Part shown: positions 1-64,000 of the stretch, piece after piece | Layout of the letters: each line of letters begins with the position of its first letter | How positions within the stretch are numbered: the stretch's first letter is position 1 | Assembly: GCF_000620045.1 (NCBI RefSeq) | Contig: NZ_JHVH01000009.1 | Coordinates: forward strand, 1-64,000 | Source of the DNA: Halomonas halodenitrificans DSM 735 | GTDB taxonomy: Bacteria > Pseudomonadota > Gammaproteobacteria > Pseudomonadales > Halomonadaceae | Length of the DNA stretch: 64,000 bases | Reading direction: 5' to 3' | The notes under the pieces: model-generated | The model's input: only the letters and a program-made list of their open reading frames with translations | The model's database searches: none | Told to the model about the DNA's origin: nothing | Position numbers and translations under genes: made by a program

Positions 1-1
1 G

Positions 2-27
2 GTAAGCGCTCCACCAACCCCATCTTC
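2..27 (+). repeat. IS66 left terminal inverted repeat
   Basis: It pairs with 2301-2326 with about one mismatch in 26 bases. It begins with the family-typical GTAAGCG. Confidence 0.88.
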
Positions 28-81
28 TGCCGCTGAATAGTGTCCGTCAGACTGGTGTCATTCGATAGCAAGGAGGACACC

Positions 82-291
82 ATGACCGACCTGACTTCGA
101 CGCAGGCCCTCTGGTTGGGCCATCTGTTCCATGCCTCGTCTCGACAACTGCCGCTGAGCGAGTACGCCGAGGAGCAAGGACTTGAGCTGGCGTCACTGCT
201 GGCGTGGGAGCAGCGTCTGGTGGTGCAGGATGTGCCTGTGCCGCCGCGGCATCGGCCGCAGCGCTTCGTCGCCGTGGAGGTAGCGCCATGA
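82..291 (+). CDS. tnpA: IS66 accessory protein TnpA (Orf1)
   Basis: This is the small first protein of IS66 elements, about 69 residues. It is required for transposition in the family, but its biochemical role is unclear. The ATG at 82 is chosen over an upstream in-frame start because AGGAGG lies 6 bases before it. The last codons overlap the start of tnpB as ATGA (288-291), so translation is probably coupled. The protein is shorter than many IS66 TnpA proteins of about 100 residues, and no clear helix-turn-helix is visible, so it may be a short family variant. Confidence 0.7.
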   Translation: MTDLTSTQALWLGHLFHASSRQLPLSEYAEEQGLELASLLAWEQRLVVQDVPVPPRHRPQRFVAVEVAP

Positions 292-644
292 TTCGGCCAG
301 ATACCGGACTGCGAGTCTATCTGTGCCGCGAGCCGGTCGACATGCGCAAGCAGATCGACGGACTGGCCCTGCTGGTTCAGGAGGCCATGGAGCTCAACCC
401 TTTCGAGGAGGCCGTGTTCGTGTTCGGCAACCGCCAGCGCGACAAGGTGAAGCTGCTGTTCTGGGAGCGCAACGGCTTCGTGGTCTGGTACAAGCGCCTG
501 GAACGGGAGCGCTTCAAGTGGCCGGACCGACTGGAGGGCGACACGGTCACCCTCTCGGGTCAGGAGCTGAATTGGCTTCTGGATGGCTATGACCTCAGCG
601 CCATGCAGCCCCACAAGGCCTTGGATTTCCAGGCAGTGGGTTGA
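288..644 (+). CDS. tnpB: IS66 accessory protein TnpB (Orf2)
   Basis: This is the IS66 Orf2-like protein of 118 residues, full length for the family. Residues near the N-terminus read LCREPVDMRKQIDGL, and further on FVFGNRQRDKVKLLFWERNG; both are hallmarks of TnpB. Known family data show it is needed for IS66 transposition, although it is not the catalytic subunit. The start at 288 overlaps the tnpA stop as ATGA. The longer open frame beginning at 204 lies in tnpA and is not needed. Confidence 0.93.
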   Translation: MIRPDTGLRVYLCREPVDMRKQIDGLALLVQEAMELNPFEEAVFVFGNRQRDKVKLLFWERNGFVVWYKRLERERFKWPDRLEGDTVTLSGQELNWLLDGYDLSAMQPHKALDFQAVG

Positions 645-687
645 TGTTTTTGCTGCCTCCGGTGGCACTGCTTGGTAAAATATCGGC

Positions 688-2289
688 ATGACTTCGTCGA
701 CCTCGACTTCCTCCGCCAGCGTCTCCCAGCTGCAGCGCCAAGTGCGTTCTCAGCAGGAGGAAATCGCGCGTCTCCATCAACTGATGGAGAAGAAGGAAGC
801 GGAGTGGGAAGCCGCCAAGGCGGCGCTGTTCGAGCAGTTCCGCCTGGCCATCGAACGTCAGTTCGGTCCCTCCACCGAAAAGTACCGTGTCGCGCAGGGA
901 GACCTGCTCATCAACGAGGCGGAAGTGGCGGCCGACGAGGAGGAGGCCGGCGCCCAGGATGACACGGCTGGCCACGAAGCTGATGTGCCGGTTGAACCCC
1001 AACAGCCGGCCAAGCGCCGCAGCCGTGGCGGCCGAGTGGCTTTGCCGCCCGAGCTGCCTCGCGTCGAGGTCGTCCATGAGCTCCCCAAGGAGGCCCGGCA
1101 TTGCCACGATGACGGCACCGAGCTCAAGGAGATCGGCAAAGAGATCAGCGAGGAGCTGCATGTGGTGCCAGCGCGGGTCGAGGTGATCCGCCATGTGCGC
1201 GTCAAGTACGGCTGCCCCGCCTGCGAAGAGGGCGTACAGATTGCCCCGGCACCCGCCAAGCTGCTGCCGAAGAGTAACGCCAGCCCGACGTTGCTCGCCT
1301 ATGTGGCCACCGCCAAGTACCAGGACGCCTTGCCGCTCTACCGGCAGAGCCAGATCTTTGCCCGTCACGGCGCCGAGATCCCGCGCAACACCCTGGCCCG
1401 TTGGATGGTGCAAACCGGCGAGCGAATGACACCGCTGATCGAGGCGCTACGCCGACACCTGCTGCAAGCCCCGCTGATCCACATGGACGAGACCACACTT
1501 CAGGTCAACACGGAACCCGACCGGCCGGCGAGTTCAACGTCCTATATGTGGCTACAGCGCGGTGGCCCACCTGGCCAACAGGTGGTGCTGTTTGACTATG
1601 ACGCCAGCCGCGCCGGACGAGTGCCCGTACGCCTGCTGGGTGACTATGCCGGTCGCCTGGTCACCGATGGCTACGAGGGCTATGCCGAGGTGGTGCGCAA
1701 GAATGGTATCATCCATGCCGGCTGCTGGGCGCACGCCCGTCGCAAGTTCGTCGAGGCGCAGAAGGTGCAGCCCAAGGGCAAGACCGGCAAGGCCGACTGG
1801 GCCCTCAATCAGATTCGCAAGCTTTATGGCGTGGAAAAGCAGGCTAAGGGCCTGGCACCCGAAGCGCGCCAGTCGCTGCGCGAGCAGAAGAGCCGCCCGC
1901 TGATCACCCAGCTACGCACCTGGCTCGACAAGTCGCTGACTCAGGTGCTGCCGAAGAGCGCACTGGGCAGAGCGTTGCACTACCTGGATGGCCAATGGCA
2001 GCGCCTGACCCGCTTCCTCGATGACGGGCTGATCCCGCTCGACAATAACGCCGCGGAAAATGCCATCCGCCCCTTCGTCGTCGGCCGCAAGAACTGGCTC
2101 TTCAGCCACACACCGAGCGGTGCCCAGGCCAGCGCCGCCATTTACAGCCTGATCGAGACGGCCAAGGCCAATGGCCTCTCGTCCTACGAGTACCTGCAGT
2201 TCGTGTTCGAAACGCTACCGACACTCGGCGAGGACGACGACCTCAACACGCTGCTCCCTTGGCGCTGGAAAGACACACTACCGATCTAA
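688..2289 (+). CDS. tnpC: IS66-family transposase TnpC
   Basis: This is the catalytic DDE transposase of the IS66 element, 533 residues and full length. An N-terminal coiled-coil region (about residues 10-60, rich in Gln and Glu) is followed by a CPAC zinc-binding region. The DDE core then follows, with LIHMDETTLQV, VTDGYEGY and the C-terminal PLDNNAAENAIRPFVVGRKN motif carrying the catalytic Glu. It ends about 12 bases before the right inverted repeat. With tnpA, tnpB and both ends present, the element looks functional. Confidence 0.95.
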   Translation: MTSSTSTSSASVSQLQRQVRSQQEEIARLHQLMEKKEAEWEAAKAALFEQFRLAIERQFGPSTEKYRVAQGDLLINEAEVAADEEEAGAQDDTAGHEADVPVEPQQPAKRRSRGGRVALPPELPRVEVVHELPKEARHCHDDGTELKEIGKEISEELHVVPARVEVIRHVRVKYGCPACEEGVQIAPAPAKLLPKSNASPTLLAYVATAKYQDALPLYRQSQIFARHGAEIPRNTLARWMVQTGERMTPLIEALRRHLLQAPLIHMDETTLQVNTEPDRPASSTSYMWLQRGGPPGQQVVLFDYDASRAGRVPVRLLGDYAGRLVTDGYEGYAEVVRKNGIIHAGCWAHARRKFVEAQKVQPKGKTGKADWALNQIRKLYGVEKQAKGLAPEARQSLREQKSRPLITQLRTWLDKSLTQVLPKSALGRALHYLDGQWQRLTRFLDDGLIPLDNNAAENAIRPFVVGRKNWLFSHTPSGAQASAAIYSLIETAKANGLSSYEYLQFVFETLPTLGEDDDLNTLLPWRWKDTLPI

Positions 2290-2300
2290 CTCACGCCACA

Positions 2301-2326
2301 GAAGGTGGGGTTGGTGGAGCGCTTAC
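2301..2326 (-). repeat. IS66 right terminal inverted repeat
   Basis: The reverse complement begins GTAAGCGCTCCACCAACCCC and mirrors the left end. The adjoining bases belong to the interrupted IS256 transposase reading frame. Confidence 0.88.
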
Positions 2327-3111
2327 CAGCAGCGCTGATGGTCGGTTGCCGGGTAGATCTTGCTCAACGCCGCCCAGAACCCCATGGCGCCGTCGCCTAC
2401 CGCCAGCTTGGGAGCCGTGGTCAAGCCGCGCTCGCGCAGGCCTGTCAGCAGCGTCTCCCAGCTGTCCGCCGACTCGCGGAAGCCGTCCTCGACGGTCACC
2501 AGCTCCTTGCGGCCCTGCTCGGTGACGCCGATGATCACCAGCAAGCACAAGCGGTCATCCATGCGGACATTGCTGTAGATGCCGTCGGCCCACCAGTAGA
2601 CGTAACGCTGGTCGGCCAGGTCCCGTTTCCGCCACTCGGTATGCTCGCCTTCCCACTGCTTCTTGAGCCGTGACACCGTGTTGGCCGACAGGCCCTTGGC
2701 CTGCTCGCCCAGCAGCGCCGCCAGGGCCTCCTGGTAGTCGCCGGTGGAGATCCCCTTCAGGTAGAGCCAGGGGATCAGCTCCTCGATGCTGCGGGCCCGC
2801 TTCAGGTAAGGCGGCAGCAGGCTGCTGTTGAAGCGAACGCCACCCCCACTGCGGTCACGCACCTTGGGCACCTGCACGCTGACATCCCCGACCCCGGTCT
2901 GCACCGTGCGCTCGGGCAGATAGCCGTTGCGGACCACGGCCTGGCGCCCATCGTCGAGCCGCTGATCGGCATACTGGGTCAGAAAGGTGGCCAGCTCGGC
3001 CTCGACGGCCTTGGCGATCAGGTCACGGGCACCTTGGCGCAGTAGCTCGTGCAGCGGGTCAGTGACTTGGGGTTCTGGTTGTGAAAGAGCCTGGAGGGTA
3101 GAATCGGTCAT
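2327..3111 (-). pseudogene. IS256-family transposase, 3' part cut off by the IS66 insertion
   Basis: This is the N-terminal 261 residues of a mutator-type (IS256) transposase, running into the IS66 end after residues TDHQRC. Two Asp-containing catalytic blocks are visible ([12 protein letters not shown] and [11 protein letters not shown]). The third catalytic residue (Glu) lies in the missing part, so the protein is inactive. The start at 3111 (MTDSTLQAL) is preferred; an ATG 14 codons upstream is possible. In-frame continuation within IS66 stops at 2323. The rest of the gene should lie immediately left of the window. Confidence 0.9.
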
Positions 3112-3212
3112 GGCGTATCCACTCGTGTTGGTTGAGATCTTGGTCGTGATCAATCAACAGGATACGCCACCCTTCCTACCTCCTCCCATACACCAGACTT
3201 GAGCTTAACTCA
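2327..3212 (-). mobile_element. IS256-family element, partial (interrupted by IS66)
   Basis: The region comprises the transposase fragment plus about 100 bases of leader. The outer end should lie near 3195-3212, where element-like sequence gives way to a different AT-richer context. The exact terminus cannot be fixed because the partner inverted repeat is outside the window. Confidence 0.65.
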
Positions 3213-3413
3213 GCGTTATCTGATACTAAATATACTTGGCGCACTTTGTCGGGTATAAGCAAGGATGCAAGTTGCGCCGAGTCAGAGGCATGGGCAGCTT
3301 TGGTGTCTTTAGTGAACAATGAACTCGTTCGCGTCGCAAACAAGAATAAAACGGGCGAAATGATATGGGCCCTGACAAGTGAGGGGCGCCAAATTGCGAC
3401 GAGAAATTCATAA
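3213..3413 (+). pseudogene. Start-less 3' gene fragment, winged-helix-like tail
   Basis: The frame is open from within the IS256 edge to TAA at 3411-3413 and has no ATG. The product reads about 66 residues, including TKYTWRTLSGIS, then a helix-rich stretch, then GEMIWALTSEGRQIA. The pattern (KY-x-WRT, helix, turn, LVRVANKN, basic wing) resembles the winged-helix tails of some bacterial effector proteins; this is a judgement from pattern only. The fragment lies between two copies of GCGTTATCTG (3213 and 3482), so it may be the content of a decayed gene cassette rather than a gene beheaded by the IS. Confidence 0.45.
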
Positions 3414-3490
3414 CCAAGCCAGGCACGGCGACGCTTTTTCGTTGAGGCTTCGCTTTCACTACAAAGCCGCGCATGCTGGCGGCGTTATCT
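3407..3490 (+). other. attC-like recombination site (integron cassette boundary)
   Basis: Starting just upstream of the fragment's stop, an imperfect inverted repeat of about 80 bases runs from ATAAC (3409-3413) to GTTAT (3485-3489). Inner arms CCAGGC and GGC pair with GCC and GCTGG on the other side. This matches the R''-L''-L'-R' layout of attC sites, although R' reads GTTATCT rather than GTTRRRY. The next gene starts 20 bases after the putative crossover point, a spacing usual for cassettes. Confidence 0.5.
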
Positions 3491-3509
3491 GTAATCCTAT
3501 GAGGTGTTC

Positions 3510-4001
3510 ATGACACAGGAAAAATATCGATTTTGGACCATAGTCATTGCTGCAGCCGCCGCCATCGGCGCGGTGTTACCAATAGTTGCCGGGTATTTTC
3601 AGTATGCAAGCAGCGTAGAGAAAACCTATAAATCCCCGTTTTGGACCAGCCAAATGGAAACTTGTCGTGCAATAACAATGACTTCTTCCGATATTGCTGT
3701 GTCCGCAAACGATGGGATTGTTCCTCAGGAGCTGATTGACCAGCTTTTTTCGATATTCTACGGAACGGGGCAGCTCTACTTGGATAACGAGACCCTTAAG
3801 GCAGTTGGGGCCGTAGGGTCTCGGGCGGTACAGTGCAATGCCGGTAACCTGGAGGGCAAAGAGTGTATCCAGCCACTATTCAATGCCTTCTCTATGAATG
3901 TCGCGCAGGCATGTAGGGATATGCTGACGGTCGCTTGGGGTGTTCCTTTAGATGAGTTGAACTCCGAGCTACTGAAGCCGGATTTTTCGCAAGCCAGATA
4001 A
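3510..4001 (+). CDS. Membrane-anchored protein of unknown function, probable cassette gene
   Basis: The product has 163 residues and I do not recognise its family. A short cytoplasmic N-terminus is followed by one membrane segment (about residues 8-30, rich in Ala, Ile and Val). A soluble, probably periplasmic part contains five cysteines (CRAITM, VQCNAG, KECIQP, QACRD), which could form disulfides. The ATG at 3510 has GAGG 5 bases upstream; a GTG at 3504 is also in frame. The gene fits tightly between two attC-like sites and is AT-richer than the chromosome, as expected of a mobile gene cassette. Confidence 0.75.
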   Translation: MTQEKYRFWTIVIAAAAAIGAVLPIVAGYFQYASSVEKTYKSPFWTSQMETCRAITMTSSDIAVSANDGIVPQELIDQLFSIFYGTGQLYLDNETLKAVGAVGSRAVQCNAGNLEGKECIQPLFNAFSMNVAQACRDMLTVAWGVPLDELNSELLKPDFSQAR

Positions 4002-4077
4002 CAAGTGCAGGCAAGGGACGCTCTCCCTGCTACAAGCGCTACATCAGCTCTGGCTGAGTGTCCCCTTTAGCCGTAAG
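3996..4077 (+). other. attC-like site after the cassette gene
   Basis: AGATAAC overlapping the stop codon is the exact reverse complement of GTTATCT at the cassette start (3485), the classic relation between the two ends of one integron cassette. GGCAAGGGAC (about 4010-4019) pairs with GTCCCCTTTAGCC (about 4060-4072). The distal core reads GTAAGCG instead of GTTAAGC or GTTATCT and looks degenerate. Confidence 0.45.
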
Positions 4078-4080
4078 CGG

Positions 4081-4287
4081 TCAGTAGAGGCAGTTTTGTG
4101 CTTCCTTCAGAGGCATGTTTGTCGATAGAGGGGAGGTCCTAATGGTACACTCCCGGTACACACACCAGCTTCGTATGCTATCCTCAAATTTCGCTAACCT
4201 ACTGATTCCAAAGAACTGTGCCTTTCGCTCGATTACGGTTGCTTTTCCTTTGATATCAGCAACATATTGATTTACAAGCGAACTCAT
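4081..4287 (-). CDS. Possible small ORF, LprI-like residues, doubtful
   Basis: This open frame of 68 codons starts at an ATG formed by the reverse strand of the tRNA remnant. The segment KFEDSIRSWCVYREC recalls the W-x-x-YR-x-x-C block of LprI/DUF1311 proteins. The frame lacks a signal peptide and a good ribosome binding site. It is best regarded as the decayed remains of a gene; expression is unproven. Confidence 0.2.
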   Translation of the reverse strand: MSSLVNQYVADIKGKATVIERKAQFFGISRLAKFEDSIRSWCVYRECTIRTSPLSTNMPLKEAQNCLY

Positions 4288-4316
4288 AATCCCTTGGTCG
4301 CTGGTTCGAGTCCAGC
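4282..4316 (+). other. tRNA-Ile2(CAU)-like 3' fragment, possible att site remnant
   Basis: The stretch contains CTCATAATCCC, a variable loop, and the T-arm GCTGGTTCGAGTCCAGC. This equals the anticodon loop through T-arm of a CAU-anticodon tRNA. The 5' half is absent (no matching anticodon-stem arm at AAGCGAA) and so is the acceptor stem (TGTGTAA follows). Tyrosine-integrase islands recombine in exactly this part of tRNA genes, so it may be a leftover attachment core. Confidence 0.5.
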
Positions 4317-4352
4317 TGTGTAACGATAACGATCCTCTGGTTTCTGCACACA

Positions 4353-4589
4353 CTACGCAACTGATGTTGAGTGTGCTCGGGATGCCTCATAGTCCAGGGA
4401 TTGATGTGACTGCTCTTCGTTGTAGTATCGTGTCAAGCGATCGATCACCATCCTGGCTGACTCGAAGCGCTCGAGAAGTTCGTTCTGTTTTAGTGTATAC
4501 GGCGTCTTGAATTTCTGCGTCAGCCTATAGGTCCTCGCAGTACCCGTGTAGTGCCGGCTGCTGAAGAACAGGCCTTTGTCGTCGCTCAC
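4353..4589 (-). pseudogene. IS3-family transposase OrfB remnant with internal deletion
   Basis: The product retains the IS3-type integrase core pieces (S-D-x-KGLFFSSRHY, then LTQKFKTPYTLKQNELLERF, then RVI-type DRLTRYYNEEQSHQSL). The canonical segment between ERF and the ESAR block, about 15-20 residues around the expected KEE-type motif, is missing. The N-terminal half and terminal repeats are also absent. It is a relic with no neighbouring orfA. Confidence 0.75.
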
Positions 4590-4678
4590 CCTGTCCTCCC
4601 GATGACTGCACTATATCCTGTGCAGCTATGGAGGGGATTACTTTACCTGAGTGTTGCGGCTACTCCATGAATCAATAA

Positions 4679-4719
4679 AGCCGAGACTTGGTAGTCCTCG
4701 AAACTACCATGTCTCGGCT
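4679..4719 (-). terminator. Hairpin downstream of the nucleosidase gene
   Basis: AGCCGAGAC and GGTAG pair with CTACC and GTCTCGGCT around a short loop, a strong stem. It lies after the nucleosidase stop codon on the minus strand and is followed by TTTATTG. A second, smaller hairpin (TAGCCA/TGGCTA, 4734-4755) lies between it and the gene. Confidence 0.6.
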
Positions 4720-5065
4720 CATCCTGACGTATCTAGCCATGACTTCGGTGGCTAAATGATTACTTGCTCTTCAGGAACGAAATGTACTCCCGAACCACCT
4801 CATAGACATATTCTTGGTTCGCGGCTGCTGTTTCAGGGTTGTAGGCACCATTGTTTGTCTTGTTGTTCGACAAGATACGAATTGCCAGAAACGGTACATC
4901 GTAGGCCTTTGAAATCATCGCAGATGACGCAGATTCCATTTCTTCGACTGATGTGCCGTAATTTTCATGGAACCAGTTGATACGGTCTACCTCATTATTC
5001 CATAGATCAGCTGAGCCAATAGTCCCTTCTACTATTTTGCCTTTTGTGTAGCTGCCCTTTACTTT

Positions 5066-5071
5066 TCTAGC
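5066..5071. repeat. Target-site duplication, left copy
   Basis: TCTAGC, identical to 6148-6153. It fits the NCTAGN target consensus of IS481-type elements. Confidence 0.9.
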
Positions 5072-6147
5072 TGTAGGGTCCCGGATGATCAAATGAGCTA
5101 TAGGAGTTATCCTTTGCTGGCAGCCAGAGAGCTTCTACAGCAATTCATCCGGGAGCAGGTTCATGGACATCAAGCTGCATAAGCAAGCGACCACGACACC
5201 GAAAATCCGTGCCGAGATCCAGGCAGCACCCTCCAGCATCACGGATAGCGAGTTGGCCCGTCAGTATGGCGTATCCGACTCGACCATACGCCGCTGGCGA
5301 TACCGCGACGATGTCCATGACCGGCCTCATACACGCCACAACCTGCTGGCCACGCTCACTACCGAGCAGGAAGACGTGCTGATCGCCGCCCGTGAATTCC
5401 TCCGTCTCGGCCTGGATGACCTCCTCGTCGTGGCACGTGAGTTCCTGAACCCTCGGTTGTCACGCTCCGGCTTGCACCGCATGCTCAAGCGGCGTGAAGT
5501 GCCAACGCTGGCAGAACTGGCACGGCAGGATGCCGGCGATGACGCGAGACCTCGGCACAAGCCGTTCAAGGACTATGAGCCGGGCTTCGTGCACGTCGAC
5601 ATCAAGCACCTGCCCCAGATGCCTGACGAGCAGCAGAAACGCTACTTGTACGTGGCCATCGATCGGGCAACGCGCTGGGTGTATTTGGAAGTCAGACACA
5701 GCCAGTCCGCGAAGGATGCACGGGCGTTCATGAAGCGGGTGGAAGAGAAGAGCCCCTTCAAGATTCAGACAGTGCTGACCGACAACGGCAAGTCCTTCAC
5801 GGATCGCTTCACAAGGGCCGGTGAACGCAAGCCCAGCGGCCGCCACCCCTTCGACCAGGAGTGCCAGGCCCATGGTATTGACCATCGCTTGATCAAGCCG
5901 GGAAGGCCGCAGACGAACGGTATGGTAGAGCGGTTCAACGGCCGAATCAGCGACGTGCTGGCAACCCGGCGGTATACCTCAGGCGAGGACCTGGAACAGA
6001 CGCTCAAACGCTACGCTTGGCTGTACAATCACCACATCCCTCAGAAAGCACTGCATCATCAGTCACCGATCACGGCGATGAAGGAGTGGCAGGCCAAGCG
6101 AGCTGAGCTATTTACCAAACGGGTTGTCAATCACACGGGACCCGACA
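5072..6147 (+). mobile_element. IS481-family insertion sequence (about 1.08 kb)
   Basis: The ends are TGTAGGGTCCCG (5072) and, inverted, TGTCGGGTCCCG (ending 6147). They are flanked by a perfect 6-bp direct repeat TCTAGC (5066-5071 and 6148-6153). IS481 of Bordetella is known to target NCTAGN with 6-bp duplications, and this site fits. The single gene is a full-length DDE transposase. The undamaged host reading frame on both sides suggests a recent insertion. Confidence 0.93.
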
Positions 6148-6152
6148 TCTAG
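5163..6152 (+). CDS. IS481-family transposase
   Basis: The product has 329 residues and is full length. An N-terminal helix-turn-helix (about residues 20-50, SELARQYGVSDSTIRRWRYR) is followed by an rve integrase core: FVHVDIKHLP (first Asp), QTVLTDNGKSFTDRF (second Asp), and KPGRPQTNGMVERFNGRISD (catalytic Glu). The ATG at 5163 follows GGGAG. The stop codon TAG (6150-6152) lies outside the element, in the duplicated target TCTAGC. Each insertion into NCTAGN would therefore supply its own stop. Confidence 0.93.
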   Translation: MDIKLHKQATTTPKIRAEIQAAPSSITDSELARQYGVSDSTIRRWRYRDDVHDRPHTRHNLLATLTTEQEDVLIAAREFLRLGLDDLLVVAREFLNPRLSRSGLHRMLKRREVPTLAELARQDAGDDARPRHKPFKDYEPGFVHVDIKHLPQMPDEQQKRYLYVAIDRATRWVYLEVRHSQSAKDARAFMKRVEEKSPFKIQTVLTDNGKSFTDRFTRAGERKPSGRHPFDQECQAHGIDHRLIKPGRPQTNGMVERFNGRISDVLATRRYTSGEDLEQTLKRYAWLYNHHIPQKALHHQSPITAMKEWQAKRAELFTKRVVNHTGPDI

Positions 6153-6153
6153 C
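6148..6153. repeat. Target-site duplication, right copy
   Basis: TCTAGC, identical to 5066-5071. It contains the TAG that ends the transposase gene. Confidence 0.9.
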
Positions 6154-6729
6154 CGCGGCTAAAAGATCCGGGTCCGCATCGTAGTAACGAGCCTTCTCAG
6201 CATTCGGGTCTTCACCGGCACTGCCTTCAGATGCCATAACGTCCATCGGCTTCCAGTCTGTCGCTACAATACCTTCACCTTCCGCACGATCTCCTGTTTT
6301 CATAGAGCCGATATTAACCGTGCGCTCACCTAGGACAATGTCGAAAACGTTGAGATCTGGGTCATGGCCGCCAGATGTGCCTTGATTGATAATGGCAGCA
6401 GGATTATATTTTAAAATCGCAACAGCAGTCGCTGCTGCTGTGTTTTCCATACCTTTTCCTGTCTTTGAAACAATGACAGGGTAGTCATCTACCGTGCCAG
6501 TGTAAAATTCAAAGGTTGAGCCTGACTCCTCTACTTTGACATCTTTAAGGCGGCTAGCAAAATCTTCTGCTTCAATTGGCATTGGCCCCTGTATCAATAT
6601 CGGGCGCTTTGATTCTTCCTGGCCAGTAAGTTCGCCTGCTGTACTTGTTCCAGCTAAAGTAACAAAGCAAGATATAGATGCTATGGATGCTAGTATATAC
6701 TTGCGAGTAGTCTTTTTTATCTTTCTCAT

Positions 6730-7273
6730 GTTGCTTCTCCTAGTGTATGTAATGCTCTATCGATTGACCGTGGAAGTGTGTCTTTTATCAGTGCAGTGAG
6801 AAAGCTTATGGAGTCATATTGAAGGTTATGCATGATGCTCTTGAGTTTCAAGGAATTTTATTTTTGAAGTAATAGTAGCTTCTTTATGATATGTAGGGGT
6901 TTACAGCTTTTGTATGCCATGCTGGACCCGACATCTAAGGCATGCTATCCGTGATAGAGCCAGCGGGAGTCGACCATGAAGCCGGGAGGGACGGCTTCGA
7001 TAATCAGCATTTTTGTGTACCTTGAGGTCACAAAATTGCTGAAAGATAAAGAGATAAGGCCCGCCAGACAACAAGACAGGGTAAGTGTCGGCGCAAGAAG
7101 GTCGCGCAACGGGCGTTCCATCAGATTCCGGGCCACTCCTGGCCGACCTTGGCTAAGAACGCCTGGCATCGCCAGCCGCCCGGTAAGATCCCATACTGAG
7201 TCTCACGCGGCCGCGGCAGGTCCGGTTCTGCCGGCGGCCAGGGAGACACGCGACCTTCGAGGAGAGGGACACC
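6730..7273. other. Intergenic region between the disrupted nucleosidase and gpr
   Basis: The AT-rich part up to about 6900 should hold the nucleosidase promoter on the minus strand. An isolated IS481-like end lies at 6924-6937. A hairpin GAAGCC/GGCTTC lies at 6977-6998, and an imperfect palindrome TTTTGTGTACC-TTGA-GGTCACAAAA lies near 7012-7036. Around 7100 the composition changes to GC-rich chromosomal sequence. No convincing gene was seen. Confidence 0.6.
6924..6937 (+). repeat. Solitary IS481-type end
   Basis: GGACCCGACATCTA is identical to 14 bases spanning the right end and target of the intact IS481 element (6138-6151). Here it is followed by AGG, so the NCTAGN target appears mutated. 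No element body precedes it. Confidence 0.5.
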
Positions 7274-8302
7274 ATGAGCTATACGCCCTCGGCAGACCGC
7301 TACGAGCGCATGCCTTATCACCGCTGCGGGCGCAGCGGCCTGAAGTTGCCGGCCATTTCGCTGGGGCTGTGGCAGAACTTCGGCGAGAACGCGAGCCCCG
7401 AGAATGCTCGGGCCATCTGCCGCACCGCCTTCGATCACGGCATTACCCACTTCGACCTGGCCAATAACTACGGGCCGCCGCCGGGCAGTGCCGAGGCGCT
7501 GTTCGGCCGCATCCTCCAGAGTGATTTCGCCGGCCATCGCGACGAGATGGTGATCTCCACCAAGGCGGGCTACTGGATGCATCCGGGACCCTACGGCGAG
7601 TGGGGCAGCCGCAAGTACCTGCTCTCCAGCCTGGATCGCAGCCTCGAGCGGCTCGGCGTGGACTACGTGGATATCTTCTATTCCCACCGCTTCGACCCCG
7701 AGACGCCGCTGGAGGAGACCATGATGGCCCTCGACCAGGCGGTGCGGCAGGGCAAGGCGCTCTACGCGGGCATCTCTTCCTACAATGCCCAGCGCACCCG
7801 GGAGGCGGCCGAGATTCTGCGCTCGCTGGGCACTCCCTGCCTGATCCATCAGCCGAGCTATTCGATGCTCAACCGGTGGGTCGAGAGCGATGGGCTGCTG
7901 GACACCCTCGATGAGCTGGGCCTCGGCTCGATCGTCTTCTCGCCGCTGGCTCAGGGCCTGTTGACCGGCAAGTACCTGAAGGGTGTGCCCGAGGATAGCC
8001 GTGCCGTCAGGGGCAAGGGCCTGAAGGATGAGCACCTCTCGCCCGAGAACCTGGCCCGGGTGCAGGCGCTTAACGCGATCGCCGAGCGCCGCGGCCAGAG
8101 CCTGGCGCAGATGGCCATCGCCTGGGTGCTGCGCAGCGGTCGCGTGACCTCGGCGCTGGTCGGCGCGAGCCGCCCGGAGCAGCTGATCGAAAGCCTGGGG
8201 GCCCTCGAGACCCCGGACTTCAGCGACACGGAGCTCGCCGAGATCGATCGCCATGCGGTTGATGGCGGCATCAACCTGTGGGCGGCCTCCTCCCGGGGAT
8301 GA
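7274..8302 (+). CDS. gpr: Aldo/keto reductase, L-glyceraldehyde 3-phosphate reductase type
   Basis: The product has 342 residues and closely follows the E. coli YghZ/Gpr pattern: YHRCGRSGLKLPAISLGLW, FDLANNYGPPPGSAE, FYSHRFDPETP and INLWAASS. The AKR tetrad is visible: Asp and Tyr in THFDLANNYG, Lys in ISTKAGY, His in FYSHR. The family reduces toxic L-glyceraldehyde 3-phosphate and methylglyoxal with NADPH in the cytoplasm. The ATG at 7274 follows GAGGAGAGGGACACC. A strong hairpin ends the unit at 8410-8436. It is the first clear core-genome gene after the mobile region. Confidence 0.93.
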   Translation: MSYTPSADRYERMPYHRCGRSGLKLPAISLGLWQNFGENASPENARAICRTAFDHGITHFDLANNYGPPPGSAEALFGRILQSDFAGHRDEMVISTKAGYWMHPGPYGEWGSRKYLLSSLDRSLERLGVDYVDIFYSHRFDPETPLEETMMALDQAVRQGKALYAGISSYNAQRTREAAEILRSLGTPCLIHQPSYSMLNRWVESDGLLDTLDELGLGSIVFSPLAQGLLTGKYLKGVPEDSRAVRGKGLKDEHLSPENLARVQALNAIAERRGQSLAQMAIAWVLRSGRVTSALVGASRPEQLIESLGALETPDFSDTELAEIDRHAVDGGINLWAASSRG

Positions 8303-8310
8303 TCGCCGTC

Positions 8311-8336
8311 CAGTGCCAGTGCCAGTGCCAGTACCA
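8311..8336. repeat. Short tandem repeat (CAGTGC)n
   Basis: Four hexamer units (CAGTGC three times, then CAGTAC) lie directly after the gpr stop codon. They have no coding meaning, and slippage could change the copy number. Confidence 0.75.
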
Positions 8337-8409
8337 GCATCCCGGCGAGTGCCGTCCGGCAGCGCTTAAGGGCGTTCCAGGGCGGCGTCTCCGTAGGCGC
8401 GCACATGAA

Positions 8410-8436
8410 GCGGGCCCGGCCAATGGCCGGGCCCGC
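8410..8436. terminator. Bidirectional hairpin terminator
   Basis: GCGGGCCCGGCC-AAT-GGCCGGGCCCGC is a perfect 12-bp stem between the convergent gpr and PRC-barrel genes. There is no long T-run. Confidence 0.7.
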
Positions 8437-8486
8437 ATCGTCACGCGGCGCTTCATACTGTCAGGCGCGTGGGCATCATGCGCCGA

Positions 8487-9038
8487 TTACTCGGCGGCCT
8501 CCTGGGTCTTTCTGCCGACGTCCTCCAGGGCTTTGCCGATGCGGTCCAGGGCACGCGAGGCGCCTTCCTGGGTGGAGTCCCAGGCGCTGGCCGCTCCCTC
8601 CTTGGTCTGGTCCCAGGCGTCGTGGGCGCCCTGACGAGCGTTCCGCCACCAGTCGTTATCATAGGCCGGCTGCTGGCTGATCTGTGCGCCGTTCATGTCG
8701 ACGGTTACGCGGTATTCGATGTCGTCGAGGTTGTCACCGTTATGGGTTTCCACGCTGAACTGACCGGCCTCGATGACGAACTCCTGTTCGCCGTTGATAT
8801 CGAGGAGATCCCCGGTATCGACTACCAGGGCGCGCACCCTCATGTCGTTATCCAGCAGGATGTCTTCCACCTCACCGATCTCCCGGTTATCGGCCGCGGT
8901 GTAGACATCGGCGTCGAGCAACTCGTCGCTGGAGTAGAGCCCCTGAGGCTCCGCCATGGCCGAGGCGGATAACGCCAGGCTGCCGGCGGCCAGGAGGCTC
9001 ACTGTGGCATTACGCAGGAGAGGCGTTCCATACAGCAT
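8487..9038 (-). CDS. Exported PRC-barrel domain protein
   Basis: The product has 183 residues. A signal peptide (about 1-27, ending SASAMA) is followed by a PRC-barrel (about 30-110: LLDADVYTAADNREIGEVEDILLDN and VRALVVDTGDLL). A Trp- and Ala-rich C-terminal helix follows, with repeated AWDQTKEGA and AWDSTQEGA units that could form an amphipathic coil. The ATG at 9038 is chosen over a longer frame (to 9290) because AGGAG precedes it and a clean signal peptide begins there. PRC-barrel proteins of this type occur in periplasmic stress responses; the exact role is unknown. Confidence 0.85.
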   Translation of the reverse strand: MLYGTPLLRNATVSLLAAGSLALSASAMAEPQGLYSSDELLDADVYTAADNREIGEVEDILLDNDMRVRALVVDTGDLLDINGEQEFVIEAGQFSVETHNGDNLDDIEYRVTVDMNGAQISQQPAYDNDWWRNARQGAHDAWDQTKEGAASAWDSTQEGASRALDRIGKALEDVGRKTQEAAE

Positions 9039-9275
9039 GTGATCACTCCTTGTTCTCTTCCTTGTGTCAGGCCCACCGATGCGGACCGAATTCGGCGGTG
9101 TGTCGTAGTGCCGTATCTTATCTGTCGTGGAAAGGGCACATGAGTTCCCCCTTATAAGTAACAAAATGTTATGACGCGGCCCCGTCGGCGGCGCGCATTG
9201 CCGCGAGGTGGTGGGTGATTCGTGCCGGGCCAGGAAACCGACGCGGTGGGCTTTCCCCCATTCCTCTCTATAATT

Positions 9276-9294
9276 GAGAATGGTTGACATTATC
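9276..9294 (+). promoter_or_regulatory. Fur-box-like operator
   Basis: GAGAATGGTTGACATTATC matches 14 of 19 positions of the Fur consensus GATAATGATAATCATTATC. It contains a perfect -35 hexamer (TTGACA, 9284-9289), so iron-bound Fur would block RNA polymerase. The downstream genes include a siderophore-interacting protein, consistent with iron control. Confidence 0.7.
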
Positions 9295-9321
9295 TTGCAT
9301 GCCTATATAGTGGACATAGGC
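9284..9321 (+). promoter_or_regulatory. Promoter of the marR-sip operon with an inverted repeat at -10
   Basis: TTGACA (9284-9289) and TATAGT (9306-9311) are separated by 16 bases. The -10 region lies inside an inverted repeat, GCCTAT-N9-ATAGGC (9301-9321), a plausible site for autoregulation by the MarR protein encoded next. The regulator assignment is inference. Confidence 0.65.
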
Positions 9322-9341
9322 AACCAATTGGGTACCAGCAC

Positions 9342-9803
9342 ATGGCGTCATCTTCCTTGAGCGAGGCATTGCATCGCCTGATGCATGCCTACAAATGGCG
9401 GCTTCGCGCCAATATTCGGCGGCACCAGATAACGCTGCCTATTACTCATATTCGCGTGCTGAAAGGCGTCGGGCGCCTACCCGACTGTACCGCTAGGGTC
9501 ATCGTGCAGCGCATGGGGCAGGATAAGTCGCGAGTGACACGGGTGCTCAACGACTTGGTGAAAGAGGGGCTCGTCGAGCGGTCGGATAACCCGGAGGATC
9601 GCCGCAGCCAGCTATTGGCGCCAACAGATGCCGGCGTGGAGATGCTCGAGAAGGTCTCCGTGCTGGAAGGGGAGGCCGCGGCCTGCTTGACCGAAGGGCT
9701 CGACGCCGACGAATTGGATACCTTTCTGCGTATTGCCGCCACCATGACCACCAATGCCATGGGTCACACGACAGAGCCGCACAGGAGTCACAAGCATGGG
9801 TAA
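9342..9803 (+). CDS. MarR-family transcriptional regulator
   Basis: The product has 153 residues. The winged helix-turn-helix covers about residues 30-100, with TARVIVQRMGQDKSRVTRVLNDLVKEGLVER split by the recognition helix, and the wing DNPEDRRSQLL-x-PTDAG typical of MarR. MarR proteins act as dimers and usually repress their own operon until a ligand binds. The gene overlaps sip by 8 bases, so the pair is co-translated. The ribosome binding site is weak. A Fur-like box and an inverted repeat lie in its promoter, suggesting dual control by iron and by itself. Confidence 0.9.
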   Translation: MASSSLSEALHRLMHAYKWRLRANIRRHQITLPITHIRVLKGVGRLPDCTARVIVQRMGQDKSRVTRVLNDLVKEGLVERSDNPEDRRSQLLAPTDAGVEMLEKVSVLEGEAAACLTEGLDADELDTFLRIAATMTTNAMGHTTEPHRSHKHG

Positions 9804-10545
9804 GCCCGAGAAGAGGGAACTGGAGGTGGTGCGCTCGACCCGGATCACGCCGCATATGCATCGCGTAACCCTGGGTGGGGAGGGGTTGGCGGGGTTTCCG
9901 GCGGACCAGGAAAGTGCCTATATCAAGCTGATCTTTCCGCGGGGGGAAGAAGAAAGCCCCTTGATGCGGACCTATACCATTCGGCATCAGCGCGCGACGG
10001 AGATCGATGTCGACTTCGTCCTGCACGAGCATATGGGTCCGGCGTCCGGCTGGGCCGCCAGTGCCAGGCCCGGCGATAGGATCCTGGTGGGCGGCCCTGG
10101 CGCCAAGAAGCTGATTCAGCCCCAGGCCGACTGGTTCCTGTTGGCCGGCGACATGACGGCCTTGCCCGCCATCAGCGTCAACCTTGCCGCGCTGCCCGAC
10201 GATGCCCGGGGCCACGCGGTCATCGAGATTGCCGACCCGGCGGACAAGCAGCCCCTGGTGCATCCCGACAACCTCCAGGTGCATTGGATCATTAACCCTC
10301 GGCCGGATCCGACAGGCACGCCGCTGCTGGACAAGGTGCAAGGCCTGCCCTGGCTGGACGGCCAGCCCGCCGTATGGGCGGCCTGTGAGTTCGGGAGCAT
10401 GCGGGCCCTGCGTCGCTGGCTCAAGCAGACGCATGAGGTGCCCAGGTCGCACCTGTATGTTTCAAGCTACTGGAAGATCGGCCAGACCGAAGACGGCCAC
10501 AAGTTGGCCAAGCGGCAGGATGCCATGGCCGAGCCGGCGGGTTAG
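9796..10545 (+). CDS. Siderophore-interacting protein (ferric-siderophore reductase, SIP family)
   Basis: The product has 249 residues, the usual SIP length. An N-terminal FAD-binding barrel carries MRTYTIRH (the R-x-Y-T FAD motif) and HMGPASGWA. The C-terminal SIP/NAD(P)H domain carries DWFLLAGDMTALPAI and WAACEFGSMRALR. Such cytoplasmic flavoproteins reduce Fe(III)-siderophores to release iron. ATG at 9796 has AGGAG upstream and overlaps marR, which rules out the longer frame starting at 9754. The Fur-like box in the shared promoter supports iron-limited expression. Confidence 0.92.
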   Translation: MGKPEKRELEVVRSTRITPHMHRVTLGGEGLAGFPADQESAYIKLIFPRGEEESPLMRTYTIRHQRATEIDVDFVLHEHMGPASGWAASARPGDRILVGGPGAKKLIQPQADWFLLAGDMTALPAISVNLAALPDDARGHAVIEIADPADKQPLVHPDNLQVHWIINPRPDPTGTPLLDKVQGLPWLDGQPAVWAACEFGSMRALRRWLKQTHEVPRSHLYVSSYWKIGQTEDGHKLAKRQDAMAEPAG

Positions 10546-10572
10546 GGTATTCGTTGTCGGCGACGGCGCCTT

Positions 10573-11853
10573 TCAGCGCGCCGTGATAATCGGTAGCTCC
10601 TTCCAGCGCGTCGTCCACCGCGGCGAGCGATTGGCACAGCGTAGATGCCAGGCGGCGCCGGGGGAGGGCATACCGAGCTTGACGGTGCCGCGCCCCATGC
10701 GCTGGTTGAGGTCGTCCAGGGTCGCCATCAGCCGCTCGCTGCGCTCGCGTTCCGCGGCACTCCGGGGCGTTTCCAGCAGTGAAAGCTGCTGCCGATGGGT
10801 GTCTATCAGGTCGAGCAGCATCACCCCGGCCTTCATGAAGCGGTAGTGCGGCCGATAGATGGCAGCGAAGGCCTGGCCGACGGCGTGCAGGATCTCGCGG
10901 CTATCGTCGGTGGGGCGGGCCAGCTCCACCACGACGCCGGGCGAATACTGGGGCAGATCGGGTCGGTGCCGGTGGGTCCTCAGGAAGACGTAGACGGCTC
11001 GGGCCAGACTGTTCTGGGCGCGCAGCTTCTCGGCGCCGCGCTGCCCGAACTGGCGTAACGCTTCGTGGATCGCGTCGCGGTTGTCGGTCAGCTTGCCGAA
11101 GGAGCGCGAGGTCATGATGCGCTGGCGAGACTCGTCGGCGTCGTTCATCTCGGTACAGGGCACGCCGCGCAGCTCCAGGGCGGTGCGCTCCAGGGTCACC
11201 GAGAAGCGCCGGCGAATCGCCTTGGGGTCGGCCTGGGCCAGGTCCCAGGCCGTGCGGATGTCCATCAAGGCCAGCCGCTCCACCAGCCGGCGACCCACGC
11301 CCCATACCTCGCTCAGCTCGGTGTGCTGCAGGAGCCTCGCCGTTTCGGGGCTGCCCGCCAGCAGCACGCAGACGCCCCGGCAGCCGGGCACCTTCTTGGC
11401 CGCCCGATTGGCCAGCTTGGCCAGGGTTCGTGTCGGGGCCACGCCGACACTCACCGGGATGCCGGTGAAGCGCCGCACCTTGTGATGGAGCTCACGGCAG
11501 TGGGTCAGCAGCTGCTCGTGCTCGAAGCCGTGGAGGCGCACGAACATCTCGTCGATGGAATAGGGCTCCACCCCGGCGGAAAACTCCTCCAGCACCGCCT
11601 GCACCCGGGCCGACATGTTGCCGTACAGCTCGTAGTTGGAGGAGAGCAGCCGGATGCGTCCCTGGCGCAGCAGCCCCTTCAGCTCGAAGGCCGGGGTGCC
11701 CATCTCCACCCCCAGCGCCTTGAGCTCGTTGGAGCGGGCGATCACGCAGCCATCGTTGTTGGAGAGCACGCCGACGGGCAGCCCCTCCAGCCGAGGCTGG
11801 AAGACGCGCTCGCAGCTGACGTAGAAGTTATTGCAGTCGATCAGGCCGATCAT
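10573..11853 (-). CDS. umuC: DNA polymerase V catalytic subunit UmuC
   Basis: The product has 426 residues, normal for UmuC. Y-family polymerase motifs are intact: [17 protein letters not shown] (metal-binding Asp), [11 protein letters not shown] (catalytic Asp-Glu), and helix-hairpin-helix [12 protein letters not shown], followed by the little-finger region. With UmuD'2 it forms the error-prone translesion polymerase of the SOS response. ATG at 11853 begins 2 bases after the umuD stop, so translation is coupled. The longer frame to 11898 reads into umuD and is rejected. Confidence 0.96.
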
Positions 11854-11855
11854 GG

Positions 11856-12296
11856 TCACACCGGGTACTCGTGGATGACCGAGCGCACCACGCCCCACAC
11901 CTGGCAGTCGAGGTCCTCGAGCGGGATCGGCGGGTAGGCCGGGTTGGCGGAGCAGAGGTAGGGCCGACGACCCTGCAGCTGGTAGCGCTTCACCGTGATC
12001 TCGCCCTCCACCAGGGCCACCAGGATATGGCCCGGCCGCGGCTCGATGGAGCGGTCGACCAGCAGCAGGTCGCCGTCGTGGATGCCCAGGGGGTCCATGC
12101 TGTCGCCGGTCACGGTCATGAAGAAGCTGGCCGAGGGGCGCTTCACCAGCCGCTCGTTGAGATCCAGGGTGCGCCCTTCATAGTCCTGGGCGGGGCTCGG
12201 AAAACCGGAGATGCCGGCCCGCGTCAGCGCCAGGGGATGGGGCAGCGCCAGGCCGGGTGGCGTCGGATGGGCGGGAATCAGGGTGTCGATGGTCAT
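11856..12296 (-). CDS. umuD: SOS mutagenesis protein UmuD
   Basis: The product has 146 residues and is of the S24 LexA/UmuD family. Self-cleavage is expected at Ser30-Gly31 ([13 protein letters not shown]), where E. coli has Cys-Gly. The catalytic dyad is visible as Ser66 (GDSMDPLG) and Lys103 (ITVKRYQL). Cleaved UmuD' dimers join UmuC as Pol V. A LexA box lies 18 bases upstream of the start codon, placing umuDC under SOS control. Confidence 0.95.
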
Positions 12297-12313
12297 CGGG
12301 TGCCTCCTCTCTA

Positions 12314-12333
12314 TGCTGTCATTTTATACAGTA
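12314..12333 (-). promoter_or_regulatory. LexA (SOS) box of umuDC
   Basis: On the minus strand it reads TACTGT-N8-ACAGCA, a near-perfect match to the gammaproteobacterial LexA consensus CTGT-N8-ACAG. It lies immediately upstream of umuD. Confidence 0.92.
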
Positions 12334-12393
12334 TAAGAGGGTGGCGACACCATGCCAGGAATCGATCGAGTCAGGCAGCCTGGTTCGCCGTCG

Positions 12394-13047
12394 TTACGGA
12401 CAGCTGGGCGACACTGGACTTGCCGATAAGCCCAGCCCTGTGAACCAGGCCGTGGCATCGCCGCCGGCGTTGTCGCCGTCGGCCATCAGGGCGAGGCCAT
12501 CGAGGCTTGTCGGCCGGGTACCGAAAAGCCGCTGATAGTCGTCGCGCACGTTGCGTACCTCTGCCACCCATTCGCCCACCCGGGCGCTACCGCTCTGCAG
12601 TGCCAGCAACCGGGCGCGGGAGGTGAAGGCGTTGGGCCAGCTTGTGCCGGCGGGCTCGCTCGAGGCCCACACGTAATTCACCGACTCCACCTGCCAGGGC
12701 AAAAGCCCCGTCTTGCGTGCCACATAGACCCGAGCGGGATAGTCGTCGCCGGCCTTCTGTCTTTCATCGAGGCCCGGGTAGGTGCCTGATATTCGCCAGC
12801 ACCAGTGCAGGTAGGGTGTTTTATCGAGGTCTATCTCGCGCTCCAGGTATTTGGCCGAGGCCTGTTGTCGGGCTCGGGCTTGAAGTAGCGGGGTGCCGTT
12901 TTCCTCCGTTACCTGGTATTGGGTGTTGCCGTCAAACGAGCGCGTCGACCAGGTGATGATGTCGTCCGGCGAGAACGCCAGACGGTCTGCGGCCGTGGCG
13001 AGGCCGGTCAGCAGCATGCAGCAGCACAGCAGTGCGGTTCGGGTCAT
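12394..13047 (-). CDS. Exported DUF3047 protein
   Basis: The product has 217 residues. A signal peptide (about 1-20, with CCC in the hydrophobic core, ending ATAA) precedes the DUF3047 domain: LHWCWRISGTYPGLDERQKAGDDYPARVYV broken by variable loops, then VWASSEPAGTSWPNAF, and VAEVRNVRDDYQRLFG near the C-terminus. The family is uncharacterised; a beta-sandwich, carbohydrate-binding-like fold has been suggested for it, but no activity can be read here. ATG at 13047 is preferred over 13092 because it gives a clean signal peptide preceded by AAGG. Confidence 0.85.
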   Translation of the reverse strand: MTRTALLCCCMLLTGLATAADRLAFSPDDIITWSTRSFDGNTQYQVTEENGTPLLQARARQQASAKYLEREIDLDKTPYLHWCWRISGTYPGLDERQKAGDDYPARVYVARKTGLLPWQVESVNYVWASSEPAGTSWPNAFTSRARLLALQSGSARVGEWVAEVRNVRDDYQRLFGTRPTSLDGLALMADGDNAGGDATAWFTGLGLSASPVSPSCP

Positions 13048-13132
13048 GTCCTTGAGCCTTCTATTGTTCTGGGTCATGGTCGTGATCCCCACTGCCGAGT
13101 GACAATGGCGTATTCATCCTGAGTGTCACCGC

Positions 13133-13312
13133 ATGACAGGCAGAGTCGGATGTCCAAAGTTCGCCCGAGGAGCACGCCTGGTGGCGTTGTTCCTGGCGGT
13201 GCTGCTTCTGATATCCAGTCTGCCGGGGCATGCAACGATGGGCGACTGTGCCATCGACTGCGGCACCGGCCAGGCAACCTCCCGGATCCTGATAATATCC
13301 GACACCCGCTAG
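13133..13312 (+). CDS. Small exported protein, 59 residues
   Basis: ATG at 13133 runs to TAG at 13310-13312. The N-terminus is basic (KFARGARL), followed by a hydrophobic core (VALFLAVLLLISSLPGHA) ending in an AxA-like cleavage region. The short mature part contains two cysteines in GDCAIDCGTG. The ribosome binding site is weak. The gene is divergent from the DUF3047 gene and precedes the DUF411 gene, both exported. Function unknown; the signal-peptide-like composition is the main support. Confidence 0.45.
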   Translation: MTGRVGCPKFARGARLVALFLAVLLLISSLPGHATMGDCAIDCGTGQATSRILIISDTR

Positions 13313-13437
13313 CCGGGTAGCGGAACGGCTTCCCGTTATTCGTGTTTTCTATTATTTGTTATATCCATTTGTCAGGAATCATGCCATATACGGCAATGAA
13401 TGCTTCGTCCTGATGAGCTCGACCAAGAGGATCTTCC

Positions 13438-13878
13438 ATGAACCATATCGCCCCTAGATTGTTCGTCTCTGTCGCGCTGCTTCTGGGCGCCGGCACCGCT
13501 CAGGCCGCGCTACCCGACGAGGCGACCCTCTACAAGAACCCCCAGTGTGGCTGCTGCGATGAGTACGCCCGCCAGCTTGAGGCGCGCGGGGTAAGCGTGG
13601 CGATCGTCGATGACATTCCGGTCGGCCAGGTCAAGGCGCGCGTTGGCCTGCCCTATGGCCTGGGTGCCTGCCATACCATCGAGATGGGAGAGTATGTCAT
13701 CGAGGGGCATGTGCCCTTCGAGGCGGTGGAGAAGCTCTTCGAGGAGCGTCCCGACACCGATGGCATCGGCCTGGCGGGCATGCCCATCGGTACTCCCGGC
13801 ATGCCGGGGCCCAAGCAGGAGGCGTGGAATATCTACCAGTTTCGCGACGGAGAGGAGCAGCCCTTCATCACGCTCTAG
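13438..13878 (+). CDS. Exported DUF411 metal-binding protein
   Basis: The product has 146 residues. A signal peptide (about 1-22, ending AQAA) is followed by DUF411: the NPQCGCCDEYARQLE motif carries three cysteines in a CxCC arrangement, and CHTIEMGEYVIEGHVP and GLAGMPIGTPGMP are further hallmarks. The family is periplasmic and often linked to copper handling; thiol and His/Met ligands suit Cu(I), which is inference here. GAGGATCTTCC precedes the ATG. A strong terminator follows at 13904-13940. Confidence 0.9.
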   Translation: MNHIAPRLFVSVALLLGAGTAQAALPDEATLYKNPQCGCCDEYARQLEARGVSVAIVDDIPVGQVKARVGLPYGLGACHTIEMGEYVIEGHVPFEAVEKLFEERPDTDGIGLAGMPIGTPGMPGPKQEAWNIYQFRDGEEQPFITL

Positions 13879-13903
13879 ATCCCGAGTCGACGCATAGAGA
13901 GAT

Positions 13904-13940
13904 AACCGCCCGGGTGATTGTTCTCACCCGGGCGGTTTTA
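13904..13940 (+). terminator. Rho-independent terminator after DUF411
   Basis: AACCGCCCGGGTGA pairs with TCACCCGGGCGGTT around a 6-base loop and is followed by TTTT. It is a classic intrinsic terminator. Confidence 0.93.
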
Positions 13941-14159
13941 CGAGCCTGACGATGTCGCCATGGCTGGCGATAGGCATGATGCCAATGGATAAACCTCCCG
14001 AGGGTTGCCGGTAAGGGTTTGGCTCGTTCATTCTGGCGCCTGTTCGTTATGGCGGTTCAGTGGAAGAACACGCTTTTCTGTCGCTGTACGCTTGGCCGCG
14101 CTATCCACCATAGGGATAGCAGTAAAAGAGGACGTGACATACCGCATGGAGGTGCGCAA

Positions 14160-16727
14160 TTGCTCGATGAACTAGCGCTAATGGAGGCCCAGCAAGAAGT
14201 CCATGAGCTTATTGCGTGTCAGGTGCCCCTTGAGGAGACGCTGGATGCCATTGCACGCTGGATAGAAGTACTGCTGCCAAGCGCCGTTGTGGCTTTCATG
14301 AGCTTCGATTCCCGGCGACAAACCCTCAGCCTCATTTCCAGCCGGCATTTTTCCAGGGCCTATCACGAGTGCCTCCAGGCGGTGCCTGTCGGGCCTGGTG
14401 TGGCATCCTTCGGTAGTGCGGCAGCCTGCCGTGAGCCGGTGGTCACCGCAGATATTCGCACCGATCCTCGCTGGGCGGCATTTCGTGATGCCGCCGACCA
14501 TGAAGGGCTGCGCGCCTGCTGGTCCAATCCCGTGCTGACGTCCGAAGGGGAGCTGCTGGGGACCTTCGGCATCTATTTCCGCAAGCCGCAGCAGCCGACC
14601 GAAGCCAGTCACCGACGCATGAGGCAGGCGGCGGCGCTGGTCGCTTTGGCTATCCAGCGCGACCGAGATGCTTCCAGCCATCGAACGCTCTCCGAGTGGC
14701 ATCGTTCGCTGTTCGCGAACCACCCCGATGGTGTCTATGAATTCGATCTGAAGGGGCGCTTCCAGCGAGGTAACGCGGCGCTGACGCGTATCACAGGCTA
14801 TCCCGAGGAGGCCCTGATCGGGCGGCACTTCAACCGATTCATCGACCCGGCGTATCGCGAGCTGACCCAGGCCGGGTTTAATACCGCGAGAAATGGGGGC
14901 CATTACCAGTATGAGACCGTAGGAGTCCATCGCGACGGCCATACCTACCAGCTGGAGATTCTCAACTTTCCGGTTTCGGTCGATGGCAAGGTGGTGGGTG
15001 TCTACGGTATCTGTCGTGATATCACCGTCCACAAGCAGGAGGAGGAGTCCCGACGCCTGCTTGAGCGCGGCATTCAGGCGACACCCAACGGCGTCGTCAT
15101 GGCCGATGCCGTGCGATCCGATATGCCGTTGGTATATGCCAATACCGCCTTCTACGAGCTGACGGGGTATACCGCCGACGAGGTCCTGGGTCGCAACTGT
15201 CGCTTTCTTCAAGGCCCGGAGAGTGATCCGGAGGCGCTCGACACGATTCGCGGGGCAATCGCTGAGCACCGGTCTACCGCGGTCACCATGATCAATTATC
15301 GCAAGGATGGCACGCCTTTCTGGAACCATCTGTCCCTGAGCCCGGTGTTCGACGCGGAGGGCGGCTGCACCCACTACATCGGGATCCAGCAGGACATCAC
15401 TCGCCAGCGCATGCAGGAAGAGCAGATTGCCTACCAGGCCACTCACGATCCGCTAACCGGCCTGCCCAACCGCACCGCCTTCGATGAATGCTTGCAGACG
15501 GCTTTTGCGAGAGCCCGTAAGGACCAGCGGCTGTTGGTGGTAATGCACCTCGACCTGGACGGCTTCAAGGCGGTAAATGATGGGTTTGGCTACCATATCG
15601 GCACTCAGTTACTGGAGGCGGTAGGCAATCGGCTGCGCCAGTTGGTCAACGGTGGCGATACTCTCGCCCGGATGGCGGGTGACGAATTTGCCCTTCTGCT
15701 GCCTGACCTCGGCAGCCACCAGGTCGTCAGCGAGTTAGCGGAAGAAGTGCTGGAAGTGCTTTCCGCACCCTTCGAGATCGACGGGCAGTCGGTGCATATC
15801 AGTACCAGTATCGGGATTGCCTGTAACCGTGAAAATGTCGCGCATGCCGATGAGTTGATTCAGTGCGCCAACCTGGCGGTGACTGACGCCAAGCAGCAGG
15901 GTCGCAATACCTGGCAGTGGTATCAGGGCAACCTGCAGCGAGCCACTCGGGAGGCGGTGCTGCTACGCCACGATCTGCACACAGCGCTGCAGCACAACCA
16001 GTTCGAGCTTTACTACCAGCCCATCGTGGACACGGTGAGCGGTCGTATTCGGGGGCTGGAAGCATTGGTCCGCTGGCACCATCCCAGTCGAGGGATGATG
16101 TCACCCGGGGTTTTTATTCCACTGGCAGAGCAGACCGGACAGATCATTCCGCTGGGGCACTGGGTGCTGCATCGCGCCTGTCAGGATGCCGCGACCATGC
16201 AGGCTCAAGGCAGGCTTGCCGTGCCGGTTTCCGTGAATATCTCTTCGCTGCAGTTCCGCCGCGCAGGCTTCCTGGCGGGCATTCAGGCGGCCCTGGAGCA
16301 TGCCGGTTTGCCGCCCGAGATGCTGGAAATTGAGGTCACCGAGAGCGTGTTCCTCGACGGCGTCGAGTCGGCCGTCGAACTGATTCGCTCGCTGAAGGCG
16401 ATGGGGGTTCGGGTGGCGCTGGATGACTTCGGCACCGGTTTTTCCAGCCTGAGTTATCTGCGCGATCTGCCGATCCACAAGGTCAAGCTCGATCGTGCCT
16501 TTATTCGGGATATCGTCACCAACCGTAGCACCGCTGCCATCGTGCAGGGCATCATCACCATGGCTCATCACCTGAATCTGCTGGTAGTCGCCGAGGGCAT
16601 CGAGGAAGAAGTGCAGCAGCAGGATCTGGAGCGGCGCCGCTGTGATCTGCTGCAGGGATTCTATTTTGCCAGGCCCATGCCGCGAGACGCCGTTATGGCG
16701 TTAGCGGATCGGCTGCCGGTGTCCTGA
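14160..16727 (+). CDS. GAF-PAS-LOV-GGDEF-EAL c-di-GMP enzyme (putative blue-light sensor)
   Basis: The product has about 855 residues. Domains in order are GAF (about 12-165), PAS (178-290), LOV-type PAS (302-420), GGDEF (430-590) and EAL (605-850). The LOV domain has GRNCRFLQG with the photoactive Cys at about 347, plus NYRKDGTPFWN and YIGIQQDIT, the flavin-contact residues. The cyclase signature reads AGDEF, slightly degenerate. EAL motifs are intact (LEALVRWHHP, EVTES, LDDFGTGFSSL, QGFYFARP), so phosphodiesterase activity is likely. TTG at 14160 is chosen for GGAGGT 6 bases upstream; in-frame starts at 14019, 14049 and 14181 are alternatives. No membrane segment was seen, so the enzyme is cytoplasmic. 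Confidence 0.9.
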   Translation: MLDELALMEAQQEVHELIACQVPLEETLDAIARWIEVLLPSAVVAFMSFDSRRQTLSLISSRHFSRAYHECLQAVPVGPGVASFGSAAACREPVVTADIRTDPRWAAFRDAADHEGLRACWSNPVLTSEGELLGTFGIYFRKPQQPTEASHRRMRQAAALVALAIQRDRDASSHRTLSEWHRSLFANHPDGVYEFDLKGRFQRGNAALTRITGYPEEALIGRHFNRFIDPAYRELTQAGFNTARNGGHYQYETVGVHRDGHTYQLEILNFPVSVDGKVVGVYGICRDITVHKQEEESRRLLERGIQATPNGVVMADAVRSDMPLVYANTAFYELTGYTADEVLGRNCRFLQGPESDPEALDTIRGAIAEHRSTAVTMINYRKDGTPFWNHLSLSPVFDAEGGCTHYIGIQQDITRQRMQEEQIAYQATHDPLTGLPNRTAFDECLQTAFARARKDQRLLVVMHLDLDGFKAVNDGFGYHIGTQLLEAVGNRLRQLVNGGDTLARMAGDEFALLLPDLGSHQVVSELAEEVLEVLSAPFEIDGQSVHISTSIGIACNRENVAHADELIQCANLAVTDAKQQGRNTWQWYQGNLQRATREAVLLRHDLHTALQHNQFELYYQPIVDTVSGRIRGLEALVRWHHPSRGMMSPGVFIPLAEQTGQIIPLGHWVLHRACQDAATMQAQGRLAVPVSVNISSLQFRRAGFLAGIQAALEHAGLPPEMLEIEVTESVFLDGVESAVELIRSLKAMGVRVALDDFGTGFSSLSYLRDLPIHKVKLDRAFIRDIVTNRSTAAIVQGIITMAHHLNLLVVAEGIEEEVQQQDLERRRCDLLQGFYFARPMPRDAVMALADRLPVS

Positions 16728-16833
16728 TGCGCGGATAGCGAGCAGTCGGCCAGCCTTCCCATTCGCTCCGTGCCCCGGAGGATAATATTCGCGGGTAGTT
16801 ATATAAGTAGTCAGCACATGCCAGAATGTAATA

Positions 16834-18837
16834 ATGACGACTACATTTAAAAGGATGAGTCGGGGTCTCGTCACCCGTCCCCTCGGTCACCTGAAGTACG
16901 CGCTGCTCACGCTGCGTGGGCGCCTGCTGGTCGGTGCCGGGGTGCTGTGGGGCGTGCTGTGTATAACGCTGCTGACATACGGCTGGCAGGCGGGTTACAT
17001 GTTGGTGGAAGAAACCAACCGCCAGCACCTCCACTATGAGGCCGAGCTGATACGCAACTCCATTGCGAACCAGGTCGATGAGCGTTTTCAGGCGCTGAAG
17101 GGGCTCGCACAGGATATCCCGGAGCCGACTCGGGGCGCGCTTGCTGCGGAACAGGCCAAGGCCTTGATGGCTTACTTTGAAAGCTTGGCGCTGTTCGATC
17201 TCGACAGTCGCGTCATGGATACATCATGGCCTACCGGCGAAGGGCGAGTGGGGGCCAGCTTTGCGGATCGTGATTATGCGCGCTTCATGCACGCCTTCCA
17301 GCGTCCTCACGTCAGCGAGCCTTTCGTATCGAGAGTCAGCGGCCGGTCCATGGTGATGCTGCTGGTACCGCTGCATGATGCCGAGGGGCGCTATACCGGG
17401 TTCCTGGGTGGAGCGATCGATATCAACAAGAGCCGTCTCTTCGAGGGGTTCAATCGCCTGCGCCTGGGAGCCGAGGGGCACGTCACCATTACCACCGCCT
17501 CTGGCCAGCGGCTCTACCAGCCCGGCCAGCAGCAGGGCGTCACCGAGCTATCCGACGACATTCTTCCGGCGCTGGATCGAGCGCTGTATGGCTGGCAGGG
17601 CGAAGCCAAGGGCACCACGGCTGCCGGGGAGCCCGCGCTGGTGGCATATCGTCAGGTTTGGTCGGCCGACTGGATCGTTGGCGTGCATCTGCCCAGGGCC
17701 CAGGCCGAAGTGCCGCTGATTGACGGCATGCAGCGGATCTCGCGTTACGCCCTGTGGACGATGGGGCTGGTCCTGCCCTTCGTCGTGGTGCTGATCTGGC
17801 TGGCGCTGTGCTCGTTGGCCCGTCTGGCAGAACAGGTGACGGCGCTTCGCGACCAGCGGCGTCACGTCCTCGATATCCCCACTCGCATGCCGGAACTGCG
17901 CCGGATTATCGACGTCATCAACGAAACCGAGCAGGCCCGAATGACCAGCTTGCGGGACCTCTCGCGCCGTGAGGCCCTGCTGCACTTTACGTTGAGGGCG
18001 TCTCCCCAGGGCATGTTTGTTACCGACTCCCTCGGACAGCCGACGTTTATCAACGAGGCGGTATACGAGGCCATTGGGCCTTCTGCATCGGAGGAGTTGG
18101 ATACCTGGGTCGATCGCATCCATCCCGATGATCGCGCTTCGGTGGAAGCGGCCTGGATGCAGAGCCTCTCCCGGCAGCAGGAGTTTACGCGCCAGTTTCG
18201 CTTCCGGGATCACGTCGATCAGCTGCGCTGGGTCGATGTGCATGCCCGAATGATACATATTGACGGCGAGTTTGTTGGTGCTGTCGGCACCATCCGCGAC
18301 ATCACTCAACGGCGCAAGGATGCCGACCAGCGTCGCTGGGAAGCTGAGCATGATCCGCTGACCGGACTGCTCAACCGGCGAGGCCTGGTGCGCCGGCTGG
18401 AAGAGGCGCTGGCCGAATGGCAGAAAGCTGGCACCCAGGCATCGGTCATGGTCTTCGACCTGGATAACCTGAAGGAGGCCAACGACCAGGGCGGACACGC
18501 CCTGGGAGACCGTATGCTGCAGCAGGTCGCCGCCACGACGCGCGGCGTGATGCGCAGCAACGATCCTGTCGCACGCCTGGGCGGTGATGAGTTCGTCGTG
18601 TTGCTGCCAGGGTGCAGCATCGAGCGAGCACGGACTCTCGCTGAAATGCTGTGCGAACGCATTGCCTCTGACGTGATACAGCAGCAGGGACAATACTGGA
18701 AGGTAACTGCCAGCATCGGGGTCAGTGGCTTTAGACCGGACGACAGAAGCATCGATGCCATTCTCGACCGGGCTGATGCGGCCAGCTATCGCGTCAAGCA
18801 CAGCGGTCGCAACAACGTGGCGCTAGCCGATGGTTAG
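16834..18837 (+). CDS. Membrane diguanylate cyclase (dCACHE-PAS-GGDEF)
   Basis: The product has 667 residues. Membrane segments at about 30-52 and 303-327 enclose a periplasmic dCACHE ligand-sensing domain. A PAS domain (about 375-490) and a GGDEF domain (about 500-667) follow in the cytoplasm. The active site is intact: LGGDEFVV at 583-587, with the metal-binding VFDLDNLKEANDQGGHALGD upstream. It should make c-di-GMP in response to an external small molecule. It follows the LOV-GGDEF-EAL gene by about 100 bases on the same strand, so a synthase and a probable hydrolase are neighbours. Confidence 0.92.
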   Translation: MTTTFKRMSRGLVTRPLGHLKYALLTLRGRLLVGAGVLWGVLCITLLTYGWQAGYMLVEETNRQHLHYEAELIRNSIANQVDERFQALKGLAQDIPEPTRGALAAEQAKALMAYFESLALFDLDSRVMDTSWPTGEGRVGASFADRDYARFMHAFQRPHVSEPFVSRVSGRSMVMLLVPLHDAEGRYTGFLGGAIDINKSRLFEGFNRLRLGAEGHVTITTASGQRLYQPGQQQGVTELSDDILPALDRALYGWQGEAKGTTAAGEPALVAYRQVWSADWIVGVHLPRAQAEVPLIDGMQRISRYALWTMGLVLPFVVVLIWLALCSLARLAEQVTALRDQRRHVLDIPTRMPELRRIIDVINETEQARMTSLRDLSRREALLHFTLRASPQGMFVTDSLGQPTFINEAVYEAIGPSASEELDTWVDRIHPDDRASVEAAWMQSLSRQQEFTRQFRFRDHVDQLRWVDVHARMIHIDGEFVGAVGTIRDITQRRKDADQRRWEAEHDPLTGLLNRRGLVRRLEEALAEWQKAGTQASVMVFDLDNLKEANDQGGHALGDRMLQQVAATTRGVMRSNDPVARLGGDEFVVLLPGCSIERARTLAEMLCERIASDVIQQQGQYWKVTASIGVSGFRPDDRSIDAILDRADAASYRVKHSGRNNVALADG

Positions 18838-18935
18838 AGAGCCGCTCGCCTTCCCCGCATTGGCGATGTGGCTGCCCGAACAGCTGAGTGGTCCGTCATG
18901 GTGACGAGCGTTGAACTTTTAAGGAGCAGGAACTC

Positions 18936-19988
18936 ATGAAGGACCTTGAAGCGCGCCAAGAGGCGACTCTCCACCTCGACCGTGATGCACTGATGGCCCT
19001 GTGTCATCGGGTCCTGATACATCATGGCTTTAGCGAAGAACAGGCCGACGCCCTCGGTAGGACACTGGTGGCCGCACAGCTGGATGCGAGCCACTCGCAC
19101 GGCATCTACCGGCTGCTGGGCATCATCGATACCGTCAGGAAGGGGGGCGCGGTTGCCGACGCGGTCCCCGAGGTAGCGGATGTGGCCCCCGCTGTGGTGC
19201 GCGTCGATGCCAAGGGGGGCTTTTCCCCCTGCGCCTTCGAGCGTGGCCTGCCGCACCTGGTGACCAAGGCGCGAGATGCGGGAATCGCCCTGCTGGCGAT
19301 TAACCATTGCGTGCACTCCACGGCTCTGTGGGTCGAGCTCGAGAGGCTTGCCGAACAGGGGCTGGTGGCGATTGCCTGCAATCCTACCCAGGCTTATGTG
19401 GCGCCAAATGGTGGCAAGCAGCCGCTGCTGGGCACCAATCCCATTGCCTTTGGCTGGCCTTATCCCAGCGACGCACCCTTCATCTTCGATTTTGCCACCA
19501 GCACCATCGCACGGGGTGACATCGAACTGTATCGGCGGGAGGGGAGGGCGATCCCCGAGGCATGGGGCGTCGATCGTCACGGTGCCCCCTGCAGCGATCC
19601 CGCCGAGGTGCTCGATCATGGCGCCATGACCACCTTTGGGGAGCACAAGGGGTCGGCGCTGGCGATCATGATCGAGCTGATGGCCGGCCCGCTGATCGGC
19701 GACCTGCTCAGCGTCGAATCCAGTGAGCATGATGAGGGCCGGCTTGGGTTGCCCTACCATGGCGAGTTGATCATTGCCATTGATCCCTCGCGCCTGACGG
19801 GGCAGTCATCGACCGCCCACATGGAGCGTTCGGAGCTCCTGTTCGACGCGATACTCGGACAGGGGGCGCGTCTCCCTTCTCAGCGCCGCTATCGTGAGCG
19901 TGCCCGCAGCCTGGCGCATGGGGCGGAGGTGTCACTCGCGCTGGTCAAGGAGATCGAGGCTCTGCTCGCGACGGACCTGCATCACTAG
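18936..19988 (+). CDS. dpkA: Ldh2-family NAD(P)H oxidoreductase, delta1-piperideine/pyrroline-2-carboxylate reductase-like
   Basis: The product has 350 residues of the malate/L-lactate dehydrogenase 2 family. Family marks are ASHSHGIYRL (substrate His near 57), NHCVHSTALW, LLGTNPIAFGWP, FIFDFATSTIARGDIELY and GEHKGSALAIMIELM. The overall pattern is closest to DpkA/LhpD imino-acid reductases that act in D-lysine, D-proline and hydroxyproline catabolism. The exact substrate cannot be decided, so the symbol is tentative. AAGGAGCAGGAACT precedes the ATG. Its stop TAG overlaps the azlD stop in the palindrome CTAG. Confidence 0.8.
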   Translation: MKDLEARQEATLHLDRDALMALCHRVLIHHGFSEEQADALGRTLVAAQLDASHSHGIYRLLGIIDTVRKGGAVADAVPEVADVAPAVVRVDAKGGFSPCAFERGLPHLVTKARDAGIALLAINHCVHSTALWVELERLAEQGLVAIACNPTQAYVAPNGGKQPLLGTNPIAFGWPYPSDAPFIFDFATSTIARGDIELYRREGRAIPEAWGVDRHGAPCSDPAEVLDHGAMTTFGEHKGSALAIMIELMAGPLIGDLLSVESSEHDEGRLGLPYHGELIIAIDPSRLTGQSSTAHMERSELLFDAILGQGARLPSQRRYRERARSLAHGAEVSLALVKEIEALLATDLHH

Positions 19989-20308
19989 GCCAGCATGGGC
20001 GAGAGCTGGCGAAACAGCGCCGCCACCAGGATGCCCCCGGCGATGGCCGGCAGGGGCTTCTTCAGCACCAGCATGATCACGGCGGTGGTCAGCAGGGCCA
20101 GGCGGGCACCGTTGTCACCGGTTACCGCCAGGGGCGCCAGCAGCGCCACCAATACCGAGCCGGACATGGCGTGAATGAATTGTCTGACTCGGTAGCCGAT
20201 GGGCACGAAGGACATCACGAAAACGCCACCCCAGCGAGTCGCCAGGGTGGCTACCGCCATGGCCAGGAGGATGATCAATGTGCCCAGGCCGGTCGCTTCA
20301 ATGTTCAT
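19985..20308 (-). CDS. azlD: AzlD-family branched-chain amino acid transport subunit
   Basis: The product has 107 residues with four hydrophobic segments (LIILLAMAVATLATRW, FIHAMSGSVLVALLAP, LALLTTAVIMLVLKK, AIAGGILVAALFR), the usual AzlD size. With AzlC it forms an inner-membrane exporter for branched-chain amino acids. ATG at 20308 overlaps the end of azlC by 11 bases, so translation is coupled. Its stop shares CTAG (19985-19988) with the convergent dpkA-like gene. Confidence 0.9.
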   Translation of the reverse strand: MNIEATGLGTLIILLAMAVATLATRWGGVFVMSFVPIGYRVRQFIHAMSGSVLVALLAPLAVTGDNGARLALLTTAVIMLVLKKPLPAIAGGILVAALFRQLSPMLA

Positions 20309-21014
20309 GGTTGCGCTTCCCCCAGCTGAGGCCGGCCAGGCCACCGGCGATGGCACCTACCACCACGTGGCTGTTTTTCGGCAGATAGTAGAAGGCCAGC
20401 AGCGAGGCCCCCGCGGCCACCGCCCAGATCAGCAGCATGCGCAGGTTCTTCTCACCGCCGACCACCATGGCGAGCAGGAAACAGCCCATCACCATGTCGA
20501 GCCCCAGGCTGGCAGGGTCGCTGATGGCGCCGCCTACGTTCAGGCCCAGCCAGGTGCCGAGGACCCAGAAGATCCACAGGGCGATGCCGCCGCCCAGCAT
20601 CAGCCCCAGCCCCGGCCGACCACGGGTGAATTCCTGTGTGGCCATGGCCCAGTTGGCATCGGAGGCGACCAGCATGATGCCGTAGCGCCTGGCGGGTGAG
20701 AGCGGTTCAAGCCATGGATAGAGGGTGGCGCCCATCAGCAGATGGCGGGCGTTGATGGCGAAGACAGTGATTATCATGGTGAAAAACGGAATCTGCGGTC
20801 CCCATAGCTCGAGGGCCGCAAACTGGGAGGCGCCGGCGAATACCAGGGTGCTCATCAGCATGATGGTGCCGTCGCCGAGCCCGATCTGGGTGGCCGCCAG
20901 GCCGAAGGCGGTACCGAAGATGGTGACGAATAGCGAGATGGGTAACAGTCTCTTGAATCCATCCCACACCAGTGCTTGGTCGAGGCGGTAGGGGTCCGCT
21001 TCCTTGCGTGTCAT
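20298..21014 (-). CDS. azlC: AzlC-family branched-chain amino acid transport subunit
   Basis: The product has 238 residues and about seven membrane segments. AzlC hallmarks are PISLFVTIFGTAFGLAA, STLVFAGASQFAAL and ITVFAINARHLLMGATL. It is the larger partner of AzlD in branched-chain amino acid efflux across the inner membrane. It is first in the azlCD pair and reads in the same direction as sdaA, but 80 bases separate them. Confidence 0.93.
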   Translation of the reverse strand: MTRKEADPYRLDQALVWDGFKRLLPISLFVTIFGTAFGLAATQIGLGDGTIMLMSTLVFAGASQFAALELWGPQIPFFTMIITVFAINARHLLMGATLYPWLEPLSPARRYGIMLVASDANWAMATQEFTRGRPGLGLMLGGGIALWIFWVLGTWLGLNVGGAISDPASLGLDMVMGCFLLAMVVGGEKNLRMLLIWAVAAGASLLAFYYLPKNSHVVVGAIAGGLAGLSWGKRNHEH

Positions 21015-21093
21015 TAAAGGCTCCGTTGCCGTGATGCCGGCGGATAGAGTAAACCCCCTATATTAACAGAGGATACTGTCTGGCCGGGCCGCC

Positions 21094-22473
21094 TCAGCAC
21101 TCGATGGCGTTGACGGCGAGGCCGCCGGTCGAGGTTTCCTTGTACTTGGCCTGCATGTCGGCGCCGGTGTCACGCATGGTACGAATCACCTTGTCCAGGG
21201 AGATAAAGTGCTCGCCGTCGCCGCGCAGCGCCATCTGGGCGGCGTTGATCGCCTTCACCGAGGCGATGGCGTTGCGCTCGATGCAGGGCACCTGCACCAG
21301 GCCACCCACCGGGTCGCAGGTCAGCCCCAGGTTATGCTCCAGGCCGATCTCGGCGGCATTTTCCACCTGGTCGACGTTGCCGCCCATCACCTCGGTGAGG
21401 CCGGCGGCGGCCATGGCACAGGCCGAGCCGACTTCGCCCTGGCAGCCCACCTCGGCCCCGGAGATGGAGGCGTTCTTCTTGCACAGGATGCCCACGGCGC
21501 CGGCCGTCAGCAGATACTCCACCACGTCGCGGTCGGTGGCGTCCTGGCGGAACTGCATGTAGTAGTGGAGCACCGCCGGGATGATACCCGCCGCGCCGTT
21601 GGTGGGGGCGGTAACCATGCGTCCGCCGGCGGCATTCTCCTCGTTGACCGCCAGGGCATAGAGGTTGACCCAGTCCATGGCCGACATGGTGGAGGCGATC
21701 AGCGAGTGGTCGTCCTGGCTCGCCAGCATGCTCTGATGCAGCTTACGGGCGCGCCGCTTGACGTTGAGCCCGCCGGGCAGCACGCCTTCGGCTTCCATTC
21801 CTGTCTTGATGCATGCCTGCATGGCCGCCCAGATGGCCAGCAGGCCCTCGTGGATTTCCGCCTCACTGCGCCATACCTTCTCGTTCTCCAGCATCAGCTC
21901 GCTGATGCTCAGGCCGTGCTCGTGGCACATGCGCAGCATCTCGTCGCCGGTCTGGAAGTCGAAGGGCAGCTGGGTCTGGTCGGTGTCCAGTGCTCCTTCG
22001 GCGGCCTGGGCCTCGTCGATCACGAAGCCGCCGCCCACCGAGTAGTAGGTGTTGCGGTAAAGCTCACCGCCATGGCCATGGGCGATCAGGCGCATGGCGT
22101 TGGGGTGGTGGGGCAGGTTCTCCTCGAGCATCTGCATGTCGCGGGCCCAGCGGAAGGAGACGCTGTATCGTCCACCCAGGCGCAGGGCCTCCGACTCCTG
22201 AAGCTCCTCGATGGAGGGACCGATGATATCGGGGTCGATGCTGTCGGGGCGCTCGCCCATCAGGCCCATGATCACCGCATGGTCGGTGCCATGGCCGATG
22301 CCGGTGGCGCAGAGTGAACCATAGAGCTGCACCTCCACCCGGGCGACACGGGACAGGAGGTCACGCTCATTGAGCTCGCCGATGAAATCGCAGGCGGCGC
22401 GCATCGGGCCCACGGTGTGTGAGCTCGAGGGGCCGATGCCGATCTTGAACAGGTCAAAGACGCTGATGGACAT
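21094..22473 (-). CDS. sdaA: L-serine ammonia-lyase (serine dehydratase), single-chain iron-sulfur type
   Basis: The product has 459 residues, full length. The alpha/beta order of SdaA is seen: [23 protein letters not shown], then [15 protein letters not shown], then the iron-sulfur region with Cys in [16 protein letters not shown], and [14 protein letters not shown]. It deaminates L-serine to pyruvate and ammonia using a 4Fe-4S cluster. ATG at 22473 is preferred to 22479 because its spacing to GAGGTG is better. It follows the serine importer sstT, so uptake and degradation are linked. Confidence 0.96.
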
Positions 22474-22565
22474 AGTCATTCACCTCTTGTTGTCAGGGTA
22501 GTCGTTCTTGTTATCTGAGTGGCGCGTGTTGTTTGAGCGGCACTTGTTGTCTGAGTGGCCGCCGA
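22474..22565 (-). repeat. Degenerate short direct repeats between sstT and sdaA
   Basis: On the minus strand, four variants of TCAGACAACAAG lie between the sstT stop and the sdaA ribosome binding site, at spacings of about 16-20 bases (TCAGACAACAAG, TCAAACAACAC, TCAGATAACAAG, CTGACAACAAG). They may be a slippage-derived spacer or RNA-binding repeats. Confidence 0.5.
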
Positions 22566-23789
22566 TCAGTGTCGGCGGCGCTCGACGGCGCGGCAGGCGG
22601 CCGCGGTAAACAACACGTCGGTGGAGGAGTTCAGGGCCGTTTCGGTGGAATCCTGCACCACGCTGATCACGAAGCCGATGGCGACGACCTGCATGGCCAC
22701 GTCGGTGGAGATGCCGAACAGGCTGGCGGCCATGGGGATCAGCAACAGCGAGCCGCCGGCGACGCCGGAAACGCCACAGGCGGCCAGCGCCGATACCACA
22801 CACAGCAGCAGGGCGGTGGGAAAGTCGACGTTGATGCCCAGGGTGTTGGCCGCGGCCAGGGTGATCACCGAGATGGTGACCGCCGCACCGGCCATGTTGA
22901 CGGTGGCGCCCAGCGGGATGGAGATGGCGTAGGTATCCGGGTCGAGCTCGAGGCGCTCGCATAGCGCCATGTTGACCGGAATGTTCGCCGCCGAGCTGCG
23001 CGTGAAGAAGGCGGTGATCGCGCTGCCGCGCAGGCAGGCGAAGACCAGCGGATAAGGATTGCGGCGGGTCTGCCAGAAGACGATCAGCGGGTTGGTCACC
23101 AGCGCCACGAACAGCATGCAGCCGACGATGATGCTAAGCAGTTGTCCATACTCGAGCAGCGCGCCCAGCCCGGCCTCGGCCAGGGTATTGGCGACCAGCC
23201 CGAAGATGCCCAGGGGGGCGAAGCGGATGACCACTCGCACGATGCCGGAGACCGCCTCGGAGAGGTCGTTCAAGGTATGGCGGGTGGCATCGCCGGCCTG
23301 GCGCAGCATCAGGCCGAGGCCGATGGCCCAGGCCAGGATCGCGATGAAGTTGGCCTCCATCAGCGCGGTCACCGGGTTGGCAACGGCATTGAGCAGCAGG
23401 TTGTGTAGAATCTCGATGACGCTGCCCGGCGGGTTGCCACTGACCTCGGGCATGTCGAGCGTCAGGGTGGTGGGGAAGGTGAAGCTGGCGACAACGGCGA
23501 CGAGGGCCGCCACCAGGGTACCGACCACGTAGAGGATCAGCACGCCGCGAATATGGGTGGGCTGTCCCTTGCGGTGCCCGGCGATGGCGGCCGCGACCAG
23601 CACGAACACCAGGATGGGCGCCACGGCCTTGAGGGCCGAGACGAACAGCTCACCCAGCAGCGAGAAGGAGCCGGCAAGCTCCGGTGACACGGTGGCGAGC
23701 AGGATGCCGCAGGCGATGCCGATGGCAATCTGGGTGATCAGGCCCAGGCGTAGTACGGGGCCGAACAGGGCGTTGAGCGTGGCAGTCAT
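22566..23789 (-). CDS. sstT: Serine/threonine:Na+ symporter SstT
   Basis: The product has 407 residues, a DAACS (SLC1-type) sodium symporter. The family cores are visible: [17 protein letters not shown] (hairpin 1, Ser-rich), [17 protein letters not shown] (the NMAGAA substrate/Na+ site) and [14 protein letters not shown] at the C-terminus. About eight membrane helices are predicted by eye. It imports serine and threonine. It lies upstream of sdaA and downstream of gcvT on the same strand, consistent with a serine/glycine catabolic transcript. Confidence 0.94.
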
Positions 23790-23929
23790 CGAGGATCTCT
23801 CGGGGGTTGGAGGCTTGCCGTCGGTCGGGCCGGATCAGGCGGCCCGGATGTGGCGGCCCCATCCTGGCGTGGTGTCGCCGGGACGGGGCTTTGGGTCTTG
23901 TATCACCGCTGGGAAAGGTTCCTGGGGCG

Positions 23930-25045
23930 TTAGCTGCCGCGATGGTAGCCCGGGGTGACGAAGGGGGTCTTGCTGACGGTCATGGGCAGATGCTTGCCCC
24001 GGACCTCGGCGTAAACGGTAGTGCCGACCTCGGTGTTGGCCAGGGTCACATAGCCCAGGGCGACCGGCTTGCCTACGCTGGGGCCGAAGCCACCGGAGGT
24101 GACCCGGCCGATCTCGTTGCCATCGGCGTCGAGCAGCGGGGCGCCCTCGCGCACCGGAGCGCGACCCTCGCCCAGCAGGCCGACGCGCTTGCGCCGGTGG
24201 TCCTTCTCGGCCACCTGATGGAGTATCAGGTCGGCGCCGGGGAACCCGCCGTGGCGCTCGCCGTCGCGGCGGCGCGGCTTGCTGATGGCCCAGATCAGCC
24301 CGGCCTCGACCGGGGTCGTGGTGGTGTCGATATCGTGGCCGTAGAGGCACAGGCCGGCTTCCAGGCGCAGAGAGTCGCGGGCGCCCAGGCCAATCGCCTC
24401 GACTTCCGGCTCGGCCAGCAGGCGGCGAGTCAGGGTGTCGGTCTGGTCGGCGGGCACCGAGATCTCGAAGCCATCCTCACCGGTATAGCCGCTGCGGCTG
24501 ATCCAGACTGGAATGCCGTCGATCTCGAAGTGACCATGCTGCATGAAGACCAGTTCGCTGACCTCGGGGCAGAGGCGCTTCAGGACCTCGGCGGTCCGGG
24601 GGCCCTGAATGGCGATCAGGCCGCGGTCCAGCTCCTCGAGCTCGTGTCCGTCGGGCAGGCCGCGGCGCAGGTGAGCGATATCCTGGGCCTTGCAGGCGGC
24701 ATTGACCACCAGATACAGGTGATTGCCGGCGTTGACCACCATCAGGTCATCGAGGATGCCGCCATCTTCGCTGGTGAACATCGTATAGCGCTGCATGCCC
24801 TCCGGCAGGCCGACGATATCCCCCGGTACCAGGGTCTCCAGTGCCTCGGCGGGGGCGGGGCCGCGCAGCAGCAGCTGACCCATGTGCGAGACGTCGAACA
24901 GCCCGCAGGCCGTACGCGTGTGCTCGTGCTCCTTCTTGACGCCGAGGGGATACTGCACCGGCATCTCATAGCCGGCGAAGGGCACCAGCTTGGCGCCGAG
25001 CTCGACGTGCAGGTCATGAAGGGGGGTGTGCTTCAGCTCGCTCAT
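23930..25045 (-). CDS. gcvT: Glycine cleavage system T protein (aminomethyltransferase)
   Basis: The product has 371 residues. GcvT marks include HTPLHDLHVELGAKLVPFAGYEMPVQY, FDVSHMGQ, SRSGYTGEDGFEI, LRLEAGLCLYGHDID and SKTPFVTPGY. It transfers the methylene of glycine to tetrahydrofolate from the H-protein. The H and P genes are not in the window. ATG at 25045 is chosen (MSELKHTPLHDL); the frame extends to 25081 without support. Two copies of a palindromic operator candidate lie upstream. Confidence 0.96.
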   Translation of the reverse strand: MSELKHTPLHDLHVELGAKLVPFAGYEMPVQYPLGVKKEHEHTRTACGLFDVSHMGQLLLRGPAPAEALETLVPGDIVGLPEGMQRYTMFTSEDGGILDDLMVVNAGNHLYLVVNAACKAQDIAHLRRGLPDGHELEELDRGLIAIQGPRTAEVLKRLCPEVSELVFMQHGHFEIDGIPVWISRSGYTGEDGFEISVPADQTDTLTRRLLAEPEVEAIGLGARDSLRLEAGLCLYGHDIDTTTTPVEAGLIWAISKPRRRDGERHGGFPGADLILHQVAEKDHRRKRVGLLGEGRAPVREGAPLLDADGNEIGRVTSGGFGPSVGKPVALGYVTLANTEVGTTVYAEVRGKHLPMTVSKTPFVTPGYHRGS

Positions 25046-25129
25046 GGGGGGCCTCCGATAACAGGGAAAACGCAGCGGCATGCCTCAAGGATAGCGGCAA
25101 CCGGATAGCATGGTGCCTAGAGTAGACGA

Positions 25130-25147
25130 TGTTTCCTATTGGAAACA
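25130..25147. promoter_or_regulatory. Palindromic operator candidate upstream of gcvT (site 1)
   Basis: TGTTTCCTATTGGAAACA is a 7-bp perfect inverted repeat around TATT, about 85 bases before the gcvT start. The regulator is unknown. An XRE- or GntR-type glycine/serine regulator is possible but is only inference. Confidence 0.6.
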
Positions 25148-25272
25148 ATGGAGATGGGAATGAATTCCGGCTGGAATCCTGGAATATCGGCAAGGCGGAA
25201 GGGGAGGAAGGCATGACGGAAGCCCGCCAGGCAAGCTGAAAGCCCCGCAGGCAAGGCGAAGGACGGATCCCG

Positions 25273-25290
25273 GTTTTCTTATTGGAAACA
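25273..25290. promoter_or_regulatory. Palindromic operator candidate upstream of gcvT (site 2)
   Basis: GTTTTCTTATTGGAAACA matches site 1 at 15 of 18 positions. Its centre is 143 bases from site 1, which suits cooperative binding or looping. Confidence 0.55.
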
Positions 25291-25372
25291 TCTCGGCGGC
25301 GGGTGGCCGCCGTGCCGCGGTCGCTTGGCGGGAGAGCGGTCGGCCGTTAGGGCCGCGCGTCTCGTTGGCATC

Positions 25373-25404
25373 GCCGATGGGGCCGGCGCAGGGGCCCCAT
25401 CGGC
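25373..25404 (-). terminator. Hairpin terminator after the isocitrate dehydrogenase gene
   Basis: GCCGATGGGGCC pairs with GGCCCCATCGGC around a short loop, about 20 bases downstream of the stop codon on the minus strand. Confidence 0.75.
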
Positions 25405-25422
25405 ATTACCGGCGTCCGGGGC

Positions 25423-27156
25423 TCAGAGCCGGCTGGCCACGGCGTCGAGGAAGCCCTGCATATCGACCAGCGTCTCGTTGGCCGGGTCGCTGGTCTTGCC
25501 CTTGAGGTCACCGGTAATGAAGCCGGCATCCACGGTCGCGATCAGTGCTTCCTTGAGGCGCTGGGCGTACTCCACCAGCGCGGGGCTCCCCTCGCGCTCG
25601 CCGAGGGTCTCCAGGGCGTTGGCCACGGCGAACAGCAGGGCGGAGGAGTTGAAGTGTGCCTCGCGGCCATCGGTCTCCAGGTACTTGAGGTAGAGGTCGT
25701 GGGCGGTGCCGTGGGGCGCCTCGAACAGCATGGTCCCGTCCTTGCTCTCGATGATCGAGCTGGCGGTGGCCAGGCTGCCACCGAGGGCGGCGGAGATATC
25801 CGAGAAGATGTCGCCGTCCAGGTTCTGCGCCGGATAGAGGGCGTTGCGGGGTGGGTCGGTGATCATCTTCATGAGCTGACTGGAGGGTCGCATGATCATG
25901 AACGAGGGAGGCGGGGTATCGTTGTCGGCCAGTTCGCGACGCACGTCGGTGATCACGGTGCTGAACACGTCGTCGTATTCCATGTATTCGCGCTTGAGGC
26001 CGAAGTAGACCTCCTTGCTCTTGCGCGAGGCATCGCGGAACACCTGCAGCACCCAGTCCTTGATCGCCGCGTGATCGTTGGACATCAGCAGGATCGGGTC
26101 ACCCTTCTTGACGTGTCGAGCGTGCTTTTCCTCGCCGTCGACGATTACCTTGAGGATGCCGTTCTCGTCGGCGGGGGCGTTGAAGCTGCCATACTGGTCG
26201 CCGCCGCCGGCGCTCATGCGCGAGATGGAAACCTGGGCCTTGCGGTCGGGGATACCGAACGCCTTGAGCTGTTCGACCAGCTTGTAGAGCTTGCGACCGG
26301 TGTTGTTGTCGGGCACGCCCCAGATGGCCCGCTCCGGCGGGTTGGCGACCAGGCGTGCGGCCTGGGCGTCGATGAGCTCGTAGAAGTAGCCGAGGCCCAG
26401 CGCCTCGACTTGCCGGCGGTAGTGCTCTTCGAAGATGCTCTCGATGGCGGCACGCATCACGCCGTCATAGCCGGCGATGACGGTGTCCTTGAGGCCCAGG
26501 TAGATATCGCGCTTCTCGTCGATGGCGCGCTGGAAGAAGCGATGTGCCCAGGCCTTGACGTCTTCCAGGTCGTTGGTGGCCAGCAGCCAGGGGTCGCCCT
26601 TGCGCACCTCGCGGCGGTGCAGTTCCACCGGGTCGCCGCTCGAGCCCACGAACATCAGCTTGACCACGCCGGTGTCGCGGGAGAGCTCGTTGAAGCTGTC
26701 CTTGATGCCACCGACCTCCATGGTGTCGACCACGATATCGCGGCCGACCCACTCGGGACGCTTGACCAGGAGGTTGCGGAACTGGATGTCCTCGCGGGTG
26801 ATATTGCCGCCGATTCCCTTGCGGATGGCGCCATTGGGGGACTTGGTGGCCAGCGGGTGCAGCCGGGTACCGTCGAGGTCGGGATGCTTGGCGAGCAGCT
26901 CGCCGAGCTGGGTGCGGTTGACCGTCATGCCGGCATTCTTGATGCCCACGCCGTGGCGCTTGAGTGCCTCGACGGCATCGATCACTACCTGGCCGTTGGT
27001 CACCAGACGGTTCTCGGCGGAGAGGTCGATCTCGACGAGCGGAATCTCTAGCCGGGAAGTCACGAAGGTATCGAGAATCTTCTCGAAGGCTACCTGGGCC
27101 ATTTCGTCACCATGGAGGATAACCAGGGGGGCCTCGACTCTGATCTTGCTGCTCAT
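25423..27156 (-). CDS. Isocitrate/isopropylmalate-family dehydrogenase, type II-like with internal duplication
   Basis: The product has 577 residues, against about 410 for a type II isocitrate dehydrogenase. The frame matches the type II plan: VILHGDEMAQV (12-22), GIKNAGMTV (71-79), TKSPNGAIRKGIGGNITRE (104-122), LDGDIFSDISAALGGSLA (447-463) and FEAPHGTAHDLY (478-489). The middle module (clasp plus catalytic Lys and Asp helices) occurs twice, at about 138-285 and 304-447. Examples are VRKGDPWLLATND against VKKGDPILLMSND, and YLGLKDTVIAGYDGV against YFGLKREYMEYDDVF. ATG at 27156 is preferred; the frame runs to 27231. NADP-linked isocitrate oxidation is inferred; the true substrate is open. Confidence 0.8.
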   Translation of the reverse strand: MSSKIRVEAPLVILHGDEMAQVAFEKILDTFVTSRLEIPLVEIDLSAENRLVTNGQVVIDAVEALKRHGVGIKNAGMTVNRTQLGELLAKHPDLDGTRLHPLATKSPNGAIRKGIGGNITREDIQFRNLLVKRPEWVGRDIVVDTMEVGGIKDSFNELSRDTGVVKLMFVGSSGDPVELHRREVRKGDPWLLATNDLEDVKAWAHRFFQRAIDEKRDIYLGLKDTVIAGYDGVMRAAIESIFEEHYRRQVEALGLGYFYELIDAQAARLVANPPERAIWGVPDNNTGRKLYKLVEQLKAFGIPDRKAQVSISRMSAGGGDQYGSFNAPADENGILKVIVDGEEKHARHVKKGDPILLMSNDHAAIKDWVLQVFRDASRKSKEVYFGLKREYMEYDDVFSTVITDVRRELADNDTPPPSFMIMRPSSQLMKMITDPPRNALYPAQNLDGDIFSDISAALGGSLATASSIIESKDGTMLFEAPHGTAHDLYLKYLETDGREAHFNSSALLFAVANALETLGEREGSPALVEYAQRLKEALIATVDAGFITGDLKGKTSDPANETLVDMQGFLDAVASRL

Positions 27157-27244
27157 CGCCTCGTCTCTTTTCTGCACGCTGGAAGGTGCCCATAGGGTAC
27201 GCCGGAAGGTCGGGTGGCGCCATGCCTCCAAGGGGGCAGGCCCC

Positions 27245-28492
27245 TCAATCGTCGCTGCCGGCCCAGCGTTCGTCCGGGTGCACCTCGTTGGCGGGGAGTA
27301 CCGGGTCGTAGCCGTCGCGGCGCAACGCCTCGATCACCTCGCGGGTGTGGTCGCTGCCCAGGGTCTCCAGGGTGGCTTCCACCTCGGTGGAGCGCAGCGA
27401 GAGGTCGGTGAAGGTGCGATGGTGGGCGATATGAATGACGTTGGCATGCTGTTCGGCGAGCTGTCTCGTCAGCTCGGCCAGGGCGCCGGGCACGTCGGGA
27501 ATGGCGACGCGCACGCGCACGATACGCCCCGAACGCACCAGGCCGCGCTGGATGACCGAGGAGAGCGCCAGCATGTCGATATTGCCGCCGCACAGCACCA
27601 GTCCCACCTTGCGGCCGCGGTAGCGTTCCGGATCGGACAGCACCGCGGCCAGGCCGGCGGCGCCGGCGCCTTCTGCCACGCTCTTCTCGATCTCCAGCAG
27701 CAGCAGGATGGCGCGCTCTATCTCGGGCTCGTCCACCAGCACGATATCGCGCACCCGTTCGCGAATGATGGGCAGGGTCAGCGTGCCGGGCTGCTTGACG
27801 GCGATGCCTTCGGCCAGGGTGGCGAGTCCGCAATGGATCTCCTCTCCGGCCAGCGCCTGCTGCATGGCCGGAAAGCGCTGGGTCTGCACGCCCACGATCT
27901 CGATGTCGGGCTTGAGCTCGGTGGCGGCGATGGCGTTGCCGCCGATCAGCCCGCCACCGCCGACGGGGATCACCAGGGCATCCAGGTCCGGGGTATCCTC
28001 GAGCATCTCCAGGGCGATGGTGCCTTGCCCGGCGATGATGCGTTCGTCGTCGTAGGGGTGGACGAAGACCAGGTCGCGCTCGGCGGCCAGGCGATGGGCG
28101 TAGTCGCCGGCCTCGGCGACGCCCTCGCCCTCGAGGTGCACCTCCGCCCCGAGCTTGCGGGTATTGTGTACCTTGAGGTTGGGCGTATGCCGGGGCATGA
28201 CGATGGTGGCGCGGATGCCCAGCCGTGCGGCGTGGTAGGCCACCGCCTGAGCGTGGTTGCCGGCCGACATGGCGATGACGCCGCGCTCTCTCTCCTGTTG
28301 GGAGAGTGTCAGCAGATGGTTCAACGCCCCGCGCTCCTTGAAGGCGGCGGTGAACTGGTGGTTCTCGAACTTGATGTAGAGCTCGCAGCCGGCGATTCGC
28401 GACAGGGTGTGCGAGATCAGGCAGGGGGTGCGCTCCACACTGCCCCGGATACGCTCGGCGGCGATACGGATATCATCGAGGGTAACGCTCAT
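27245..28492 (-). CDS. Threonine ammonia-lyase (short, single ACT-type domain)
   Basis: The product has 415 residues. Fold-type II PLP domain: Lys52 in FTAAFKERGA binds PLP, SAGNHAQAVAYHA and VIPVGGGGLIGG hold the cofactor phosphate, and LCGGNID follows. A C-terminal ACT-like domain (about 325-400, VAIPDVPGALAELTRQLAE) gives allosteric control. It deaminates threonine to 2-oxobutanoate. The length fits the short forms usually called ilvA or tdcB, so a catabolic or isoleucine-biosynthetic role cannot be separated. It lies near sstT, which also imports threonine. Confidence 0.93.
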   Translation of the reverse strand: MSVTLDDIRIAAERIRGSVERTPCLISHTLSRIAGCELYIKFENHQFTAAFKERGALNHLLTLSQQERERGVIAMSAGNHAQAVAYHAARLGIRATIVMPRHTPNLKVHNTRKLGAEVHLEGEGVAEAGDYAHRLAAERDLVFVHPYDDERIIAGQGTIALEMLEDTPDLDALVIPVGGGGLIGGNAIAATELKPDIEIVGVQTQRFPAMQQALAGEEIHCGLATLAEGIAVKQPGTLTLPIIRERVRDIVLVDEPEIERAILLLLEIEKSVAEGAGAAGLAAVLSDPERYRGRKVGLVLCGGNIDMLALSSVIQRGLVRSGRIVRVRVAIPDVPGALAELTRQLAEQHANVIHIAHHRTFTDLSLRSTEVEATLETLGSDHTREVIEALRRDGYDPVLPANEVHPDERWAGSDD

Positions 28493-28647
28493 TAGGCGGC
28501 TCCTGTTCGTGTCCGGTTATCATTTTCATGATGCGGCGTCGCGGTGTGGATGTCGAAGTGGATCGCGAAACGGATGCTTAAACATCGAAGCCTGGGATAG
28601 AGTTCAGGCATGCCCGGTGGGGAGTGTTCTGCCATGAGGAGAGTGTG

Positions 28648-29406
28648 ATGAACGCAAGCAAGATACTCGGACAACTGATGCAGCAGGCCGGTGGTCAGTC
28701 CGGTGGCCGGTCGAATGACGAGGGGGCGGGCGGCTCCGGCCTGGATATCAAGGGCATGCTCGACGGCCTCTCCCGCCAGTTCGGGGGTGGCCAGAGCCGC
28801 GACGGCCAGGACGGCGGCTCGGGGCTCGATGTGAAGAGCCTGCTGGGCGGTGGTGCCCTGGGGCTGCTGGTGGGCTCCAGGCGGGGGCGCAAACTGGGCG
28901 GCAAGGCGCTCAAGTATGGCGCCATCGCCGGCGTGGGGATGCTGGCCTGGAAGGCGTGGCAGAATTCACGCGGCGACTCGTCCACATCAGGCGAGCCGAG
29001 CGATGCGTCGCCCGCCGAGGGCGAACCGGTGGAGCAGCTGGGCGGCGAGGCCCAGGAGCAGCGTAGCCTGGCGCTGCTGCAGGCGATGATCATGGCCGCC
29101 CGCGCCGATGGCCATATCGATGACCAGGAGCGCGAGCTGATCGCCGGGCAGGTCGATGCCCTGGGGGCCGACCAGGAACTGCACGCCTGGATGGAGCGTC
29201 AGCTTCAGGCGCCGTTGGACGCCGAGGCCCTGGCGGCGCGGGTCGAGTCGCCCCAGGCGGCCCGGGAGATGTACCTGATCAGCGTCGCGGTGGTCGATGA
29301 ACAGAACGCCATGGAGCGTGCCTGGCTCGACCAGTTGGGCAAGGCCCTGGCATTGCCCGACGACGTGACCGCGGAGCTCGAGCGCCAGGCCAGGGAGGCC
29401 GGCTGA
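28648..29406 (+). CDS. DUF533/TerB-like protein
   Basis: The product has 252 residues. A Gly-rich low-complexity N-terminus (1-55) precedes a short hydrophobic segment (about 65-105, LLGGGALGLLVGSRRGRKLGG and YGAIAGVGMLAWKAW). The C-terminal DUF533 (TerB-fold) domain (about 140-245) reads ALLQAMIMAARADGHIDDQERELI. The ADGHIDDQE turn is a TerB-type acidic motif. The family is probably membrane-associated and of unknown function. GAGGAG precedes ATG 28648. Its stop overlaps the pgpA start by one base (TGATG), so the pair is co-translated. Confidence 0.88.
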   Translation: MNASKILGQLMQQAGGQSGGRSNDEGAGGSGLDIKGMLDGLSRQFGGGQSRDGQDGGSGLDVKSLLGGGALGLLVGSRRGRKLGGKALKYGAIAGVGMLAWKAWQNSRGDSSTSGEPSDASPAEGEPVEQLGGEAQEQRSLALLQAMIMAARADGHIDDQERELIAGQVDALGADQELHAWMERQLQAPLDAEALAARVESPQAAREMYLISVAVVDEQNAMERAWLDQLGKALALPDDVTAELERQAREAG

Positions 29407-29879
29407 TGGCCGATCCCCTGATGGCGCTGGCCACCGGCTTCGGCCTGGGGCTCTCACCCTGGGCCTCGGGCACGGTGGGCTCGCTTCTCGGTCTGGTGCT
29501 GGCCTGGTGGCTGCTGGGGCGAACCCGGCGAGTGCAGGTGGCGGTCACGCTGGCGCTGCTGCTCGCCGCGGTGCCGGTGTGTCACCTGGCCGAGCAGGCA
29601 CTGGGCGGCAAGGATGATGGGCGCATCGTGTTCGACGAGATCGTCGCCTTCCCCGTGGCGGTCGTGGGCCAGGCCGCGGCGCGCCAGCCCCTGGTACTGG
29701 CGTCCGCCTTCGTGGTCTATCGGGTATTGGATGCCACCAAGCCGCCGCCGGTGAGCCTGGCCGAGGCGGTTCCCGGCGGCGTCGGCATCGTGCTCGACGA
29801 CGTGATCGCCGCGGCCATGACCTGGCTGGTGATGGCCGCGGGCCTGGCCCTCTGGCGCCGGCGTCAGGCCTCTTCCTGA
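29406..29879 (+). CDS. pgpA: Phosphatidylglycerophosphatase A
   Basis: The product has 157 residues and several membrane segments. PgpA marks are GFGLGLSPWASGTVGSL, IVFDEIVAFPVAV (the DE motif) and ATKPPPVSLAEAVPGGVGIVLDDVIAA (the DD metal site), given here in parts. It dephosphorylates phosphatidylglycerophosphate to phosphatidylglycerol in the inner membrane. It is coupled to the DUF533 gene. In many relatives pgpA follows thiL, so this location is less usual. Confidence 0.93.
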   Translation: MADPLMALATGFGLGLSPWASGTVGSLLGLVLAWWLLGRTRRVQVAVTLALLLAAVPVCHLAEQALGGKDDGRIVFDEIVAFPVAVVGQAAARQPLVLASAFVVYRVLDATKPPPVSLAEAVPGGVGIVLDDVIAAAMTWLVMAAGLALWRRRQASS

Positions 29880-29975
29880 GACACCGATAACCCTGGCCGC
29901 TGCCCAAGCAACCGACTACGCTGGCAGCGGCTGTGTTCCACGCCGTTCTTGTTTTCATTGATGGAGGTTTCGTTC

Positions 29976-30542
29976 ATGACCGTGCTGCTGCTCGGGCTGT
30001 TGATCTTTCTCGGCGTACATTCGGTACGCATCCTGGCCGATGATTGGCGAGGTGCCCAGATCCAGCGGATGGGGGTGCTGCCCTGGAAAGCGGCCTACTC
30101 GGTGGCTTCGCTTCTCGGTTTCGTCCTGATGATCTGGGGCTATGGCCAGACGCGCCTGGACCCGGTGTGGGTCTGGCAGCCGCCGCAGGGCTTAAGCCAT
30201 GTCGTGTCGCTGTTCATGATACCCGCCTTCGTGTTGTTGGTGGCGGCGTATGTGCCGCGCAATCATCTCAAGGCGAAGATGGGTCACCCGATGATCCTGG
30301 CGGTGAAGCTCTGGGCCTTTTCCCACCTGCTGGCCAACGGGCGGTTGGGCGATATCGTGTTGTTTGGCGCCTTCCTGGTTTGGGCAATCTTCGATTTTCG
30401 GGCGGCCCGTCGGCGTCCACCGGTCGAGATGGCCACCCCGAGCGTGGCAGGCACCGTTACGACCGTGGTGGTCGGCCTGGTGGCCTATCTCCTGTTCGCG
30501 TTCTACCTGCATGTCCGGCTGATCGGCGTACCGGTGATGTGA
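29976..30542 (+). CDS. NnrU-family membrane protein
   Basis: The product has 188 residues with five or six membrane segments, beginning LLLGLLIFLGVHSVRILADDWR. NnrU-family marks are WKAAYSVASLLGFVLMIWGYG, HLKAKMGHPMILAVKLWAFSHLLANG and FGAFLVWAIFDFRAARRR. NnrU-type proteins occur in denitrifiers and as distant relatives of isoprenoid reductases; the specific role is not known. GGAGGT precedes ATG 29976. Confidence 0.9.
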   Translation: MTVLLLGLLIFLGVHSVRILADDWRGAQIQRMGVLPWKAAYSVASLLGFVLMIWGYGQTRLDPVWVWQPPQGLSHVVSLFMIPAFVLLVAAYVPRNHLKAKMGHPMILAVKLWAFSHLLANGRLGDIVLFGAFLVWAIFDFRAARRRPPVEMATPSVAGTVTTVVVGLVAYLLFAFYLHVRLIGVPVM

Positions 30543-30628
30543 GTGTCCAGGCGTCACCGGCTTTATCACGCCACCATCCCGCTCGAGGACCGCAACGACT
30601 GCGCCGATACGCGGATGTGAGCGCCGGC

Positions 30629-31978
30629 TCACGAGGTTTCTTTCAGCGCGCTGCCGGCCAGCCATAACCGGGCGCGCAGCCCCCCCGACGGGGCCTCGTC
30701 GAGGGTGAGCCTGCCGCCGTGGAGTTCCGTCAGGTCCTCGACGATGGCCAGGCCCAGGCCGTTCTCCGAACGCCGCTCGTCGAGGCGCGAACCGCGGGCC
30801 ATGGCGGCCTGGCGCTGGGCGGCGTTCATACCCGGGCCGTCGTCCTCCACCGCCAGCCACACGCCTCCGGCCTCCTGTCCGCCGCTGAGTTGGACCCGGG
30901 TTTCGGCCCAGCGCAGGGCGTTGTCGAGCAGGTTGCCGATCAGTTCCTGGAGATCCTGGGCATCCATGCGCAGATATAGCGGTGCCGGCAGCTCGGCATG
31001 CAGGGCGATACCGCGGCGCTGGGCCAGCCGGCCCAGCCCTTCGATGATCGGGGCCAGTACCTCGCCCACGGTGATGCGTGGGGCGAGGCCGGCGTCGCCT
31101 GCCGCCGTGGCCCGGGCCAGATGATGATGCACGGCGGAATCGATGCGGGCCAGCTCGTTGCGCAGCCGGGTACGGCGCGGCTCCTCGACACCGTCGGCGA
31201 GGGTGGTCAGCGTGCTGACGGGGGTCTTCAGGGCGTGGGCCAGGTTGCCCGCGGCATGGCGGGCATGGGTCATCAGGCGGCGGTCGCGCTCCAGCACGCC
31301 GTTCATGGCCGTTGCCAGGCGCGACAGCTCGGCGGGTAACCGGGTATCGAGACGTTCGGCGTCGCCATCCTCCACTCGGCGGAGGCCCCGGCGCAGTCGA
31401 CGCAGCGGCGCCAGCCCCCAGTGGACCTGCAGCGCCAGGGCGGCCAGCAGCAGGGCACCCAGGCCAGTCAACGACAGCGCCACCAGGCGGTCGAACCGGG
31501 CGAGTTCGGTATCCAGGGGCTCACGCGAGATGGCCACGGCGACGTGTAGCGGTGAGGCCAGGGGGGCGAGCCGGATATCGCGTTCGATGACGCGTAGCGA
31601 GGCGTCGCGCGGCCCCTGGATATCCCGTAGGAGAACCTCGCGGCGGTCGACGGTGGCCAGGCGCTGGTCCCATAGCGAGCGCGATGCGAGGGTCTGCGCT
31701 CCGCCGTCGCTGACCTGCCAGTACCAGCCCGAGAACACTCGCGTGAAGCGTGGCTCGCCCAGGGTGCGTTGCTGGACCAGTTGGCCCGCCGCGTCATCCC
31801 AGGCCAGGCCGGCGATCACCACCCGCAGCAGCGATTCGAGTCGCTGGTCGAAGGCCTCGGTGGTGGTCGTCTGGAAGTGGCGAGAGAGGCCGATGCCGGC
31901 CAGCGGCAGTGAAAGGACCAGGGTCAGCAGGCTGGCCAATACCAGCCGGGTGGCAAGCGAAGGGTGGCGCAGGCTCAT
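30629..31978 (-). CDS. Sensor histidine kinase
   Basis: The product has 449 residues. Membrane segment (about 12-30), periplasmic sensor (about 35-165), second membrane segment (about 168-188), HAMP, then a kinase core. The H-box reads NLAHALKTPVS with the phospho-accepting His, followed by NLLDNALRW (N-box), DDGPGM (G1) and GLGLAI (G2). The form resembles PhoQ, QseC and BqsS-type sensors of cations or envelope signals. It overlaps its response regulator by 4 bases (ATGA) and is last in the PepSY-regulator-kinase operon. Confidence 0.94.
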   Translation of the reverse strand: MSLRHPSLATRLVLASLLTLVLSLPLAGIGLSRHFQTTTTEAFDQRLESLLRVVIAGLAWDDAAGQLVQQRTLGEPRFTRVFSGWYWQVSDGGAQTLASRSLWDQRLATVDRREVLLRDIQGPRDASLRVIERDIRLAPLASPLHVAVAISREPLDTELARFDRLVALSLTGLGALLLAALALQVHWGLAPLRRLRRGLRRVEDGDAERLDTRLPAELSRLATAMNGVLERDRRLMTHARHAAGNLAHALKTPVSTLTTLADGVEEPRRTRLRNELARIDSAVHHHLARATAAGDAGLAPRITVGEVLAPIIEGLGRLAQRRGIALHAELPAPLYLRMDAQDLQELIGNLLDNALRWAETRVQLSGGQEAGGVWLAVEDDGPGMNAAQRQAAMARGSRLDERRSENGLGLAIVEDLTELHGGRLTLDEAPSGGLRARLWLAGSALKETS

Positions 31979-32646
31979 GGGGCCGGGGCGGCGTCGACCA
32001 GGCGATAGCCCTGGCCACGCAGGGTTTCGATGCGCGGCGCGCCCAGCTTGCGACGCAGGCGACTGATCTGCACATCGATAACATTGGAGTCGGGCTCGTG
32101 ATCGCGATCGTAGACGTGTTCGGCGAGCTCGCTGCGGCTGACCACCCGGGGGGCGGCGTGGGCCAGGTAGGCGAGCAGGCGCGATTCCTGGGCGGTGAGG
32201 CTGATAGGGCGGCCGGCCAGGGTGACGCTGCCGCTGTGGGTGTCGAAGGTAAGTTCGCCGATTCTCAGCACCGGGTGGGCGTGGCCGTGGCTGCGTCGCA
32301 CCAGGGCGCGTAGCCGGAACAGCACTTCGGCGGTCTCGAAGGGCTTGGTCACATAGTCATCGGCCCCGGCCGAGAAGCCGGCGGCCTTGTCGGCCCAGCG
32401 AGTGCGCGCGGTGAGCACCAGGACCGGCAGCTCGATGCCATCATCGCGCCATTCGGCGAGCCAGCGACTGCCATCGCCATCGGGTAGCCCCAGGTCGAGG
32501 ATGACGGCATCATAGGCCTCGGTGCGCACCAGAAAGTCCGCCTCGCCGCCGTTCTCGGCCCGCTCGAGCAGCAGCCCGGCGTCGCCCAGCGCCTCACAGA
32601 GAGCATCACCCAGGGCACGATCGTCTTCCACCAGCAGCACCTTCAT
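31975..32646 (-). CDS. OmpR-family response regulator
   Basis: The product has 223 residues. Receiver domain (1-115) with Asp in VILDLGLPDGDG at about residue 51, acidic pair VEDD at 7-9, and Lys in DDYVTKPF. The winged-helix OmpR/PhoB domain occupies about 125-220 (LTAQESRLLAYLA, NVIDVQISRLRRKLG). It partners the overlapping kinase gene. It also overlaps the upstream PepSY gene by ATGA, so three proteins are translationally coupled. Confidence 0.95.
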   Translation of the reverse strand: MKVLLVEDDRALGDALCEALGDAGLLLERAENGGEADFLVRTEAYDAVILDLGLPDGDGSRWLAEWRDDGIELPVLVLTARTRWADKAAGFSAGADDYVTKPFETAEVLFRLRALVRRSHGHAHPVLRIGELTFDTHSGSVTLAGRPISLTAQESRLLAYLAHAAPRVVSRSELAEHVYDRDHEPDSNVIDVQISRLRRKLGAPRIETLRGQGYRLVDAAPAP

Positions 32647-33008
32647 GGTGCATCCTCCCGGCGGCGCATGGCATCGATCCTTACCCCTTCCATGCCGACC
32701 AGCTCACCGCTCTCGGCATCGAACTCGAACTCCACCACCTGGCCCTGGGGGCCGAGCATCTCGATCTCGTAGGCGAGTCGGTCATCGTCGCGTTCCAGCT
32801 CTACCTCCAGTACCTGGCCCACATAGTGTGCCTCCAGCCAGTCGAGCAGCGTGGGCAGTGGCACGATACGCTCCTCGCGCACCGCCGCATGGAGGTCCTG
32901 CCAGTCGTTATCCGCCCAGGCGGGGGCGGTGCCCTGGAGCAGCAGGGCGGCCAGCATCGGCAAGCCAAGGCGCAGGAGAAAGCGAGGGAGAGGAGAGGCC
33001 GTCATCAT
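32643..33008 (-). CDS. Exported PepSY-domain protein
   Basis: The product has 121 residues. A signal peptide (about 1-32, ending PAWA) precedes one PepSY domain: VLEVELERDDDRLAYEIEML, and VVEFEFDAESGELVGMEG with the acidic turn DAESGE. It is the first gene of the operon with the two-component system and is probably a periplasmic modulator of the kinase. Start at 33008 or 33005 (two ATGs); the longer frame to 33059 adds no signal-peptide sense. Confidence 0.85.
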   Translation of the reverse strand: MMTASPLPRFLLRLGLPMLAALLLQGTAPAWADNDWQDLHAAVREERIVPLPTLLDWLEAHYVGQVLEVELERDDDRLAYEIEMLGPQGQVVEFEFDAESGELVGMEGVRIDAMRRREDAP

Positions 33009-33120
33009 GCTCACAGGGTGCCAGGGGGAACATGAACAGAGCATGAACGCTGGCGTCACCCTGGGGCAAGGTCACAGGGTGTGTAATGGCCCGGCAATCC
33101 CTGGAGAAGAGGTATTCATC

Positions 33121-33600
33121 ATGCAACGCAATACGCAACGCCCCCTGGTCCTGGCCGGTTCGCTGGCCCTGTTGATGGGGGCCGCCGGCCTGGCCCAGGC
33201 CGCCGATGACCGCCTGGCGACAGAGCGCCTCGATGAGGTGCTGACCCAGGCCTCTGACTTCGGCTTTCAGGCCTTCGAGGAGATCGAGGCCAAGCGCGGC
33301 GGCCGCTTCGAGGTGGAAGGCTGGCTCGATGACGAATGGCAGGCCGAGGTGAGCTTCGACCCGGCCAGCGGCGAGAGCCTCAGGGAAGAGCGCAGGCGTC
33401 GCGACGGCGGTGCCTGGGGGCTCAGCGAGGCCGAGGTGCGCGACGCCATGGCGCTGGCCGTGGCCGAGGGCCTGGCCGAGTTCGAGGAGATCCAGGCCGA
33501 TCGCGATGGTCGCGTCGAGATCGAGGGTTATGACGTCGATGGTCGCGAGCTGGAGGTCAAGAGCCGCGATGGCGAGGTTGTCGAGGTCGAATACGACTGA
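33121..33600 (+). CDS. Exported protein with two PepSY domains
   Basis: The product has 159 residues. The signal peptide (about 1-23, ending AQAA) is followed by two PepSY repeats (about 28-90 and 95-158): GGRFEVEGWLDDEWQAEVSFD and DGRVEIEGYDVDGRELEVKS are the matching strands, each preceded by a helix with FEEI or FEEIQ. It is divergent from the PepSY-regulator-kinase operon and probably under its control. Such genes are often strong targets of their regulator; the ligand (cation, antimicrobial peptide) is unknown. Confidence 0.85.
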   Translation: MQRNTQRPLVLAGSLALLMGAAGLAQAADDRLATERLDEVLTQASDFGFQAFEEIEAKRGGRFEVEGWLDDEWQAEVSFDPASGESLREERRRRDGGAWGLSEAEVRDAMALAVAEGLAEFEEIQADRDGRVEIEGYDVDGRELEVKSRDGEVVEVEYD

Positions 33601-33604
33601 CGGA

Positions 33605-33637
33605 AGAGGGCCCGGCGCGGAATGCGCCGGGCCCTCT
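33605..33637. terminator. Terminator between the PepSY and GltS-like genes
   Basis: AGAGGGCCCGGCGC pairs with GCGCCGGGCCCTCT around a 5-base loop and is followed by TGTTGGG. It can serve both convergent genes. Confidence 0.85.
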
Positions 33638-33666
33638 TGTTGGGTGGCGTCGGGTAGCGAAAGGAG

Positions 33667-35322
33667 CTAGTAGAGCTTGCTGTCGCGCAGCCGCATCAGC
33701 GCCTCGGGCGGTGCGAAAGTGTCGGCCCGGGCGCTATCCCAGAAATCACGGAACACCGGGTGGTGCTCGGCGCCGCCCGCCAGCAGTTCGCCCGGCGTCA
33801 GGAAGTCGTGGAGCTCGGCGAAGCTTCTTATCTCGTGGCGCGAGAGGCGGTGTGACACATGCTCCGGGCCCAGTTCCGAGGAATGGTGAAGCCCCGCGGC
33901 GCCCAGCATCTCGGCCAGGGCGGCGAGGGTGTTGGCGTGAAAGCCGGCCACGCGCTGTGCCTTGGTGGGCACGTCCAGGCGGCTGCCGCGCAGGGGATCC
34001 TGGGTGGCCACGCCGCTGGGGCAGCGGTCGGTGTGGCAACTGCGGGCCTGGATGCAGCCCAGGGCGAACATGAAGCCGCGTGCGGCGTTGCACCAGTCGG
34101 CGCCCAGCGCCATGGTGCGCGCGATATCGAAGGCGTTGGTCAACTTGCCGGCCGCCGCCAGCCGTACCCGGTCGCGGAGGCCGGCACCCACCAATGTATT
34201 GTGTACCAGCAGCAGCGCCTCGTTCAGCGGCATGCCCAGGTGGTTGATAAATTCCAGGGGAGCAGCCCCCGTACCGCCTTCGCCGCCATCGACGACCACG
34301 AAATCCGGATGTTCACCGGCCTCGAGCATTGCCTTGACGATGGCGAACCACTCCCAGGGGTGGCCGAGGGCCAGCTTGATGCCGACGGGCTTGTCACCGG
34401 CCAGCTCGCGCAGGCGCACGATGAAGTCGACCATCTCGCGGGGCGTGGTGAAAGCCGTGTGGGCCGCCGGCGAGACGACATCGCGCCCCTCCGGGACGCC
34501 ACGAGTGCTGGCGATCTCCTTGGTGACCTTGGCGCCGGGAAGAATGCCGCCATGGCCGGGCTTGGCCCCCTGGGAAAGCTTGATCTCGATCATCTTGACG
34601 GCGTCCTGACGGGCCGCCTCGCGAAAGCGTTCGGGGTCGAAGCCGCCGGCCTCGTCGCGGCAGCCGAAATACCCCGAGCCGATCTCCCATACCAGGTCGC
34701 CCCCGCGGCGGTGATAGGGCGAGATCGCGCCTTCGCCGGTGTCGTGATAGAAGCCGCCTTCCCGGGCGCCATCGTTGAGGGCGCTGATGGCATTGGCGGA
34801 GAGCGCGCCGAAGCTCATCGCCGAGATATTGAACACGCTGACTGAATAGGGATGGGTGCGCTCGGCGCCCACCGTGATGCGCAGGTCATCGGGCTCGATA
34901 TGGGTCGGTGTCAGGGAAGGGCTCATCCACTCGTAGCCGGTGTGGTTCATATGGTGCAGCGAGCCGAAGGGGCGCTTGTCGCTGACGCCCTTGGCGCGCT
35001 GATAGATCAGACGACGCTGCTCGCGGGAGAAGGGCACCTCTTCGGTATCACTCTGGATGAAGTACTGCCGAATCTCCGGGCCGAACGACTCCAGGTTGTA
35101 GCGCAGATGGGCCAGGATCGGGTAGTTACGGCTGACCGTGTGGCCGTGCTGGCAGAGGTCATAGGTGCCCAGCGCGACCAACAAGCCGAAAATGAGCACT
35201 CCCCAGCCCCAGGCGCCACCGGCAACGCTCAGGCCTATCAGGCAGGCGATCAGCCCCAGCAAGCTGAGTCCATAGGCGCTGAAGCGCAGGGGAGGTGACG
35301 CGAGGTGGGGCAGGTAAGACAT
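33667..35322 (-). CDS. FMN-binding glutamate synthase-family protein, membrane-anchored
   Basis: The product has 551 residues. Two N-terminal membrane segments (about 14-30 and 38-55) precede a GltS-type FMN barrel (about 90-500): ISAMSFGALSANAISALN, IEIKLSQGAKPGHGG, VVVDGGEGGTGAAP and the Cys cluster CIQARSCHTDRCPSGVATQ, which suggests a 3Fe-4S site. The amidotransferase half of true glutamate synthase is absent, so glutamine-dependent activity is not expected. Homologues are widespread and uncharacterised. ATG 35322 follows CGGAGTG. Confidence 0.9.
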   Translation of the reverse strand: MSYLPHLASPPLRFSAYGLSLLGLIACLIGLSVAGGAWGWGVLIFGLLVALGTYDLCQHGHTVSRNYPILAHLRYNLESFGPEIRQYFIQSDTEEVPFSREQRRLIYQRAKGVSDKRPFGSLHHMNHTGYEWMSPSLTPTHIEPDDLRITVGAERTHPYSVSVFNISAMSFGALSANAISALNDGAREGGFYHDTGEGAISPYHRRGGDLVWEIGSGYFGCRDEAGGFDPERFREAARQDAVKMIEIKLSQGAKPGHGGILPGAKVTKEIASTRGVPEGRDVVSPAAHTAFTTPREMVDFIVRLRELAGDKPVGIKLALGHPWEWFAIVKAMLEAGEHPDFVVVDGGEGGTGAAPLEFINHLGMPLNEALLLVHNTLVGAGLRDRVRLAAAGKLTNAFDIARTMALGADWCNAARGFMFALGCIQARSCHTDRCPSGVATQDPLRGSRLDVPTKAQRVAGFHANTLAALAEMLGAAGLHHSSELGPEHVSHRLSRHEIRSFAELHDFLTPGELLAGGAEHHPVFRDFWDSARADTFAPPEALMRLRDSKLY

Positions 35323-35378
35323 GAGGCACTCCGGGGCAATGAGAGACGGCCCCATTGCATGGGCCCCGTGGGGGAATG

Positions 35379-35948
35379 TCAATCGGCCGTGGGCAGGCGG
35401 GCGGCGAGGGCAAAGACGTGATCATCCTCGACCTCCAGGGCGCGGAGTGCCTCGGCGAGGTGCAGCAGGTAGTCCCGGTTGGGGCCACTGGGGCCATGGG
35501 AGGAGGCGATCTGTCGGGCGATGGCGTCCAGCGGCGCCTCGCCCAGGTAGGCGGCGTTATCGGCGCCGGCCAGGTAGACCAGCCCCCGGGTGCTGCCGCC
35601 GAGGGCATCATCGAAGCACAGCGTGGTCACCTCGCGCAGGTAGCCGTTCTTCTCCCGCACATCGAGGGGGGCGAGCACCTCGGGCGTGATGCGATAGGCC
35701 ATGCCGTGGCAGACCGCCTTCGGCTCGGGCACCAGGGTGGCCACCCGACCCGGGGCCTCCGGCGTGCCGCGATGGTCATGGGAGCCCTGCCAGAAGCGGC
35801 GCACCCAGCCATGGATATGGGCCGGGCGGCGCTCGAGATAGGGGAAGTCGGCCTTCCAGATCAGCGAGCCGTAGCCGAACAGCCAGATGGCGTCGTGGCC
35901 GGCGAAGTGGTTTCTCTCGTGGTTCAGCCGAGTGGTGTCGTGGCTCAT
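35379..35948 (-). CDS. chaC: Gamma-glutamylcyclotransferase (ChaC family)
   Basis: The product has 189 residues. The family signature WLFGYGSLIWK lies at about residues 22-32, and the catalytic Glu is in DVREKNGY (about 99). ChaC enzymes cleave glutathione to 5-oxoproline and Cys-Gly in the cytoplasm. It ends 56 bases before the GltS-like gene on the same strand. An 18-bp direct duplication (35961-35996) lies in its leader. Glutathione synthesis (gshA) is also in this window, but distant. Confidence 0.92.
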   Translation of the reverse strand: MSHDTTRLNHERNHFAGHDAIWLFGYGSLIWKADFPYLERRPAHIHGWVRRFWQGSHDHRGTPEAPGRVATLVPEPKAVCHGMAYRITPEVLAPLDVREKNGYLREVTTLCFDDALGGSTRGLVYLAGADNAAYLGEAPLDAIARQIASSHGPSGPNRDYLLHLAEALRALEVEDDHVFALAARLPTAD

Positions 35949-36306
35949 GGCGCTCCTCTTCTGTGTTTTACTCTATGTCTGTGTTTTGCTCTATGGCCCA
36001 GCGGTCAGCACAACATATCGCGATAACGCGCGCCATGGCCGTACCGGGATTCTGCCCGAGCCGCCACGCCATCCGCGATAGCCCCGTACGCCCTGCCAGA
36101 TAGTCCGTAAAGATGGCCCCGTAAATAGTGTTTGACGTGCGCCCGGCGAGGGGGCATGCTTGGTAAAGTTGGTTAGCAAGTCGTAATACCCCAGGTAGGC
36201 ATCGAACGCTCTGGCGCCTCGATTTTCCCGGGAACGTATCTTGTTTTACCCACTGCAACTCGGGTATTACCCGGCAAAATCAAAGTGCTATTAGAGGAAT
36301 TCGATA
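35949..36306. other. Divergent intergenic region, chaC and cold-shock gene
   Basis: It holds the 18-bp direct repeat (35961-35996) and the probable long 5' untranslated leader of the cold-shock gene, which usually acts as an RNA thermosensor. A direct promoter match is not clear. AGAGGAA lies before the cold-shock start. Confidence 0.5.
35961..35996. repeat. Tandem 18-bp duplication upstream of chaC
   Basis: CTGTGTTTTACTCTATGT is followed directly by CTGTGTTTTGCTCTATGG (16 of 18 identical). It lies within 50 bases upstream of the chaC start. Confidence 0.85.
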
Positions 36307-36513
36307 ATGGCTACCGGTACCGTCAAGTGGTTCAACGACACCAAGGGCTACGGCTTCATCTCTCCGGACGACAGCGGCGACGACCTGTTCGCGCACTTCT
36401 CCGAGATCCAGGCCGACGGCTTCAAGACCCTGCAGGACGGCCAGAAGGTCTCCTTCGAGGTCACTCAGGGCAAGAAAGGCCTCCAGGCCTCCAACATCCA
36501 GGTCATCGACTGA
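36307..36513 (+). CDS. Cold-shock protein (CspA family)
   Basis: The product has 68 residues, a full cold-shock domain. RNP1 KGYGFIS and RNP2 DLFAHFS are present, with the opening GTVKWFN. It binds single-stranded nucleic acid and unwinds RNA hairpins. RBS AGAGGAA precedes the ATG. A leader of several hundred bases is typical for cold-inducible members. A terminator follows at 36541-36566. Confidence 0.96.
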
Positions 36514-36540
36514 TCGGATGTAGGCTGCTCTGCAGTTGAT

Positions 36541-36566
36541 GAAAGGCTCGCCTCGGCGGGCCTTTC
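36541..36566 (+). terminator. Terminator of the cold-shock gene
   Basis: GAAAGGC and CGCC pair with GGCG and GCCTTTC, a compact GC-rich stem followed by TGCTGT. Confidence 0.88.
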
Positions 36567-36651
36567 TGCTGTCTAGGGCATGGCATTTCCCGATGGTCAG
36601 CCCGGGCGCATTGCGCTAGGGTGATTCCTTTTGTGCTGGAGACCCTGACTC

Positions 36652-37320
36652 ATGAGCGAGCCCGGTGAGTTGATCATCGATCCCAAGGGCGACAAGCCCG
36701 CCGACGCCTGCGTGTTTATCCTTCACGGCCTGGGGGCCGATGGCCGCGACTTCGAGCCGCTGGTACCGGCCCTGTCGCTGCCGGCCGATGCCAGCGTCCG
36801 ATTTATCATGCCCCATGCGCCGCGCCTGCCGGTGACCGTCAATGGCGGCGTGGTGATGCCGGCCTGGTACGACATCCACGAGATGAGCCTCGACCGTCGC
36901 GTCGACGAGCCTCAGCTCAATGCCTCGGCCGAACGCATCCAGGCCCTGGTGCACGAACAGATCGAGCTCGGCATCGACAGTCGGCGCATTATCCTGGCCG
37001 GCTTCTCCCAGGGCGGGGCGGTGGCCTACCAGGCGGCGCTCTCCTTTGAAAAGCCGCTGGGCGGCCTCCTGGCGCTCTCCACCTACTTTGCCACCGCCGA
37101 GAGCATCACGCTTGCCGAGGCCAACCGTGAGCTGCCCGTCGAGGTGCATCACGGCAGCTTCGACCCGGTGGTGCCCGAGGCGCTGGGGCGCGCAGGTTTC
37201 GAGAAGGTCAAGTCCCTGGGCTATCCCGCCCACTACCGCCAGTACCCCATGGCCCATGCCGTCTGCCCCCAGCAGGTGGCGGATATCGGCCACTGGCTGA
37301 GTCAGCGCCTGGGGCTCTGA
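36652..37320 (+). CDS. Carboxylesterase/phospholipase, alpha/beta hydrolase
   Basis: The product has 222 residues of the carboxylesterase-2 (EstB/YpfH-like) family. Motifs are FILHGLGADGRDF (oxyanion region), LAGFSQGGAVAYQ (nucleophile Ser at about 115), GSFDPVVP (Asp) and PMAHAVCPQQ (His), a complete catalytic triad. It hydrolyses short acyl esters in the cytoplasm; the natural substrate is unknown. Stop at 37318-37320. Confidence 0.93.
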   Translation: MSEPGELIIDPKGDKPADACVFILHGLGADGRDFEPLVPALSLPADASVRFIMPHAPRLPVTVNGGVVMPAWYDIHEMSLDRRVDEPQLNASAERIQALVHEQIELGIDSRRIILAGFSQGGAVAYQAALSFEKPLGGLLALSTYFATAESITLAEANRELPVEVHHGSFDPVVPEALGRAGFEKVKSLGYPAHYRQYPMAHAVCPQQVADIGHWLSQRLGL

Positions 37321-37461
37321 GTGGCGCCGGTACCGCCATGTCGCTCGACGGCGAGGCGTCGACCCGGCCCCGAGAACGCCTTGATGCACCCGGGGTGGTA
37401 ATTCATCCTGAGCCTCGTCACGATTGAGGCATCCGTGTCCTGCCTAGAGGAGAATGACAAC

Positions 37462-37686
37462 ATGTCCGGACTCTCTGAAGACTTTCGCCTGCCGGTGCCC
37501 TGCCTGAGCTGCGGTAGCCATCTGATGCGTGTGTCCCGGGTGAAAAATCCCGACGACATGGTTCACTGCGCCTCCTGCGGCAAGCCGGTCTGCCTGTGGC
37601 ACGAGGCCCAGACGGTGCTCAGGCAGGGGCCCGGCAGCGAGAGCGAGGCGCTGATCGAGGCGGCGGTCAATCGCTATCGCCACTGA
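37462..37686 (+). CDS. Small zinc-ribbon protein of unknown function
   Basis: The product has 74 residues. Two Cys pairs (PCLSCGSH and VHCASCGKPVC) make a four-Cys zinc ribbon, with a helix-rich C-terminus. GAGGAG lies before ATG 37462; an in-frame start at 37435 is possible but lacks such a site. The gene converges with the PhoH gene. I do not recognise a named family. Confidence 0.8.
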   Translation: MSGLSEDFRLPVPCLSCGSHLMRVSRVKNPDDMVHCASCGKPVCLWHEAQTVLRQGPGSESEALIEAAVNRYRH

Positions 37687-37700
37687 GCCCCTGGGCCGGG

Positions 37701-39095
37701 CTAGAGGAGTTCCTCGCCGGCCAGTGCCAGACGCGAGCGCTCGACGCTCTTGAGGGTCACATGGCCGGCATGGGGCCAGTCCCGGAAGCGTTGTACCAGT
37801 GCGGCCATGCCGCAGGTGTTGGCGGTAAGGTAGGGCGTATCGATCTGCCCCACGTTGCCCAGGCAGACGATCTTGGTGTTGCGTCCGGCCCGGGTAATCA
37901 GTGACTTGAGCTGCTTGGGCGTGAAGTTCTGTGCCTCGTCGATGATCAGGAAGGTGTCATTCAGGGTGCGCCCGCGCATGAAGCCCGGGGCCCGAATCTG
38001 GACCCGGGCCCCGAGCAGCTGGCGGGTGGCGCCGTTTTCCCAGCTGGACTCGCCGTCCTCGTTGCGCAACAGGTTGTCCATGTTGTCGTGGAAGGCCCCC
38101 ATCCAGGGCGACATCTTCTCTTCCTCGGTGCCCGGCAGGAAGCCGATATCCTCGCTCATGGAGATGGGGGCGCGGGTGAAGACCAGGCGCTCGAAGCGCT
38201 TGCTGTCCAGGGTCTGCTGGAAGGCCGCGGCCAGGGTCATGAAGGTCTTGCCGGTGCCGGCGCTGCCGGCGATGGTGACGAGGTCGATATCGTCATCCAT
38301 CAGCAGATTGAAAGCGAAGTTCTGGTGGCAGTCGCTGGCGTGCACCCCCCATACGCTGGCGCCGTGCCGATAGTTGGTGGCAAGCTCCAGGCGGGCATAG
38401 CGCTCGCCTAGCTCGCGTACCACGGCCTCGAAGCCGGCTTCGGTGTCGGCAACCAGCATGCCGAGGTGCCAGTCGGCGGGGATCTCGCCGGTCAGATGGT
38501 AGATGACGTGCCGATGCTCGCGCTCCACTCTGACGTCCAGAGCGAGATCGTTCCACAGCTCGCCGCCGCCATTCGGGTAGACATGCACTCCTTCCAGCAT
38601 GGCGTCGCTGTCGGTAAAGGCTCGATCGGTGAGGTAGTCCTCCACCGGTACGCCCAGGGCGGCGGCCTTGACGCGTAGATTGATGTCCTTGGTAATCAGG
38701 ATCACCGAGGCGTCGCTGCGCTCACGGCGCAGGCGGCAGGTCTCGGCGAGGATGCGGTTGTCGGGGCTGTCATCCAGCGTTTCGAGGCCGCTCAGGTCGG
38801 AGTAGCAGAGCAGGCGCAGGCGGCCTTCGGGGCCATTGAGGCGTGCTATGGGGATGCCGTCGCGGATCTGCTCGAGGCCGACGTCGGCGGTAAGGTCGGA
38901 CAGGGTGCGGCTGACCTGGCGCGCGGAGCGGGCGATCTCGCGGATGCCGTTCTTGTGCTTGTCGAGCTCCTCGAGCACGGTCATGGGAATGACCACTTCA
39001 TGCTCGTCGAACTGATAGAGGGCAGCGGGGTCGTGCAACAGCACGTTGGTGTCCAGCACGTAAAGCCGGGTGGCTTTCTTGTCGATGCGTACCAT
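37701..39095 (-). CDS. PIN-domain and PhoH-type ATPase
   Basis: The product has 464 residues. N-terminal PIN domain (about 5-145: LYVLDTNVLLHDPAALY with acidic residues, VLEELDKHKNGI, ILITKDINLRVKA) and C-terminal PhoH ATPase (about 235-450: IAGSAGTGKTFMTL P-loop, FLIIDEAQNFTPKQ Walker B, LGNVGQIDTPYL). PIN-PhoH proteins act as ATP-driven RNA helicase-nucleases. ATG 39095 is chosen where the PIN domain starts; the open frame to 39275 has no support. Confidence 0.94.
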   Translation of the reverse strand: MVRIDKKATRLYVLDTNVLLHDPAALYQFDEHEVVIPMTVLEELDKHKNGIREIARSARQVSRTLSDLTADVGLEQIRDGIPIARLNGPEGRLRLLCYSDLSGLETLDDSPDNRILAETCRLRRERSDASVILITKDINLRVKAAALGVPVEDYLTDRAFTDSDAMLEGVHVYPNGGGELWNDLALDVRVEREHRHVIYHLTGEIPADWHLGMLVADTEAGFEAVVRELGERYARLELATNYRHGASVWGVHASDCHQNFAFNLLMDDDIDLVTIAGSAGTGKTFMTLAAAFQQTLDSKRFERLVFTRAPISMSEDIGFLPGTEEEKMSPWMGAFHDNMDNLLRNEDGESSWENGATRQLLGARVQIRAPGFMRGRTLNDTFLIIDEAQNFTPKQLKSLITRAGRNTKIVCLGNVGQIDTPYLTANTCGMAALVQRFRDWPHAGHVTLKSVERSRLALAGEELL

Positions 39096-39418
39096 CGGCG
39101 CAGCTCTCCTGATTGTCGCGAAACAGGCGTTCATGACGCCCTGGTATCGGCACTGTCGGCGCTCGACATCCGAAGATGACGATGGCCTGACAGCATCAGC
39201 GGCGCTGGGGGTTCCTCCTGTAGCTGGGGCATACTGCCTTGGACAAATGACGGAGCGGGTGGTGCCCCTTTTCACCGAGCATGGTGGGCGGGCCCTGGGC
39301 TGGCAAGGCGACGGGCTCGCGGAGTTTAAACGCAGGGCTCACTCTGCGTGCTGGCAGGCCTGCTCCCTGTTTGTCGCTTCGGTCGATGAGGCAGGGGCGT
39401 CGCCTGGCGGGAAGCGGC
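39096..39418. other. Intergenic gap between PhoH and L,D-transpeptidase-type gene
   Basis: A 323-base stretch with no supported ORF. It should hold the PhoH promoter on the minus strand. No terminator or repeat was recognised. Confidence 0.5.
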
Positions 39419-40141
39419 TCAGTTCAGCGCCAGGCGCTGTTCCTGGTCGCGGTTGCAGTCGAGGTAGGCGGAGTCTTCCAGCCATTCGGGGTCGGGGTAG
39501 TAGGCGAACAGATACTGCTCTTCCTTGAGGCTGTCGATCAGCGGGTAGGAAACCTCCTGACGGACCGCCGGGCAGCCCAGGCTGCGACCCAGGCGGCCGG
39601 TCTGCTCGATAAAGGACTCGCTGACATAGTCGGCGCCGTGCATCACGATGGCCCGATCATAGGCCAGATGATTGACGCCCGTTTCGAGCCCCTCGAGGCG
39701 CAGCGAATAGCCGTTGCGACCGTAGTAGGTATTCATGGTGCGAAACAGCCCCAGGCTCGACTGATGGCTCTCCGGCGTATTGGAGAAGCGCGAGGCCAGG
39801 GCGTTGCCGGAGCCGCGGCCGTGGGAGACGAGTTCCTCGAAGAGCAGCGTCTTGCGCGCCAGGTCGAAGACCCATAGTCGAGGTTCGCTGGAGGGCAGGG
39901 AGTAATCGATGACCGCCAGCCTGTCGGCATCGGGGTCGGCGCAGGACAGGGCGTTGGCGGCCAGCGTGAGCACCTCGCGGCTGGCCTGGGGCGCCAGGCG
40001 AGTGAGGGTCCGGGTCAGTGACTCGCCGTCCCGGGATCCGGGATTCAGGGCCTGGGCGAGAGTCGTTTCGGCGCAGGCGGGGGCGCCGGCCATCAGGCCT
40101 GTCGCACAGAGCAGCCAGGCGGCACGCGGTGGTCGCATCAT
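39419..40141 (-). CDS. Exported murein L,D-transpeptidase catalytic-domain protein (YkuD_2 type)
   Basis: The product has 240 residues. A signal peptide (about 1-24) precedes the transpeptidase domain. The catalytic stretch is VMHGADYVSESF followed by GRSLGCPAV, with the active Cys in the SLGCPAV motif and the His upstream. Family members cut or cross-link peptidoglycan in the periplasm. AGGAGG lies upstream of the start; ATG 40138 is an alternative. It is divergent from a second, larger L,D-transpeptidase. Confidence 0.9.
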   Translation of the reverse strand: MMRPPRAAWLLCATGLMAGAPACAETTLAQALNPGSRDGESLTRTLTRLAPQASREVLTLAANALSCADPDADRLAVIDYSLPSSEPRLWVFDLARKTLLFEELVSHGRGSGNALASRFSNTPESHQSSLGLFRTMNTYYGRNGYSLRLEGLETGVNHLAYDRAIVMHGADYVSESFIEQTGRLGRSLGCPAVRQEVSYPLIDSLKEEQYLFAYYPDPEWLEDSAYLDCNRDQEQRLALN

Positions 40142-40225
40142 GAAAACTTCCCTCCTGATTTCTCGCTATGATGAAAGGACGAGGCCGACTAATCAAGCTA
40201 CCCATAAACGGTTCTGGAGGCGAAC

Positions 40226-41884
40226 ATGCGGCGATCTGTCGCGATAGTTGCAATAGGTGCGATGGCGCTGGGGGCCATGCTGACGTCCGGCATGGTCGTG
40301 GCGGAGCCGTCGACCGAACATTCGGCAGTTCAGTCGACCGAACATTCGACAGGGCAGGAGCCCGCCGTGACCTCGGTGGAGGCGCTCCTCGAGCAGCGAG
40401 ACGGCGCCCTGGGCGACTTCTATGCATCGCGCGACTTCCAGGCGGCCTGGACCCGGGCGTCTCACGTGGAGGCGCTGGTCGAGTCACTGCAAGGGGTGGC
40501 CGAGGATGGCCTGGATCCTGCCGACTACGGCGCCGACCGTCTGCTGGCCGCGTATCGCAAGGCTCAGGCCGGCGACGACCGGGCCCGAGGGCGCTTCGAT
40601 ACCCGTGCGACTCGCGCCCTGTTGACGGCGCTGGGCCATCTGCATCATGGCAAGGTCGATCCACACAGCATCGATCCCGGCTGGGAGGTACCGATCAACG
40701 CGCAGCTGCCGCCGGCCGCGACGATCGCGGAGGCGGTGGAGGCCGAGGAGATCGCGGCGCTGTTCGACGCGGTGCGTCCGGCCTATGCCCCCTACCGGAA
40801 GCTCAAGCAGGGGCTGGCTCGCTATCGCCATATCCAGCGCCTTGGCGAATGGCCGGTGTTGCCCGAGAACGGGCCGGTTCTGCGCCTCGGCGAGGCGCAC
40901 CCGGATGTCGCGATCCTGCGCGAACGCCTGGCCCGGATCGGCGAGCTGGAGGTCGTGGCGGCAGACGCCTCGATTCTGCCGTTGGCCGATCTGGAGGCGC
41001 CGGCCCCGGAGCATTTCGACGCCAGCCTGGAGGCCGCGGTAAGGCGCTTCCAGGACCGCCACCTGCTGGAGGCGGATGGTGTCGTGGGGCCGCGGACCCG
41101 GACGGCCCTCAATGTGCCGGTGGGCAAGCGTATCGATCAGGTTCGGCTCAATCTGGAGCGGGCCCGCTGGCTGATGCACGGCCTCCCCGAGGCCTTCGTG
41201 CTGGTGGATATCGCCGGCTATCGGGTGAGCTATTTCCGCCCCAACGGCGAGGTCTGGCGTTCACGCATCGTGGTGGGGAAGCCCTATCGACGCACCCCCA
41301 CGCTACGCTCGAAAATCACCCACCTCACCGTCAACCCGACCTGGACGGTGCCACCGACCATCCTGCGCGAGGATGTGTTGCCCCGCGTGCGTCGCGACGC
41401 CAGCTATCTCTCGCAGCGCAACATGCAGGTGCTGACGCCCTCGGGGCAACGGCTCGACCCGAGCCGGGTCGACTGGTCGAACCCGGGCAATGTGATGATT
41501 CGCCAGGCCGCCGGGCCGGGCAATGCGCTGGGCCAGGTGGTGGTTCGCTTTCCCAACGACCACCTCGTCTATCTGCATGATACGCCGGCCAAGGGGCTGT
41601 TCGCCCGCCAGCAGCGAGCCTTCAGCTCCGGGTGCATTCGCGTGCAGGGCGTCATGGAGTTTGCCCAGCTGCTGTTCGACGATACCGGCAGCGAGCGCAA
41701 TCTTCGCGCCCTGCTGGCGGATGGGCGAACCCGCAACGTGCCCCTGGCCGAACCGATGCCGGTTATCCTGCATTACTGGACGGTCCACCCGGACGCCGCC
41801 GGCCGAATGGTCTTTCGGCCCGATATCTATAAGCGCGACGAGGCCCTGCTGCGGGCACTGGACCGCCCGCTGACATCCTTGTAG
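40226..41884 (+). CDS. L,D-transpeptidase of YcbB/LdtD type
   Basis: The product has 552 residues, close to LdtD of E. coli (615). A signal peptide (about 1-27), a scaffold domain, a peptidoglycan-binding domain (about 270-300, AVRRFQDRHLLEADGVVGPRT) and a YkuD domain (about 330-510) are visible. Catalytic residues sit in VYLHDTPAKGLFARQQRAFSSG continued by CIRV. It makes 3-3 cross-links in the cell wall. After the signal peptide, STEHSAVQ and STEHSTGQ form a short repeat. GGAGG precedes the ATG. Confidence 0.93.
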   Translation: MRRSVAIVAIGAMALGAMLTSGMVVAEPSTEHSAVQSTEHSTGQEPAVTSVEALLEQRDGALGDFYASRDFQAAWTRASHVEALVESLQGVAEDGLDPADYGADRLLAAYRKAQAGDDRARGRFDTRATRALLTALGHLHHGKVDPHSIDPGWEVPINAQLPPAATIAEAVEAEEIAALFDAVRPAYAPYRKLKQGLARYRHIQRLGEWPVLPENGPVLRLGEAHPDVAILRERLARIGELEVVAADASILPLADLEAPAPEHFDASLEAAVRRFQDRHLLEADGVVGPRTRTALNVPVGKRIDQVRLNLERARWLMHGLPEAFVLVDIAGYRVSYFRPNGEVWRSRIVVGKPYRRTPTLRSKITHLTVNPTWTVPPTILREDVLPRVRRDASYLSQRNMQVLTPSGQRLDPSRVDWSNPGNVMIRQAAGPGNALGQVVVRFPNDHLVYLHDTPAKGLFARQQRAFSSGCIRVQGVMEFAQLLFDDTGSERNLRALLADGRTRNVPLAEPMPVILHYWTVHPDAAGRMVFRPDIYKRDEALLRALDRPLTSL

Positions 41885-42011
41885 GGGCGCAATTCATGAT
41901 TGGTTCGACACATCGGCGATGGCCAGCGGCGCTACCGCCGACTCGTCTATCGGTCGCTGAATCGCCCGATAAATCGGGAACCTGCGGCGCGGTAAGGGCT
42001 AGGCGTAAGGA

Positions 42012-43859
<1,848 letters not shown>

Positions 43860-43887
43860 GGTGCTCTCCGTCAGGGGCAGAATCGAG

Positions 43888-43911
43888 GCGCCCCGCACAA
43901 TGGCGGGGCGC
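43888..43911 (-). terminator. Hairpin between mepM and the ABC exporter
   Basis: GCGCCCCGC pairs with GCGGGGCGC around a 6-base loop on the minus strand, 32 bases after the mepM stop. It lacks a T-run and may be only partly terminating. Confidence 0.6.
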
Positions 43912-43942
43912 AATGGAACAGCGAGAGTGTCGAGACGCGAGG

Positions 43943-45742
43943 TCAGCCTTCGTCGGACTCCTCATCCGAGTCATGCTCGCCGGTGCTGGCCACCACCGGG
44001 CCGGCTTCTCCGGACTGCAGGGTGACAAGCAGCGGTTCGGCTTCGCGCTGGAAGGCCATCAGACGATCCCCCGATAGGCTCTTGTTCTCCGGCAGCTTGA
44101 CCTGCATGGCATCGACCTGATCGTCGTTGACCAGGACCTCGTAATGCAGGTGTGGGCCGGTGCTGCGGCCGGTGTTGCCGGAGAGGGCGATGCGCTGCCC
44201 CATGGTCACGCGGTCGCCACGGCTGACCAGCGGCTTGGAGAGGTGCAGGTAGCGGGTGCGATAGCCGTTGTCGTGACGGATCACGATGTAACGGCCGGCG
44301 GCGTAGTGGCTGCGAACCGACTCGACCTCGCCGTCGGAGGGAGCGGTGACCGGCGTGCCGATCGGCATCGCGAAGTCGGTGCCCTTGTGCGGGCTGACGC
44401 GTCCGGTTACCGGGTGCTTGCGATACGGGTTGAAGTTGGAGCTCAACCGGTAACTTCCCTCGAAGGGGTAGCGGTTGAAGGCGGGGTCGAGGCTTTCCCC
44501 CTCCGGCGTGTAGAAGTTGTTGTCGGCACTGTTGCGAATCAGGGTCAGGTCGGTGCGTTCTCCCTCGTACTGAACCGCCAGGATTCGCGGGTCGAAGCTC
44601 TCGCCCTCGATGACATCGGATTCGACCAGGACCTGAAAGTGGTCGCCGCGACGGGTGTCGCGGCGGAAGTCGAGCTTCTTGCCGAGCACATGGACCAGTC
44701 GCGAGACTTCGGCGCTGGACAGGCCGGTGGACTGGGCCGAGCGGGTGAAACTCCCGCTGACGGTGCCGGTAAACAGCCGCTGTGCGGCCTCACCGGTGTT
44801 CTCGATGCTCGCGACCTCGAAGGTATCGCCATTGCGTTCCGCCACGAAACCACTGCGTGCATCACGCATCATGCGCAGGGTCAGCAGCTCGCCGTCCTCG
44901 TCCAGCTTGTAGTCGAGGCGGCTGCCGATCTGCCAGCGTTCGAGCATGTCGCGGTCGGGCAGCTGGTCCAGCAGCGCCAGGGCCTTGCTGTTGCCCAGAC
45001 CCAGATAGTTCTGGGCCATGCGGGTGAAGGCATCGCCCGGGGCCACGGTGTAGGTTTCCCACTCCGGGACATAGGGATCGAGGGCGGCAATTTCCTTCTC
45101 CAGAAATACCGGACCGTCGTCGAGGGTGCTCAGCTCCCCCTCGGGGATCTCTTCATAGGAAGTGGCATCCGCCACCAGGCCGTCGTCCTGCTCGAGCATG
45201 CCGGCACCGATGGTGCCGACCACCGTGGCGATATGCACGGCACCGCGGTCGAGTGTCTCGGCGTCTCGCGACGCCAGTCCGGCGGCCACTTCGACCACCC
45301 GTTCGTCCAGGATCTTGTCGGCCGGCGCCCGGGCCATCATCCGGGGACTATCGTTCGTTGCCGTTGTGTCATCGCCACGCCGAGCCAGCATGGGGGGCGC
45401 CGAATCGATACTGGTGGCATTAGCCTTGTCGATCAGTTCGAGGTCGACGACTTCGCTGACCTTCAACTGGGTAATGGGTACCCGCTGCTGGGTGGCATCC
45501 AGCGCCTGGTTGGCCATTTCAATGGCCTCACCCACGGAGCTTCGCTGAAGGTTCAGCGAGGGCAGCTGTGAGGAGGCATCGGCGTCGAGGGGAATGACCA
45601 CGGTTTTCAGGGGTCCCGAGTCGCGCTGGACATCCTGATAGGTGGTAACGATCTTCTGTGCGCCCAGCACGGTGACCATGGTGGCGACGGGTAACAGCAA
45701 GAGCTTGTGCGCGCGGGGCAGCGAATGTAGGGCTCGCAACAT
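43943..45742 (-). CDS. mepM: Murein DD-endopeptidase, M23 family (MepM-like)
   Basis: The product has 599 residues. A membrane anchor (about 15-32, LLLLPVATMVTVLGA), a long linker, an OapA/LysM-like region (about 230-320) and a LytM/M23 domain (about 450-560) are present. Zinc ligands are seen in SPHKGTDFAMPIG and GPHLHYEVLV. It cleaves 4-3 peptide cross-links during cell-wall growth. ATG 45742 is selected by alignment with the MepM N-terminus (SLPRAHK); the frame extends to 45835. Confidence 0.9.
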   Translation of the reverse strand: MLRALHSLPRAHKLLLLPVATMVTVLGAQKIVTTYQDVQRDSGPLKTVVIPLDADASSQLPSLNLQRSSVGEAIEMANQALDATQQRVPITQLKVSEVVDLELIDKANATSIDSAPPMLARRGDDTTATNDSPRMMARAPADKILDERVVEVAAGLASRDAETLDRGAVHIATVVGTIGAGMLEQDDGLVADATSYEEIPEGELSTLDDGPVFLEKEIAALDPYVPEWETYTVAPGDAFTRMAQNYLGLGNSKALALLDQLPDRDMLERWQIGSRLDYKLDEDGELLTLRMMRDARSGFVAERNGDTFEVASIENTGEAAQRLFTGTVSGSFTRSAQSTGLSSAEVSRLVHVLGKKLDFRRDTRRGDHFQVLVESDVIEGESFDPRILAVQYEGERTDLTLIRNSADNNFYTPEGESLDPAFNRYPFEGSYRLSSNFNPYRKHPVTGRVSPHKGTDFAMPIGTPVTAPSDGEVESVRSHYAAGRYIVIRHDNGYRTRYLHLSKPLVSRGDRVTMGQRIALSGNTGRSTGPHLHYEVLVNDDQVDAMQVKLPENKSLSGDRLMAFQREAEPLLVTLQSGEAGPVVASTGEHDSDEESDEG

Positions 45743-46081
45743 GAGATAAAGGCCGGTAAAGATAGGTATAAGGCGAAAAAAGGCTTCTGAACGATAACTC
45801 ATGGAGGGGGAATTGCCTAGGCTGTATACATGCACAGCAACTCCGCCCCGCGTGACCTTCTTGCAGTGTCACAGGGTGGCATGGAGAGTGGCGAACGCTG
45901 TTTTCTAACAGCGTATTGGAACGACCCTGGCCTGGAATTGCAACCCCCTCCAGTTGAGGGTCAATTCGCTGTTGTCGAATGAAGGCGCCCGTAAGGGGCG
46001 CTGAATCATCGAGGGTTTCGTTCTACGCTAGGGGGAAATACACAACCGGCGGCCCTGGCCGCCCCTTCGAGGAGGATTTCC
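45743..46081. other. Divergent region between mepM and the glutathione-reductase gene
   Basis: It holds a perfect palindrome ACGCTGTT-TTCT-AACAGCGT (45895-45914), a likely operator or hairpin, and a GAGGAGGA ribosome binding site before 46082. No small gene was supported. Confidence 0.55.
45895..45914. promoter_or_regulatory. Palindrome between divergent promoters
   Basis: An 8-bp perfect inverted repeat with a 4-base spacer. The position between mepM and yqjG suggests an operator; the regulator is unknown. Confidence 0.45.
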
Positions 46082-47089
46082 ATGGGCCTGTTGATCGACG
46101 GCGAATGGCACGACCAGTGGTATGACACCCAAAAGCACGGCGGCGAATTCGTGCGTGAGTCCGCGCAGCTTCGCGACTGGGTTACCCACGATGGCGGCGA
46201 GGGGCCCGATGGTCAGCCGGGTCGAGCCGCCGAGGCGGGGCGTTATCATCTCTATGTGTCGCTGGCCTGCCCCTGGGCCCATCGCGTGATGATCCTGCGC
46301 CGGCTGAAAGGCCTCGAGGGCCTGGTGGGCCTCTCTCATGTCAGCCCGCTGATGCTCGGCGAGGGCTGGAGCTATCATGAGGACGAAGGCTCGAGCGGCG
46401 ACCCCATCAACGGCGCGGCCTATCATCGTGAGCTCTACACCCTGACCGATCCCCGTTATACCGGCCGGGTCACGGTGCCGGCGCTCTGGGATCGGCATGT
46501 CGGGGGCATCGTCAACAACGAGTCTGCCGAGCTGCTGCGCATGTTCAACGGCGCCTTCGATACCCTGACCGGCAATCGTCTCGACTTCTACCCGGCCGAG
46601 CTGCGCGAGACCATCGATGCGGTCAATGCCGATGTCTATGACCATATCAACAACGGCGTCTACAAGTCGGGCTTCGCCACCGAGCAGTCGGTCTACGAGA
46701 AGCATGTGGTGGCGCTCTTCGAGTCACTGGATCGCATGGAGGCGCGCCTGGCAGAGAACCGCTACCTGGCCGGCGAATGGCTGACCGAGGCCGATATTCG
46801 CCTGTTTACCACCCTGGTGCGCTTCGATGCCGTCTACCATGGCCACTTCAAGTGCAACCTGCGGCGCATCGAGGATTACCCCAACCTCTCGAACTACCTG
46901 CGCGAGCTCTACCAGTGGCCGGGCGTCAAGGAGACGGTGGACTTCGACCATATCAAGCGCCATTACTATTATAGCCACGACACCATCAATCCCACCCGCA
47001 TCGTGCCCCGCGGCCCCGTGCTGGGCCTGGAGCGCCCCCACGACCGTGAGCGCCTGGCGGGGCAGGGGGTCTGGACCCGGGATTCCTGA
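46082..47089 (+). CDS. yqjG: Glutathionyl-hydroquinone reductase (YqjG/Xi-class GST)
   Basis: The product has 335 residues. Xi-class marks are [21 protein letters not shown], with the catalytic Cys in ACPWAHR, and [40 protein letters not shown] and [15 protein letters not shown]. It reduces glutathionyl-hydroquinones back to hydroquinones with glutathione. GAGGAGGA precedes the ATG. Confidence 0.95.
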
Positions 47090-47258
47090 CGAGGCGGCCG
47101 GCACCGCGGGACTATCCCGGCGACCGGAGTCGATGGGTGCTGTAGGGCGAGCCTGGCGCTACACGCCATCTCCGGTAGTCCTGCCCCTCGCCGGAAAAGT
47201 GTCGGATGTTTTTGCTAGAATGCGCCCAACTTACCTCCCCCGATTCGATGCGAGACCC

Positions 47259-48134
47259 ATGACCGACCAGATCCAGCGTTTCCTGTTCGACAACACCAAC
47301 GTGCGCGGCGAACTCGTGACCCTCGAGCAAGCCTATGCCGAGGTCCTCGACCGCCATGACTATCCCCCCGCGGTGAACCGCCTGCTCGGCGAAATGCTCG
47401 CCGCGGTGGCCCTGCTGACCGACACCGTCAAGCTCGACGGCACGCTGAGCATCGAGGTACGCGGCGGCGGCGCCCTGTCGCTGTTGATGGCCGAGTCGAA
47501 CCCCGGCGGCGAGCTGCGCGCCATCGCCCGCATGGCGGAGGAAGCGGAAGGCGTCGCCGACGAGGCCGGCTTCCGGGAACTGATCGGCGAGGGGCGGATC
47601 ATGATCACCCTGGACCCCCGCGAGGGGCATCGCTATCAGGGGGTCGTCGCCCTGGACCGTGACAGCCTGGCCGACTGCCTGGCCGACTACTTCGCCCAGT
47701 CCGAGCAACTGCCCACGCGCCTGTGGCTGGCCGCCGACGGTCAGCGCGCCGGCGGCCTGCTGCTCCAGCGCATGCCCGACGAGTCCCGGAATCAGGATGT
47801 CGATGCCTGGGAACGCACCGTGCACCTGGCCGCGACGGTCAAGGAAGAGGAGTTGCTGGCCCTTGCCCCCGAGGAACTTCTCCGGCGCCTCTATCATGAA
47901 GAAACGGTACGAGTCTTCGACCCCAAGGCGCTGTATTTTGGTTGCACCTGCTCCCGTGAGCGCATCGCCGATGCCCTGGTGAGCCTGGGCGCCGAGGAGC
48001 TGCGTGACGTGCTGGCGGAGCAGGGCGGCATCGAGACGCAATGCCACTTCTGTCATACCCGCTATGCCTTCTCCGTCGAGGACGTCGAGACGCTGCTGGC
48101 CGGTTCCAGCGAGCCGCCCCCCATCCTGCACTAG
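47259..48134 (+). CDS. hslO: Redox-regulated chaperone Hsp33
   Basis: The product has 291 residues. The oxidation switch at the C-terminus is complete: [10 protein letters not shown] and [11 protein letters not shown] give the CxC and CxxC zinc ligands. The N-terminal domain starts [15 protein letters not shown]. Under oxidative stress zinc is lost, disulfides form and the chaperone holds unfolded proteins. ATG 47259 begins the known N-terminus; the upstream open frame overlaps the previous gene's 3' end and is rejected. A TAGAAT -10-like box lies near 47215. Confidence 0.96.
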
Positions 48135-48474
48135 CCGACTGACGGGGCCATCGCCGGGGCCGGTTCGTGAGGCGATGGCCCCGGGCCGGTGGGCACGGGG
48201 GTTCGTGCCGGCGCCTGTTGTGTCGGGTCAATGCTGCGGCGCACACAAGAAATGTAGCGAAATCCCCGCATGTTGTAGAAAAACTACATGAATTTCGCCT
48301 AAATAAGGGCGTTCCCCGCCGAGTTTCTTTTTGCCATAATGACGCCGCCCTCCAGGTGCGATCATGACCAGCAGATGGTTAACCGCACGGTATGATCGTT
48401 ACAGCCCCTCTGCTTTTTGCGTCACCGCCGACGCCAGGCACATGAGAGAATCGGCCCACGGCCCAGGAATCGAC
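48135..48474. other. Promoter and leader region of pckA
   Basis: It carries a HexR-like box (48274-48288) and a CATAAT -10-like element near 48335, then about 130 bases of leader. No ORF was supported; the open frame starting at 48364 is an upstream extension of pckA. Confidence 0.6.
48274..48288 (+). promoter_or_regulatory. HexR-like operator upstream of pckA
   Basis: TGTAGAAAAACTACA is a 15-bp palindrome fitting the HexR motif (TGTAR-N5-YTACA). HexR is known to activate gluconeogenic genes in other gammaproteobacteria, including pckA. It lies about 190 bases before the start codon, suiting an activator position. Confidence 0.65.
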
Positions 48475-50028
48475 ATGACCACACCTCAAGCTTCCCACGC
48501 TCACGTCAACCTCAGCAGCGCCGAACTGATCGAGCGGTCAATCGCCGGCGGTGAAGGCCGCCTGGCCGCCAATGGCGCCCTGGTGGTGAGCACCGGCACC
48601 CGTACCGGCCGCTCGCCCAAGGATCGCTATATCGTCGACGAGCCGACCACCAGCGAGAAGATCGACTGGGATAGCGTCAACCGTCCCTTCGACGCCGACA
48701 AGTTTGCCGCCCTCTGGGATCGTGTCGCGTCGTACCTGGGCGACAGGAAGCATTATGTCTCCGAGCTGCATGTGGGCAGCGACCCCAATTATTACCTGCC
48801 GGTGCGCGTGCAGACCGAGACCGCCTGGCAGAACCTCTTCGGCCGCACCATGTTCGTGCGCCCCGAGGCCTACAACCCGGCCGCCAAGGACGAGTGGACC
48901 ATCCTCAACGCCGCCGACTTCGCGTGTGACCCGGCTCGCGACGGCACCAACTCCGACGGTTGCGTGATCATCAACTTCGCCGAGAAGAAGGTGCTGATCG
49001 CCGGCATGCGTTACGCCGGCGAGATGAAGAAGGCGATGTTCTCGGTGCAGAACTTCCTGCTGCCCGAGTTCGACGTGCTGCCGATGCACTGCTCGGCCAA
49101 CGTCGGTGAGGATGGTGAGACCTGCCTGTTCTTCGGCCTCTCCGGCACCGGCAAGACGACCCTCTCTGCCGACCAGGCGCGTTACCTGATCGGGGACGAC
49201 GAGCATGCCTGGGGGCCGGGCACCGTCTTCAACATCGAGGGTGGCTGCTACGCCAAGTGCATCGACCTCTCCGAGAAGAACGAGCCGGTGATCTGGAAGG
49301 CCATCAAGTTCGGCACCGTGCTGGAGAACGTGGTGCTGGACGATCGCCGCGAGCCCGACTACGCCGACGACAGCCTGACCCAGAACTCGCGTGCCGCCTA
49401 CCCGCTGGAGCACGTCGAGAAGCGCGTGGCCGAGAACCGTGCCGGCGAGCCCAATGCCATCGTGTTCTTGACCTGCGACATGTCCGGCGTGCTGCCCCCG
49501 GTCTCCGTGCTCTCCAAGGAGGCCGCGGCCTACCACTTCCTCTCCGGCTACACCGCCAAGGTGGGCTCCACCGAGATGGGCTCCTCCGAGGGCCTGGCCG
49601 CCACCTTTTCCACCTGCTTCGGGGCTCCCTTCTTCCCGCGCCCGGCCCGCGAGTATGCCGATCTGCTGATCAAGCGTGTGGCGGAGAAGGATGCCCAGGT
49701 GTATCTGGTCAACACCGGCTGGACCGGCGGCGCCTACGGCGAGGGTGGTGCCCGCTTCTCCATTCCCACCACCCGCGCCATCATCAGCGCCATCCAGTCC
49801 GGTGTGCTGCGTGAGGTCGAGACCCAGCGTCTCGACGGCCTCAATCTCGATGTGCCCACCGCGGTGCCGGGCGTCGACTCCAGCCTGCTCAACCCCCGCG
49901 AGACCTGGGCAGACAAGGACGCCTACGATCGCCAGAGCCAGGAGCTGGCCGCCCAGTTCGTCGACAACTTCAAGAAGTTCGAAGGCGTCAGCAACGAGAT
50001 CATCAAGGCCGGCCCCAGCCTGACCTGA
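48475..50028 (+). CDS. pckA: Phosphoenolpyruvate carboxykinase (ATP)
   Basis: The product has 517 residues, full length. Motifs include [31 protein letters not shown] (P-loop), [11 protein letters not shown] (kinase-2 and metal), and [14 protein letters not shown] with the PEPCK signature. It converts oxaloacetate and ATP to phosphoenolpyruvate for gluconeogenesis. ATG 48475 (AGGA upstream) is chosen; the frame opens at 48364. A HexR-like box upstream and a terminator downstream frame a single-gene unit. Confidence 0.97.
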
Positions 50029-50072
50029 TCGGGTCGGCAGGGCCTCGCGTCCGGCCGATGGCATGATCCAAA

Positions 50073-50106
50073 CGACCCCGGTACCGCCAAGGCGGTGCCG
50101 GGGTCG
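50073..50106 (+). terminator. Terminator of pckA
   Basis: CGACCCCGGTACCGCC pairs with GGCGGTGCCGGGGTCG around two bases and is followed by CTTGTTAT. Confidence 0.85.
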
Positions 50107-50138
50107 CTTGTTATGTGAAACATGCAGGGATTTAACCC

Positions 50139-50170
50139 CCGTGTGAGCGCGATAAGTCGCGCTCACACGG
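50139..50170 (-). terminator. Terminator of the acyl-CoA synthetase gene
   Basis: CCGTGTGAGCGCGA pairs with TCGCGCTCACACGG around TAAG. On the minus strand it is followed by GGGGTTAAAT. Confidence 0.8.
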
Positions 50171-50195
50171 AGGATCTAGCCGATCGTCCCCTTGC

Positions 50196-51905
50196 TCAGC
50201 CCTTGAGATCCGGGAAGTCTTCCTCGAAGAACTCCATCTCGTCGCGCTGGTCGCCGGTCTTGTCGACCTCGGCCTGACGCAGCTCCACGCGACGAATCTT
50301 GCCCGAGATGGTCTTGGGCAGGTCGGCGAACTCCAGCCGGCGAATGCGCTTGTAGGGCGCCAGGCGCTCGCGGGTGAAGGCGAAGATATCCCGGGCCAGC
50401 TCGGGGCTGGGTTCATGGCCGCCGGCGGGAATGATATAGGCCTTGGGCACCGAGGTCCGCACCGGGTCGGGGCTCGGCACGATGGCCGCTTCGCCCACCG
50501 CCGGGTGCTCGATCAGCACGCTCTCGAGCTCGAAGGGGCTGATGCGGTAGTCGGAGGCCTTGAAGACATCATCGGCCCGGCCCACGTAGGTGACATAGCC
50601 CTGTTCATCAATGCTGGCGACGTCGCCGGTTCGATAGTAGCCCCCCTGCATGGCGATGGCCGTGCGCTCCGGGTCGTTGGCGTAGCCCACCATCAGGCCG
50701 GCGGGGCGCTCCTCGCCCAGCGCCAGGGCGACCTCTCCCTCGCCGGCCGGCTTGCCTTCGGCATCGAGCATCGCCACGCGGTAGCCGGGCAGCGGGCGAC
50801 CCATGGAACCGGACTTGAGGTCCTGGCCGGGCGAGTTGCCGATCTGGGCGGTCGTCTCGGTCTGTCCGAAGCCGTCGCGAATGGTCAGCCCCCAGGCCCG
50901 GCGCACCTGTTCGATGACCTCGGGATTGAGGGGCTCCCCGGCGGCCACCGCTTCACGCAGCCGCGTTTGGTGGGACGCCAGATCCTGCTGGATCAGCAGG
51001 CGCCAGACGGTGGGCGGCGCGCACAGGGTGGTGATCTCGTAGTGCGCCAGCACGTCGAGGAGGGCGGCGGCATCGAAGCGGTTATAGTTATACAGGAAGA
51101 CGCAGGCGCCGGCGTTCCAGGGCGCGAAGAAGCAGCTCCAGGCATGCTTGGCCCAGCCCGGCGAGCTGATGTTGAGGTGGCGGTCCCCCGGCTGCAGGCC
51201 GATCCAGTACAGGGTCGAGAGGTGGCCCACCGGGTAGGACTGGTGGGTATGGGTGACCAGCTTGGGCTGCGAGGTGGTGCCGGAGGTGAAGTAGAGCAGC
51301 ATGGGGTCGTCGGCGGGCGTCGGGCCATCCGGCGTATAGGCGTCACTGCTCTGGTGCGACTCGGCGAAATCATGCCAGCCGGGGGCGGCATGGCCCACCG
51401 CGATACGCGTCAGGTCGGGATGCTGACCCTCGAACTTCGCGAGGTGGTCCTCGCCGATGACCAGGTGCTTGACCTCGCCGCGGGAGATGCGGTCGTCGAG
51501 GTCCTCGGCGGTCAGCATGGGGGTGGCGGGGATGATCACGGCGCCCAGCTTGATGGCGGCCAGCATCACCTCCCATAGCGGCACCTCGTTACCCAGCATC
51601 AACAGTATCCGCTCGCCGCGCTTGACGCCCAGGGCGTGCAGCCAGTTGGCGACCTGGTTGGAGCGACCGGCCAGCTCGGCGAAGCTCAGGCGTGCCTCGC
51701 GGCCATCCTCCTCGACGATCCACAGCGCCGGGGCGTCATTGTCGCGGGCCATGACGTCGAAATAGTCCAGCGCCCAGTTGAACTCGGTAAAGCGTGGCCA
51801 GCGAAAGTCGCGGTAGGCGGTGGCGTAGTCTTCGCGATGCTCGATCAGAAAGTCGCGGGCGGCAAGAAAGTCGGACAGGTTGGATGCGCTGTCGGCTGTC
51901 GGCAC
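50196..51905 (-). CDS. AMP-dependent acyl-CoA synthetase
   Basis: The product has 569 residues. Adenylation motifs are LLYFTSGTTSQPKLVTHTH (A3), GFGQTETT (A5), YYRTGDVASIDEQGYVTYVGR (A7-A8) and the A10 block LPKTISGKIRR with the catalytic Lys. It forms an acyl-CoA from an acid, ATP and CoA; the acid (short- or medium-chain, or aromatic) is unknown. GTG 51905 has AAAGGAG upstream and is preferred over the ATG at 52025. A palindrome and 16-bp repeats precede it. Confidence 0.9.
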   Translation of the reverse strand: MPTADSASNLSDFLAARDFLIEHREDYATAYRDFRWPRFTEFNWALDYFDVMARDNDAPALWIVEEDGREARLSFAELAGRSNQVANWLHALGVKRGERILLMLGNEVPLWEVMLAAIKLGAVIIPATPMLTAEDLDDRISRGEVKHLVIGEDHLAKFEGQHPDLTRIAVGHAAPGWHDFAESHQSSDAYTPDGPTPADDPMLLYFTSGTTSQPKLVTHTHQSYPVGHLSTLYWIGLQPGDRHLNISSPGWAKHAWSCFFAPWNAGACVFLYNYNRFDAAALLDVLAHYEITTLCAPPTVWRLLIQQDLASHQTRLREAVAAGEPLNPEVIEQVRRAWGLTIRDGFGQTETTAQIGNSPGQDLKSGSMGRPLPGYRVAMLDAEGKPAGEGEVALALGEERPAGLMVGYANDPERTAIAMQGGYYRTGDVASIDEQGYVTYVGRADDVFKASDYRISPFELESVLIEHPAVGEAAIVPSPDPVRTSVPKAYIIPAGGHEPSPELARDIFAFTRERLAPYKRIRRLEFADLPKTISGKIRRVELRQAEVDKTGDQRDEMEFFEEDFPDLKG

Positions 51906-51922
51906 GGCACGGCTCCTTTTGT

Positions 51923-51980
51923 TGTGATGTCGATGTGCTGTGATGTCGATATGCTGTGATATCGGTGTGCTGCGATATTT
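51923..51980. repeat. 16-bp tandem repeats upstream of the acyl-CoA synthetase
   Basis: TGTGATGTCGATGTGC is followed by TGTGATGTCGATATGC and TGTGATATCGGTGTGC, then a partial TGCGATAT unit. The repeats sit immediately before the ribosome binding site. Confidence 0.88.
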
Positions 51981-52028
51981 TTCAGCGTCACATGAATCTA
52001 GCTGGATTCGGTGCCGACTGTCCAAGAA

Positions 52029-52044
52029 CCAAGCGAACGCTTGG
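52029..52044. promoter_or_regulatory. TetR-like palindromic operator
   Basis: CCAAGCG-AA-CGCTTGG is a perfect 7-bp inverted repeat upstream of the acyl-CoA synthetase and divergent from tex. The form suits TetR-family repressors of acyl-CoA metabolism; no tetR gene is in the window. Confidence 0.55.
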
Positions 52045-52135
52045 ACTAAAGTTGTTGAATGACCCGCGCGTGGCTCGTCACGGCGTTTGTGATACCTTGT
52101 CGCGATTGATTCTCGAGCATCAGTGAAGGGGTTAC

Positions 52136-54508
52136 ATGGACGCCACCAAACGCATCACCGCGCGCCTCGCCGAAGAGCTATCCATTCGTCCACAGCAGGT
52201 CACGGCCACGCTGGAGCTGCTCGACGGCGGGGCGACCGTGCCCTTCATTGCCCGCTACCGCAAGGAAGTGACCGGCGGGCTCGACGATACCCAGCTGCGC
52301 AATCTGCATGAGCGCCTGGGCTATCTGCGTGAGCTGGAAGACCGCCGGGCCACGGTGCTGGCCACCATCGAGGAACAGGGCAAGCTGACCGACGAGCTGG
52401 CCGGGCTGATCGGGGCCGCGGATACCAAGCAGCGCCTCGAGGACCTCTATCTGCCCTACAAGAAGAAGCGTCGCACCAAGGCGCAGATCGCGCGTGAAGC
52501 GGGGCTCGAGCCGCTGGCGGATGCCCTGCTGGCCGACCCCAGCCTCGACCCCGAGGCCGAGGCGGCGGGGTATCTGCGTCCCGCAGAGGGCGATATTGCC
52601 GCGGTGGAAGACACCAAGGCCGCCCTGGACGGCGCCCGCCAGATCCTGATGGAGCGCTTCGCCGAGGACGCCGAGCTGGTCGGCCGACTGCGCGAGCGGC
52701 TATGGAGCGAGGGCGAGCTCAGCGCCCGAGTCATTCCGGGCAAGGAGCACGAGGGCGCCAAGTTCTCCGACTACTTCGAACACGATGAACGCCTGGCCAA
52801 GGCGCCTTCCCACCGGGCGCTGGCCATGTTCCGCGGCCGCAACGAGGGCGTGCTGACGCTGGTGATTCGCCTGCCGGGGGAGGAGGAGGCGCCGATCCAT
52901 CCGGCCCAGGTCGCCATCGCCAAGCACTTTGCCATCCGTGACGAGGGGCGTGCCGCCGACAAGTGGCTGCGCGACGTGGTGCGCTGGACCTGGCGGGTCA
53001 AGCTCTACACCCATCTGGAGACCGAACTGCTGGGGCGGTTGCGCGAGGGCGCCGAACTCGAGGCCATCGAGGTCTTCGCGGCCAACCTCAAGGACCTGCT
53101 GCTGGCCGCCCCCGCGGGGCAGAAGGCGACGCTCGCCATCGATCCCGGCCTGCGTACCGGCTGCAAGGTGGCGGTGGTGGATGCCACCGGCCAGTTCCTG
53201 GCTCACACCACCATCTATCCCCATGCCCCGCGCAATGCCTGGGACGCCTCGCTGGCCGAGCTCGCCAGGCTGGTGGAGCGCCACGATGTGGCGCTGATTG
53301 CCGTGGGCAACGGCACCGCCAGCCGCGAGACCGACCGCCTGGCCGGCGACCTGGTGAAGCAGCTGGCCGGCAAGCGCGCCCTCTCCAAGGTGATGGTCAG
53401 CGAGGCCGGCGCCTCGGTCTATTCGGCCTCGGAGTATGCCGCCCGGGAACTGCCCGATCTGGATGTCACCATCCGGGGCGCGGTCTCCATCGCCCGGCGC
53501 CTGCAGGACCCCCTGGCCGAGCTGGTCAAGATCGAACCCAAGTCCATCGGTGTGGGCCAGTACCAGCATGACGTCTCCCAGGTGCAGCTGTCGCGCAGCC
53601 TAGAGGCGGTCATCGAGGACTGCGTCAACGCCATCGGGGTCGATCTCAACACCGCCTCCAGCGCGCTGCTCTCTCGGGTGGCGGGTCTCTCGCCGGCGCT
53701 GGCCGAGGCCATCGTCGCGCGGCGCAATGCCGAGGGGCCCTTCGCCAGCCGCAAGCAGCTGCTCGATGTCGGCCGCCTGGGGCCCAAGACCTTCGAGCAG
53801 TGTGCCGGCTTTTTGCGCATCATGAACGGCGATAACCCGCTCGATGCCAGCGCCGTGCACCCCGAGGCCTACCCCGTGGTCGAGCGTATCGCCGAAAGAA
53901 GCCGCCGCGAGCTCGGCAGCCTGATCGGCGACAGCGCCACCCTCAAGGCCGTGAAGCCCACCGAGTTTGCCGACGAGCGTTTCGGGGTGCCCACCATTAC
54001 CGATATTCTCGCCGAGCTCGACAAGCCGGGCCGCGATCCGCGACCCGAGTTCAAGGCCGCCGAATTCCGCGAGGGGGTCGAGACCCTCAAGGACCTGGAA
54101 CCGGGCATGGTGCTCGAGGGTAGCGTCACCAACGTCACCCACTTCGGTGCCTTCGTGGATATCGGCGTCCATCAGGATGGCCTGGTGCATATCTCGGCGC
54201 TTTCCGACAAGTTTGTCGAAGATCCTCGTTCGGTGGTCAAGGCCGGCGATATCGTCAGGGTCAAGGTGATGAACGTCGACCTGGAGCGTGCGCGGATCGG
54301 TCTCTCCATGCGCCTCGACGACCAGCCGGACGAGCAGGACGCCGGCCGCCGTGGCGGTGAGCGGTCCCGAGCCGGCCAGCAGCCGGCAGGCAAGAAGCCG
54401 CAGCGCAAGGGCGCTCGGGGCGGCGGCGGTAGCCGCTCGCGGGACGACGAGCCGGGACAGGTAGGCGCCCTGGGTGCCGCGCTGCTCAAGGCGAAGCAGA
54501 AACACTAG
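52136..54508 (+). CDS. tex: RNA-binding transcription accessory protein Tex
   Basis: The product has 790 residues. Order: N-terminal helical domain ([17 protein letters not shown]), YqgF/RNase H-like domain (about 330-455, [32 protein letters not shown]), helix-hairpin-helix (about 500-560, [35 protein letters not shown]) and S1 RNA-binding domain (about 655-725, [20 protein letters not shown]). The C-terminal tail is basic and low-complexity. The family binds RNA, affects transcription and is often essential for stress or virulence. Confidence 0.97.
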
Positions 54509-54688
54509 CCGGCGTGCCGCCAGCCGGCAGGCGGGGTGAAGTCCCAAGCCGGCTAACCTTTGCATGGCGGCCGTCAGGTAGCATAATCAGCCTATCAATG
54601 GGCGCCGCTTGGGCGCCCGTCTCATTATCAGCGTGGCGAGCCGTCTCGGTGCCTTCCACCGCGCCTTCCCAACACAAGGGGTGCTACC

Positions 54689-56299
54689 TTGTCCGAATCA
54701 CTCACCAATCTCGTTTCCCGCCTGGAGGGCTCAGCCCGTCAGGGTGAGTTCAGTCGACTGCGCCGCGGCCTCGAGAAGGAAGGGTTGCGCGTCGACCCCG
54801 AGGGACGCATCGCCCAGTCGCTGCACCCTCGGTCGCTGGGCTCCAAGCTGACTCATCCGCATATCACCACGGATTATTCCGAGGCGCTGCTGGAATACAT
54901 CACGCCGGTGACCTGCCGGGCCGTCGATGCCATGGCGTTTCTCGGCGACCTGCACCGTTTCAGCTATCGCTACCTGGGCGATGAGCTGATCTGGCCGGCC
55001 AGCATGCCGGCGCGCCTCGACGGCAACGACAGCATTCCCATCGCCGATTATGGCGTCTCCAACGTGGGCACCATGAAGCGGGTCTACCGCCAGGGACTCG
55101 ATGTTCGCTACGGGCGCATCATGCAGTCCATCGCCGGGGTGCACTACAACGTCTCGTTGCCCGACGACCTCTGGACGCTGCTGCGTGACCTCGAGGGTGT
55201 CGAGGACACGCCGCTGAACGACTACCGCTCGCAACGCTATTTCGGCCTGATTCGCAATTTTCGGCGCCACAGCTGGCTGCTGCTCTATCTGTTCGGCGCC
55301 TCGCCGGCCATCGATCGCAGCTTCCTGCCCGATGGCAACATTCCCGACAAGCTCGAGCCCCACGGCGAAGAGACGCTGGTGTCGCGCTATGCCACCAGCC
55401 TGCGCATGTCGGATCTGGGCTACCAGAACAAGGTGCAGGAGCAGCTCAAGATCTGCTTCAACTCGCTCTCCAACTACGTCAACACCCTGCGCCATGCCAT
55501 CTCCACGCCGTGGCCGGCCTACGAGGCGTTGGGCGTCAATGCAAATGGCGATTGGCACCAGCTCAACGCCAATATCCTGCAGATCGAGAACGAGTACTAC
55601 AGCGATATCCGCCCCAAGCGGGTGGCCCGCCACGACGAGACGCCAAGCCAGGCCCTGGAGGCCCGGGGCGTGGAGTATATCGAGGTGCGCTGTCTCGACC
55701 TCAACCCCCTGCTGACCCTGGGCGTGGATGAGACCCAGATCCACTTTATCGATACCTTCGTGATGTGGTGCCTGCTCTCCGAGAGCCCGTGGATCCCGGA
55801 TGCCGAGTGCGACACCCTCGACGATAACCGCCAGCTGGTGGTGGAGCGTGGCCGCGACCCCGAGCTGCGTCTGAACCACGCCGGTAACGCGCGCAGCGTG
55901 GCCGACTGGGGCGGGGAGATCCTCGACGAGATGCGTGGCGTCGCCGAGCTGCTCGATGCGCTGGAGGAGGGCACGCCCCATGCCGATGCCGTGGCCGCCA
56001 TGGCCCCGCGCCTGGACGACCCGGCGCTGACGCCCTCCGGTCAGCTGCTGGCGCGGTTGCAGGAGAATGGCGAAGAGTTCTCCGATGCCATCCTGTCCAT
56101 CGCCCGGGAGCAGGCCGAGCAACTTCGCCATGAGCCCATCGACCCCGGTCGGGAGCGGCTCTTCGAGGAGCTGATCGAGACGTCCCATCAACAGCAGACC
56201 CAGATCGAGGGCGCCGATCGTGTCGCCTTTGCCGACTTCCTGAACGACTACTTCGAGCGGGCGCGGGAGTCGCGGGTGACCGCTGGGGCCGGCCAGTGA
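54689..56299 (+). CDS. gshA: Glutamate-cysteine ligase
   Basis: The product has 536 residues, class I proteobacterial type. Motifs are LRRGLEKEGLRVDPEG, THPHITTDYSEALLEYITP, YGVSNVGTMKRVYRQGL, GVHYNVSLP and EVRCLDLNP. It makes gamma-glutamylcysteine, the first step of glutathione synthesis. The start is TTG at 54689 with AAGGGG upstream; no in-frame ATG fits. dsbB overlaps its stop by four bases (GTGA). Confidence 0.96.
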   Translation: MSESLTNLVSRLEGSARQGEFSRLRRGLEKEGLRVDPEGRIAQSLHPRSLGSKLTHPHITTDYSEALLEYITPVTCRAVDAMAFLGDLHRFSYRYLGDELIWPASMPARLDGNDSIPIADYGVSNVGTMKRVYRQGLDVRYGRIMQSIAGVHYNVSLPDDLWTLLRDLEGVEDTPLNDYRSQRYFGLIRNFRRHSWLLLYLFGASPAIDRSFLPDGNIPDKLEPHGEETLVSRYATSLRMSDLGYQNKVQEQLKICFNSLSNYVNTLRHAISTPWPAYEALGVNANGDWHQLNANILQIENEYYSDIRPKRVARHDETPSQALEARGVEYIEVRCLDLNPLLTLGVDETQIHFIDTFVMWCLLSESPWIPDAECDTLDDNRQLVVERGRDPELRLNHAGNARSVADWGGEILDEMRGVAELLDALEEGTPHADAVAAMAPRLDDPALTPSGQLLARLQENGEEFSDAILSIAREQAEQLRHEPIDPGRERLFEELIETSHQQQTQIEGADRVAFADFLNDYFERARESRVTAGAGQ

Positions 56300-56814
56300 G
56301 CGGCCTGGCGCGGCTCGAGGTGCGTCACTGGAGCCTCGCCGGCCTGGCCTTCTGTGTCTTGATGATGGCGGTGGCCCTGGGGCTCGAGCATCTCGTGGGC
56401 CTGGAGCCCTGCCCGCTGTGCATCTTCCAGCGCGTGGCGGTCATCGCCGCGGGGCTCGTGTTCGCCGTGGCGTTGATCCATAACCCCGCCGGCCGCCTCG
56501 GGGCGGCCCTCTACGGCGTGCTGAGCCTGGCGGCCGTCGGCACCGGTATCGGTGTGGCCGGGCGGCACCTCTGGCTACAGTCGCTGCCCGCCGACGAGGT
56601 CCCCAGCTGCGGCCCCGGCCTCGACTACATGCTGGATATCCTGCCCCTGCAGGAGGTGGTCAATATGGTGCTCTCCGGCTCGGGGGAGTGTGCCGAGATC
56701 GACTTCCTGTTCCTGGGTGTCTCCCTGCCCGCCTGGACGCTGGTCGGCTTTATCGTGCTGGCGCTCGCGCCGCTGGGCCTGTTGACCCGCAAGCCGGCCA
56801 TCGCCGAAGTGTAG
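56296..56814 (+). CDS. dsbB: Disulfide bond formation protein DsbB
   Basis: The product has 172 residues with four membrane helices. The first periplasmic pair is in PCPLCIFQRVAV (C-P-L-C) and the second pair in PSCGPGLDYM and GECAEIDF. It re-oxidises DsbA and passes electrons to ubiquinone. GTG 56296 overlaps the gshA stop (GTGA), so the two genes are co-translated. The pairing of thiol metabolism and periplasmic disulfide chemistry is notable. Confidence 0.95.
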   Translation: MSGLARLEVRHWSLAGLAFCVLMMAVALGLEHLVGLEPCPLCIFQRVAVIAAGLVFAVALIHNPAGRLGAALYGVLSLAAVGTGIGVAGRHLWLQSLPADEVPSCGPGLDYMLDILPLQEVVNMVLSGSGECAEIDFLFLGVSLPAWTLVGFIVLALAPLGLLTRKPAIAEV

Positions 56815-56925
56815 GAGCCCGATTTATCCGGCGATAGGTGATCGATGTGGCTCTGTTGGGCATCGCCGAGGTGTCGGGCCAGCAGTCAATCGCGTTCCTG
56901 GGAGGCGGGTGTCCGCCCTGGTGCG

Positions 56926-57606
<681 letters not shown>

Positions 57607-57609
57607 GGG

Positions 57610-58353
57610 TCACTCTCCCAGGTAGGCGTCGCGGACCCGTGGGTCACGGCGGATGGTGTCGCCGTCGCCATGGGCGATGACCCGGCCGGCGACCAGCACC
57701 GAGAGGCGTTCGGCGAGTCGGAATACCGCCTGCATATCGTGCTCGATCAAGAGAATGGGCACCTCGCGCTTCAACGACTCGAGCAGTTCGGTGAGCCGGG
57801 CGGAGCCTTCCGGCCCGAGGCCGGCCATGGGTTCATCCAGCAGCAGGGCGCGGGGCTCGAGCGCCAGGGCGCAGGCGACCTCCAGGGTGCGGCGCTCGCC
57901 GTGGGAGAGCTGCGCCACCGGCGTCCAGGCGCGATGCTCCAGCCCCATGCGGGCGAGGGCCGCCATGGCCGGCTCCAGCAGGCGGCGGTCGCGTTGCACC
58001 GGTGTCCAGAACTTGAAGCTGTGGCCACCGACCGCCTGCACGCCGATCATCACGTTACGGATCACCGTCAGCGGCTCGGCCAGCGACGAGACCTGGAAGC
58101 TGCGGCCCAGCCCGCGTCTTGCGCGGGCTGCGACGCTCAGGTCGGTAATCGCCTCGCCGCCGAGCAGGATGCGGCCGGCATCGGGCCGCAGGGTGCCTGC
58201 GATCTGGGCGATCAACGTCGACTTGCCGGCGCCATTGGGGCCGATCAGGGCATGGATCTCGCCGGGTTGCAGGGTCAGCGAGACATCGTCGGTGGCCGTC
58301 AGGGCGCCGAAGCGCTTGTGAAGCCCTTCGAGGACCAGTACCGCCTCACTCAT
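57610..58353 (-). CDS. Branched-chain-type ABC importer ATPase (LivG-like)
   Basis: The product has 247 residues. P-loop IGPNGAGKSTLIAQ, signature QLSHGERRTLEVACAL, Walker B LLLDEPMAGLGPE, and H-loop LLIEHDMQAVF. It energises import as a heterodimer with the LivF type. It overlaps the LivM-type gene by 8 bases. Confidence 0.95.
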   Translation of the reverse strand: MSEAVLVLEGLHKRFGALTATDDVSLTLQPGEIHALIGPNGAGKSTLIAQIAGTLRPDAGRILLGGEAITDLSVAARARRGLGRSFQVSSLAEPLTVIRNVMIGVQAVGGHSFKFWTPVQRDRRLLEPAMAALARMGLEHRAWTPVAQLSHGERRTLEVACALALEPRALLLDEPMAGLGPEGSARLTELLESLKREVPILLIEHDMQAVFRLAERLSVLVAGRVIAHGDGDTIRRDPRVRDAYLGE

Positions 58354-59377
58354 GGGGTTCTCTCCCGGCCAGCCAGCCCATCACGCCGTGACGGGCGAAC
58401 AGCACCACGCCCAGCAGCACCAGGCCCAGGAACAGCTGCCAGTACTCGGTCAGCCCGCCGAGCAGGGTCTCCATGCCGATAAACAGCACGGCCCCGGCCA
58501 GGGGGCCATAGAGGCGGCCGACGCCGCCCAGGATGACGATCACCATCAGCTCGCCGGACATGTGCCAGCTGAGCATGCTGGGGCTGACGAAGCCGTTGAG
58601 ATCGGCATACAGCGCCCCGGCCAGGCCGGTGATCATCGCCGAGACCACGAAGGCCAGCAGGCGGATGGGGTAGGGGGAGACGCCGGCGGTGGCCAGGCGG
58701 GTTTCGTTGAGTCGCGCCATGGTCAGGGCCGCGCCGAAGCGAGAGCCCATCAGCCGTGAGGTGATCGCCATGGCCAGCACCAGGCCGGCGAAGCAGATCA
58801 GAAAGAAGGTCAGCGGGTCCTGGGTGTCGAGCCCCGGCAGCCGATTGCGCAGGTAGATGGGCAGGCCATCCTGGCCGCCGTAGGTCGGCCAGGAATTGGC
58901 GAAGTAATACACCATCTGGGCAAAGGCCAGGGTGATCATGATGAAGTAGACCCCGGAGGTGCGCAGCGAGACGGCGCCGATCAGCAGCGCCAGCAGGCCG
59001 CAGGCGAGCATCGCCAGGGGCCACAGCACCAGCAGGTTGTCGCTGCCGGGCAGCAGGCCCATGAAGGCGGTGGCATCGAAGGCATGGTAGGCGCCGATCC
59101 CGGCGACATAGCCGCCCAGGCCGAAGTAGGCGGCGTGGCCGAAGCTGATCATGCCGCCGTAGCCCAGCGCCAGATTGAGCCCCACCCCGGCCATGGCGAT
59201 CAGGGTCAGACGAGAGGCGAGGGATACATAGTAGGGCTGCCCCAGCAGGTGGGCGACCACCGGTAGCGCCAGCAGCAGGGCCAGCATGACGAGCTGTATT
59301 CCCCCCTGGCGGCCGAAGCGGCGCGGTGAGGCGGGCGGTTCCAGGTGAGCGGTGCCGGAAGGCGTCGAATCAGTCAT
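58346..59377 (-). CDS. Branched-chain-type ABC importer permease (LivM-like)
   Basis: The product has 343 residues and about nine membrane segments. LivM marks are ALGYGGMISFGHAAYFGLGGYVAGIGAYH and GLAGALYADLNGFVSPSMLSW with VIVILGGVGRLYGPLAGA, cited in parts. It overlaps both neighbours (8 bases each), so LivH, LivM and LivG types are translated together. Confidence 0.94.
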   Translation of the reverse strand: MTDSTPSGTAHLEPPASPRRFGRQGGIQLVMLALLLALPVVAHLLGQPYYVSLASRLTLIAMAGVGLNLALGYGGMISFGHAAYFGLGGYVAGIGAYHAFDATAFMGLLPGSDNLLVLWPLAMLACGLLALLIGAVSLRTSGVYFIMITLAFAQMVYYFANSWPTYGGQDGLPIYLRNRLPGLDTQDPLTFFLICFAGLVLAMAITSRLMGSRFGAALTMARLNETRLATAGVSPYPIRLLAFVVSAMITGLAGALYADLNGFVSPSMLSWHMSGELMVIVILGGVGRLYGPLAGAVLFIGMETLLGGLTEYWQLFLGLVLLGVVLFARHGVMGWLAGREPHE

Positions 59378-60290
59378 TGGCGGTGAAGAGTCCCTTGGGC
59401 TTGAAGGCCAGGATCACGGCCATGAGGATATAGATCAGCATCGAGGCCAGGGCGGCACCCACGTCGGTGGCCTCGGAGGGAGGCAAAAAGCCGCGGAAGA
59501 ACAGCGGCAGGAAGACCCGGCCCAGGGTATCCACCATTCCCACCAGCAAAGCACCCAGCAGGGCACCCTTGATGGAGCCGATGCCGCCGATGACGATCAC
59601 CACGAAGGCCAGGATCAGCACCGGCTCGCCCATGCCCACCTGTACCGACTGCAGCGCGCCGACCAAGGCCCCGGCCAGGCCGGCGAGCCCCGCGCCGAGG
59701 GCGAAGACCGCGGTATAGAGGCGCGAGATATCGATACCCAGGGCACCGATCATCTCCCGGTCACTCTCGCCGGCGCGTACGCGCATGCCCAGTCGGGTCT
59801 TCGAGATCAGCAGGTAGAGCGCCACCGCCACCGCGATGCCCACGCCGATGGTCACCAGCCGGTAGAGCGGATAGCGGGCATCGCCGGGCAGGGTGACATA
59901 GCCCGATAGCCACTCAGGCGTGTTCAGCCACAGCGGCGAGGCGCCGAACAGCCAGCGCGTGCCTTCGGAGAAGATCAGGATCAGGGCGAAGGTGGCCAGC
60001 ACCTGGTCGAGGTGCGAGCGGTGGTAGAGCCGGCGGACGACGATCAGCTCCACCAGCGCCCCCACCGCGGCGGCGCCCAGCAGGCCCGCTCCCAGGCCCA
60101 GCAGGAAGGAGCCGCTGGCGGCGGTGACCGCCGCGGTCAGGTAGGCCCCCACCATGTAGAAGGATCCATGGGCCAGGTTGATCAGGCCCATGACCCCGAA
60201 TATCAGGGTCAGGCCGCTGGCCATCAAGAACAGCATGGTGCCCAGCTGTAGGCCGTTGATCAGTTGCTCGAGAAACAGGGTGGCTGACAC
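59370..60290 (-). CDS. Branched-chain-type ABC importer permease (LivH-like)
   Basis: The product has 306 residues. LivH marks are ASGLTLIFGVMGLINLAHGSF and RVRAGESDREMIGALGIDISRL, and VVIVIGGIGSIKGAL. GTG 60290 is chosen (INGLQLGTMLF follows soon); the open frame to 60539 lies in the preceding binding-protein gene and is rejected. The spacing from the binding-protein stop is 13 bases. Confidence 0.92.
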   Translation of the reverse strand: MSATLFLEQLINGLQLGTMLFLMASGLTLIFGVMGLINLAHGSFYMVGAYLTAAVTAASGSFLLGLGAGLLGAAAVGALVELIVVRRLYHRSHLDQVLATFALILIFSEGTRWLFGASPLWLNTPEWLSGYVTLPGDARYPLYRLVTIGVGIAVAVALYLLISKTRLGMRVRAGESDREMIGALGIDISRLYTAVFALGAGLAGLAGALVGALQSVQVGMGEPVLILAFVVIVIGGIGSIKGALLGALLVGMVDTLGRVFLPLFFRGFLPPSEATDVGAALASMLIYILMAVILAFKPKGLFTAND

Positions 60291-60303
60291 GTTCTGGGGT
60301 CCG

Positions 60304-61446
60304 TTACATCTTGCAGTCGACGTGATAGATATCCTGGATATCTTCCACGGCAATGCCGAGCAGGCGGTTGGTGGGTTCGCCATCCTCGCCGGCGACGACA
60401 TCGCGTACGTAGATGTCCTGGATGGGGTGCTGGTTGGGGCCGAAACGGAATTCACCGCGGACCGAGTCGAAGTCCGCCTCGCGCAGGGCCTCGCGGAAGG
60501 CGTCCTGGTCGTCGGGGCGGGCCTGTTCCAGGGCGGCAAGGATCAGGTTGGCGGTATCGAAGCCCTGGGCGGCATACAGGGTCGGCATGCGCTCAAAGGC
60601 CTCCTGAAAGCTCTCGACGAAGGCACGATTGGTATCGTTGTTCAGGTCGTAGGCCCACAGGGACGTGTTCTTGGCGCCGATGGCGGCCTCGCCTACTGCC
60701 TTGACAAGAGTTTCATCGAAGGAGAAGGCGGCGCCGAATATCGGCATCTCCACGCCGGCGTTCTGCCACTGTTTCATGAAGGAGATGCCCATGCCGCCGG
60801 GCAGGAAGAAGAACAGGCTATCGGCATCGCTGGCGCGAATCTGGGCGATCTCGGCGGCGTAGTCGGTCTGGCCTATCCGGGTGTAGAGCTCGCCGGCGAC
60901 CTCGCCTTCGTACAAGTGCTTGAATCCCGCCAGGGCGTCGGTACCCGCCGGATAGTTGGGGGCCAGGATGATCGGGTTTTCGAAGCCCTCTTCATGCATG
61001 TAGGCCCCCATGGCCCCGTGCAGGTTGTCATTCTGGTAGGCGACGTTGAAGTAGTTCTCGTGGCACATGCGCCCGGCAAGATCCGAGGGACCGGCATTGG
61101 GCGACAGGTAGAAGGTCCCCTGGCGAACCACGGAGGGCACCACGGCCATGGCCAGGTTGGACCAGATGATGCCGGTCATGAGGTCCACGTCGTCGCGCTG
61201 CATAAGCTCGTTGGACAGGTTGCGCGCCAGATCGGGCTTGCGGGCATCGTCCTTCACCAGCACCTCGATATCATCGCGACCCGACTGCTCGATGGCCAGC
61301 ATGAAGGCATCGCGGACATCGACGCCCAGGTGAGAGCCACCCCCGGAAAGGGTGGTGATCATGCCGATCTTGACCTCTTCGGCATGGGCGGTGGCAGTGC
61401 CGGTGGCGAGCAGCAGGCCGAGACCCAGGCGAGCAAGCTGTTTCAT
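60304..61446 (-). CDS. ABC importer periplasmic binding protein (Leu/Ile/Val-type fold)
   Basis: The product has 380 residues. Signal peptide (about 1-23, ending TAHA) and a Peripl_BP_6 fold: VKIGMITTLSGGGSHLG, DLMTGIIWSNLAMAV, FYLSPNAGPSDLAGRMC, YAAQGFDTANLILAALE. It captures the ligand for the following permease-ATPase complex. The ligand is uncertain; close relatives carry amino acids, amides or aromatic acids. ATG 61446 is preferred to the longer frame (61485). Confidence 0.93.
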   Translation of the reverse strand: MKQLARLGLGLLLATGTATAHAEEVKIGMITTLSGGGSHLGVDVRDAFMLAIEQSGRDDIEVLVKDDARKPDLARNLSNELMQRDDVDLMTGIIWSNLAMAVVPSVVRQGTFYLSPNAGPSDLAGRMCHENYFNVAYQNDNLHGAMGAYMHEEGFENPIILAPNYPAGTDALAGFKHLYEGEVAGELYTRIGQTDYAAEIAQIRASDADSLFFFLPGGMGISFMKQWQNAGVEMPIFGAAFSFDETLVKAVGEAAIGAKNTSLWAYDLNNDTNRAFVESFQEAFERMPTLYAAQGFDTANLILAALEQARPDDQDAFREALREADFDSVRGEFRFGPNQHPIQDIYVRDVVAGEDGEPTNRLLGIAVEDIQDIYHVDCKM

Positions 61447-61677
61447 GAAGAACCTCGAGAAGCGGGATATTGTTGGTGTCGACATAGACTACCAAGGAAA
61501 TGCCCGTTCAAGGCAGTGGAAAAGGCCGCAATAGTCGTCTTGACGGCGTGGGCCGTCCACGTTCGAGCCTGCAGGATTGACAGCCCCATCCGGTAGCGCG
61601 ACTCTGGTGCTGACCCGGCCGGGCGCTGGACGCCCTCGGCACCCATGAGCTTGCTCGACCCAATGATTGGAGGTCCC

Positions 61678-62178
61678 ATGCTGGAGAACTGCAAGAGCGC
61701 CCTGGAGCGCTGGGGTGGTGTACACCAGCTGATCGATCGCTGGCTGGACCAGCGCCGAGACCTGTTGGTCAACCTCATCGAGCTCAAGGAGATCAGCGAT
61801 GTCGAGCTGGAGGCGGTGACCAAGGAGCGCATCGATGCCTTCAGCGAACTGCTGATGGATTACATCAGCGCCGGCCATTTCGAGGCCTATCCCCAGCTGC
61901 GCGAGGAGGCCCGGGCCTTCGAGGACGATGCCGCCCTGACCCTGGCCGATAGCCTGCTGGCGCGCCTGGAGAACTCCACCGCCCTGATGCTCGATTTCGA
62001 TGACGAGTATGCGAGCCCGGGGCGCGTACGCCAGAACCTCGTGCGTCTGCCCGCCTGGCTGGAGCGCCTGGCCCACGGCCTGAGCGAGCGTTTCGACCTG
62101 GAGGACAAGTTGATCGGACGAGTTCACGCCCGCCATGCGCCGGATGCCGCCCGGGCGGAGGCGGTCTCCCGCCCGTAG
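61678..62178 (+). CDS. rsd: Regulator of sigma D (Rsd/AlgQ family)
   Basis: The product has 166 residues, all alpha-helical. Rsd marks are RWGGVHQLIDRWLDQRRDLLV, FSELLMDYISAGHFE, and LPAWLERLAHGLSERFDLEDKLI. It binds sigma-70 and shifts RNA polymerase to alternative sigma factors in stationary phase. GGAGG precedes ATG 61678. The gene is followed by a run of GGGGACAGT repeats. Confidence 0.93.
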   Translation: MLENCKSALERWGGVHQLIDRWLDQRRDLLVNLIELKEISDVELEAVTKERIDAFSELLMDYISAGHFEAYPQLREEARAFEDDAALTLADSLLARLENSTALMLDFDDEYASPGRVRQNLVRLPAWLERLAHGLSERFDLEDKLIGRVHARHAPDAARAEAVSRP

Positions 62179-62206
62179 GAGCGTGATTTTAGCCCGCAGG
62201 GGACTG

Positions 62207-62313
62207 CCCGGGGACAGTCCCCTTAACCCCCGGGGACAGTCCCCCAACCCCCGGGGACAGTCCCCTTAACCCCCGGGGACAGTTCCCTTAACCCCCGGGG
62301 ACAGTTCCCTTTG
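62207..62313. repeat. Five tandem palindromic repeats, GGGGACAGTCCCC type
   Basis: Five units of 21-23 bases have the core CCCGGGGACAGTCCCC followed by TTAAC or CAAC. The last two units have AGTTCCC. Each unit is palindromic (GGGGAC-AGT-CCCC). They lie between rsd and the convergent RND gene. They may terminate transcription or be REP-like sequences of the kind mobilised by RAYT transposases; no such gene is in the window. Confidence 0.92.
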
Positions 62314-62330
62314 CTACGAGCGCCGGTTGA

Positions 62331-64000
62331 TCATGCTTTCTTCCGGTGCTCGAAGCGTCCGCCGAGCACCAGCATGCAGGGCGTCAGCAGCAGCGTCAGG
62401 CCGGTGGCGAAGGTCAGTCCGCCGGCGATGGCGCTGGAGAGCTGGGTCCACCACTGGGTGGAGGGGGCGCCGATGCCCAGGCTGGGGCCAAGCAGGTCGA
62501 CGTTGATCCCCATCACCATGGGGAGTAGGCCCAGCACCGTGGTCACCGCCGTCAGCAGCACCGGCCGCAGGCGCAGGCTGCCCGCCTCCAGGGCGGCATC
62601 GAACGGCGCCAGGCCCTCGCCGCGCAGCTGATTGTAGGTGTCGATCAGCACGATATTGTTGTTCACCACGATCCCCGCCAGGGCGATGATGCCCATCCCC
62701 ACCATCACGATGCCGAAGGGCTGGGCGTTGGCCAAGAGCCCCAGCAGCACGCCCGCGGTGGAGAAGATGATCGCCGAGAGCACCAGCCCCGCCTGGTAGA
62801 AGCTGTTGAACTGGGTCACCAGGATCAATGCCATCAGCCCGATGGCAACCATGAAGGCCCCGCCCAGGAAGCGGCTGGCCTCCTGCTGGTCTTCCTGTTC
62901 GCCGGCCACATTCACCTGTACCCCCTCCGGGGGCTCGCCGGCGGCCTCGAGCAGGGCGTTCAGGCGCTCATCGGCGCTGGCGTCGGCGGCCACATCGGCC
63001 TCCAGGGTGATGGCACGGCGCCCGTCGATGCGATGCAGGGTGCCGACCTTGGGGGCCGGTTCCACCGACACGAAATGCGATAGGGGCACCTGGCCGCGAG
63101 AGGTGTTCAGGCTTAGTCGGCCCAGCTGGTCGAGGGTACGGTCGCCTTTTGGCAGGCGGATGCGGATATCGACTTCGTCATCGACCCCCTCGGGGCGATA
63201 GCTGGCCACCTGGACGCCGGTGGTCAGCAGCTGTACCGCGCTGCCCACGCTGGATACATCGGTGCCGAAGCGAGCCGCGGCCTCGCGGTCGACGATGACC
63301 CGCCACTCCACCCCGGGCAGGCTGCGATTGTCCTCGATATCGCGAAAGCCCCCCAGGTCGTTCATTAACTCGCGCAGGCGGTCCACCGCCTGGTTCGCCA
63401 GTTCCGGCCGCTGTCCGCCGATCTCCAGCACGATGGGCTTGCCTTCGCCGGGCCCCATCTGCTGTTTGCGAAACTCCAGCACCAGGCCGGGCAGGTCGGC
63501 GGTTCGCTCGCGCATCTCGTCGAAGACCTCGGCCAGCGGACGCCGCCGGTGCCAGTCGATCATCTGGAACTGCAGCAAGCCGATGACGTCGGCGCCGAGC
63601 TGTTCATTCGGGGTGGCGAAGGAACGCGCATAAAAGGTCTCGACCTCGCTCATGTCGCTCAGGCGAGCCTCCACTCGCCGCACCATGGCGTCCTTCTCCT
63701 CGACGGAGAAGTCACCGCGGGTACGCACCAGGACCTGGGCGGAGTCGGGCTCCACGCTGGGGAAGAACTCGACGCCGTGGTTCAGGCGCGCATAGGCGGT
63801 GTAGACCAGCGCCATCAGCAGCACCGTGAACAGCAGGGTCAGCGCCGGGTGGGCGAGCAGCCGCGACAGGGCGTGGCGATAGAGGCGTCCGCCGGCGGTG
63901 GCGCCGACCGGTGCCGAGCCTTGAGACGCCGCCCGCGCGCCGAACACACCGCCCAGGGTCGGCAGAAATACCAGGGCCATGGCCAGGGACGCGAGGAGAC
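62331..64000 (-). CDS. RND-family efflux transporter, C-terminal part (runs off the window)
   Basis: The frame is open to the right edge of the window, where it reads LLASLAMALVFLPTLGG; 556 residues are visible. The periplasmic loop and the second set of membrane helices are present (VEFFPSVEPDSAQVLVRTRG, GEQEDQQEASRFLGGAF, GIVVNNNIVLIDTYNQLRGEG, SLRLRPVLLTAVTTVLGLLPM). It belongs to the AcrB/MMPL-type pumps that use proton force; substrate unknown. The N-terminal half and any membrane-fusion partner must lie to the right. Confidence 0.93.
   Translation of the reverse strand, partial: LLASLAMALVFLPTLGGVFGARAASQGSAPVGATAGGRLYRHALSRLLAHPALTLLFTVLLMALVYTAYARLNHGVEFFPSVEPDSAQVLVRTRGDFSVEEKDAMVRRVEARLSDMSEVETFYARSFATPNEQLGADVIGLLQFQMIDWHRRRPLAEVFDEMRERTADLPGLVLEFRKQQMGPGEGKPIVLEIGGQRPELANQAVDRLRELMNDLGGFRDIEDNRSLPGVEWRVIVDREAAARFGTDVSSVGSAVQLLTTGVQVASYRPEGVDDEVDIRIRLPKGDRTLDQLGRLSLNTSRGQVPLSHFVSVEPAPKVGTLHRIDGRRAITLEADVAADASADERLNALLEAAGEPPEGVQVNVAGEQEDQQEASRFLGGAFMVAIGLMALILVTQFNSFYQAGLVLSAIIFSTAGVLLGLLANAQPFGIVMVGMGIIALAGIVVNNNIVLIDTYNQLRGEGLAPFDAALEAGSLRLRPVLLTAVTTVLGLLPMVMGINVDLLGPSLGIGAPSTQWWTQLSSAIAGGLTFATGLTLLLTPCMLVLGGRFEHRKKA

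Follow-up and report, generated by a model that had tools for sequence, protein, structure and literature searches.

The window, a stretch of 64,000 nucleotides from Halomonas halodenitrificans DSM 735, carries on its minus strand a gene for a 577-residue isocitrate dehydrogenase (IDH), the parts of which are collected in Table 1. The coordinates and length given in the original prediction were right, and the strand was absent from it. A GA-rich stretch lies immediately 5' of the ATG and is a possible ribosome-binding site. Conservation places the substrate residues Thr78, Ser106, Asn108, Arg112 and Arg121 in the first part of the chain, and the last part holds the metal ligands Asp449 and Asp453 together with the NAD-type pair Asp487 and Leu488. 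A predicted helix of residues 284-300, mostly within the linker, connects the two module copies in the models.

Table 1. Coding sequence, protein segments and key codons of the IDH gene in the window.
Feature	Position	Strand	Basis or remark
Coding sequence, 577 aa (P0001)	25423..27156	-	ATG 27156-27154, stop 25425-25423
Residues 1-139, first half of type II large domain	26740..27156	-	hhalign, conservation
Copy 1 of small-domain/clasp module, residues 140-287	26296..26739	-	keeps K223, D263
Linker, residues 288-307	26236..26295	-	AlphaFold2 models
Copy 2 of module, residues 308-441	25834..26235	-	keeps R313, Y322 (GDQY), K388
Residues 442-577, remainder of type II large domain	25426..25833	-	hhalign, conservation
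K223 codon (type II K212 position)	26488..26490	-	K in 98/98 family records
D263 codon (type II D252 position)	26368..26370	-	D in 98/98 family records
R313 codon (type II R132 position)	26218..26220	-	R in 98/98 family records
Y322 codon (type II Y139 position)	26191..26193	-	Y in 98/98 family records
K388 codon, second copy of catalytic-lysine position	25993..25995	-	K in 98/98 family records
D487-L488 codons, NAD-specificity pair	25693..25698	-	same numbers as ClIDH Asp487/Leu488

Judged by its sequence, the protein is an ordinary member of a known family of homohexameric NAD-dependent IDHs, that of ClIDH from Congregibacter litoralis, which the original prediction had not named, and we found nothing that sets the window protein apart from this family. 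In PMC4420465, ClIDH is described as an NAD+-specific, homohexameric type II IDH of 580 residues, its extra 163 residues are presented as an insertion on which hexamer formation and activity depend, and ClIDH lacking Asn272-Met314 and Gly319-Trp438 is reported to be an inactive monomer. Halomonas anticariensis, now Litchfieldella anticariensis, is named among the relatives of ClIDH in the same paper, and the ortholog from this species is 85% identical to the window protein; ClIDH itself was compared through its published description. The window protein resembles it in its length of about 580 residues, in the Asp-Leu pair that replaces Arg-His at the coenzyme site, and in leaving residues 273-439 unmatched when aligned by phmmer to the type II chain 4aou. 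By analogy with ClIDH we infer that the window enzyme is NAD-specific and hexameric. What is new here is that the extra segment is read as a second copy of a module, the family itself being known: a literature search that covered few subscription papers found no printed account of a module duplication in ClIDH, and the string 'duplicat' is absent from the main texts of PMC4420465, PMC4360740, PMC8287583 and PMC10380307.

The original prediction had proposed that the middle module of a type II IDH is present twice, and on self-comparison by Smith-Waterman alignment against shuffles, profile HMMs and hhalign the repeat was found, with residues 141-279 aligning to residues 309-441. Local alignment of residues 140-290 with 301-460 yielded 128 aligned pairs, of which 39 are identical, and scored 139, against a mean of 28.6 for shuffled sequences (sd 4.8, maximum 58), and none of 2000 shuffles reached it. 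Across the 98 family records, selected from 114 phmmer hits by a score of more than 800 bits (the next hit scoring 152.6 bits) and comprising 89 distinct proteins with the window gene counted more than once, the same score ranged from 112 to 181. An HMM built from copy 1 found copy 2 of the window protein with 51.1 bits (E 7.2e-14) and the reverse search gave 47.8 bits (E 7.9e-13), both E values being calculated for a nominal 10,000 sequences, and hhalign aligned the copies with a z of 26.8 that was not equalled by any of 100 column shuffles. In the model of residues 113-460 the secondary structure of both copies follows one order, in which five strands and a helix are succeeded by a strand, a long helix, a strand, a helix and a last strand, and the linker helix lies between the copies. 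The motifs were also as predicted: KGDP, ND and GLK occur in both copies, KDTVIAGYDG and IDAQA are restricted to copy 1, and LDGDIFSD follows copy 2; to these we add GDQY with the catalytic tyrosine, which was absent from the prediction and is present in copy 2 only. The duplicated module in the 577-residue protein is real.

Outside the two copies the chain is type II in sequence, as had been predicted for both ends. Type II homodimeric NADP-IDHs, such as that of PDB entry 4aou, have an active site common to two chains. They possess one small-domain/clasp module per chain, whereas the window protein has two, and phmmer matches 4aou to residues 3-272 and 440-573 of the query. Residues 1-139 matched the N-terminal part of the type II profile with an hhalign z of 49.0 but that of type III, the monomeric IDHs, with only 2.7 (2 of 100 shuffles as high), and for residues 444-577 the values were 37.9 for the type II C-terminal part and 3.0 for type III (0 of 100 shuffles as high); type II itself compared with type III over the same flanks gave −0.3 and 2.3. 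Copy 1 is likewise clearly type II (z 20.6), copy 2 far less so (z 5.8). The type II set comprised 32 proteobacterial sequences (32 of 33 loci, with L151 left out; 14 in the full-length hhalign comparison) and the type III set 30 sequences, those given as loci among 34 matches. The window protein misses the curated cut-offs of the type II models NF006156 (228 of 335 bits) and TIGR00127 (174.5 of 397.15 bits).

In type II IDHs Arg132 and Tyr139 act in the site of their own subunit, whereas Lys212 and Asp252 act on the substrate and metal of the neighbouring subunit; for the numbering and the roles we assume those of human IDH1. Based on module alignments of about 20-30% identity, on which all residue equivalences given here depend, Arg132 and Tyr139 correspond to Thr145 and Lys152 in copy 1 and to Arg313 and Tyr322 in copy 2, Lys212 corresponds to Lys223 in copy 1 and Lys388 in copy 2, and Asp252 corresponds to Asp263 in copy 1 and Ser425 in copy 2. 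All eight of these residues are invariant in the 98 family records, as are Thr78, Asn108, Arg112, Arg121, Asp449 and Asp453; Asp487 and Leu488 are kept in all 98, and position 106 is Ser in 97. On these alignments each residue needed by the active site occurs once per chain and the lysine position alone is doubled. The position aligned with Lys388 in copy 2 of type III enzymes is Asp in 23, Asn in 4 and Ser in 3 of 30 records, and a role at the hexamer interface or a vestige are possible reasons for the invariance of Lys388 in the ClIDH family.

Two AlphaFold2 models were compared with known structures. Of 119 PDB sequence matches, the best 60 included no solved structure of the ClIDH family. 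The full-length model, made from a shallow alignment of 38 sequences that are all at least 76% identical, was of moderate quality (pLDDT 71.9, pTM 0.54). Foldseek placed type III IDHs at ranks 1-11 with a best E of 2.7e-26, compared to 7.4e-24 for type II, and VIA fitted the model to 1itw over 539 residues at 4.9 Å (Z 28.5), compared to 377 residues at 17.6 Å for the best type II chain (Z 25.2); a few type II chains, with Z near 23, fitted about 370 residues at 4-5 Å. The second model, limited to residues 113-460, was better (pLDDT 78.3, pTM 0.77). In Foldseek type III IDHs held ranks 1-14 (E 3.2e-19 to 4.1e-17) with type II next at 7.6e-9, and in VIA, with low-confidence stretches left out, 322 of its 348 residues fitted residues 160-559 of 1itw at 2.8 Å (Z 29.2). 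VIA listed eight type III entries, with Z of 28.4-29.2; the other 42 were type II IDHs with Z of at most 15.2 over 156-172 residues, which is about one copy's worth. As the fit to 1itw extends across both copies, the model places them as in domain II of monomeric IDH, although caution is needed in that the sequence alignment was shallow and AlphaFold2, trained on monomeric IDH structures, may be recalling them.

Domain II of the monomeric, type III IDHs consists of two copies of the module, and according to the models the same would hold for the window protein. The catalytic lysine in copy 1 and tyrosine in copy 2, Lys223 and Tyr322, align with Lys319 and Tyr484 of the type III frame in the same genome, and the two aspartates after copy 2 also line up with type III; the aspartate of copy 1 is unplaced by the alignments and was equated with that of type III through the Ile-Asp-Ala motif and its role. 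The corresponding residues of the Azotobacter enzyme are presumably Lys255, Asp350, Tyr420, Asp548 and Asp552, with Tyr322 taken to be equivalent to Tyr420. Unlike type III IDHs, which have about 740 residues, the window protein has 577, and the rest of its chain is of type II. Full-length hhalign of the ClIDH family with type III spans both copies (E 1.5e-5, probability 79.8), compared to an E of 0.0026 for type II with type III, and PF03971 scored 23.4 bits against a Pfam gathering threshold of 25, over residues 281-538 only. Domain duplication in monomeric IDH reportedly goes back to Yasutake 2002, and in PMC5979607 duplication is already given as the origin of monomeric IDH. Type III enzymes are mostly monomers with some dimers and tetramers (PMC5979607, PMC8287583), whereas ClIDH is a hexamer.

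Computation establishes the duplication, the split of the conserved residues and the match of the models to monomeric IDH, and in light of these results we propose that the NAD+-dependent enzymes of the ClIDH type are, with good probability, single-chain pseudo-dimers with one composite active site. One large domain would bear the small-domain/clasp module twice, as diverged copies in tandem, with copy 2 acting as the chain's own module through Arg313 and Tyr322 and copy 1 acting as that of the partner through Lys223 and Asp263; within a single chain the two copies would fold together in the manner of monomeric IDH domain II, and each chain would thus build one composite site. From the models we infer that this site lies within one chain and not between the chains of the hexamer. 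The suggestion in the original prediction that a single chain might imitate the dimer clasp is supported as regards the imitation, given the residue split and a two-copy model that matches monomeric IDH domain II, but not for the clasp alone, as the part imitated is the partner's small domain together with its clasp. Among the points against a pseudo-dimer are the invariant Lys388 in copy 2, which should be unneeded in a purely partitioned pair, the moderate quality and shallow alignment of the full-length model, and its Foldseek comparison, in which type II chains score nearly as well as type III. The ClIDH-type enzymes, type II in the remainder of their sequence, most likely function as monomeric IDH does.

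A composite site between chains, in which copy 1 gives its lysine and aspartate to the large domain of another chain of a domain-swapped hexamer, would be in keeping with type II IDHs, which share residues across chains, and with the hexameric state reported for the ClIDH family in PMC4420465, but both single-chain models fit monomeric IDH best and we regard such a swap as unlikely. The published view, in which the extra 163 residues are a small-domain insertion that holds the hexamer and copy 1 is an ordinary small domain with its clasp, draws on the truncated ClIDH, monomeric and inactive in PMC4420465; however, this segment repeats the module, copy 1 has neither the Arg nor the Tyr of type II at the matching positions in any of the 98 records and so could not act as an ordinary small domain, and the two-copy model matches domain II of monomeric IDH throughout, which leaves this view improbable. 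Moreover, if the numbering of ClIDH is that of the window protein, as it is at positions 487 and 488, the truncation removed Arg313 and Tyr322, and their loss would by itself explain the inactive protein. A regulatory role for one copy had also been considered in the original prediction, and this did not find support, each copy keeping residues that a type II active site needs; a regulatory or ligand-binding copy 2 with no catalytic role could draw on the invariance of Lys388, Arg423 and Ser425 in 98 of 98 records, but the sole GDQY tyrosine of the chain and the matching arginine sit in copy 2, and we consider such a role very improbable.

We also asked whether the duplication in the ClIDH family is the one that is seen in the monomeric enzymes. 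Two histories were compared: in one, the module was duplicated separately in the ClIDH family and in the type III IDHs and their likeness is convergent, which we hold to be slightly more probable than not, and in the other, a single duplication in a type II-like ancestor gave rise to both, with the ClIDH family as a surviving link, which is a tentative and less probable reading. For a tree of five modules all 15 topologies were scored on an alignment of 117 columns, in which each group was represented by 10 sequences (50 of 74 picked). In the best tree each family's own copies 1 and 2 are joined (UFBoot 96 and 95). The topology expected from a shared duplication falls 10.65 log units behind; RELL bootstrap (0.0061) and ELW (0.006) exclude it, but it passes the KH (0.128), SH (0.6) and AU (0.196) tests. 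Long branches separate the module groups (1.2 to 2.6 changes per site for a single group), and the two longest, those of the type III copies, are the ones grouped, so that long-branch attraction is a worry for the independent reading. In quartets of four modules with 7 sequences per group, AU rejected no topology and the outcome depended on the type III copy used: when type III copy 2 was included, it was joined to ClIDH copy 2 in the best tree, with bootstrap values of 0.755 and 0.769 in two alignments, and when type III copy 1 was included, both ClIDH copies were joined, at 0.733 in one alignment and at 0.432 in the other, where another topology had 0.449.

Profile comparisons gave evidence in both directions. 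The z of 26.8 between the two ClIDH copies exceeds that of 14.4 between ClIDH copy 2 and type III copy 2, type III copy 1 is closer to type II (z 7.3) than to ClIDH copy 1 (z 2.5), and a copy-2 profile that includes the DGD stretch following the copy scored type II PDB chains at 24.9 bits, higher than type III at 17.4 bits, all of which agree with independent duplications. On the other hand, type III copy 2 matches ClIDH copy 2 with a z of 14.4, compared to 4.2 for type II and 2.1 for ClIDH copy 1, and the Pfam model of monomeric IDH matches 38 of 38 copy-2 segments but none of 38 copy-1 segments, both at E up to 0.05, and at E up to 1 it matches none of 11 type II proteins. Matches to the general IDH model, PF00180, were obtained for 37 of 38 copy-2 and 6 of 38 copy-1 segments, and when a single copy-2 segment was searched against the PDB the top match was the copy-2 region of Campylobacter type III IDH, its E of 0.56 being no better than that of chance hits. 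The linker also shows a slight likeness to the type III linker (hhalign z 2.6, with 2 of 100 shuffles equal or higher), which alone would be weak evidence on the question. Taken together, the profile scores favour sharing and the module tree favours independence, with the AU test leaving sharing standing.

The change from a site shared between subunits to a self-sufficient chain is known here from its finished product, monomeric IDH, and the ClIDH family seems to have taken the same step in an otherwise type II chain, in which the copies visibly divide the residues between them. The residue split offers a mechanistic reason for the dead ClIDH truncation, from which the segment had earlier been read as one for the hexamer and catalysis. 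In PMC4420465 and PMC10380307 ClIDH is called an ancestor of type II, and this would be weakened because possession of two copies of a module is a derived state. For type III IDHs an independent evolution is stated in PMC5979607, PMC4360740, PMC8287583 and PMC10380307. Were the duplication common with type III, the origin of monomeric IDH would become directly testable; sharing would then show that a two-chain site moved into one chain while the rest was still type II, and would contradict both the published independent origin of the three IDH types and the placing of ClIDH as type II ancestor.

The nearest named relatives of the window protein, among the best 80 of 187, are from Halomonas (up to 97% identity), followed by Marinobacter and other Gammaproteobacteria; these 80 are 76-97% identical and match over 573 to 577 of the 577 residues. 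Full-length matches were found in 21 of 38 close relatives, including 19 of 25 genomes of the genus, and matches at E 1e-40 or better in 7 of 369 Gammaproteobacteria and 4 of 398 Pseudomonadota genomes, the own genome being counted in each case. No in-between enzymes were found in the Pseudomonadota, Gammaproteobacteria, close relatives, plasmid records or viral contigs. Plasmid records gave 64 matches, all below 60% identity, and the 20 listed of these 64 look like single-module type II enzymes; in viral contigs no relative was found for ClIDH, type II or type III queries. Outside the window, the own genome also has a monomeric type III IDH (G000:C12:80297-82498, minus strand) and a type I IDH (G000:C12:82704-83948, plus strand), which adjoin in divergent orientation, so that with the window gene three kinds of IDH are present. 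Within the genus, where many assemblies are drafts, 8 of 25 genomes are without a type I IDH match (E 1e-100), and all 8 have the window enzyme and a type III IDH.

The minus-strand neighbours of the gene (window positions 21094-28492) resemble, by eye from their translations, genes of serine, threonine and glycine metabolism, namely a serine dehydratase, an SstT-like transporter and gcvT, with ilvA directly upstream of the IDH gene. Among 80 related loci, each taken with at most 3 kb of flanking sequence, ilvA matched in 31, sstT in 18, gcvT in 8 and sdaA in 1, and the link to ilvA holds at most in part of the family. On the plus strand, a glycine-rich open reading frame at 28624-29406 has matches in 10 of the 80 related loci, and the frame that follows it (29406-29879) appears by eye to be phosphatidylglycerophosphatase A-like.
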